Made by a program: the position numbers and the translations under genes | Assembly: GCA_009781115.1 (NCBI GenBank) | Contig: WQYT01000008.1 | Span: forward strand, 1 to 38,062 | DNA length: 38,062 nucleotides | Direction: 5' to 3' | Source: Coriobacteriia bacterium | GTDB taxonomy: Bacteria > Actinomycetota > Coriobacteriia > WRKU01 > WQUG01 | Shown: one piece after another, positions 1-38,062 of the stretch | How the letters are laid out: each line of letters starts with the position of its first letter | Position numbering within the stretch: the first letter of the stretch is position 1 | The notes under the pieces: model-generated | Told to the model about the DNA's origin: nothing | Seen by the model: only the letters and a program-made list of their open reading frames with translations | The model's database searches: none

Positions 1-1
1 C

Positions 2-187
2 GGTGTGTTCATCGGCTGGCTGATATCGGTCATCGTGAACGCGACCGGCACGATCAGCGCGAAGGTCACGGCGTCTGCGGTGCTGCTGGGGGTCGGGGTC
101 TGCATGCTGATCGGCATCGTCTTTGGGTTCTATCCGGCGCACCGTGCGGCGAAGCTCGACCCGATCGATGCACTGAGATACCAGTAG
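2..187 (+). CDS. C-terminal end of an ABC transporter permease (MacB/FtsX-like), truncated by window start
   Basis: Open from window edge; hydrophobic segment then [20 protein letters not shown], the typical C-terminus of MacB/FtsX-type permeases. Confidence 0.85.
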
Positions 188-299
188 GGTACGGAGAGAA
201 GCCCCCCTCCCGGAGGCAATCACTCCCCGGAGACAAACATCCTCCGGGGAGAAACACCCCGGAGACAACCCCCCCTCGGGCGTTTGTCACCAAAGCTTC

Positions 300-373
300 G
301 TCATCCTGCGCGAAGTCGCAGGATCCAGGATTTTGTATTCCACTCTGGATGCTGCGACTACGCGCAGGATGAC
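300..373. repeat. REP-like imperfect inverted repeat (gtcatcctgcgcgaagtcgcaggatccag ... ctggatgctgcgactacgcgcaggatgac)
   Basis: Arms visible by eye; related single copies near 12899, 13812 and 35918. Confidence 0.75.
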
Positions 374-750
374 GGGAGGAGGGGGCGAAATTGCTGCTAT
401 TCGCAGCAAAGGTACGCTGAGGTGACGTCAAGGGCGTTTGCCACACTGGGGCTGGCAACGAGCCCCAACTCATGTGTAGCGCGCGGGGACCCGGCGCGCC
501 TTGCCCGAAAAACGAGCCAGTGGCAACATCGTTTTCAACGGAGCAGAGCGCTAGCCCCGCGCCTCTGCCTAGGTAAAGCATTTAAATGTTAACAGGTGTA
601 TACTATTAACGATAGCAAAGAACTTGCTAACAAACTTTTGAGGGGCATTTTACAGGGGAATCCAGGCATAACCAAAAAGTATCAAAGGCTCAAATAATTG
701 CTGGTGCAATTAATACTTGTTTTCTGTTGAGGGGGGACAGTACATACGCC

Positions 751-3700
751 ATGAAAACTAATCTCGATGTTAACGTAAGAAGCATTATTGCAGACAGGAA
801 GCGCAAGAAGAAAGCCATCGTCATCTTTATCCCACTTTGCCTTACTACTCTGGTACTCGTGAGTGTGTTTACCCTGCACATCGGGCTTGCCGCCAGCACC
901 GCTGGCGACTTCAGCATCCCGGTGACCAAAACCACGGTAAATCAATCGGGCGCGGACGCAAAAGACGGGACCTTCCACTTTACCTGCACCCAGATAAAGA
1001 GCGCCGCAGACCTGGCCGCTGCAGACGACCCGCTCGCCTCTCCTAATCCATCGACGCTGGCAATCACGACGTCAGATGGCACGGGCACGGGCTCATTCAG
1101 CTTTGCCGACGTACCGGCGGATACCTATTATTTCGAGATCGCAGAACAGGACACCGCCGCGCCCGGCTGGACTTCTGACAGCAGTGTATACCTGGTCAAG
1201 GTCGTCGTGGCAGATGGCGGGGCCATAACGATGACCTCTGCGGCCAATACCGGGACTGACACCTGGCCGGCCGAGGACACCTGGACAACTTTGGACGTGG
1301 GCAACAGCAAAAACGCTGACGGGCTTAGCTGGGAAGTCCCGGGAACTAACAATAAGCCGTTAGGCTCAGCTGACGATTTCAGCGTCGTGGCGTTTGGCGA
1401 CGTAACGGTCAACGATGCTGACGTTGAGGGCGGTCTGGCGGCAAAAGGCAACTTTACTTCAGGCTCCAGTCAGAACTATCTTATTGGGCTGCCTCGGCCT
1501 GTTACGTTTAAAACAGGCGCTTATCCAATCGCTCCCCATGACCCGAGACTGCTGGTCATGGGAGATATTGCAACTAATCCCACCGGTAATAACGTAGATG
1601 TTGTTGGCGGTAGTGTGATGGTGTCCGATACGTCGGCATCAAGTTTTGGCAGCATGTATCTGAACCAATGGGAGTATACCGGCGCCAATCCCACGTATGA
1701 TGAAAGTGATTTTCCTGGCTCATTTACACAACATTCAAACATTACCCCCACCGTCAGGCCGCTAAGTGAAATACAAGCATTTTTTGATGACGCGGAGACA
1801 TCGCTAAAAGATCTCAGCCAAAGCTATGATAAGACAGCCGGCGCGCAGGGCAAGACGCTGGTATGCGATGCGGATAGCTGGGATCTCGACCCTGCTGCGC
1901 TTGCCAGCGCCGGTACGGATTTCTCGCAGTATGACACGATCATATTTAATGTACACGTCACTGCGGCTACCATATATGACACGGATATCACCCTGACTTT
2001 TCCTGCGGGCTTTGACGGCAATTATGTGGTGAACACAATAAATGACTCCGGAAACCCTGCGCTCGATTTCGCTACTGCATTTGGGGCGCTGGGAATGAAT
2101 ATGGGCATTAAGATCATTGACTTGGGCAACGCTACGCAAAGCGGCGGTATTACCTATGATGGCACAACTTCATACAAGGATAAAATGGCGGCGCTTCGCC
2201 ATGACTGGTCAAGCCGGATTTTGTGGAACTTCCCCGATAGTAATGCGGCGACCATTACCAGTACCGGTTTTGACTTTATCGGCTCTGTTCTTGCCCCCTA
2301 CAGTGATTTTACTGGTAGAGGCTACGGTACCGGCGCGATGGGCATAGGAGCGGTAGATGGCACGCTTGTGTGCAAAACGCTGACGCAATCAAATGGCTGG
2401 GAAGCCCATAACACCACGCACTACGATGGGACGGCTACCGGCAACATCACGTTTGAAAACACCTATAAGAAGCTCGTCACCGCTGATTTCAAGATTCCAG
2501 TGACCAAAACCACGGTAAATCAATCGGGCTCGGGCGCAAAAGACGGAGCGTTTAAGTTCACCTGCACCCAGATAAAGAGCGCTGCCGACCCGACCGCCGC
2601 GGCCAGCCCGCTTGCCTCCCCCAATCCGTCGAAGCTGACGATCACGACATCAGGTGGCACGGGCACGGGCTCGTTCAGCTTTGCCGACGCGCCGGATGGT
2701 ACCTACTACTTCAAGATCGCGGAGACCAACAGTGGCGCGGCCAACTGGGCATACGACACCAGTGCCTATATCGTCAGAGTAGACGTAGAAAACGGCGCCG
2801 CAACGGTGGCTGACGTTTCTAAAAGCACCAGTACCTACTCTAACTTGGCGACACAATTCGATCAAAAAACCGACCTGACGTTAAAACAATATCAATCGCT
2901 TTACAGCGGGGGTAGTTTTGCCATGATGCACTATGCTACCGCGGCAGATGCCAGCACGATAATGTACCTCTATTGTTTTCAGACAACAACCAACTCGTTG
3001 TACAGTGCCTACTGGGGAGCTTATGCGACTAATGGTTATGCCTATAGTACTGCTGATGTAAAGTATGTCCCGGAAGCCAGTTGGATTGTAAAAAATGGTT
3101 TCTGGGGTCCGGATGCGCTGGCTTGTGCTTATAAACCAACAGGCGATGACATGAGCGCGAATTGGGGCGATGACACCGTAACGAATATACAATTGCTGAG
3201 AGACCGGTACGGGATACCTACGCTTACCCAGCGCGATGCCTTTATCGCAACCCAAACTGCTCTCTGGTACTATACGGATCCTGCTTCCAGAAATAACTTT
3301 GTGCCTGTTGACAGTGGCGGAACTCAGTCTGATATCGTGGCGCTGTTTAATCAACTGGTAGACGGTGCGGCTGCGGCTGTATCAAGCAGTGATCCCGAGC
3401 CGGATCCCTCGATCGCCATAAACTTCGATACCAGTAACGCGAGCGTTAACAGCGGTTGGTACGGACCGGTTAAGCTGGGGGTTACAACGGCATCGATGGT
3501 AAAACCGCCGAGCAGCGTTGCGGTCACCTTGACGAGCAGCTATGCGTTGTCGGCAGATAAATCCAGCGCGTTGACACAACCCGTATACGACGGACAGGAA
3601 TTTTATGTCAATATCGGCACAACTTCGATTTCTGATCTGACCGGACTGGTCAAAGCTGATGCGACACTCAGTTTACCTGAGCTTCAAACTTATTATTGCA

Positions 3701-5001
3701 ATCAAGAATCCATACCGGTCCAACCCGTATTTGATAACAAGAGCTTCAAAAAACCGCCTTTTATGGGGATCACCGCAACAGCGAACGATCTGATCACGGT
3801 GACGGTAACTGCCACGCTGAACGGAACCGCTCCGGTTCAATTCACCAACAACTATCAGAGTTACGATTTTGAGTTTCTGAAAGTTGCTAACCTCTACGGC
3901 TATCACCCGCTGGCGGGAGCGGAATTTTCCCTGTATAAAAATTGCAGCGTCATGCCAGACAGCTCGGCTGCGCTTTATATATACAACTACACTGGTTTTG
4001 TAACTTCTGCGACCTCAGACGCAAACGGGATCATTAAATTTACCGGACTGATGCCGGGCGAATACTATATGGAAGAAACGGCTACACCAGACGGATTTAT
4101 GCCGTATCTCCCACAGAAAAAACTGGTGATAGATGATAACGGAAACGGCACGATAGAAATGAAAAATCCGGGCTGGGTTGACAATAAGAGGTGCGGATTT
4201 ACGACCCAAATCCCTGAATATCCAAATACGTACTTCTCTGCGACGAGCGGGTCCAGCTACCTAAGTACAAAATCAGACGAAAACGGAACGGTGACCTTCG
4301 CCGAAATACAGAAGGGCCTTACCTATGAGGTGAAAGACTCTGCGGATATGAGTACGACGTTGTTTGAGCTGGCGGTCAATACGGATGGGACCTATACCAT
4401 AACCTTCCCTGACGACAAGCCGGCAATTCAGGGCCGCTTCTATCAAGATCTCACCAATGATCCCACGTACTTCGGGTTTCTAAAATATGACAAAGATACC
4501 GGATCGTATGTAGACGGAGCGGTATTTGAGCTGTATACCTCAACTGATGATGGTAAAACGCTGACTCCGTGCAATCCGGCGATCACAGGGACATCAAGCG
4601 GGTGGTTGGGAGTGGGATTCTGGCAAGTGCCACTGGGGACCTATTACATGAAAGAAACCTCTGCGCCTCCCGGATATAAAGCAAACGATACCTTGTACAA
4701 AGTTGACTTATCGCTGAGCGCGTTACGTAACAACTCTGACGCTACGATTCAATATAAAACCGCTGCTGGCAATTGGTTGAATCTGGCCACCTATGACACA
4801 GGAAAAGGGAGCGAATACATAATCTACAACGAAAAAGGCGACAGCAGTTTCGTGCTGCCGTCTGCCGGAGGGACCGGGAGAGTGCCTTACGGGATCGCTG
4901 CCGCCCTGCTTACCACAGCGCTGGTGTTGTTTTTGGTGGGAGTATTGGTGCGGAGGTATCGCAACCGCAGTTTCCTGCTGGCAAAAATCTATACGGGATA
5001 A
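751..5001 (+). CDS. Large cell-surface adhesin: signal/TM segment, two pilin isopeptide-type (FctA/Spy0128-like) domains, choice-of-anchor A domain, thioester (TQxA) domain, SpaA/Cna_B-like repeats, LPSAGG sorting-like motif plus TM and basic tail
   Basis: ORF 727-5001; ATG at 751 preceded by GAGGGGGGAC. Motifs: repeated FxIPVTKTTVNQSG...KDGxFxFTCTQIKSAAD; FSVVAFGDVTVNDADVEGGLAAKGNF; YLYCFQ and ATQTALWYYTD; C-terminal VLPSAGGTG...LLTTALVLFLVGVLVRRYRNR. Confidence 0.85.
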   Translation: MKTNLDVNVRSIIADRKRKKKAIVIFIPLCLTTLVLVSVFTLHIGLAASTAGDFSIPVTKTTVNQSGADAKDGTFHFTCTQIKSAADLAAADDPLASPNPSTLAITTSDGTGTGSFSFADVPADTYYFEIAEQDTAAPGWTSDSSVYLVKVVVADGGAITMTSAANTGTDTWPAEDTWTTLDVGNSKNADGLSWEVPGTNNKPLGSADDFSVVAFGDVTVNDADVEGGLAAKGNFTSGSSQNYLIGLPRPVTFKTGAYPIAPHDPRLLVMGDIATNPTGNNVDVVGGSVMVSDTSASSFGSMYLNQWEYTGANPTYDESDFPGSFTQHSNITPTVRPLSEIQAFFDDAETSLKDLSQSYDKTAGAQGKTLVCDADSWDLDPAALASAGTDFSQYDTIIFNVHVTAATIYDTDITLTFPAGFDGNYVVNTINDSGNPALDFATAFGALGMNMGIKIIDLGNATQSGGITYDGTTSYKDKMAALRHDWSSRILWNFPDSNAATITSTGFDFIGSVLAPYSDFTGRGYGTGAMGIGAVDGTLVCKTLTQSNGWEAHNTTHYDGTATGNITFENTYKKLVTADFKIPVTKTTVNQSGSGAKDGAFKFTCTQIKSAADPTAAASPLASPNPSKLTITTSGGTGTGSFSFADAPDGTYYFKIAETNSGAANWAYDTSAYIVRVDVENGAATVADVSKSTSTYSNLATQFDQKTDLTLKQYQSLYSGGSFAMMHYATAADASTIMYLYCFQTTTNSLYSAYWGAYATNGYAYSTADVKYVPEASWIVKNGFWGPDALACAYKPTGDDMSANWGDDTVTNIQLLRDRYGIPTLTQRDAFIATQTALWYYTDPASRNNFVPVDSGGTQSDIVALFNQLVDGAAAAVSSSDPEPDPSIAINFDTSNASVNSGWYGPVKLGVTTASMVKPPSSVAVTLTSSYALSADKSSALTQPVYDGQEFYVNIGTTSISDLTGLVKADATLSLPELQTYYCNQESIPVQPVFDNKSFKKPPFMGITATANDLITVTVTATLNGTAPVQFTNNYQSYDFEFLKVANLYGYHPLAGAEFSLYKNCSVMPDSSAALYIYNYTGFVTSATSDANGIIKFTGLMPGEYYMEETATPDGFMPYLPQKKLVIDDNGNGTIEMKNPGWVDNKRCGFTTQIPEYPNTYFSATSGSSYLSTKSDENGTVTFAEIQKGLTYEVKDSADMSTTLFELAVNTDGTYTITFPDDKPAIQGRFYQDLTNDPTYFGFLKYDKDTGSYVDGAVFELYTSTDDGKTLTPCNPAITGTSSGWLGVGFWQVPLGTYYMKETSAPPGYKANDTLYKVDLSLSALRNNSDATIQYKTAAGNWLNLATYDTGKGSEYIIYNEKGDSSFVLPSAGGTGRVPYGIAAALLTTALVLFLVGVLVRRYRNRSFLLAKIYTG

Positions 5002-5119
5002 ACTGCCGTTTACCTGTGGGCATCGTATGCACGGAGTACTTCCTTTGTGTATAGTAAGAGCACGCTCTTACATGGGGAGCGCGCAGAGATCTGCTCTGCC
5101 TCACGAGAGGAGTTTTTAC

Positions 5120-5869
5120 ATGAGCGAGTCACGTTTTGCCGGTAAGACTGTTTTGGTCACAGGCGCCGGGTCCGGCATCGGAAAAGCCACGGCTACCCGT
5201 TTGTTGAAGGAAGGCGCCCGTGTGATCGCGGCTGACATCAGCGAGAAGCGCCTGAATGATTTTGCGACGGCTCATCTGGGCGAGCCCCTGGCCATCGTTG
5301 CGGGAGATATCGCCGATGACAAGACGGTCGAGGCGCTGCTTGCTGCCTGCGACGGCAAGCTTGACGGCCTGGCCAATGTCGCGGGCATCATGGACAACTT
5401 CCTCCCGCCGCATGAAGTTGACGACGCTACCTGGGATCGCGTGATGGCCGTCAACCTCAAGGGCCCGATGCGCCTGACGCGCGCGCTGCTGCCCCTGCTG
5501 CGAGCGTCAAAGGGCAGCATCGCCAATGTGGCGAGCGAGGCCGGGCTCAAGGCATCTTCAGCGGGCGTTGCCTACACCTGCAGCAAGCATGCCATGATCG
5601 GCTTTACCCGTAGCCTGGCGTTCTACTATGGCCTTGAGGGCCTGCGCTCCAACGCGGTCTGCCCGGGAGCCGTTGCCACCAACATCGAGGTTGATATGGC
5701 CTGTTCGCCCTTTGCCATGAAGCGGGTCGGCCCCGTCATGGCCGCAACCGCGCCCCCCACAGCCGAACCCGAGGCCATCGCTGCGGCGCTCTGCTGGCTG
5801 CTCTCCGACGACAGCCTCAATGTCAACGGCGCCATCATGCCCAGCGACGGCGGCTGGTGCGTCTACTAA
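5120..5869 (+). CDS. SDR family NAD(P)-dependent oxidoreductase
   Basis: VLVTGAGSGIGKATA glycine motif, NVAG, YTCSKHA catalytic motif; RBS GAGAGGAG upstream of ATG 5120. Confidence 0.93.
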   Translation: MSESRFAGKTVLVTGAGSGIGKATATRLLKEGARVIAADISEKRLNDFATAHLGEPLAIVAGDIADDKTVEALLAACDGKLDGLANVAGIMDNFLPPHEVDDATWDRVMAVNLKGPMRLTRALLPLLRASKGSIANVASEAGLKASSAGVAYTCSKHAMIGFTRSLAFYYGLEGLRSNAVCPGAVATNIEVDMACSPFAMKRVGPVMAATAPPTAEPEAIAAALCWLLSDDSLNVNGAIMPSDGGWCVY

Positions 5870-5898
5870 GTAACGGAGTCTCACAATATCGATTGTTG

Positions 5899-5944
5899 AG
5901 TGCGCTCGTTGGCTTGAATCTGAGCTTGCGGGCGCACTTTTGTT
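5899..5944 (+). terminator. Rho-independent terminator after SDR gene
   Basis: AGTGCGC ... GCGCACT arms followed by TTTTG. Confidence 0.6.
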
Positions 5945-6121
5945 TGATCTGCGAAGTCTTTTGTCGGCATTTTCAGAATGCAGAATGCAGGAAAGGGGAG
6001 CTATCATTTTCATCGGTTCAGGCACGGTTACTTGCGCTTATATTGTCTCTTATCAAGCAATGCTCTAAAGTGAGTACACGAGGTTTTTGGCGGGGATACT
6101 TCTGAGGCGAGAGGACAAAAA

Positions 6122-7438
6122 ATGAAAGCAGCCAAACGATTGACGCGGGTTATTGTTCTTGTAGTGGTGGTGAGCCTCTGTGCAGGGCTGCCTGTGCATG
6201 CGGTCGCAAAACCGAAAGTTGATCTTTCGAAGGGGATTGGCGGCGACGTTGCCTTTGCGTCAGGCCTTGCGTCCTGTCAGATCGGCTCGACTTCGTACAA
6301 GACATTAACGCAGGCATTGAAAGCGGTACCAGGCAGGACGCACACAACAATAAAGCTCCTGGGCGATATCGTCGTTGCTTCTGAATGCACGATTACCAAT
6401 AAACAGATCACGTTTGATCTTAACGGTCACAGTTTGACATTTAATAGTGCGGGCGATTTCCCCCTCACGTTGACAAAGTGTACTATCGACTACACCGGTG
6501 CGGGAACACTGCAAGTGATGTCGGGGCAATCGGTCGGTCTGACTGTTGACGGTGGCTCCTGTACGCTTACGCATGTGGATTCGGGCGCCCTGAACGCTGG
6601 GATTTGGTGTGAGAACGGGGCAAAGCTTACGCTCAATGGTTCTGCAAAAGAGACAAATGGCAACAGCTCCTGTATTCGTGCTGGCGAGCGTTCTTCGGTC
6701 ACCATAAATGGCGACGTGAGTGCTACGGGTGGCACCCCGGTCGGCCTTTATGTAATCGGCGGATCGACCGCGGTAGTTAATGGGAACATTACCGCAGGCG
6801 GCGAAGGTATACATGTAGCCAGCAGTGGAGAAGGCAATCTTCCTCGTAACGCGAATTCGCAGGTTACCGTGAAGGGAAATGTGACTTGTGGTTCTTATGT
6901 TGAGGCGGTTGGTAATCCGGTAAGCGTACACATTACAGGAAACCTTACTTGCACCAAGAAAGGGTGGGGAGCCGTGTATGTTAATGGCGGAGCTCAGGTA
7001 ACCGTCGATGGTGTAATTACTTCTGCTGGCAGCTACATTGATATGGGGATACCTGGTAAGCCTGACACCGACTATGAAACAAAGACCGCCAAGGACTTCA
7101 CAACGCCTACTACCAAACAGGACTACAAGACCTACACCAACGGGCAAAGCACCGTCTGGGTCGGGAATGCTCAGGCGCCAGCTGCGTCTCAAGATGCTGA
7201 CTCTACCGATGCCTCAGTGCCGGATGCTGGGCCGGCAGACAATTCGACGTCCAGCTCCTCAGCGACTCAGGTTGCAACACCAGCGTCAGACTCTCAGAAG
7301 CCTTTGCCATCCAGCTCTGATCCCACTCGTTTTAACACCAAAATTCTTTTTGGGATTCTTGCCGGTGTTTTGTTTATTGCCGCTGCCACAGTACTAGTAA
7401 TAACCGTGAGGCGCTCCAGGAAGCAACCAGTAAAGTAA
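6122..7438 (+). CDS. Secreted, membrane-anchored parallel beta-helix-like surface protein
   Basis: N-terminal signal peptide; repetitive VTVNGDVSATGG / VTVKGNVTCG segments; Ser/Ala-rich linker; C-terminal TM and RRSRKQPVK tail. Confidence 0.7.
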   Translation: MKAAKRLTRVIVLVVVVSLCAGLPVHAVAKPKVDLSKGIGGDVAFASGLASCQIGSTSYKTLTQALKAVPGRTHTTIKLLGDIVVASECTITNKQITFDLNGHSLTFNSAGDFPLTLTKCTIDYTGAGTLQVMSGQSVGLTVDGGSCTLTHVDSGALNAGIWCENGAKLTLNGSAKETNGNSSCIRAGERSSVTINGDVSATGGTPVGLYVIGGSTAVVNGNITAGGEGIHVASSGEGNLPRNANSQVTVKGNVTCGSYVEAVGNPVSVHITGNLTCTKKGWGAVYVNGGAQVTVDGVITSAGSYIDMGIPGKPDTDYETKTAKDFTTPTTKQDYKTYTNGQSTVWVGNAQAPAASQDADSTDASVPDAGPADNSTSSSSATQVATPASDSQKPLPSSSDPTRFNTKILFGILAGVLFIAAATVLVITVRRSRKQPVK

Positions 7439-7456
7439 GTGCCGGAAATAACGTCA

Positions 7457-7486
7457 ATGCCCAGCGGCGGCTGGTGCGTCTATTGA
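7457..7486 (+). pseudogene. Relic of the 3' end of an SDR gene (MPSGGWCVY*)
   Basis: atgcccagcggcggctggtgcgtctattga versus atgcccagcgacggcggctggtgcgtctactaa at the end of the 5120-5869 gene. Confidence 0.65.
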
Positions 7487-7526
7487 AGTTACAGCACGCC
7501 TAACGCATCGATACTTGCAGAAGTGC

Positions 7527-7648
7527 GCCCAAGGGTCTAAGCCCGAGGGCGCACTCTTTGTGTCCGCTCAGGATATGGAGATTTCTCCATAACCAGCATT
7601 TTATGCAATTTTTCGTCCCTTTGGTAAGGAAACGGTAAGGGACCTCTG
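7527..7648. repeat. Direct repeat copy 1 (~122 bp; terminator-like hairpin plus TATGGAGA-TT-TCTCCATA palindrome)
   Basis: Matches 9594-9715 with about two mismatches by eye. Confidence 0.9.
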
Positions 7649-7718
7649 ATATTGTTGCCACTGAGGTCGGTGTCGCATGTGATTATCCATGCGGGATCCC
7701 CCGGAAGCTCTTTACAGT

Positions 7719-7738
7719 TGTTAGGTTATAACCTAACA
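7719..7738. promoter_or_regulatory. Perfect 20-bp palindrome, candidate HigBA operator
   Basis: tgttaggttataacctaaca immediately upstream of RBS aggaggt and ORF 7752. Confidence 0.7.
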
Positions 7739-7751
7739 TAGGAGGTAGGAA

Positions 7752-8189
7752 ATGGTATGTCCGTACGAACCATTTGACAAGGATTATAAGCGAGTATTCG
7801 TCTACAGCGAATCTGGTAGGCGACCGCCTGTGATCAGAGACATCGAGCGTCTTGCGAAGAAAGACCTGGAAAGTGCTGATACACTTCAAGAGATGATTCG
7901 AGAGCTCGAGAAACGGTCGTTTGAGCTCCTTGCACAAAATCGCTGGCGTCGGTTGAGCGGAAAATGCAATCTTGAGCTCAGACCGCTGAAATGTAAGAAA
8001 GTGCTACGGGTGCTTGCGGTTGGATATCCGCCGGGGCGTTTTGAGAAGTTCATCTTATTGGATTTGTATGAAGCTCATGGTGGAAAAAGACAACAGATTG
8101 ATCCAAGCACACTAAAGCAAGCCAACAGGCGTGCACGAGAATGTTTGGAATGGCTTAAGGGAGAAGGAGCGTTAAGTGAGAACCACTGA
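7752..8189 (+). CDS. HigB/RelE-like type II toxin
   Basis: RRLSGKCNLELRPLKCKKVLRVLAVGYPPGRFEKFILLDLYEAHGGKRQQID, followed by overlapping XRE antitoxin gene. Confidence 0.7.
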   Translation: MVCPYEPFDKDYKRVFVYSESGRRPPVIRDIERLAKKDLESADTLQEMIRELEKRSFELLAQNRWRRLSGKCNLELRPLKCKKVLRVLAVGYPPGRFEKFILLDLYEAHGGKRQQIDPSTLKQANRRARECLEWLKGEGALSENH

Positions 8190-8535
8190 AGAACTTGAAA
8201 AAACCTGGGTGTATGCTTATGCCGAAAAGGTCGGCGATATTGCGGTGCTGGCTTCACTCAGAACCAAAGAACTCGGAATCACCAAAGCTGAGCTTGCACG
8301 ACGTATGGGGATCAGCCGGTCGACTGTGTCTGAAATGCTTGGCGGGGATAATAACTTCACGATCAAGACACTCGCGAAGCTTGCAAAAGCGCTTGATATG
8401 AGCATCGAAGAGATCGTTGCATATAAGCGCCCCACGCTGGATGAAATTCAATCAGAACGCCAGCCAGAGCGCCTGGCACTTATCACTGATATCGCATCTG
8501 ATCAACCATATGCGGCGCAACAGTGGTTCTCGTAA
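8176..8535 (+). CDS. HigA-like XRE-family antitoxin
   Basis: HTH: GITKAELARRMGISRSTVSEMLGGDNNFTIKTLAKLAKALDM; overlaps toxin ORF. Confidence 0.85.
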   Translation: MRTTEELEKTWVYAYAEKVGDIAVLASLRTKELGITKAELARRMGISRSTVSEMLGGDNNFTIKTLAKLAKALDMSIEEIVAYKRPTLDEIQSERQPERLALITDIASDQPYAAQQWFS

Positions 8536-8624
8536 GCCAACACAGAGGAACTGTCCCATTGTGATCGAGCAGATCAAGTTTATTGACAGGGCAAATGTTT
8601 TCCCACTAAAAAAGATGGGTTAGA

Positions 8625-9482
8625 ATGGGATACATGCAGAAGAGGACTAACGGTACATTAAGTATTCTCGAAAGGGCGATTAATTCAAAATTATTCGCAA
8701 TATTATGCCCTGTGCTCACAATCATTATTGCTGCGTTTGCAACACTGGTTAAGAAGAATTGGACGTGGGTTGTCGTTTCAGTATTTGTTGTAGTTTTGCT
8801 TCTGCTTGTTTTGCTTATTTTGTCTGCACAAATTGCAAAAGCAAACAGAGACATAGTTGATGACTTGATTAAAGACAATGGTATTTTGGATGAATATTTA
8901 CTGGCTAAGGTCGAGGTTTTATCAAACAGCATTGAACGAAGCGGCGCCTGTATGACCGATGTACAAAGAGAGTGTAGAAAAAGTATCGAACAATATTTTT
9001 TGGAGCAGTACAGTAAAATCAATTTCCTAGACATTGATGAAATTCTTGCCTTAGAAAAAGAGCAGAACAATAAGGAGATCTGGATCATATCGGATGAACT
9101 ATCAACAGACATCGATAATGAAAAAGTGATGAACATTGTTGGTCAGAATTTGCAGTCTGGAACTTTATACAAGTATTTCTATACAAAAATCGATAGAGGC
9201 CTTGATGCTGAAAAAAGGATGAAATCGACATTTGCAAGTGGATTTCAAATAGAAGATATTGGAAAGGTGATGTCTTTTAATCAAGTGGGAGATAGATATG
9301 ATGCATTGGTGAAAATTGCGAAGGATATAATCATTCTGAATCCTGATGGTCCAAATAGACGTGCGTTCGTTTGTATTTACTCAAACACCAACTTCGAAAT
9401 CGCTTTTTATCGTGAGTTAGATGTGGGAGAGTCATCGGATTTATGTGGAATGATATTAAGGGGAATGCTGGTGGAGGCCTAA
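8625..9482 (+). CDS. Uncharacterised protein with two N-terminal TM helices and a cytosolic domain
   Basis: ORF with two hydrophobic helices (LFAILCPVLTIIIAAFATLV; WVVVSVFVVVLLLLVLLIL) then soluble EIWIISDELSTD... domain; low GC relative to neighbours. Confidence 0.75.
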   Translation: MGYMQKRTNGTLSILERAINSKLFAILCPVLTIIIAAFATLVKKNWTWVVVSVFVVVLLLLVLLILSAQIAKANRDIVDDLIKDNGILDEYLLAKVEVLSNSIERSGACMTDVQRECRKSIEQYFLEQYSKINFLDIDEILALEKEQNNKEIWIISDELSTDIDNEKVMNIVGQNLQSGTLYKYFYTKIDRGLDAEKRMKSTFASGFQIEDIGKVMSFNQVGDRYDALVKIAKDIIILNPDGPNRRAFVCIYSNTNFEIAFYRELDVGESSDLCGMILRGMLVEA

Positions 9483-9593
9483 CCTTCCGCTTGCGCCTGT
9501 TTTTTGTTTGCAGAAATTCTTCCTTGTGAAATTAACCGAATATCAACTCACCTAGATTTTCCAATTTCTCAAATTTGTATATTTTAAAAGCGT

Positions 9594-9715
9594 GCCCAAG
9601 GGTCTAAGCCCGAGGGCGCACTCTTTGTGTCCGCTCAGGTTATGGAGATTTCTCCATAACCAGCATTTTATGCAATTTTTCGCCCCTTTGGTAAGGAAAC
9701 GGTAAGGGACCTCTG
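9594..9715. repeat. Direct repeat copy 2 (~122 bp)
   Basis: Near-identical to 7527-7648; contains perfect GGTTATGGAGA-TT-TCTCCATAACC palindrome. Confidence 0.9.
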
Positions 9716-9751
9716 GTACGATTCCTCTAGCTGGTATCAGTATATTTATTG

Positions 9752-9780
9752 AAACGCTTGCGTAACTAAAACGCTTGCGT
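9752..9780. promoter_or_regulatory. Tandem operator-like repeat upstream of hicA
   Basis: aaacgcttgcgt occurs at 9752 and 9769. Confidence 0.55.
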
Positions 9781-9808
9781 TATAGTTACACGAGAGGACA
9801 GAAATCGG

Positions 9809-10003
9809 ATGAACTTTGAAAGGGACACCAGGAAGCTGAAAAAGATGCTTCGAGATGACGGGTTTAAACTTTTATCAGGAGGAGCCACACAAGACCACGA
9901 ACGATGGGTAAAAGGTTCAAGACGGGTGAGCGTTCCCCGGACAAAAGAAGTTAAGTATGAAGCGACAATAAGAAACATATACAAGCAGGCCGGATGGCTC
10001 TAG
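9809..10003 (+). CDS. hicA: HicA-like toxin
   Basis: Small basic protein MNFERDTRKLKKMLRDDGFKLLSGGATQDHERWVKG, next to a HicB. Confidence 0.8.
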   Translation: MNFERDTRKLKKMLRDDGFKLLSGGATQDHERWVKGSRRVSVPRTKEVKYEATIRNIYKQAGWL

Positions 10004-10048
10004 CACTCCGCTCTGTCTATAAGAAACAGTAGGTAGAAAGGTAACAGA

Positions 10049-10510
10049 ATGCAATATATTTACGAAGCTATCATTGAAGGCTACGATGATGGTGGTTATA
10101 CCGTCGAATTGCCGGATTGGGGTAGCGCTACAGAGGGAGAGAACCTTGAGGAGGCGGTACGGATGGGTATCGATTTACTTGAAGTTGAGGTAACTACAGC
10201 CTTGGTAGATGATCGCGAGTTACCTCATCCTGTGTTTGGCCATGAGTTAAAAAAGAATGAAGAGCGCCTGCTTCTTACGATTAAAACTAGTCGGGAAGAA
10301 GCGGAAAAAATATGGCCCTGGATTACTACGGGGGAGGCTGCCGAGATTCTGGGTGTTACTCCGGCGAGGGTACGTAACTTGGTTTTGAGCGGCGCACTTC
10401 AAGCTGAGAAAAACGGGCGTGATCTTTGGGTGTCGCGTGCAGATGTCCGCGCGCGCATGAAGAGCTCACCGCAGCCGGGCCGCCCCCGTAAAGAAGCTGT
10501 TGCGGCGTAG
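10049..10510 (+). CDS. hicB: HicB-like antitoxin with C-terminal excisionase-type HTH
   Basis: YEAIIEGYDDGGYTVELPDWGSATEGENLEEAVRMG HicB fold; ITTGEAAEILGVTPARVRNLVLSGALQAEKNGRDLWVSRADV HTH. Confidence 0.82.
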   Translation: MQYIYEAIIEGYDDGGYTVELPDWGSATEGENLEEAVRMGIDLLEVEVTTALVDDRELPHPVFGHELKKNEERLLLTIKTSREEAEKIWPWITTGEAAEILGVTPARVRNLVLSGALQAEKNGRDLWVSRADVRARMKSSPQPGRPRKEAVAA

Positions 10511-10522
10511 TGATAGCAGAAA

Positions 10523-10545
10523 ATCTGAGTGTGTCACACTCAGAT
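10523..10545. promoter_or_regulatory. Perfect 11-bp-arm palindrome between hicB and groES
   Basis: atctgagtgtg-t-cacactcagat; no T-tract follows. Confidence 0.5.
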
Positions 10546-10580
10546 ATGTGGATGAATTATGGGGATTGCTGCCACAAGGC

Positions 10581-10609
10581 TTGCGTCGGGGCGGCACACT
10601 TCCTAGAAT
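10581..10609 (+). promoter_or_regulatory. Candidate groESL promoter
   Basis: TTGCGT - 17 bp - TAGAAT. Confidence 0.5.
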
Positions 10610-10712
10610 AAGATGCGCGGGCACACTCTCAAAGAGGCGCCCTTTTTGGTAATACATCGGGCGCGCCCGGCGCGCTCGCACCATGACAACACCTTTTAAG
10701 GAGGAAGTAACG

Positions 10713-11003
10713 ATGAATCTTAAGCCACTGGGTGATCGCGTTATCGTGAAACAGGCCGAGGCGGAGACGCAGACCAAGTCAGGTTTGTTCCTGCCGGACT
10801 CTGGCCAGGAAAAACCGCAGCGCGGCACGGTCCTTGCGGTCGGCGACGGCGCGCTCAACGACAAAGGCGAGCGGGTGCCAGTCAACGTCGAGGTAGATGA
10901 CGTGGTCATTTACAGCAAGTATGGCGGAACCGAAGTCAAGCTGGACGGCGAGGAGTACGTCATCCTGCGCGAGTCCGATATCTATGCCGTGGTGTGCGAC
11001 TAG
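10713..11003 (+). CDS. groES: Co-chaperonin GroES
   Basis: [54 protein letters not shown]. Confidence 0.98.
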
Positions 11004-11029
11004 CACCGCGCCAGAAGTTTCTTTACTGA

Positions 11030-12670
<1,641 letters not shown>

Positions 12671-12686
12671 TTTTGGCTCGTCCTTT

Positions 12687-12757
12687 TGCCCGCTGGCGGC
12701 GTTGCTGAGAGACTCACGGGACTCAAGCCCGCGTCGCCTCTCAGCGCCTTGCCAGCG
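12687..12757. repeat. Long hairpin element, copy a
   Basis: cgctggcggcgttgctgagag ... ctctcagcgccttgccagcg. Confidence 0.65.
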
Positions 12758-12811
12758 AACAAAATTACTTCGCCAAACAAGTTTGACGGCGTCTGGCACG
12801 ATCTGAGCTGC

Positions 12812-12957
12812 GTTGCTGCGGGGCTCGCGGCGGCAAAGGCCGCCACGCCCCGCAGCGCCTTGTCAGATCGCACCAGCCACTCGTCAAAACCACCCCTGTC
12901 ATTCTGCGCGAAGTCGCAGAATCCAGAAACCAGAAAGGACCCCGTAGCGTCACTGCT
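12812..12957. repeat. Direct repeat copy 1 bracketing the RHH TA module; includes hairpin and REP-like motif
   Basis: Matches 13726-13864 except a 7-bp indel and a few substitutions. Confidence 0.88.
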
Positions 12958-12976
12958 GCGGGGTCTTTCGCTGTTG
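12937..12976 (+). terminator. Possible Rho-independent terminator
   Basis: gaccccgtagcgtcactgctgcggggtctttcg. Confidence 0.55.
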
Positions 12977-13112
12977 AACTGAACGTACGCACAAGCCCTT
13001 CATTGCGCGCCGTCTGCCCGGATCAGCAGGTAAAGTCACCCATAACTCACAACGACTGACATCATAAACCTCATAAACCGCCACGACGCTAAGTTGCTTT
13101 AAATCTCGACTA

Positions 13113-13141
13113 TTTTGTCATATAATGAATGTATGACAAAA
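13113..13141. promoter_or_regulatory. Operator-like inverted repeat overlapping a TATAAT -10 box
   Basis: ttttgtcata-N9-tatgacaaaa; TATAAT at 13121. Confidence 0.65.
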
Positions 13142-13155
13142 GGACAGGAATAGTT

Positions 13156-13428
13156 ATGGCAGAAGTTGTTGTTTCTCAAAGGGTGGGCGTTCGGCATCCT
13201 GAAATCTCAAATGATGCTGCTGTTACTGCTTGGAGAGGCGCGATAGCATCGGCGCGGCGTCTCGAAAGTGAACCTGCAAACATTGTTGTCGCGGTTGGTT
13301 TTGACAAGGATGGCAGGCTGCTTGAAGTGGTCGCCGTATTATTAGATGATGGCACAGTTTATATTTTTCATGCTATGAAGGCTACCAAGAAAACACTTAT
13401 TGAGCTTGGACTGACAGGAAGCAGGTGA
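13156..13428 (+). CDS. Putative toxin-like small protein, partner of RHH antitoxin
   Basis: VGVRHPEISNDAAVTAWRGAIASARR...GRLLEVVAVLLDDGTVYIFHAMKATKKTLIELGL; stop immediately before RHH gene. Confidence 0.6.
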   Translation: MAEVVVSQRVGVRHPEISNDAAVTAWRGAIASARRLESEPANIVVAVGFDKDGRLLEVVAVLLDDGTVYIFHAMKATKKTLIELGLTGSR

Positions 13429-13430
13429 CC

Positions 13431-13703
13431 ATGATGAGTAAGAAAGTGATAGGAACCTCAAACGGCGTTGAAGTTACTGAAGAGATGCTCGACAGATGGG
13501 CTGATGCATTTGAGCGTGACGAGTGGCCGGAGGGAAAGACGGTCATTATAGGTCGTCCCCGGCTTGCGGCAGATGAAGTTAAACCTGTTACCTTTCGGCT
13601 TTCCGTATCGCTATTGAGTGCTCTTGATCGCAAGGCTTTTGCTAACGGCGGTACTCGATCTGAAGCTCTTCGTGAGGCGGTTGAAGAATACGTAGCGTCA
13701 TAG
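13431..13703 (+). CDS. Ribbon-helix-helix antitoxin-like protein
   Basis: VTFRLSVSLLSALDRKAFANGGTRSEALREAVEEYVAS RHH motif. Confidence 0.75.
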   Translation: MMSKKVIGTSNGVEVTEEMLDRWADAFERDEWPEGKTVIIGRPRLAADEVKPVTFRLSVSLLSALDRKAFANGGTRSEALREAVEEYVAS

Positions 13704-13725
13704 TGCTTATTTGCCCGCTGGCGTT

Positions 13726-13864
13726 GTTGCTGCGGGGCTCGCGGTGGCAAAGGCCGCCACGCCCCGCAGCGCCTTGTCAGATCGCACCAGCCACTCGTCA
13801 AAACCACCCCTGTCATTCTGCGCGAAGTTGCAGAATCCAGAAAGGACCCCGTAGCGTCACTGCT
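13726..13864. repeat. Direct repeat copy 2
   Basis: See 12812-12957. Confidence 0.88.
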
Positions 13865-14066
13865 ATCTTCTTACCCCTCTTAAGCTCGCGTCTTAGCTGG
13901 AGTTTACTCCATAGCGCTCTGCTTAAGCCATAAAAATGACCGTTTGACCAATTTTTTCCAAAAAACTTGTATTCTTGCTGCCATAAGCGCACAATACATT
14001 TTGAAAAAGTGGGCGTTGAGCCTGAGCAATATTCAGGGGGGACTAATTGAGGAAGGCGGTGTTGCT

Positions 14067-14362
14067 ATGAGAGCATGTCGAGCAGGTTTCGAAAAAGCTG
14101 AAGGGGGGGGGGGCTTCATCGTCAAAAATTTCGACAGCCTTCCCAATTTATCAGTATTGTACTTTCTGTATGTTTAGTCGCAGCTTGCCTGGCGCCAGCT
14201 TCAACTTCTGCGGCAACAGTCACCCAGCTTTCTAAAGCGGTTACCGGAACCGTTACAGGTATTGTGTCCGGTTCAAATCTAAATGTTCGCGACAAACCTT
14301 CAATGACGGCTACCATCATTGCAAAAATTCAAAATGGAAATACGATGAATGTCACCGGCTAA
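14067..14362 (+). pseudogene. Secreted bacterial SH3-domain protein, out of frame at an 11-G tract and truncated within SH3
   Basis: After G11, the shifted frame reads LHRQKFRQPSQFISIVLSVCLVAACLAPASTSAATVTQ...GTVTGIVSGSNLNVRDKPSMTATIIAKIQNGNTMNVTG*. Confidence 0.7.
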
Positions 14363-14372
14363 GGAGCATGTG

Positions 14373-15197
14373 ATGAAAAAGAAATATTTCTACATAAGCA
14401 TACTGATGGTAGCGGTGCTGCTACTGGCTGCCTGTGGCAAGAAGCCAGCAGCGGCCCAGCAGGACTTGCCTCCGACTGCCTCGCAAGAGGCAACGGCGAG
14501 CGTGGTTGCGACTACGTCGCCTTCTGGCGCTGGCGATTCAAAGCAAACGCAGAAAAATGGTGGATCTCCGGCGAACACTTCCTCTAAGAAAACCTACTCG
14601 ATAACAACGGCAAAGATCTCGCAGGGTGAGATCAATATTAAGTATCCACAGATAACTGGACTGCCCGACAAAGGAAGGCAGGGAAACATTAACTCGCTTA
14701 TCAAAAGGACCATTTATAATGATGCGCTGGACGGTTACTCGGAGGCCTTGTCACAGAAACAGCTTTCGGTTGATGTGAGCTATCGTGTCATGTTGAGTAC
14801 TGATAACCTGCTGTCAATTGCCTATACGGAGGAGGCAAATGTCGAGACGGCGGCACATCCCAATGCGTCCATGATTGGTACTACTATCGACTTGAAACGC
14901 GTCAAAGTAGTAAAGCTTTCAAGCCTGGTAAGCGTTGATAAGGCCTTCGCGCAAAAACTTCTTACTTCTTCTGGCTGGACCTACCTTGGCGGTACTCCAA
15001 AAGACAATATTTTGTCACAAGAACTAAAAAATAACTATCCCACGAGCAGTGACCTGCTGGCGGATATCCAAGGCGTCAATTCAAACTTTTATCTGAAGCC
15101 CAACTCACTGGTTGTAAGCGTCGGTATCTCTCATGCAATTGGTGACTATGCGCTTGTGGAGCTGCGAGGAAACTATGCAGCTGGCTACAAAAATTGA
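14373..15197 (+). CDS. Lipoprotein with DUF4163/DUF3298 (RsiV-like) domain
   Basis: Lipobox LLAAC; ISQGEINIKYPQITGLPDKGRQGNINSLIKRT. Confidence 0.75.
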   Translation: MKKKYFYISILMVAVLLLAACGKKPAAAQQDLPPTASQEATASVVATTSPSGAGDSKQTQKNGGSPANTSSKKTYSITTAKISQGEINIKYPQITGLPDKGRQGNINSLIKRTIYNDALDGYSEALSQKQLSVDVSYRVMLSTDNLLSIAYTEEANVETAAHPNASMIGTTIDLKRVKVVKLSSLVSVDKAFAQKLLTSSGWTYLGGTPKDNILSQELKNNYPTSSDLLADIQGVNSNFYLKPNSLVVSVGISHAIGDYALVELRGNYAAGYKN

Positions 15198-15228
15198 CAG
15201 TAGTGATAGTACAGGAGGAACAGGGACT

Positions 15229-16456
15229 ATGAAAAAGATGATCGCGGTTGTAATGGCTGTCTGCCTGTTTGCGCTTGCTGGTTGCGGTGCTAAAAAAGCG
15301 CCTGCCCCTGGCGCTACCGGGCAATCGGGAGAAAGCACGCCCACTACCAGCGCCTCTGGACAGCCGGGGGAAAACTCCAGCCCAGCGCTCTCGCTACAGC
15401 AACGAAGGGCAACGGCGCTTAAAGCCCTGAGCGCGGTGGCGCTTAACAAGGCAACCTTCATTAATACTGATGTCCATAATAAAGCTATGTATCTCAAGGA
15501 TCTGACTGCGACAGATATGGGGGCTCCTGATAAGACCGTCCCTTGTAAGTTGTCCAGTTTTCAGGTTCTTGATCTGGACGGCGATGGCGTGCCTGAAGTG
15601 GTAATTGAGGTCAAGATGAAATCATCGGCATATAACGGTGAAAGCTCTGAGATTTTGCGGTATTACCAAGGGAAAGTTTATAGCTACATCTGGCTGCCTG
15701 TAAGTGGTGAGCTGGGATTGGATGGAGGCTCGTTTGCCAAAAAATGGCTTGTTCTGGACTATGGATAGCGCGCGGGAAAACACGATCTATCAGTTCCGCT
15801 TTCTGGGGACCTCTCTGTATGAATCGACTTTGATGTTTTCTGAGGCAAATAACAACTGGAAAACTATCTACTTTTATATGTATGACGTTGAGGTGTCGCC
15901 CGGTCTTTGCGGGCAGCAGATGAATAAAGCGACCGGAGCCGATGCGCCGAGCTACTCCTATTCTGAAGCCAATATAACAAAATGGATCACCAATCGGTCG
16001 GTTTCTGCAGACCCGAAACCAGCTTTATCGGATGCTGATGTGGCTGCGCGGCAAGATTACCTGGACGGCCTCATCCGGCGAGGCGCGCCAAACTATCCTG
16101 ACATATACGAATCTTCTGAAACCACGACAGCGGCAGAGGCCAAAACTCTAAGCTATTACCAGAGTTGGAACAACGAGCTTAATCGCATCTATGCCCTGCT
16201 GGAAAAGAAACTTCCGGCTGCCCAGATGGAGAAACTTCGTCAGGATGAACGAAAGTGGATGATCGTCCGTGATAAAAACGCTGCGCAGGCCAAAAAGTAC
16301 CTAAGGGGCGGCATGTTTTCTGCTAAGGCAGATAAGAATCGAGCTCTGGGTGACCTCACTCAAAATCGTACGTTCTATCTGATTAATCTCTACTTTGGTG
16401 ATAGCTCACAACCAACAACGACTGATATCGTGAACCGCTACGGCCTGAAGAAATAA
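15229..16456 (+). pseudogene. Frameshifted lipoprotein with LprI-like C-terminal domain (paralogue 1)
   Basis: ORFs 15229-15768 and 15704-16456 together align end to end with the intact neighbour 16471-17703; frame break at A6 run 15739-15744. Confidence 0.85.
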
Positions 16457-16470
16457 GGAGAGTGGTAATG

Positions 16471-17703
16471 ATGAAAAAGATGATCGCGGTTGCAATGGCT
16501 GTTTGCTTGTTTGCGCTTGCCGGTTGCGGTGCTAAAAAGACGCCCTCTGCCGGTGCGTCTGCTCCCAGTGCCGCTGCCTCCAGTGCCTCCGATGCTACTG
16601 GTCAGCCATCAAAAAAGACCAGCACGCCTGCCCCTGTGCCCTCGTTGCAGCAGCGCAGGACGGTTGCGCTCAAAGCCTTGAGCGAGGTGATGCTTAATAA
16701 GGCGATGTTTACCAATGTTGGCGATACTGCTGATAATGTTCCTACGCGAAAGCTCTATCTTAAGAACATCAGCTCTGCAGACACGGGCTGGGACGATGGG
16801 ACCCCTCAATGGCGGGTAACCAATTTTGCGGTTATTGATGTGAATCAAGATGGCGTGCCGGAAGCTGTTGCGGAGCTTTGCTCAGGACCAGATACCGTAA
16901 TTAACTTAGAGGGTTATGAGGTTCTGCATTATTACAAAAGTGAAGTCTACGGCTACTTCTTCTTTCGCTGGAATCACAGTTTTGCTAAAAACGGCCTCTC
17001 CTGGTTTAATCCTGGTGGCGTTGACAACAATGCTCTCCAGAAACTTCGCTTTTTAGGTGGTGCCGTCAATATCGCTATTTTGATGGATACCATTGATGAT
17101 GGGGGAGGCGTTCCTGTTAAGGCATATATGTACGATGTTTCGGTATCAAAGAATGCGGTTTTAGACCAGATGGGCGCTCTCACAAAGGATCAGGCTGTCT
17201 GGTACACGCCGACGGCGGCAAATATCGCGCAACAGATTACCAATCGCTCGGCTTCTGCTGACCCTGTGCCTGCGCTTTCAAACGAGAATCTGGTTGCCCG
17301 ACAGGACTATCTTGACGGGCTGGGTCAGCGTGGGCTGCTCAATTACTCCCAGACGTTTTCTGCTACGACCGCAACGCCTACCAAGGCGCAAACTGCCCAG
17401 CTTGACGCAAAGCAGCGTGCCGCAGATCTCGCCTATTACCAGAGCTGGGACGCTGAGCTTAATCGCATCTATGGCCTGCTTGAAAAGAAGCTGCCAGCCT
17501 CGCAGATGGATAGTCTTCGCCAGGACGAACATCAGTGGATGACCATCCGCGATAAAGGCGCCATGCGGGCTTATGGGTCACAGACAAAGAACTCTCTCCT
17601 CGGTGACTTCACTCAAAATCGCACCCTGTACCTGATCGATCTCTACTTTGGCGACAGCTCGCAACCCACAACGACTGATATCGTGAACCGCTACGGCCGC
17701 TAA
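16471..17703 (+). CDS. Lipoprotein with LprI-like (DUF1311) C-terminal domain (paralogue 2, intact)
   Basis: Lipobox LAGC; AYYQSWDAELNRIYGLLEKKLPASQMDSLRQDEHQWMTIRDK. Confidence 0.85.
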   Translation: MKKMIAVAMAVCLFALAGCGAKKTPSAGASAPSAAASSASDATGQPSKKTSTPAPVPSLQQRRTVALKALSEVMLNKAMFTNVGDTADNVPTRKLYLKNISSADTGWDDGTPQWRVTNFAVIDVNQDGVPEAVAELCSGPDTVINLEGYEVLHYYKSEVYGYFFFRWNHSFAKNGLSWFNPGGVDNNALQKLRFLGGAVNIAILMDTIDDGGGVPVKAYMYDVSVSKNAVLDQMGALTKDQAVWYTPTAANIAQQITNRSASADPVPALSNENLVARQDYLDGLGQRGLLNYSQTFSATTATPTKAQTAQLDAKQRAADLAYYQSWDAELNRIYGLLEKKLPASQMDSLRQDEHQWMTIRDKGAMRAYGSQTKNSLLGDFTQNRTLYLIDLYFGDSSQPTTTDIVNRYGR

Positions 17704-17704
17704 G

Positions 17705-17902
17705 CCTGCCAGGAAAACAGGTATTGAGCCTGGACTGACAGGAAGCAGGTGACCATGATGACTAAGAAAGTGAGAGGAACTTAAAGCAGCGTTGAAGTTA
17801 CTAAAGAGATGCTCAACAGGTGGGCGGATGCATTTGAGCGCGACGAGTGTCCGGAGGGAAAGACTGTCATCACAAGCCGCCCTTGGCTTGCAGCAGATGT
17901 AT
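17705..17902 (+). pseudogene. Decayed copy of the RHH antitoxin gene and toxin 3' end
   Basis: ggactgacaggaagcaggtgaccatgatgactaagaaagtgagaggaactTAA... aligns to 13405-13580; premature stop. Confidence 0.88.
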
Positions 17903-18061
17903 CTCTGGAATAAGAATGGCCAAAACCATCATATCGGTATTGTAAAGAGTGTAAGTGGCGGTATAGTCTATACGGTAGAGGGGAATGTAAGTGGTAGAGT
18001 GGCAAATCAGTCACATCCATTGGACTATGGTCGAATTGCTGGATATGGAACAGGAAACTAG
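17900..18061 (+). pseudogene. C-terminal fragment of a CHAP-type amidase domain
   Basis: YLWNKNGQNHHIGIVKSVSGGIVYTVEGNVSGRVANQSHPLDYGRIAGYGTGN*. Confidence 0.65.
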
Positions 18062-18070
18062 GTGAGTGCT

Positions 18071-18787
18071 ATGAGTAGGGTTTTGAAAGCAATGTTGGTG
18101 TTTGGTGTATTAATTGTATCCGCATGTATTCTTGTTGCCTGCGGGAATAAGGCGCCCGTAAAGGCTACGAAGGATACAACGTCAAAAGAGACGTCGATCA
18201 CAGTCAGTACGGAAACCTCAGCCAACAGTGGGACCTCATCTGGTAGTGGAGCTTCGACGGGCGCGGAGACTTCAACTGGCAGCGGAGCTTCGACGGATGG
18301 GAATGGATCAAAAAATACTGGCAGTGCAAAAAGTACAGGTTCAAAGAAAAAGATCGCCTCTTCCTCACTTCTTACCGATGAGACAACCGGTAAAGGCGCT
18401 ATTTCTTTCGGGGACTCGGTTGAAAAGGTTAAGCGAGTGCTCGCTGGTTATCAGACAGATGCTGGCTCTTCGATAGGAGATTATAATAAAACGCAGTATG
18501 GTGTATTTTTTCTTTTCGGAGATGTGAATTACGTATTTGATACCAATGGCAAGCTTATCGAATATTACAGTGGTACAGGGTGGGGGTCTTTTGAAACATC
18601 AAAGGGTCTTAAGATCGGGGATCCGATCTCAAAGGCGATTAGCCTTTATGGCAAGAAATATTCTTTCAATAAAGGAAATGAGGATGATCTCCCAAGTTAT
18701 ACGTTCACTTTTAAAGGGACTTATTTGCGAGTCGAGGTTGATCCCCAGTCAAAAGTCGATTCGATGACCTGCGGAGTCAGGCAATAG
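18071..18787 (+). CDS. Lipoprotein of a small paralogous family (1)
   Basis: Lipobox LVAC, Ser/Thr/Gly-rich linker, C-terminal domain LLTDETTGKGAISFGDSVEKVKRVLAGYQ. Confidence 0.75.
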   Translation: MSRVLKAMLVFGVLIVSACILVACGNKAPVKATKDTTSKETSITVSTETSANSGTSSGSGASTGAETSTGSGASTDGNGSKNTGSAKSTGSKKKIASSSLLTDETTGKGAISFGDSVEKVKRVLAGYQTDAGSSIGDYNKTQYGVFFLFGDVNYVFDTNGKLIEYYSGTGWGSFETSKGLKIGDPISKAISLYGKKYSFNKGNEDDLPSYTFTFKGTYLRVEVDPQSKVDSMTCGVRQ

Positions 18788-18874
18788 TGCTTTTGGTTTA
18801 AAAGAAAAAAAGATAAATCGAGATTTTGCGCGGGAATCTGTAATTGATTATATTCTTATTCGAAGGAGACGTTT

Positions 18875-19609
18875 ATGAAGCTAAAAATTATTTTGCCAAC
18901 CATACTGTTAATAGTATGGCTTGCTGTGGCTGGTTGCAGCAGTAGCTGTTCCTCGAAGACACCAAATAGCACAGCTCAAAATAGTACCGAGACAACAACT
19001 ACCGCAAGTAAGGAAACAACTCCCTCTCTGGAAGCTTCAGACGGGGCAAAGGCAGCAGCAGCGACGGGCGAAAAAGAGAAGCCATCTCAAAATGCGCAAA
19101 AAGAGGATTCATCAAACACAAAGTCTAATTCAAATACTACGGTTCAGCCAAAAAAGAAAACGAAATTGGTTTCAGCATCGCAGCTTACTGATGAGAAAAC
19201 CGGCAAAGGCGAGATTTCTATGGGCGATACGCTTAAGCAGGTTAAAGCAGTCTTAGCGAAATACCAATTTGCAAACAGCAAGATTACTTACTATCCTCCA
19301 TCGAATGGTGGTCCGTCGCAATATTGGATAGGTACTACCGCTTACTTATTTGACGAAAAGGGAAAGCTTGCTGGCATTATGAGCGCCACGGGTGCCGGTT
19401 TTGCTTTTGAAACCTCGCGCGGATTGAAGCTTGGGGATACAGTAGCAAAAATGAAATCAATCTATGGTACCAAGTATAAGTACACAGACGGATCAGCAGA
19501 TCACACTCTTTCCAATTACGTCTATACCTTTAACGGAAGGGATGTTATGTTTCAAATTGAGCCAAATGCTAAAGGCGATAAAGCTTTGATATGGGAGATT
19601 GATTTTTGA
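18875..19609 (+). CDS. Lipoprotein of the same family (2)
   Basis: Lipobox VAGC; QLTDEKTGKGEISMGDTLKQVKAVLAKYQ. Confidence 0.75.
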   Translation: MKLKIILPTILLIVWLAVAGCSSSCSSKTPNSTAQNSTETTTTASKETTPSLEASDGAKAAAATGEKEKPSQNAQKEDSSNTKSNSNTTVQPKKKTKLVSASQLTDEKTGKGEISMGDTLKQVKAVLAKYQFANSKITYYPPSNGGPSQYWIGTTAYLFDEKGKLAGIMSATGAGFAFETSRGLKLGDTVAKMKSIYGTKYKYTDGSADHTLSNYVYTFNGRDVMFQIEPNAKGDKALIWEIDF

Positions 19610-19660
19610 TAATAATGCGAGAAACCCCTCTTATCACAAGCGTAGCTTTCATGGTGTGTT

Positions 19661-19846
19661 TTAACGCGCGCTCAGCTCTGTTCCGTCGCGGAGCAGGTCA
19701 AGGTAGGCGGTGTAGCTGAATATTTTGTTGCGTTGGGCTCCGGCGCTTTGTTGCAGGATGCCGGCCTCGCAAAGTCTGCTGACGGCTGCAGAAACGGTGC
19801 TGAAGGCCAGCCCTAAGGCTGCCGAGGTCTTGCAAAACGGACCCAC
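19661..19846 (-). pseudogene. C-terminal winged-helix fragment of a Fic-family-like protein
   Basis: TSAALGLAFSTVSAAVSRLCEAGILQQSAGAQRNKIFSYTAYLDLLRDG; no Fic core upstream. Confidence 0.55.
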
Positions 19847-19866
19847 TGTTCGTAATTTCCTTTTTT

Positions 19867-19894
19867 ATTTTGACTTAGCAACTGAAGTCAAAAT
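19867..19894. repeat. Inverted repeat ATTTTGACTT-N8-AAGTCAAAAT
   Basis: Perfect 10-bp arms. Confidence 0.7.
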
Positions 19895-20009
19895 AACGGA
19901 AGGATAGCCATGAAGTTATTTTGGATTAGAGCGCCTGATGTCTTTCTGTCGGAGCGTGCGATTAGATAATAAACTGCTTCTGGTTCATTTTCTAATCACT
20001 GACAGATGG

Positions 20010-21113
20010 TTATTGCTTTGTGAGCAGGTACTCGTGCAGGTAGGGTGGGGCGAAGGCCAATTTGCCGTGGGCGACGGCTTTGACCATGCCGGCTATCAGG
20101 AGTCGCTCGCGATACTTTGAGGCGTAGCCAGCAGACACGCCGCCCAGGCGCTCCCTGATGGCGCCAAATTCGCTTACGCCTTCATCTTGAGTCATGGCAA
20201 AAAGGAAGTTGCGGTCCTCTGCTGAGAGCGCCTGGAAAAGCATGTCGTGGACATTCTTGAAAAGCTCGATCTTTGCCAGGTCAAGCGATTGTTGGACAAG
20301 CTTGCCGTCGATGGCCTCCGCATCACTCCTAAAAAGAAAGTATCCCAAAAGCTGGATCAGGTAGGGATAGCCTTCCGTTGCCGTTGCTGCTGAACGCAAC
20401 GCAGTTCCGGAGAACGTGCGTCCAGCCTGGCTGAAGGCCTGGTCAAAGGCGATCTCGACAGCTTTGGTGTCAATGCTTTCAAGCTCGACCCGGTAAGCGC
20501 GACGCAGGAAAGTCAGGACCTCATTGTTTAAGATGTCATTGACTGAACTGGGCAGGCCGGCCATGAGCAAGGCCACGTCGTATTCTTCACGCAGCAGATG
20601 CTGGTAAGTGACGGCGAACTCCCGCATATCCGGTGTTCCGTTGTGAACTTCATCGATCAGGAATACCGTTTTAATGCCTTTGTGCTTCAGCTCGTTCAGC
20701 ATGCTTGATAGCATGAACCTGAATCCATGGACTTCTTTATCAGCCTTCTTTGTTAAACCCAGTGAGAACCCCAAAGCTCCAGCGGAAAAACCCTGCACTT
20801 CATTAAAAGCTTTGCCCAGCCAGTTCTTGCCTGTGTTGCACCGGATAAACTCGTCAAGAATCTCAAGAAGCATCCCGTCATGTGCCGTAACGTCGATTAC
20901 TACCTGTTTGCTGGAGTCAAGGCTTGCATGAACATCAGAGAGAATAGCCGTTTTGCCTGAGCCCCTGATTCCGGTGATGATCGTGGTCCTGTGGGGATCA
21001 TAGGGGTCTGTCAGGCTTTGCAGGAAGTCGTTGATTATCAGTTCGCGCCCGATGAACTGCTTGGGGCGCCGCCCAAACTGGGGGTTAAAGGGGTTTGTTT
21101 TGTAAGTGGTCAT
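20010..21113 (-). CDS. AAA-family ATPase with C-terminal winged-helix-like region
   Basis: Walker A GIRGSGKTA; Walker B KTVFLIDEVHNG; C-terminal ERLGGVSAGYASKYRERLLIAGMV. Confidence 0.88.
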   Translation of the reverse strand: MTTYKTNPFNPQFGRRPKQFIGRELIINDFLQSLTDPYDPHRTTIITGIRGSGKTAILSDVHASLDSSKQVVIDVTAHDGMLLEILDEFIRCNTGKNWLGKAFNEVQGFSAGALGFSLGLTKKADKEVHGFRFMLSSMLNELKHKGIKTVFLIDEVHNGTPDMREFAVTYQHLLREEYDVALLMAGLPSSVNDILNNEVLTFLRRAYRVELESIDTKAVEIAFDQAFSQAGRTFSGTALRSAATATEGYPYLIQLLGYFLFRSDAEAIDGKLVQQSLDLAKIELFKNVHDMLFQALSAEDRNFLFAMTQDEGVSEFGAIRERLGGVSAGYASKYRERLLIAGMVKAVAHGKLAFAPPYLHEYLLTKQ

Positions 21114-21133
21114 TCTTCTGCGGCTCCTGGTGT

Positions 21134-21221
21134 TTTCGTATTTCAGAATTACTTTCGTATTTTACCATAGGGTTTCGTATTTCAGAATTTGTTTCGTATT
21201 TGGGTAGTGGCTTTCGTATTT
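21134..21221. repeat. Five-copy iteron-like array of TTTCGTATTT (revcomp AAATACGAAA)
   Basis: Copies at 21134, 21153, 21173, 21192, 21212; spacing 19/20/19/20 bp. Confidence 0.9.
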
Positions 21222-21264
21222 TGCTTACTGCTTGCGCCTGCCTGCGTTTTTGGCGCCAGGCTGA

Positions 21265-21310
21265 CGCAAAAAAGATTCCGCCACCGGGCTCTGCTGGTGG
21301 CGGAATTTTT
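21265..21310. terminator. Bidirectional terminator downstream of arcA
   Basis: aaaaaagattccgccacc...ggtggcggaattttt. Confidence 0.7.
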
Positions 21311-21377
21311 GCGGTGTGACCAGGGTGTGACGGGGAGGCCGGGATGCCCTCTCGTCATGCTTGTCGCAGTTGTCGCA

Positions 21378-22649
21378 CTAGGCGTCGCGCTGCAGGGGGC
21401 AGGCCATGGCGTGAGCGCCGCCGCGTCCGCGACCGAGCTCGGCCGAGGGCAGCTCGATGACTTCGATGCCGGCGCGCGTCAGCTCGGCGTTGATGTGCGT
21501 GTTGCGGTCGTAGGCGATGACCACGCCGGGCTCAAGGGCCAGGAGGTTGTTGCCGCTGTCCCACTGCTGGCGCTCACTCTCATAGCGGTCGGGACCGTTG
21601 TCGATGACCTGCAGGTCCGCAACGTCAAGCGCGCCAGCGACCACCTCCAGAAACGGCATGGTTTCCCGCACAACCCTGATCTCGCCGGAGCGATCCTCGG
21701 GATGCAGAGAAAAAGTCTCAATGCTGTCCACGATGGGACGGTAGGCGCAGGCGATGTCGCGCTCTGCCAGCGTGAACACGGCGTCGAGGTGCATCGCCGC
21801 GCGCGTCTTGGGCAGGTTTGCCACGATCACGCGGTCTGCGGCGCCCTGCGCAAACAGCGACCGTGCCACCTGCATGATGGCCTGGCACGAGGTCCGCGCG
21901 CTCAGGCCGATCGTGACGGTGCGATTGCCCGTGACCAGGATGTCGCCGCCCTCGACGGTCGCCTTGCCCCAGTGCTGCTCCGGATCGCCCCAGTAGGTGG
22001 TGATCTTTGCCTCCGTAAACGCGGGGTGGAACTGATAGATTGCCTTCATGAGCAAGGTCTCGCCGTGGCGCGCATGCCTCTGGAGCGGGTTCATGAACAT
22101 GCCATCATAGGCCCAGGCGGTGGTGTCGCGCGCATAAAGCATATTGGGGAGCGGATCGATCAGGTACTCGTTTTCGCCCGGGGTCGGGCGGATCATGCCC
22201 ATGGCGTTGCTGCGGTAACCCTGCGGGAGGTCGTCGACCGACAGGCCGCCAATCAGGTAGGTCGCCAGTGTTGGGGCGTCAAAGGTATTCAGGTCGCGGT
22301 GCACGCTCTCCGCAAAGCCGAGGCCGACATTGTTGACGGTGATGACGCGGTCAAGCAGCCAGTTACGGGCGTCGGGCACAAGCAGGGTTTCGCTCAGCAG
22401 CTGGTGTAGCTCAAGGACCTCAATGCCGCGGGAGGTCATCTCGGCGACGAACTGCGCGTGATCGCGCTTGGCCTGCTCGACCCAGGGCAGCTCATCAAAA
22501 AGCAGCACGCGGGCGTTGGTGGGAGTCAGGCGGGTCTGGGCAAGCCCCGGTGCGCACACGAGTACGCGGCGGAGCTTGCCGACCTCAGAATAAACGCCAA
22601 ACTGCGCGGATGTTTGAGTTGGGGTCAGTGTCGGTGTGGTCGAGGTCAT
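21378..22649 (-). CDS. arcA: Arginine deiminase homologue
   Basis: PNMLYARDTTAW, EGGDILVTGN, MHLDAVFT, ELGRGRGGAHAMACPLQRDA. Confidence 0.93.
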   Translation of the reverse strand: MTSTTPTLTPTQTSAQFGVYSEVGKLRRVLVCAPGLAQTRLTPTNARVLLFDELPWVEQAKRDHAQFVAEMTSRGIEVLELHQLLSETLLVPDARNWLLDRVITVNNVGLGFAESVHRDLNTFDAPTLATYLIGGLSVDDLPQGYRSNAMGMIRPTPGENEYLIDPLPNMLYARDTTAWAYDGMFMNPLQRHARHGETLLMKAIYQFHPAFTEAKITTYWGDPEQHWGKATVEGGDILVTGNRTVTIGLSARTSCQAIMQVARSLFAQGAADRVIVANLPKTRAAMHLDAVFTLAERDIACAYRPIVDSIETFSLHPEDRSGEIRVVRETMPFLEVVAGALDVADLQVIDNGPDRYESERQQWDSGNNLLALEPGVVIAYDRNTHINAELTRAGIEVIELPSAELGRGRGGAHAMACPLQRDA

Positions 22650-22671
22650 AAAGGTTCCTTTCTGGGGCCGG

Positions 22672-22702
22672 TGACAAAATTACCCCTGGGGTAGTTTTGT
22701 CA
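22672..22702. repeat. Short palindromic element tgacaaaattacccctggggtagttttgtca
   Basis: One mismatch in the palindrome; family with 24806, 25628, 34063, 34231. Confidence 0.8.
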
Positions 22703-22763
22703 GGGGGAGACAGGAGAACCGTCCCCTTGTCTCTCCAGGTTGTGGTTTCAGTTGGCAATAAAC

Positions 22764-22803
22764 CGGGCGGATGGCTCCGGTTTCGGGCGGATGGCTCCGG
22801 TTT
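22764..22803. repeat. Two tandem 20-bp repeats cgggcggatggctccggttt
   Basis: Perfect tandem copies. Confidence 0.9.
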
Positions 22804-23256
22804 AGTTCCAGTCTTTCAGTGCTTGTTTCATTTTCCATGCGGCGGCTTTCCTCCTTGTCGCTTAGTATGAATATCGCATGGGATTTGTTGGATAATCCTC
22901 TTGTGCTCTTGTGCGTGTGCGTCGTCGCCTCTCCAAGACGCCAGGATTAATACTACGTGATAATCTTATGTGACTAAGTTACATACAAATAATCTTCACA
23001 GCATGTGCGGAAGTTGTGACGGCTAAGTTCGCAACCCTGTGACGAACCTGTGAAGACACAGGCGCTTTGGGACGTGGGTCCTGCGCCTTTGTTCGTCTTT
23101 GTCCTATTTGCAAAACTCACCTCAAGGGTGAATGGGGGAGCTGTCGCCGCAGATGGGCGGCGCAATGCTTGCTGATCAGAGGTGCGATGAGCCTGGCGGG
23201 AACCAGACTCGGTTTTGGACGAGCTTGGTGCAGATTGTCCTCGAAAATAGGTTACA

Positions 23257-23370
23257 ATGGCGCTTGAGGGAGCTCGGCCTCACATTATTGATGAATGGCA
23301 GGATGTTCCGAAGATCTGGGACGCGGTAAGACGACTTTTGCACGGCGAACTTCTGCGGGGGTATATGTAG
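23257..23370 (+). pseudogene. Fragment of a DUF4143-type (AAA_14) ATPase
   Basis: MALEGARPHIIDEWQDVPKIWDAVRR. Confidence 0.6.
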
Positions 23371-23376
23371 TTCCGC

Positions 23377-23578
23377 TCACTTATCTGACGCAGTGAGCGG
23401 CGTAGAGCGGTACTGATTTGATAGCTCCCTCTTTGCCGAAGTTCTTTCGCGAACATCAGCATGCGGCTCAAGATCACTGGGATCAGCGCGATAGAGTGCG
23501 GTGAGTAAGCCCACATCAAGCAGATAGAGTTTAAAGTAAGTTTGCTTTCTTTCGCTGAAGTTGTATCCTGTATCTGAG
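23377..23578 (-). pseudogene. Fragment of a DUF4143 domain, opposite strand
   Basis: SDTGYNFSERKQTYFKLYLLDVGLLTALYRADPSDLE. Confidence 0.55.
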
Positions 23579-23610
23579 CAATGATGGCGTATCAGAGAAA
23601 GGGCAGCGAC

Positions 23611-24720
23611 ATGAAAAGAACCACTACTCGGGAAGTGTTGCCTTGGCTGCTGGTGTTTACTTTACTCCTGACGGCCTGTGCTCGGAAGACGTCCTCAAAC
23701 TTAAGTAAGTCATCCAGTGAGCAGAGCACGATAACGACAACTACCGCGGCTTCACAAAATGAGCCAGCAGCACATTCCTCTGCTCACTATGCAAACGCCC
23801 GCTTTGGGTTCAGTTTCGATTATTCAGACAACTTGCTCAAGATGGGCTCTGAACCAACAAACGGCGACGGAAGGGTCTTTTGCTCCCTGAAAGATGGCCT
23901 TGAGATATTTCGAGCATATGGCAGTAACAACGTCCTGGAGTACACCATCGGTACGCTCTATGCTCAAGCCCTCAAGAGCGCTTCTGATGATGGCTTCAAA
24001 ATTACGTATCAGGTGAAAAGCGGCAACACCTATACGATCTCAGGGGTAAGTGGTGACAGCATCCTCTATGAGCGAACAATTCACGCGTCAGACTCGAGCG
24101 CAGTTACCACGGTGCATTTTCGTTATCCCATCAGCGAGAAGCAGACCTGGAACCCTGAAGTTGATAAGGTGATCGGGAGCCTTCAAACCGGCCTGAGCAC
24201 AACATCGTCTTCTGCCTCTCGCGATCTCACGTTTGCCGATCTCTCTGATCTGGAATTCAATTTTGCAAGCGGTGTTGGTGGCTGGTGGACTACGGTCAAG
24301 ATCACAGCTGACGGTAGATTCAGCGGGCACTATCAGGATTCAGACATGGGCGACGATGGCCCTGGCTATCCCCATGGCACCAGATATGTGTGTGATTTCA
24401 AGGGCAGATTCGCGGAACTGAAAAAGGTCAGTGACTATGAGTATTCGATGCAATGTGTATCCTTGGTTTCAGATGGAGTCGAGGGGAAAGAGCAGATAAT
24501 CGATGAGGTTAAAGTGATCAATTCTACACCGTATGGCTTTGATAAGGCTGGCAAGTTTTTGCTTTATCTGCCGGGAAGAAAAGTGCAGGGATTGCCCCAA
24601 GGGTTCTTGGATTGGGTCAGCAGCCCGCGCGACACGGACGTCTCGAAGCAAAAGACGCTCGATTTCTACGGCCTCTACAACGTGAGCGGCAAGGAAGGAT
24701 TCTTTGCGGACAAGAAATAG
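23611..24720 (+). CDS. Lipoprotein, uncharacterised
   Basis: MKRTTTREVLPWLLVFTLLLTACARK lipobox. Confidence 0.8.
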   Translation: MKRTTTREVLPWLLVFTLLLTACARKTSSNLSKSSSEQSTITTTTAASQNEPAAHSSAHYANARFGFSFDYSDNLLKMGSEPTNGDGRVFCSLKDGLEIFRAYGSNNVLEYTIGTLYAQALKSASDDGFKITYQVKSGNTYTISGVSGDSILYERTIHASDSSAVTTVHFRYPISEKQTWNPEVDKVIGSLQTGLSTTSSSASRDLTFADLSDLEFNFASGVGGWWTTVKITADGRFSGHYQDSDMGDDGPGYPHGTRYVCDFKGRFAELKKVSDYEYSMQCVSLVSDGVEGKEQIIDEVKVINSTPYGFDKAGKFLLYLPGRKVQGLPQGFLDWVSSPRDTDVSKQKTLDFYGLYNVSGKEGFFADKK

Positions 24721-24805
24721 CCAAATTTGGCTGCCCCCGTTATCTTCTGGCGGTTCGGGACATCGAGTGTCCCTTGCAGCCGTTGTTAAACCAGGGCGCC
24801 ACTAT

Positions 24806-24836
24806 GGTGACAAACACCCCTGGGGTATCTGTCACC
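24806..24836. repeat. Short palindromic element, diverged
   Basis: ggtgacaaacacccctggggtatctgtcacc. Confidence 0.65.
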
Positions 24837-24869
24837 GGCAACGGGCAGGAAAGGTGAGGTGCTGGCGGA

Positions 24870-25682
24870 GTGGACGCAGCAACGGCAACGGTAACAACGG
24901 CAACAACGGCAACAACAGCGGCGGCAAAGCGGATATATATCGCTGATGACGAGACTAATATCAGGGAGGCGATCCAGACCTTCCTGGAAAACGATGGCTA
25001 CGAGGTCTGCGCGTTTGCGACCGGCGATGCGCTGCTTGAGCAGTTCCAGGCCGACCCCGCCGATCTCTGCATCCTTGACGTGATGATGCCCGGCTCCAAT
25101 GGCTTTACCATCTGCAAGGAGATCCGCAAGATCAGCACCGTCCCCATCATCATGCTGACCGCGCGTGACAGCGACCTCGACTATGCCACAGGCCTCAGCC
25201 TGGGAAGCGACGACTACTTTACGAAGCCGTTTTCTGCGATGGCGCTGGTCATGCGCGTCAAGGCGATCTTTCGTCGCATTGAGTTTGACACGGCGCAGGC
25301 GGCGGCCAGCGCGCGTGTTCGTCCTCAGCCGCAGACGCTCGGCGACCTGATGGTGGACCCGGGCAACAAGACAGCTGAGGTCAAGGGCAGGCAGATCGAT
25401 CTGACCCCCAACGAGTTCAATCTGCTCTGCTACCTGATGGAAAACTCAGAGGCGGCGATCTCTCGCGCGGAGCTTCTTGAGAGCCTCTGGGGTTTTGGCA
25501 GCGAGGTCGAGACCCGCGCGGTTGACGACACCGTGCGCCGCCTGCGCAAGAAGATCGCAGGCAGCACCGTGAGTGTTGACACCGTGTGGGGCTACGGCTT
25601 CCGGCTTAAAGTGAAAGATGCGCCGCATGACAAAATTACCCCAGGGGTAATTTTGTCAGAAGAAGAGGCTGACCATGCCTAG
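24870..25682 (+). CDS. OmpR-family response regulator
   Basis: Receiver domain YIADDE..CILDVMMPGSNGF, winged helix ...DTVWGYGFRLK. Confidence 0.93.
   Translation: MDAATATVTTATTATTAAAKRIYIADDETNIREAIQTFLENDGYEVCAFATGDALLEQFQADPADLCILDVMMPGSNGFTICKEIRKISTVPIIMLTARDSDLDYATGLSLGSDDYFTKPFSAMALVMRVKAIFRRIEFDTAQAAASARVRPQPQTLGDLMVDPGNKTAEVKGRQIDLTPNEFNLLCYLMENSEAAISRAELLESLWGFGSEVETRAVDDTVRRLRKKIAGSTVSVDTVWGYGFRLKVKDAPHDKITPGVILSEEEADHA
25628..25658. repeat. Perfect short palindromic element inside the response-regulator CDS
   Basis: tgacaaaattaccccaggggtaattttgtca. Confidence 0.95.
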
Positions 25683-26778
25683 GCGCAGGCGCCTGATGAG
25701 CTTGCGCACCCGGCTCTTGATCGTGGTTCTGGGAGTATTTCTGGTCGTGTTCGTCAGCATTACGGTCATCTTCAACCTGCTGGTGAACAACTACATTGCG
25801 CAGACAGCGGCCAACCGGCCGCCTGCGATGATGGTCATGATGCGCTCTGCTCCGCCGCTGCGCCGGGGGCCGGGTGGAAATCCTACGCGCGAGGTCATAA
25901 ATTTTGCCCGAGGCGCTAATTTCTCCCTGATCGCCATCATGATCGTAGCGGTCATCATCACCTTCCTGGTGACCTTCTTCATCACGCGGCGGATGACGCG
26001 TCCGCTGGCTGACCTCACGGAGTTCTCCGCGCGGATTGGCCAGGGCGACTTCACGCTCTGCACGGAGAGCTTCCATGATCGCGAGCTCGCTACGCTGGCG
26101 CGCAGCATGAACCAGGCCGCCACGCAGCTCGACTCCTACGACAAGGACCAGAAGACCTTCTTCCAAAACGCGTCGCACGAGCTGCGCACGCCGCTCATGT
26201 CCATCAAGTGCTATGCCGAGGGCATCGCTTACGACGTCATGGACGCCAAGAAGGCGAGCGCAACGATTCTGTCTGAGACCGATCGGCTGAGCGAGATGGT
26301 CGAGGATCTGCTGGTGGTCTCGCGCATCGATACCATTGCCGGCGAGGGGCGCTCCGCCGCCTGTGACCTGCGCGAGCTGCTGTCTGCCGCCGCCGATGAG
26401 CAGCGCGCGGTGGCCGAGCGTAATCACCTGGAACTGGTCTTCGACTTCGATGAGGATCCAGTCGTCCTGTGGGCCAACGACAAGACCCTGCAACGTGCGC
26501 TCTCCAATCTGATCTCGAACGCCCTGCGCTACGCCAGCAGCCGGGTGATCCTGAGCTGCAAGCAGGAGGGCGAGACGATCCGGGTCACGGTCGCCGACGA
26601 TGGCCCGGGGGTCGATCCGGACGTGCGCCCGCACCTCTTCGAGCGCTTCAGCAAGGGAGCGGACGGCAAGCACGGCATCGGACTTTCCATTGTGAAGTCC
26701 GTGGTCGACCGTCACGGCGGCACGATCGAGGTGGAGAGTACCACCGCCGGCGCCTCGTTTGCTCTCATCTGGCAATGA
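25675..26778 (+). CDS. Sensor histidine kinase (HAMP, HisKA, HATPase_c)
   Basis: FFQNASHELRTPLMSIKCYAEG; NLISNALRYA; DDGPGVDPDVRPHLFERFSKG. Confidence 0.95.
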   Translation: MPRRRRLMSLRTRLLIVVLGVFLVVFVSITVIFNLLVNNYIAQTAANRPPAMMVMMRSAPPLRRGPGGNPTREVINFARGANFSLIAIMIVAVIITFLVTFFITRRMTRPLADLTEFSARIGQGDFTLCTESFHDRELATLARSMNQAATQLDSYDKDQKTFFQNASHELRTPLMSIKCYAEGIAYDVMDAKKASATILSETDRLSEMVEDLLVVSRIDTIAGEGRSAACDLRELLSAAADEQRAVAERNHLELVFDFDEDPVVLWANDKTLQRALSNLISNALRYASSRVILSCKQEGETIRVTVADDGPGVDPDVRPHLFERFSKGADGKHGIGLSIVKSVVDRHGGTIEVESTTAGASFALIWQ

Positions 26779-26844
26779 GACAGGGGGACGGTTCTCTTGT
26801 CTCATGCGCGCATGAGACAAGAGAACCGTCCCCCTGTCTCATTG
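26773..26844. repeat. Perfect 72-bp palindrome, no spacer
   Basis: caatgagacagggggacggttctcttgtctcatgcg and its exact reverse complement. Confidence 0.95.
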
Positions 26845-26921
26845 ACCCCCTGTCCCCACATCTCTTGACGCTTCTGCCGCGTTAGCGATACGATAGAAAT
26901 CCGCGTTTGAGCGGATGGTGT

Positions 26922-26998
26922 GCGCCCTTACCTCAGCTGGATAGAGGGTCTGACTACGAATCAGAACGCCACAGGTTCGAATCCTGTAGGGCGCACCA
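26922..26998 (+). tRNA. tRNA-Arg(ACG), CCA encoded
   Basis: Acceptor GCGCCCT/AGGGCGC, D stem CCTC/GAGG, anticodon arm TCTGA-CTACGAA-TCAGA, T arm ACAGG-TTCGAAT-CCTGT, ACCA. Confidence 0.97.
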
Positions 26999-27010
26999 GC
27001 TTGCTAGCAG

Positions 27011-27037
27011 ATCGCCCCCTCTCTTCGGGGCGATTTT
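27011..27037 (+). terminator. Terminator after tRNA-Arg
   Basis: atcgcccc...cggggcgattttt. Confidence 0.75.
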
Positions 27038-27072
27038 TCATATCGCCTTGCGAGGGAAGAAAGGGTTCTCTC

Positions 27073-27864
27073 TTGAAGATAATCGATACTCATGTTCATG
27101 TTTTTCCTGACGCGCTTGAGCCGCATGCGGTCGAGGCGCTCACGGTTCCGGGGCGCGGCGCTCATATCCGTGGCACGCTGGCCGCTGCGCAGACGCGCAT
27201 GCAGCAGTTGGGCGTCTCCAGCGGCTGGACCATTCCGGTTGCCACGCGCGCATCGCAGGTGGCGACCATCAATGAATACGCTTTGACTCAGGACCGGCGT
27301 TACTTTGTTCCGTTTGGAGCGATGCACCCTGATGTCGAAGACGCCTACGGCCTGCTCTCCACCTACAAGGGGCTGGGCCTGCCCGGCTTCAAGATGCACT
27401 TTGACTTTCAGGAGGTCAGCCCGCTTGACGCCCGCATGCAGCCGATCTTTGACGCGGCGGTCGACTTTGGTCTGATCTGCTACTTTCATGCCGGTGACGA
27501 CGTGGGGCCGCACACCTGCCATGGCTCGCCGGAGGTGTTCGCGCAGGTACTTGACGCCTATCCGGGCATCAGGATGGTGCTGGCGCATCTGGGCGGCTGG
27601 CGCATGTGGGACGACGTCGAGGAGCACCTGGTGGGGCGAGGCGACGTCTATTTTGACACGGCCTATTGCGCAGGCGAGATGCCCGTAGGCCAACTCCTGC
27701 GCATCATCTTGAACCATGGCACGGACAAGGTACTTTTTGGTACGGACAGCCCCTGGACCGATCTTGCCAAAGAGATCCGCTTCTTCACGGCGCGCGACGA
27801 GCTGAGCGATGCGGATAAAGAGGCGCTCTTCCACGGCAACGCGGAGCGCTTGCTGCAAAGCTAG
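27073..27864 (+). CDS. Amidohydrolase family protein (TIM-barrel metal-dependent hydrolase)
   Basis: KIIDTHVHVFPD; TTG start; HLGGWRMWDD; VLFGTDSPW. Confidence 0.88.
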   Translation: MKIIDTHVHVFPDALEPHAVEALTVPGRGAHIRGTLAAAQTRMQQLGVSSGWTIPVATRASQVATINEYALTQDRRYFVPFGAMHPDVEDAYGLLSTYKGLGLPGFKMHFDFQEVSPLDARMQPIFDAAVDFGLICYFHAGDDVGPHTCHGSPEVFAQVLDAYPGIRMVLAHLGGWRMWDDVEEHLVGRGDVYFDTAYCAGEMPVGQLLRIILNHGTDKVLFGTDSPWTDLAKEIRFFTARDELSDADKEALFHGNAERLLQS

Positions 27865-27865
27865 G

Positions 27866-27947
27866 TGTGTCAGTGAGACAGGGGGACGGTTCTCTTGTCT
27901 CATGCGCGCATGAGACAAGAGAACCGTCCCCCTGTCTCACTGACACA
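27866..27947. repeat. Perfect 82-bp palindrome, no spacer
   Basis: tgtgtcagtgagacagggggacggttctcttgtctcatgcg and its exact reverse complement. Confidence 0.95.
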
Positions 27948-28074
27948 TTGCGCCAGCCTTGGCACTCAACCTCCCGTTTTCTTTGTCGTGTTCTGGGGCG
28001 TCAGAGGGGTGAAATTCGTGCTATAATCAACTGGGCAGTTTATTGACTTAATACAGATAAAAGGGTAAAAACGA

Positions 28075-28365
28075 ATGGAAAGTATGCAACCAGTACAGAC
28101 GATCGGTCACATCCGCGAGATGCTTGAAGGCCGACAGGGTGAAACGGTTAAAGTGCGCGCGAATATGGGGCGGTCAAAAGTAGTGGAGCGTGAGGGAACA
28201 ATCCTCCAGTGCTATCCGGCGCTGTTTGTAATCGAAGTTTTTGAGAAGCGCTCGCGCCGCGGCAGAGTGTCTTATCAGTATGTTGACATTCTGACCGGGT
28301 CTGTCGAGCTGATCGCCACCCAGACAGAAGAGCCGCTCTTCCCCTGGATTACGTTTACCGGATGA
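28075..28365 (+). CDS. veg: Veg family protein
   Basis: IREMLEGRQGETVKVRANMGRSKVVEREGTILQCYPALFVIEVFEKRSRRGRVSYQYVDILTGSVEL. Confidence 0.88.
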   Translation: MESMQPVQTIGHIREMLEGRQGETVKVRANMGRSKVVEREGTILQCYPALFVIEVFEKRSRRGRVSYQYVDILTGSVELIATQTEEPLFPWITFTG

Positions 28366-29486
28366 ATTCTGTCCGCGCTCGCGCGAAGATCAACCTGACG
28401 CTTAATGTGCGCCCGCTGCCGGAGCCTCCGGATCAGCGGGCCGCTTCGCCTTATCATCAGCTGTCCAGCGTGTTTCATCTGATCGAGCTGGCCGATGAGC
28501 TTAGCTGGGAGCCAGCTGAGCGCTTCAGCCTGACCTGCGTGGGGCAGGGCCTGGACGACCTGCCAATCACGGAGAACCTGGCCTGGCAAGCGGCCTGTGC
28601 TTTTGCGGAGGCCACCCGGCGCGCGCTCCCGGCCTTGCATGTTCATATCGAGAAGCACATCCCCTCAGGGGCGGGCCTCGGGGGAGGCTCGGCAGATGCG
28701 GCGGCAATGTTGCTGCTGCTGGCCCATGAGAGCGGGATGTCAGATGCAGGTTTGCACGAAGCCCGGACAAAGGCGCGCCGAGTCGTCGCGCCCTACAGAG
28801 CCAGGCGCCAGCCAGAATGTTCACCAGCTAGCGCCAGTGTGTCGGAGGGGCACGGCAGCGAGAGTAATGCCAGCCCAGACAATGGTGTGCCGGGTTTGCG
28901 GCAGATCGCGGCTGGGCTGGGCGCTGATGTGGGGTTTTTCCTGGCGGACAGCGCGGCTTGCCTGATGGGCGGCATCGGCGACGAAGTGCGCGGCGTCTTG
29001 CGCCCAGCCGCAGGCGTGCCGGTGGTCATCGCCTGGGACCCGACCGCTCCCGTATCGACGCCGCAGGTCTATCAAGCCTTTGAGCAGCGCCTGCTGCCGG
29101 TCGACTCAGCGGGAGAAGCGGCGCTGGTTGACGTCCTGGAGCCGCACCCGAGCTCAACAGGCAATGAGGCGTCGGGGGGCTCGGAAAAATGTGCCGGTAT
29201 TGAGCAGTTGGCTCCACACCTTTACAATAATCTTAGTGCCGCGGCGTTTGCAATCAGCCCCGCGGCGCATAAGGTCTTTGAGTTTTTGGACAGTGCTCCT
29301 CAGTCATCATCAGTGGCGCTCTCAGGTACGGGCGGCGCGAGCTTTGCGCTCTGCGCTTCTTGGGCCTGTCGCGACGCGCTGGCGCGCGACGTACGCGCGG
29401 CGGGTTTTGCCGCCTCTGCGACTGAGCTGGCAGGACAAACACTCTCAGAGCAATTCGCCTCTGATCAGAAAGCAGGTAGGAAATGA
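28362..29486 (+). CDS. ispE: 4-diphosphocytidyl-2-C-methyl-D-erythritol kinase
   Basis: ARAKINLTLNV; IPSGAGLGGGSADAAAMLLLL; LGADVGFFL; SGTGGASFAL. Overlaps veg stop (ATGA). Confidence 0.95.
   Translation: MNSVRARAKINLTLNVRPLPEPPDQRAASPYHQLSSVFHLIELADELSWEPAERFSLTCVGQGLDDLPITENLAWQAACAFAEATRRALPALHVHIEKHIPSGAGLGGGSADAAAMLLLLAHESGMSDAGLHEARTKARRVVAPYRARRQPECSPASASVSEGHGSESNASPDNGVPGLRQIAAGLGADVGFFLADSAACLMGGIGDEVRGVLRPAAGVPVVIAWDPTAPVSTPQVYQAFEQRLLPVDSAGEAALVDVLEPHPSSTGNEASGGSEKCAGIEQLAPHLYNNLSAAAFAISPAAHKVFEFLDSAPQSSSVALSGTGGASFALCASWACRDALARDVRAAGFAASATELAGQTLSEQFASDQKAGRK
28761..28840. repeat. Copy of the GGCGCGCCGAGTCGTCGCGCCCTAC element inside ispE
   Basis: 28761-28795 matches 32586-32620 except two bases. 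Confidence 0.88.
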
Positions 29487-30376
29487 GCCTCCCCTCGGAA
29501 TATCCGATCCCCTCTCCCGGTCCCGAGGTCGATCCCCTTCGCAACTCGCAGGAAAGCGGACAGGTTGACGCGGTCATTTTAGCGGGCGGAAGCGCTGAGG
29601 CGCTTGACGCGCAGTGTGTGGCCAAGGGCCTGTTTCCGGTGGCCGGGCGCCCGCTGGTCGCCTGGGTCGCCGCTGCGCTTCGCAACGCGCAGTCCATTCG
29701 CAAGATCGTAGCGGTCGTGCCAACTGACGAAGACCTCGGCGACTGGACGGACCTGGTCGATGGGGTGGTCGTCCATGACGCCAGCTTCTCTGAGAATCTG
29801 GGCGCGGGCATTGGCGCCTTGCCCAAGGATCTCCAGCTGGTGGGCGTTACCGGCGACATCCCGGCCCTGACGCCAGAGGCGATCGATGACCTGGTGGCTC
29901 AGACGCTCGCGCGCAAAGTGGCCGTCTGCTACCCGCTTATTTCTGAGGGCGACATGCTGGAGCAGTTCCCCGGCAGCGCGCGGACCTTCTTCAAGCTGAA
30001 GTCCGGGCGCTACACGGGCGGCAACGCGATGCTGGGCGACCCGCGCCTGTTCGCGCCGCTGCACGATCTGACGCAGCAGATGTTCGAGACGCGCAAAAGC
30101 CCGGTCAAGATGCTGCAGCTGATTGGTCCGGCCTTTGCGGCTAAGCTCCTTGCCGGACGCCTGGAGCCGGTCGATGTGGAAAAGCGACTCTCCAAGATAA
30201 TGAACGCCTCCTGCGCGGCCATCTACACGCGCTACGCAAGCATTGGCGCCGATGTAGACAAACCTGCCGACATCGCGCCGGTCGAGCATTTTCTTGCGCA
30301 CGCGCACGAGACCGCGCACGAGAGCGGGACCGGGGCCGCGAGCAAGACCGAGACCGGGACCGGGACCGAGAGCTGA
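29483..30376 (+). CDS. MobA-like NTP transferase domain protein
   Basis: VDAVILAGGSAEALDAQCVAKGLFPVAGRPLVAWVAAAL. Confidence 0.85.
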   Translation: MSLPSEYPIPSPGPEVDPLRNSQESGQVDAVILAGGSAEALDAQCVAKGLFPVAGRPLVAWVAAALRNAQSIRKIVAVVPTDEDLGDWTDLVDGVVVHDASFSENLGAGIGALPKDLQLVGVTGDIPALTPEAIDDLVAQTLARKVAVCYPLISEGDMLEQFPGSARTFFKLKSGRYTGGNAMLGDPRLFAPLHDLTQQMFETRKSPVKMLQLIGPAFAAKLLAGRLEPVDVEKRLSKIMNASCAAIYTRYASIGADVDKPADIAPVEHFLAHAHETAHESGTGAASKTETGTGTES

Positions 30377-30479
30377 CGCAGCCGACGCAGCTCACGCGCC
30401 GGACGAAAATATTTCGCGCACCCGCTCGTCTTTATCTACAATAAAAGAGTACAAACAATGAAGCAGGGAGTAAGCAAGC

Positions 30480-30938
30480 ATGGTAGTTGGCCTGGGGGTA
30501 GATATCGTCGAGATCGAGCGCATGCGCCTGGCGCTTGAGCGCCGCCCGCGCATGCGGGAGCGTCTGTTCTCCGATGAGGAGCGCCTTTACTGCGAGCGCA
30601 AGGCGCGCCCGGAAGTCCACTATGCGCTGCGTTTTGCCGCTAAAGAGGCGGTCTTCAAGGCGCTGGGCACCGGCTTTTCCGGGATGCGGTTTCGCGATGT
30701 CGAGGTGGCCCGTGACGAGAAGGGCCGCCCCTATCCCATTTTGCGCGGCGCGGCTGAGGCGCGCGCGGCGGCCCTCGGCGTCACAGAGACGCACCTCTCC
30801 CTCTCATTTACGCACACGACGGCGGTTGCCAGCGCGGTGGTGCTGACCCCCGAGGCCCGTCCGGTCGTTGCCGATGATCCGGAAAGCCAGCGCGAGGAAC
30901 TTGCGCGTCGTTTCAAGGAGGCGCGCGACCTTGTATAA
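30480..30938 (+). CDS. acpS: Holo-[acyl-carrier-protein] synthase
   Basis: VVGLGVDIVEIERM; FAAKEAVFKALGTG; LSFTHTTAVASAVV. Confidence 0.95.
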   Translation: MVVGLGVDIVEIERMRLALERRPRMRERLFSDEERLYCERKARPEVHYALRFAAKEAVFKALGTGFSGMRFRDVEVARDEKGRPYPILRGAAEARAAALGVTETHLSLSFTHTTAVASAVVLTPEARPVVADDPESQREELARRFKEARDLV

Positions 30939-32517
30939 CCTTCTGACAACTGCGCAGATCCGCGACCTTGAGGACAGCGCGGTCCACGAGCAGGGCATCA
31001 CGGAGAAGCGCCTGATGCTTGACGCGGGGACTGCGGTCGCCGATTTTGTGGAGGGAAACTCCTATCAGATGCCGGCGGCGGTAATCTGCGGCCCGGGCAA
31101 AAACGGGGGGGACGGCTGGGTCGCGGCGCGCGTCCTGCATAGCCGGGGCAACAAGGTCACCGTTTATACCACGCAGCATCCCAAGAGCGCCAAAGGCCTC
31201 CTGGCAGAGATCATCTATGAGGCGACAAGCGCCGGTGTGCACTGGGAGTACTGGGAGGTAAGCCCGGGGCCGGATGTCTTTAACACCTACGGGGTGCTGG
31301 TTGACGCTATCCTGGGGATTGGGTGCCGGATTCCTCTGGGGAGCGCGCCGGGAGAGCTGGGCTACTGGGGCCGGATGATGAACCAGTCCCGTTCGCCGGT
31401 TGTGGCCGTTGATGTCCCGACCGGAGTGTCGGGCGATAACGGGAACGTGGATGAGAACGCGGTCCTGGCCGAAGCAACGGTCACGATGCTTGCGGCCAAA
31501 GTCGGGCTGGCCCTGGCCCCTGCGGCGCGCCATACCGGGGACGTGATCGTGGCGGACCTGGGAGTCACGACCGATTCACTTCAGACTCTCTATGACATGC
31601 CGGCTGTGTATGTGGACCAGGAGTACGCGCTTCAGATGCCGCTGCCCGCCTTTGACGCGAATAAGTACTCCCGGGGACGCGCGCTCATCATTGCGGGCAG
31701 CCGGGCCTATCCGGGCGCCGCGGTCATGGCGGCCCTGGCTGCGTGCCGCTGTGGCGCGGGCTACGTGCAGCTGGCCGTGCCTGCCGGCATTGCGCCGCTG
31801 GTGCGGACCCACCTGTTGACGGCGCCGGTCATCGAGCTGCCCGAGACGCGCGAGGGTCTTATCAATGGCCCGAAGGCACTTGAGATGCTGATGGAGCTGA
31901 GCGCCCAGGCAGACAGCGTGCTGATTGGCCCCGGTCTGGGGCGTGACGAGCGCCTGCTTGAAATGGTGCGTCGCCTGGTGCTTGACCGCTGCAGTGCGGT
32001 TACCGACGTGCCGCTGGTCCTTGACGCCGACGCGCTTGCCGCGTTTGAGGGCCACCCGGAACGTCTGCTGGTCACGATGACGGGGCGCCAGATGGTTGTG
32101 ACGCCTCACAGCGGGGAGGCGGCGCGCCTGCTGGGCCGCTCCTTGTCCGCGCATGAGGCGCTGTCGCAGGTACTCAGCCTTGCAAAAGAGCTCTCGGGCC
32201 CGCTGGTTACCTGTGTGTTTAAAGGACCTTCGACCGTGATTGCCAGTCCGTTTGGCACGATCATCGATGGTCAGGGGCCGCCGACGCTTGCGACGGCGGG
32301 CACAGGCGACGTACTGGCGGGGATGATCGTGTCGCTTTTGACGCAGGGGATGGAGCCGCGCATCGCAGCGGCGCTTGCAGTGCGGCTGCAGGCCCACAGC
32401 GCCGCGCTGGCGACCGAGGACCTGACGCCGCTCTCGGTCACGGCGCTCGACGTCATCGACAACATCCCTGACGCCGCCCGCACCCTGATGCAAAGCCTGC
32501 GCCAGGACTATGCGTGA
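30931..32517 (+). CDS. Bifunctional NAD(P)H-hydrate epimerase / ADP-dependent NAD(P)H-hydrate dehydratase
   Basis: TTG start after AAGGAGG; VICGPGKNGGDGWVAAR; GTGDVLAGMIVSLL. Confidence 0.93.
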   Translation: MYNLLTTAQIRDLEDSAVHEQGITEKRLMLDAGTAVADFVEGNSYQMPAAVICGPGKNGGDGWVAARVLHSRGNKVTVYTTQHPKSAKGLLAEIIYEATSAGVHWEYWEVSPGPDVFNTYGVLVDAILGIGCRIPLGSAPGELGYWGRMMNQSRSPVVAVDVPTGVSGDNGNVDENAVLAEATVTMLAAKVGLALAPAARHTGDVIVADLGVTTDSLQTLYDMPAVYVDQEYALQMPLPAFDANKYSRGRALIIAGSRAYPGAAVMAALAACRCGAGYVQLAVPAGIAPLVRTHLLTAPVIELPETREGLINGPKALEMLMELSAQADSVLIGPGLGRDERLLEMVRRLVLDRCSAVTDVPLVLDADALAAFEGHPERLLVTMTGRQMVVTPHSGEAARLLGRSLSAHEALSQVLSLAKELSGPLVTCVFKGPSTVIASPFGTIIDGQGPPTLATAGTGDVLAGMIVSLLTQGMEPRIAAALAVRLQAHSAALATEDLTPLSVTALDVIDNIPDAARTLMQSLRQDYA

Positions 32518-32594
32518 GAGTGTGAGTAGAAACAACCCTGCAGCAAAGGCGCGCCGAGTCGTCGCGGAGGGTGAGCCGCAGCAGGGCCCGGACG

Positions 32595-32735
32595 CAGGCG
32601 CGCCGAGTCGTCGCGCCCTACGGGACCTCTGCTGGATGGGACTGCTACAGCTGTCGCCTGATGATTATTCTGGCGCTAGCTGTGCTTGCTCCGGCTGGCT
32701 CCCGCCCCGTAGGGCGCGACGACTCGGCGCGCCTG
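32595..32735. repeat. Inverted-repeat element with perfect 30-bp arms (32595-32624 / 32706-32735)
   Basis: caggcgcgccgagtcgtcgcgccctacggg and its reverse complement. Confidence 0.93.
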
Positions 32736-32812
32736 GGTACTGGGCAGCGAGCTCGGACCCCTGCGACGACGGCAGCCGGCAGTAAGTGGCAAAGTAATTG
32801 GAGGTAAAGGTA

Positions 32813-34033
32813 ATGACCGCACATCGTGATGCCTGGGTAGAGATCGACCTGGGCGCCCTGCAGGCTAACGTACGTACCTTCTGCGAGCTTATTGGCCCGC
32901 GCACGCAATTCATGGCCGTGGTCAAGGCCGATGCCTACGGGCACGGCGCCATCCGCTGCGCCACGGCGGCGCTGGAGGCGGGCGCGACCTGGCTGGGCGT
33001 GGCCACCGCCGACGAAGCGCTCGAACTGCGCGCCGCAGGCGACGTCGCTGCCGCTACCCCTCCGGCCCTGGCTACGCCCGCCACACGCGGCGGGGCGGCG
33101 ACTCTCGCAGACGTCCCGATCCTGGTCTTCGCCGAGGTCCCGGAAACGGCGCTGGCGGAGCTGATCGAGGCGCACGTCGATCTCTGCGCGAGCAGCCTGC
33201 GCTTCCTGAAGGCTGCCTCTCGCGAAGCCGCCCGGCTGGGACAGACCGCACGCTTCCACCTGAAAGTTGACACCGGCATGCATCGCATTGGCGTGGCGCC
33301 CGATGAGGCGGCGCGCGTCCTGCTTGAAATCGAGGACCTCCCCGGCCTCCAGCTGGCGGGCGTGTTTACGCACTTTGCCACGGCAGATGTGGAGGGGGAC
33401 TGGGATGCGGGCGTGCAGCTGCGCCGCTTCGAGGCGGCGCTTGCGGCCATCCGCAACACCGGCATTGACATCCCGCTTGTGCACGCGGCCAACTCCGCGG
33501 CGGCGGTGCTGATACCTGAGGCGCGCTACGATATGGTGCGCGTGGGCATCTCGCTCTACGGCCTGTATGCCAGCGAGGACACGCCGCGCCACATCAAGCT
33601 GCATCCGGTCATGTCGGTCAAGGCGCGCACCACGCTGGTCAAAACGATCGCCACCGGCGAGGGTGTCAGCTACGGGCTGACCTGGCGTGCTCCCAAACCA
33701 ACCCGCATCGCGACGCTGCCGCTCGGCTACGCTGATGGCATGCCGCGGCGCCTGAGCAATCGCCTGGAGTTCCTGCTGGAGCGCAATGGCCGCCGCATCG
33801 ACCAGGCAGGGCGCATCTGCATGGACCAGCTCATGGCAGAAATCCCTGCGGGCGAGCAGGTCGAAGCGGGGGACACGTTCATCATCATCGGGCAGGCAAA
33901 CGTAGCCGCCAACGATCTGTACCGGGCGCATACTAACGCGATCACCGTCGAGCAGTACGCGAAGGCGGCAGACTCGATCGAACACGAGATCACAATCGGT
34001 TTTGGAAGGCGCTTAGAGAAAATCTACCTCTAG
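32813..34033 (+). CDS. alr: Alanine racemase
   Basis: FMAVVKADAYGHGA PLP lysine motif; VDTGMHRIGV; VGISLYGLY; GRICMDQLM. Confidence 0.96.
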   Translation: MTAHRDAWVEIDLGALQANVRTFCELIGPRTQFMAVVKADAYGHGAIRCATAALEAGATWLGVATADEALELRAAGDVAAATPPALATPATRGGAATLADVPILVFAEVPETALAELIEAHVDLCASSLRFLKAASREAARLGQTARFHLKVDTGMHRIGVAPDEAARVLLEIEDLPGLQLAGVFTHFATADVEGDWDAGVQLRRFEAALAAIRNTGIDIPLVHAANSAAAVLIPEARYDMVRVGISLYGLYASEDTPRHIKLHPVMSVKARTTLVKTIATGEGVSYGLTWRAPKPTRIATLPLGYADGMPRRLSNRLEFLLERNGRRIDQAGRICMDQLMAEIPAGEQVEAGDTFIIIGQANVAANDLYRAHTNAITVEQYAKAADSIEHEITIGFGRRLEKIYL

Positions 34034-34062
34034 ACGCGCCTGGATGCCGCCCGCCGGACTTT

Positions 34063-34097
34063 GCTGACAGAATTACCCCAGGGGTAATTCTGTCAGC
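34063..34097. repeat. Perfect short palindromic element
   Basis: gctgacagaattaccccaggggtaattctgtcagc. Confidence 0.95.
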
Positions 34098-34126
34098 TGG
34101 GCCCCTGTTGCCCTCCGCGATGCCTC

Positions 34127-34220
34127 GTGTGTCAGGGGGACGTATAACTTGACACATTCCTTTGCCCTGACAGAAGAATTATCTGGTGAATGTGTCAAGT
34201 TATACGTCCCCCTGACACAC
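34127..34220. repeat. Inverted repeat, 33-bp perfect arms, 28-nt loop
   Basis: gtgtgtcagggggacgtataacttgacacattc ... gaatgtgtcaagttatacgtccccctgacacac. Confidence 0.95.
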
Positions 34221-34230
34221 CCCTGACACA

Positions 34231-34261
34231 TGACAGAATTACCCCTGGGGTAATTCTGTCA
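34231..34261. repeat. Perfect short palindrome bracketed by 19-bp direct repeats
   Basis: ctgacacacccctgacaca at 34212-34230 and 34262-34280 directly abut the palindrome. Confidence 0.95.
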
Positions 34262-34351
34262 CTGACACACCCCTGACACACGGCGTCTGCTGGGTCCGAT
34301 GATACGCTACACTATAAACACGAGTTTACTGCGCCAATGGAAGGGGCCCAA

Positions 34352-35782
34352 ATGGATCAAACTACCAACTTTGTTGCAAGTCGCGTACGGAAGCTGCTGC
34401 TTGCGCGCGCTTTAATCAGTATCGTTATCGCCGTGATTATTGTCGGTGTTGCGATGGCGGCGGGCGCTCCTTTCAGAAGCCTTCTCAAACCGGTCAAGAA
34501 CCTGGGCACGAGTACCCAGATCAGTACGTCCCAGATAAAGACGAACATGATCGTACGCATCAAGGCTGACGAGATCTATGACACGGGCATTTATTACTAC
34601 GGGGACAGCAGCGGGAAGGTCGGGATCGTCAATCTTAAGAATGGCGCCCTGCTGATCAACATCCCCAGCGCGCAGGAAAGCGTTATCGGCAAGACGAACG
34701 TGGAGCTGACCGGCGCCATCGCGACGATCACTTCCACTCGGTCGGGGAACGTCGATAAGTTCATCAATGGGATCGCCCAGGATGAGAAGATGACCGCTGG
34801 GCAGCAGGCTGCGCTTCGTGCGAGTATCCCGGACGTGCAGCTCAATTACAACAACGGCTGGGTTTTCTCGTTGGCGCTCACCTGGATCGCGACCATCGCG
34901 TGCGCGCTGTTAATCCTGGACGCGATCTCACGGCTCATACTGCTTGGTTCTCCGGAGCGCTCGTCGGCGTATCGGCGGCTCGTCAAGAAGGGCTCGCCGG
35001 TATCGGTGGCGGAGCTGGCGGCCAAACTTGATGAGGCGGCTGCGGGCGGCACTGTTACGCGGGTGGGCAAGTCGCTCTACTTCTGTCCGGAGGTCGTGGC
35101 TTCCTTTGCCGGCGCCAGCGGACAGCTGCATCCGGCTGATGATCTCATCTGGATTTATGTCAAAGTGATGCGTCGCCGCATCTATGGCGTCGTCCCGGCG
35201 GGGAGTAACTGGAGCGTGATGCTCTGCTTCACTGACAAGCGGGCGGTCACCATGGCTGCGCGCAACGAGGCTCAGGCCAAAGATCGCATTCAGGAGATCC
35301 TCAGTATTCATCCAAACGTACTCTCGGGCCACTCCTCTGATCGCCAGGCAAAGTTCAACATGGGCAATATGGACGCACTGCGCCGTGACCTGCAGAACCA
35401 GGGGCATCCGGTCGCTTCGACTGCTCCCGCTCCCATTCCGGCGGCGTCGGGTGCGGTGCAGGAGCCCCAGCCCCAGCCCCATGATCCGGCCCTGTTGTCA
35501 GGGCCTGGGACGGCGCCTGTGCCTGCGCCGACCTCGGCTTTGGAGCAGAAGCAGAGCTGGGCGACGGGGCAGTTTGTCTCGAAGACCGACAAAGAAGTGC
35601 GCAGGCAGATGAAGGCCGCGAAGAAGGAGGCCCGGGCGAAGAGGCGGCGCGGCGAGTTTGACGCGCGTGATGTCTCCGCCCCGCCGGTCGACATGCAGGC
35701 GAGCGCGCCCAAAGAAGCGACCGCTCCCCATGAGGCGTCGAGCTTTGGACTGGGCGACGACGAATTCGGTGGCGACTTCTGA
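34352..35782 (+). CDS. Membrane protein of unknown function
   Basis: TM helices near N-terminus and middle (ALISIVIAVIIVGVAMAAG; FSLALTWIATIACALLILDAI); Ala/Pro/Gln-rich C-terminus. Confidence 0.7.
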   Translation: MDQTTNFVASRVRKLLLARALISIVIAVIIVGVAMAAGAPFRSLLKPVKNLGTSTQISTSQIKTNMIVRIKADEIYDTGIYYYGDSSGKVGIVNLKNGALLINIPSAQESVIGKTNVELTGAIATITSTRSGNVDKFINGIAQDEKMTAGQQAALRASIPDVQLNYNNGWVFSLALTWIATIACALLILDAISRLILLGSPERSSAYRRLVKKGSPVSVAELAAKLDEAAAGGTVTRVGKSLYFCPEVVASFAGASGQLHPADDLIWIYVKVMRRRIYGVVPAGSNWSVMLCFTDKRAVTMAARNEAQAKDRIQEILSIHPNVLSGHSSDRQAKFNMGNMDALRRDLQNQGHPVASTAPAPIPAASGAVQEPQPQPHDPALLSGPGTAPVPAPTSALEQKQSWATGQFVSKTDKEVRRQMKAAKKEARAKRRRGEFDARDVSAPPVDMQASAPKEATAPHEASSFGLGDDEFGGDF

Positions 35783-36042
35783 CGCATCTAAACGCCGTCT
35801 GGCGTCGTTCCCGCAAAACTCACGGCCTTATAGGCCGCATCGTTTCGCGGCGCCTGGCCAGGCGACGTTTATCTTGCGTCAGATAAGTAGCCGACTACTC
35901 TCTTGTCATCAGGTATCTTCTTTGTCATCCTGCGCTGCGCGTAGTCGCAGTGCGCGCAATGACATGATAAGGGGATCTTTTAATATCGTGCTGTATAATG
36001 GTTCTACCGCAAAGCCAACCGCAGCACAGAAAGGTTCCACCC

Positions 36043-37563
36043 GTGGCACATTTCTATAACGACCCCTCCCGCACCTTCAGCGAATACCTGCTCCTTCCGG
36101 ACTACACCGACAAGGACTGCGTGCCGGACAACGTGAGCCTGCGCACGCCGATCGTGAAATTCGCGCGCGGCGATGAGGCGCCGCTGCACCTCAACATCCC
36201 GCTGAGCTCGGCGATCATGCAATCGGTGAGCGGCGACCGGATGGCCGTGGCGCTCGCGCAGCAGGGTGGCATCAGCTTCATCTACGGAGCGCAGTCCATC
36301 GAGAGCGAGGCGGCGATGGTGCGCCGCGTCAAGGACTTCAAGGCCGGCTTCGTGCGCAGCGACAGCAACCTGAGCGCGACCTCGACGCTGGCAGACGTCA
36401 CCGCTCTCAAAGAGGCCAACGGGCACTCGACGATGGCAGTCACCGAGGACGGCACCAACAACGGCAAGCTGCTCGGCATCGTGACCGGGCGCGACTATCG
36501 CGTCAGCCGCATGGATCCGAGCACGCCGGTCACGACCTTCATGACGCCTCTGAGCAAGCTGATCTATGCCGAGGAGGGCGTCAGCCTGGCGGAGGCCAAC
36601 GACATCTTATGGGATCACAAGCTCAACGCGCTCCCCATCCTGGACGGCGCGGGGCGGCTGGCCTACTTCGTGTTCCGCAAGGACTACGACACGCACAAAC
36701 ACAACGCCCAGGAGGTGCTGGACACGCACAAGCGCTACCTGGTGGGCGCCGGCATCAACACACGCGACTACACCGAGCGCATCCCCGCGCTGGTCGAGGC
36801 GGGCGCCGATGTGCTCTGCATCGACAGTTCCGAGGGTTTCACGGAGTGGCAGCGCGAGACGATCGCCTGGGTGCGCAGCGAGTTCGGCGAGGCGGTCAAG
36901 ATCGGCGCCGGCAACGTGGTCGACCGCGAGGGATTCCGCTTTCTGGCTGAGGCGGGAGCGGACTTCGTCAAGATCGGCATCGGCGGCGGCAGCATCTGCA
37001 TCACGCGCGAGACCAAGGGCATCGGCCGCGGGCAGGCGAGCGCGGTCATCGAGGTGGCCGACGAGCGCAACCGCTACTTCGAGGAGACCGGCATCTATGT
37101 GCCGCTGTGCAGTGATGGCGGCATCGTCTATGACTACCACATGACGCTCGCGCTGGCGATGGGCGCCGACTTCCTCATGCTGGGGCGCTACTTTGCCCGC
37201 TTTGACGAGTCGCCCTCGGCGCGCATCAACCTCAACGGCACGATGGTCAAGGAGTACTGGGGCGAGGGGAGCAACCGCGCCCGCAATTGGCAGCGCTACG
37301 ACAGTGGCGGCGAGGCGCCGAGCGCGGCCGTCCAGGCTCGGCTGAGCTTCGAGGAGGGCGTCGATTCCTACGTGCCCTACGCCGGGCGCCTGAAGGACAA
37401 CGTCGAGCTGAGCCTGAAGAAGGTCCGGTCGACCATGTGCAACTGCGGCGTGCTGACGATCCCCGACCTTCAGAGCAAGGCGAAGCTCACCGTGGTGAGC
37501 GCCACCAGCATCGTCGAAGGCGGCGCGCATGATGTTATCCAGAAGAACCCCGAGCGAAGATAA
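36043..37563 (+). CDS. guaB: IMP dehydrogenase
   Basis: GTG start; [43 protein letters not shown]-like insert. Confidence 0.94.
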
Positions 37564-37802
37564 TTGCCCGGCAATAATCTCGCAACTCATGCGTAGGGCG
37601 CGTCGACCCGACGCGCCTTCCCACAGGCAAAACAGCACTAAAGAAAACCTAGATCTCACAACCACAAGGCGCACACATGTGCGGGTTTGCGGTACAATAG
37701 ATATCAAAGAACTTAACGCCGGGGCAACCCGGATCGTTGCTCGCCAGCCAGAGCTGCGCGCTGCCATCGATACCATCGTTATCAACATCGAAGGAGCGTG
37801 AC

Positions 37803-38062
37803 ATGGAAAACAAGATCCAACTGTTTGAGGGACAACAAGTTCGCCACGAGTGGGATGCGGAAAGGGAAAAGCTGTGGCTTTCAGTGCTTGATGTCATAGC
37901 TGTTTTGACCGAACAGCCTGATTATCAAAAAGTTCGGAATTACTGGAAGTGGTTGAAAAAGAAGCTGATCGATGAGGGTAGTCAGTTGGTTAGTAATACT
38001 ACCCAACTGAAACTGGAGGCGGCTGATGGGAAGTATTACAAGACAGATGTTATGGATACTGA
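37803..38062 (+). CDS. BRO-N domain protein (phage antirepressor / DinD-like), truncated by window end
   Basis: MENKIQLFEGQQVRHEWDAEREKLWLSVLDVIAVLTEQPDYQKVRNYWKWLKKKL; RBS AAGGAG. Confidence 0.75.
   Translation, partial: MENKIQLFEGQQVRHEWDAEREKLWLSVLDVIAVLTEQPDYQKVRNYWKWLKKKLIDEGSQLVSNTTQLKLEAADGKYYKTDVMDT

Follow-up and report, generated by a model that had tools for sequence, protein, structure and literature searches.

Helically phased direct-repeat arrays precede a family of bacterial winged-helix ATPases and may serve as their private operators

Results

The repeat array and its gene neighbourhood

Five exact copies of the 10-mer AAATACGAAA lie on the minus strand of a Coriobacteriia genome, directly upstream of a stand-alone ATPase gene, and comparable arrays precede nearly all homologues of that gene. 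The array, this near-universal recurrence, the phasing, the private repeat words, the conserved position and the fold of the encoded protein were all computed here. In our judgement, the array is probably the operator of the ATPase gene that follows it, a site at which the ATPase would bind cooperatively, oligomerize and regulate its own expression, most likely by repression. Such arrays are undescribed in the literature searched, which did not extend to most subscription papers. The parts are known in kind, namely a winged-helix regulator, a direct-repeat operator and a STAND-like ATPase; what is new, as far as that literature goes, is that private, helically phased arrays accompany an entire ATPase family.

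The window, by which we mean the entire 38,062-nucleotide stretch of DNA that was analysed, reads in the direction of the gene as an arginine deiminase gene, a hairpin with a T-run, the array, a Shine-Dalgarno site and the ATPase start codon at 21113 (Table 1). The array ends 20 bp from this ATG, in agreement with the initial annotation. Because the hairpin and T-run separate it from the preceding arginine deiminase gene, the ATPase gene would require its own promoter, and the array region is the only space available for one, such that occupation of the array would block or modulate the ATPase's own transcription. The candidate sigma-70 promoter inside the array is the top-scoring candidate of the window, itself a weak one. 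Overlap between promoter and array is predicted in most homologue loci, with a scoring that is biased by the A-rich repeats. Elsewhere in the window, a weak, isolated DUF4143 match (23470-23601, E 6e-4, below the family cut-off) is possibly a decayed ATPase gene.

The initial annotation had described five exact copies of TTTCGTATTT spaced 19/20/19/20 bp apart, and recomputation returns the same starts and the same spacing (20/19/20/19 in gene direction), with no further exact copy in the window and a single additional match, at 18529, when up to one mismatch is allowed. The CAGAATT that it had noticed in two of the intervals belongs to the 19-bp ones, which read CAAATTCTG and GTAATTCTG on the gene strand. 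The array is thereby laid out as two 19-bp pairs joined by AATTCT-containing spacers and one leading unit; the two 20-bp spacers contain no CAGAATT and have no common sequence. No paired units were found elsewhere in the host assembly (1.98 Mb, ~88% complete) with up to three mismatches allowed. An array like this is far from anything expected by chance, and its exact 10-mers weigh much more heavily than the generic periodicity score described below, by which the window array reaches only p=0.045 because variable spacer fills half of each period.

Table 1. Features of the window and repeat arrays upstream of homologous ATPase genes
Feature	Locus or source	Position	Strand	Sequence or evidence
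ATPase gene, 367 aa	window	20010..21113	-	AAA_22/AAA_16/ATPase_2 domain and C-terminal winged helix
Shine-Dalgarno site	window	21124..21128	-	AGGAG, 10 nt before ATG, between array and start
Unit 5, nearest gene	window	21134..21143	-	AAATACGAAA, exact
Unit 4	window	21153..21162	-	AAATACGAAA, exact; 19 bp from unit 5 across spacer GTAATTCTG
Candidate sigma-70 promoter	window	21159..21187	-	TTCTGA-17-TAAAAT, inside array; consensus scoring only, weak
Unit 3	window	21173..21182	-	AAATACGAAA, exact
Unit 2	window	21192..21201	-	AAATACGAAA, exact; 19 bp from unit 3 across spacer CAAATTCTG
Unit 1, farthest from gene	window	21212..21221	-	AAATACGAAA, exact
Hairpin and T-run, putative terminator	window	21270..21312	-	GATTCCGCCACC..GGTGGCGGAATTTTT; read from sequence
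Arginine deiminase gene, upstream neighbour	window	21378..22649	-	Pfam ADI, E=2e-116
Homologue array	L005			AAGTACAAAA x6
Homologue array	L006			AACTAAAACT x8, near-perfect tandem
Homologue array	L011			ACTTGAATAN x10
Homologue array	L037			TTCTTCTAAG x7
Homologue array	L040			ACTTAGAACT x9
Homologue array	L041, L053, L059, L062			AGGAAAAAA at 9/10 bp
Homologue array	L073			TTGCTATATC
Plasmid homologue array	Arthrobacter			GACTCACA; read by eye, unscored against shuffles
Plasmid homologue array	Pseudobutyrivibrio			AATACTAAAG x7; read by eye, unscored against shuffles
Plasmid homologue array	Bacillus subtilis			CTATAAACT; read by eye, unscored against shuffles
Plasmid homologue array	Protochlamydia			GTATAAACG; read by eye, unscored against shuffles

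Domain architecture of the ATPase

The AlphaFold2 model of the window ATPase (pLDDT 84, pTM 0.79) is composed of a P-loop domain, a helical lid and a C-terminal winged helix (residues 298-354 by secondary structure), and so contains the winged-helix-like C-terminal region that had been suggested at the outset. The recognition helix is predicted at approximately residues 328-341, and a sensor domain is absent. Foldseek ranks 2FNA and 2QEN first and second (E 2e-13 and 3e-12); ranks 3-9 in the PDB are Cdc6/Orc1 structures, including DNA-bound ones, with which the AAA and winged-helix fold is shared. The Walker A (GIRGSGKT) and Walker B (VFLIDEV, hhhhDE) motifs are present, and G48, R50, G51, G53, K54, T55, D154 and E155 are invariant among 13 sequences. 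STAND NTPases of the SSO1545/MNS kind carry an N-terminal hhGR motif and a GxP motif in the lid region. These are matched in the window ATPase by FIGRE, with G22 and R23 invariant, and by GYP, with G248 invariant and P250 nearly so (13 sequences). Among Pfam families, AAA_22 matches the window ATPase above its cut-off, ATPase_2 matches 13 of 13 members (P0001 below its cut-off, at 24.4 of 33.2 bits), nSTAND_NTPase5 matches 10 of 13 at E<=0.01, and ORC-CDC6-like gives a weak sequence match in four of the 13 seed members. On this model, the window ATPase is a minimal version of an SSO1545/STAND-like protein, ending in a winged helix. Assignment to a known anti-phage defence system was considered and rejected, the PADLOC models giving only weak P-loop matches (best E 5.5e-4) and the NCBIfam models nothing better than DS41_1 at 25.5 of 370 bits, likewise a weak P-loop match.

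Recurrence and phasing of the arrays

We gathered 89 ATPase homologues, of which most come from Coriobacteriia, some are close orthologues and as many as five share a genome. Of 150 Coriobacteriia genomes, 47 carry the family, with a maximum of five copies; the figure for the Actinomycetota genomes drawn, Coriobacteriia counted in, is 37 of 347. Periodicity was scored over the last 150 bp before the start codon as matches at lags 9-11 and 18-22, relative to dinucleotide shuffles; the lags were picked after the first arrays had been seen, and identical lags were used for the shuffles and for the controls, which were 153 other genes taken from 20 stretches of 20 kb in the same genomes. Start codons of homologues were set by a simple rule and may be a few codons off. 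A significant direct-repeat array of ~10- or ~20-bp period (p<=0.05) precedes 82 of the 89 homologues versus 6 of the 153 control genes; at p<=0.01 these numbers are 71 and 3, and a strong score (>=22 of 30) is reached by 54 homologues and by no control. The seven homologues without a significant array by this score include a fragment and several distant members. The initial annotation had held that homologous loci lacking the array would refute its proposal, and that outcome did not materialize, as the 82 periodic arrays stand at the equivalent place. It remains conceivable in principle that the repeats are neutral tandem duplications left in intergenic DNA, and some arrays, such as AACTAAAACT x8, are indeed near-perfect tandem repeats; however, the recurrence at homologues versus controls refutes this as a general account, and the window units are exact though half of the spacers vary, with exact units kept in a sister species as well. 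We give this explanation practically no credence.

Pooled over 73 non-redundant upstream regions, the autocorrelation has peaks at 9-10, 19-20, 28-30 and 38/40 bp and very little signal elsewhere. The helical phasing that the initial annotation had inferred from a single array extends to these loci, with a period of about one helical turn. Three spacing habits occur: constant 9, alternating 9/10 and constant 10. Repeat units are oriented with the gene direction wherever compared, and the homologue arrays stop at the Shine-Dalgarno site, as operators do. A ~10-bp phasing, together with the AAAA found in many words, would also be expected of phased A-tracts that curve promoter DNA without any specific protein. 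Curved DNA is rejected because many of the words have no A-tract (TTGAATNNNN, TTCTTCTAAG, ACTTAGAACT, TTGCTATATC and GACTCACA); in addition, the conservation of words among orthologues goes further than A content, and arrays of this sort are missing from control genes, leaving this explanation highly improbable.

Some loci depart from the simple layout. At L017 (2686-2986), two tandem arrays stand before one ATPase gene, TTGAAANNNN x6 at 10 bp followed by two AAATACGAAA at 19 bp, and the former could be that of a neighbouring gene or of one that has been lost. L018 has a second ATPase (ORF at ~4313, AAA_14-like by sequence) preceded by CGTCATTTCGTGCA repeats. Facing pairs of homologues ~2.6 kb apart, with different arrays, occur at L054, L055, L057, L092, L094 and L095, in several genomes of one Coriobacteriia genus. 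Distant Actinomycete homologues (L115, L120 and L122) have no long arrays and show short dyad-like sites near the start, for example CTTTATT..AATAAAG.

Private words and their inheritance

The repeat word differs between homologues. It is shared by 58% of homologue pairs at >=60% protein identity, by 14% at 50-60% and by 2-3% below 50%. The initial annotation had proposed looking for arrays of the window word before homologous ATPases across Coriobacteriia; a search of relatives for AAATACGAAA arrays yielded only the sister genome G002, and misses homologue arrays because each homologue has its own word. Units of ATACGAAA at 19-20 bp are kept before two homologues that come from other taxa and share 70-74% identity with the window protein, and the upstream region outside these units does not align. 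Within the host genome, neither the window array nor the single paralogue array tested (that of C101, TTGAATNNNN, which occurs once) turns up anywhere but at its own gene. In G002, three exact AAATACGAAA units come after an arginine deiminase orthologue (80% identity) and lead directly into what is left of a deleted ATPase, its final codons (KLAFTPPYMREYLLSKQ*); the spacer GTAATTCTG between units 4 and 5 recurs in that genome (C30) as GTAATTCTC. Since this array and ATPase remnant occupy the matching site, the array and the gene most likely predate the divergence of the two species, as judged from sequence comparison.

Were every ATPase to read its own word, similar words would be expected to go with similar recognition helices more than with similarity elsewhere in the protein. 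A partial Mantel test that controls for the remainder of the protein finds word similarity to rise with recognition-helix identity (r 0.16, permutation p 0.001). When 70 sliding windows across the whole protein are compared, the strongest is columns 326-335, the first half of the recognition helix; the per-column correlation is highest just before and in the helix, with columns 318, 323 and 330 in the top five, and averages 0.042 over columns 323-334 versus -0.002 in the AAA domain. The helix class DYAQKYR is paired with the word GGAAAA in six of seven cases, a word seen in none elsewhere, and GYASKYR with ATACGAA and SWxxKYR with GTATAA form further clean classes. The correlation is small and partly phylogenetic, the members of a class being related. 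In a nearest-neighbour test, the AAA domain equalled or outperformed the recognition helix as a predictor of the word, which is why we do not claim the helix-word link as proof.

That last result, a single test, and the absence of binding data leave room for a different host regulator that binds the arrays, with the ATPase merely its target gene. The two arrays tested are nonetheless confined to their own genes, the word follows the ATPase across taxa, and no conserved partner gene is seen, the neighbours varying between loci. Moreover, paralogues within one genome have different words, so a separate cognate regulator would be needed for each ATPase. We consider a host regulator unlikely. Self-binding by the ATPase, which is inferred mainly from the private words, the unique target sites and co-inheritance, is likely but not shown; the choice of the ATPase over a partner as the binder is supported, again without being shown, by co-inheritance and the weak recognition-helix signal.

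Plasmid and viral relatives

Homologues occur on 96 plasmid records, and these relatives are publicly annotated mostly as 'ATP-binding protein' only. None was found in the 50,697 phage records searched, and viral contigs hold distant homologues only. On a Bacillus subtilis plasmid (L211, CP123774), the gene immediately preceding the homologue encodes an AbiEii/AbiGii-type nucleotidyltransferase, which may point to a toxin-antitoxin-like context. The plasmid records, the patchy and multi-copy distribution of the family and the resemblance of the fold to Cdc6/Orc1 would accord with an iteron- or centromere-like site, the ATPase then serving the replication or partition of a mobile element, whether extant or decayed. 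Against this, the window copy lies between chromosomal genes, after arginine deiminase, at a site common to the sister species; up to five copies occur per genome; several plasmid homologues adjoin ordinary par or transfer genes; no homologue was found in the phage records searched; and the ends of the arrays at the Shine-Dalgarno site are operator-like. Nor does the window copy qualify as an iteron-controlled replicon, for which an autonomous element beside a Rep gene would be expected. We regard this origin of the arrays as quite improbable.

Discussion

Proposed mechanism and significance

Under the operator model, ATPase subunits would line up head to tail on the direct repeats, at intervals of about one or two helical turns, and assemble over the promoter and 5' leader into a cooperative oligomer that probably depends on ATP state. 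The oligomer would regulate the ATPase gene itself, most likely by repression; the nucleotide state may set the oligomer and hence the output. The initial annotation had suggested that the ATPase or a partner binds along one face of the DNA for autoregulation, a suggestion supported by the recurrence of the arrays, the winged helix and the period of about one turn. Binding by the ATPase itself, the oligomeric and nucleotide-controlled character of that binding, and repression are inferences made in the absence of binding or expression data. Word and protein would travel and diverge together, and, as each family member has its own word, we propose that paralogues in one genome do not cross-regulate.

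Autoregulation alone leaves the purpose of the protein unexplained. A broader and more doubtful possibility is that widespread, unrecognized bacterial SSO1545-like ATPases polymerize on private phased arrays as self-contained units whose recognition code has radiated into dozens of insulated specificities, with an oligomer that acts beyond autorepression; it might, for example, sense an invader or the state of the cell and then release from the array or spread from it.

These arrays give a large multi-copy family, labelled just 'ATP-binding protein' in annotation, a molecular activity that can be tested and a ready DNA substrate for each member. The pairs of word and recognition helix are a natural data set for decoding the winged-helix DNA code and could yield many insulated regulator-operator pairs, and the family offers a bacterial system in which to study the assembly of SSO1545-like and Cdc6-like ATPases on DNA.

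Comparison with known systems

The best full-chain structural matches of the window ATPase, with TM scores of 0.69-0.71, are SSO1545 (2FNA) and PABY2304 (2QEN), archaeal STAND/MNS proteins that likewise combine a P-loop ATPase with a C-terminal winged helix. They are only 14-16% identical to it in sequence and archaeal rather than bacterial, and to our knowledge their function is likewise unknown. Promoter-binding switch proteins are known among STAND-class ATPases, including MalT, which binds direct repeats cooperatively, and IniR. The latter has an SSO1545-like ATPase and binds the iniBAC promoter (PMC5760070). Both MalT and IniR act on other operons and combine large sensor domains with LuxR-type DNA-binding ends, whereas the window ATPase lacks a sensor domain and the only target found for it is its own gene.

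The fold of an AAA ATPase with a winged helix is also common to Cdc6/Orc1, initiators that bind repeated DNA sites. The bacterial family differs from them in its many members per genome and in a sequence match that is only weak; context and copy number argue against an origin function.

The DUF4143/AAA_14 ATPases (PF13635) are likewise stand-alone and multi-copy, with 21 in the host genome (G000, 1.98 Mb). Members in that genome and its family (for example L162, L169, L179 and L186) often have their own palindromic or direct-repeat upstream sites. Strong upstream direct repeats were found for 9 of the 16 examined, from the same taxonomic family, versus 10% of control genes. DUF4143 is a different family, and its operators look palindromic or long-period in contrast to the 10-bp phased arrays described here, but the presence of these upstream repeats suggests that private operators may be a wider habit of stand-alone ATPases.

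Follow-up and report, generated by a model that had tools for sequence, protein, structure and literature searches.

The analyzed window, a stretch of 38,062 nucleotides from a Coriobacteriia draft genome, carries on its minus strand one uninterrupted open reading frame (ORF) of 423 amino acids that runs from an ATG start to its stop codon and ends in ...ELGRGRGGAHAMACPLQRDA* (an end also given as GRGRGGAHAMACPLQRDA). The product belongs to the ArcA-type arginine deiminases (ADI). It matches the family model PF02274 with 389.7 bits (cut-off 22.8, E-value 1.8e-116) and the NCBIfam subfamily model NF002381 with 489.6 bits, above the cut-off of 414. Against the TIGR01078 equivalog model (cut-off 489.1 bits) it scores only 435.1 bits; this score does not separate it from its Cys-bearing orthologue in the Coriobacteriia MAG Lab288P4bin85 (L034), the closest named relative, since the latter also falls below the cut-off with 463.2 bits.

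The closest solved structures are those of the Pseudomonas aeruginosa ADI (1RXX and 2A9G), an enzyme that is approximately 50% identical to the window protein in the structural alignment. The AlphaFold2 model has a confident ADI fold (pTM 0.88), with TM scores of 0.85-0.88 against these two nearest structures. Model confidence in the nucleophile loop was lower for the window protein than for the orthologue (block means of 56 vs 68); as a sign of damage this is weak, because the intact orthologue dips there too. Judged by its sequence and predicted fold, the ORF is a full-length arginine deiminase of the family. Signals resembling a ribosome-binding site and a terminator flank the gene (Table 1), and a crude scan picked up no sigma-70-like promoter upstream of it. 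The search of a plasmid collection gave five listed matches, all at most 53% identical, and one further record in the 60-80% band.

Table 1. Features of the arcA locus, in window coordinates; residues of the P. aeruginosa enzyme are marked Pa
Feature	Position	Strand	Basis or comparison
ArcA-type ADI ORF without the catalytic Cys	21378..22649	-	PF02274, NF002381, predicted fold
Ala414 (GCC), aligned with the nucleophile Pa Cys406	21408..21410	-	HMMER alignment, 110 ADIs
Nucleophile loop changed from G-H-C-M-T to A-H-A-M-A, residues 412-416	21402..21416	-	sequence comparison
Thr to Ala173 (Pa T164), two residues from catalytic Asp166	22131..22133	-	Thr in 110/110 others
Trp to Arg191 (Pa 182), three positions ahead of substrate Arg185	22077..22079	-	Trp in 79/79 subfamily members and the orthologue
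Glu to Ala251 (Pa E242), adjoining substrate Arg243	21897..21899	-	Glu or Gln in 110/110 others
Arg to Cys255 (Pa 246)	21885..21887	-	Arg in 79/79 subfamily members and the orthologue
Thr to Ala290 (Pa T281), adjoining catalytic Asp280	21780..21782	-	Thr in 110/110 others
Ribosome-binding-site-like AAAGGAA, intact, 5 bases upstream of the ATG	22655..22661	-	read from the sequence
Terminator-like 15-bp inverted repeat with flanking A and T tracts, downstream of arcA	21271..21310		
AAA-type ATPase ORF adjoining arcA	20010..21113	-	ends conserved beside arcA in the orthologous locus, gene body missing there
Repeat elements in place of the orthologue's arcD	22673..22803		repeat search
Palindrome	22673-22701; further copies 25629-25657, 34066-34094, 34232-34260		
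20-bp tandem repeat upstream of arcA	22764-22803		

Nucleophile position and active-site residues

In its C-terminal G-[HR]-C-M motif, the window protein lacks the catalytic Cys. The initial annotation had placed an Ala codon there, and both its coordinates and the codon proved exact. Position 406 (P. aeruginosa numbering, used below unless stated otherwise) was compared across an alignment of 110 other ADIs, which represent both major types, and is Cys in all 110, the orthologue included. In the HMMER alignment with the solved structures, Ala414 pairs with the Cys of wild-type 1RXX and with the Ala of the engineered C406A protein in 2A9G. No gap interrupts the latter alignment across the motif, which discounts a frameshift or a misaligned C-terminus as the cause of the missing Cys. 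The orthologue has the intact motif GGGHCMTCP, and its loop codons GGC, TGC and ACC are replaced in the window by GCT, GCC and GCC; with three codons differing, a single base-call error, already thought unlikely in the annotation, is no explanation.

We scanned 398 genomes of the phylum with the codon at position 406 left free and recovered 31 clear ADI motifs with Cys, as well as the window with Ala. Among 11 other non-Cys matches, none of the five inspected was an ADI and the remaining six look like chance matches; the window is the only match in these genomes recognised as an ADI with a residue other than Cys at this position. It was also the sole match when the Ala form alone was sought. 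No second Cys-less ADI was found in the 110-ADI alignment or in the pattern scans of the 398 genomes, and the literature searched yielded no naturally occurring pseudo-ADI of ArcA type.

Equivalents of D166, R185, E224, D227, R243, H278, D280, R401 and H405 are all kept. The catalytic positions besides 406 are those established for the P. aeruginosa enzyme, and the titles of the D166A, H278A, D280A and C406A structures agree with them. The EGGD and MHLD motifs, which had been described as looking intact, are both present, but the residue immediately after MHLD is altered (T281A).

This change is one of 12 departures of the window protein at 155 near-invariant positions, defined from 79 relatives of the same subfamily with the orthologue required to agree: T161M, T164A, W182R, G234R, E242A, R246C, T281A, F285L, D287E, G404A, C406A and T408A. 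Approximately 3.9 departures would be expected from the branch length (Poisson p 7e-4, a rough value since the lineages are overdispersed). The radical changes among them include W>R, R>C and G>R. On its own, G404A is tolerated, since it also occurs in an ADI with an intact Cys (L053). Of the 12 departures, nine are no more than three residues away from a catalytic or substrate-binding position, compared with 41 of the 155 in the background (p 3.5e-4), and the proportion is six of nine after exclusion of the whole nucleophile loop (p 0.0025). Such clustering near the active site favours a reading in which the constraint on catalysis was selectively released while the predicted fold was retained.

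The protein resembles P. aeruginosa ArcA (1RXX; NF002381/PRK01388) in its full-length fold and in most substrate ligands and general-base residues, and is unlike it in lacking Cys406 and in carrying T164A, E242A, T281A and other changes. It shares Ala at the nucleophile position, and a Cys downstream of it, with the engineered C406A protein of 2A9G, described as an inactive mutant with L-arginine bound (PMC11659421); that mutant has one engineered change, whereas several further natural changes surround the active site of the window protein. As a natural counterpart of this textbook mutant, the protein would show where in the sequence an ADI drifts after losing its catalysis. With its fold apparently kept and its catalytic motif lost, it is also similar to pseudoenzymes in general (PMC10211241). 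The proposal of a non-deiminating protein is strongly supported by inference, as the nucleophile and part of the surrounding network are gone. Given the known chemistry of Cys406, arginine deimination would be lost, and this ADI copy is almost certainly either dead or repurposed, not a working enzyme. Annotation by homology to PF02274 or NF002381 would nevertheless label it a working arginine deiminase, which calls for caution.

Orthologous locus and pathway context

The window protein and the orthologue are 79% identical over their whole length. The Lab288 code of the MAG refers to the termite Labiotermes labralis (PMC7024585). Downstream of arcA, the ends of the ATPase gene are common to both genomes, indicating that the locus is orthologous. 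Upstream the two differ: in the MAG, an arginine/ornithine-antiporter-like (ArcD-like) gene ends 30 bp before arcA, whereas the window has repeat elements in its place and no arcD remnant was found upstream of its arcA by tblastx or blastn.

The genome of the window is assembled in 128 contigs and is 87.5% complete. It contains one PF02274 match; we considered a second functional ADI and found this single match only, which at such completeness is no proof of its absence. As the annotation had stated, neither arcB nor arcC adjoins arcA. The carbamate kinase gene arcC is located on another contig (G000:C82), and no match to arcB (OTCase) or to the arcD antiporter was found in this incomplete assembly. 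A near relative (G001) has three ADIs, one of them encoded in a canonical arcA-arcB-arcD cluster that directly follows pheT. Since pheT is absent from the incomplete window assembly as well, comparison of the flanks does not decide on a clean loss, and we make no claim that the canonical cluster has been lost. If that cluster is present in the genome, redundancy would explain the dispensability of the accessory copy.

Rates of change and competing explanations

The branch leading to the window protein is longer than that of the orthologue (0.157 vs 0.092), and dN/dS between the two is approximately 0.18. As controls we took further genes shared by these two genomes and obtained 0.08 for arcC, 0.08 for alr and 0.13 for an IMPDH-like gene; pairwise dN/dS between actinobacterial ADIs was uninformative as a control due to saturation and GC bias. 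In the last 70 codons the ratio is 0.06 despite the three loop changes. One-sided departures from the consensus number 28 in the window protein vs 17 in the orthologue, an excess that is weak overall. The intact ORF and the ribosome-binding-site-like and terminator-like signals, together with a dN/dS of 0.18, indicate that the gene is not an old pseudogene. By a rough calculation, in which indels were assumed to make up 5-10% of substitutions, approximately 47 neutral hits (as estimated from the excess branch length) would leave no stop or frameshift with a chance of 0.3-3%. The dN/dS value may mostly cover the time before the loss of catalysis. In a separate observation, the IMPDH-like orthologue in G001 (L148, G001:C23:10208-11770) is reported with one in-frame TAG, which may reflect either misassembly or a genuine stop codon.

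The loss would be either recent or followed by retention in a non-catalytic role. Moonlighting, as suggested in the initial annotation, is one of two live readings of the sequence, and simple loss of an accessory enzyme is the other. As only one genome shows the dead state, we rank recent loss first, and with moderate confidence favour an accessory ADI that was inactivated recently and has come under relaxed selection. Its ancestor would be an accessory arcD-arcA pair, of the kind still intact in the closest sequenced relative, the termite-gut MAG. In the lineage of the window the antiporter partner, which is missing here, would have been lost and repeat elements would have taken its place; selection on catalysis would then have lapsed, followed by substitution of the nucleophilic Cys and of several invariant residues around it, with a product of ADI fold presumably unable to deiminate arginine. 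We infer this order of events, and likewise that the loss was recent and not adaptive. The longer branch, the dN/dS above that of the control genes and the lost gene context support recent decay, while the intact frame and signals and a dN/dS far below 1 argue against old decay. Clustering of the changes at the active site is not predicted by plain neutral decay, and counts against this explanation.

The same clustering, in a fold predicted with good confidence, is in line with the main alternative, a retained pseudo-deiminase that would act without catalysis as an arginine-binding regulator, buffer or oligomer partner, a possibility that we consider rather unlikely. Such a protein would keep the fold together with some of the residues that bind arginine, and the frame, the expression-related signals, the low ratio in the last 70 codons and the kept equivalents of R185, E224, D227, R243, H278, D280, R401 and H405 are consistent with it, as is the unreacted L-arginine held in the C406A crystal. 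However, E242A, W182R and T281A are near the substrate pocket and may damage arginine binding, there is no conserved partner gene beside arcA, and with no second Cys-less member found, conservation of the dead state cannot be shown. Still more doubtful is the specific proposal of a naturally evolved, selectively maintained non-catalytic ADI that binds arginine and serves a gut lineage of Coriobacteriia as a sensor or regulatory partner. To our knowledge, a selectively maintained pseudo-deiminase would be the first in the ArcA family, and with it this well-studied group of enzymes would gain a branch that binds arginine without catalysis.

It is highly improbable that the enzyme remains active through another nucleophile or has acquired a different chemistry. 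The general-base residues are present, as is Cys417, the residue three positions after Ala414 that had been proposed as a substitute; however, its counterpart Cys409 is kept in the inactive C406A mutant, which makes it no plausible nucleophile, 28 of the 110 ADIs have Met or Gln at position 409 alongside a normal Cys406, and the surrounding active-site network is altered too. A sequencing or assembly artefact, or a strain chimera, might be suspected in so fragmented and incomplete a draft assembly, but is scarcely credible given 12 separate private amino-acid changes spread across more than 700 bases of open frame, with two-base codon changes at two loop positions.

Repeats and neighbouring ORFs

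The palindromic element GACAAAATTACCCC and its reverse complement (approximately 29 bp) occur at intergenic and gene-end sites of the window in numbers far above those in shuffled sequences, and may represent a genome-wide repeat. Another element, GGGGACGGTTCTCT, is found in two inverted pairs (26784-26833 and 27882-27931), located just past the ends of a histidine-kinase-like ORF and an amidohydrolase ORF, and is related to GGGGACGGTTCTCC at 22713-22726. In the orthologous locus (L034, 7340-7422), only the last few codons of the AAA ATPase gene are left, next to copies of a TTTCGTATTTCAGAAT-type repeat; the corresponding window region is 20004-21202, and in the window this repeat has two tandem copies (21134-21211). 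The loss of the ATPase gene in that genome looks like a repeat-mediated deletion. Further from arcA, a run of lipoprotein-like ORFs (15133-19609) includes two pairs, one at 15133 and 16462 and the other at 18062 and 18875; similar N-termini and similar C-terminal parts within each pair give them the look of tandem paralogues.
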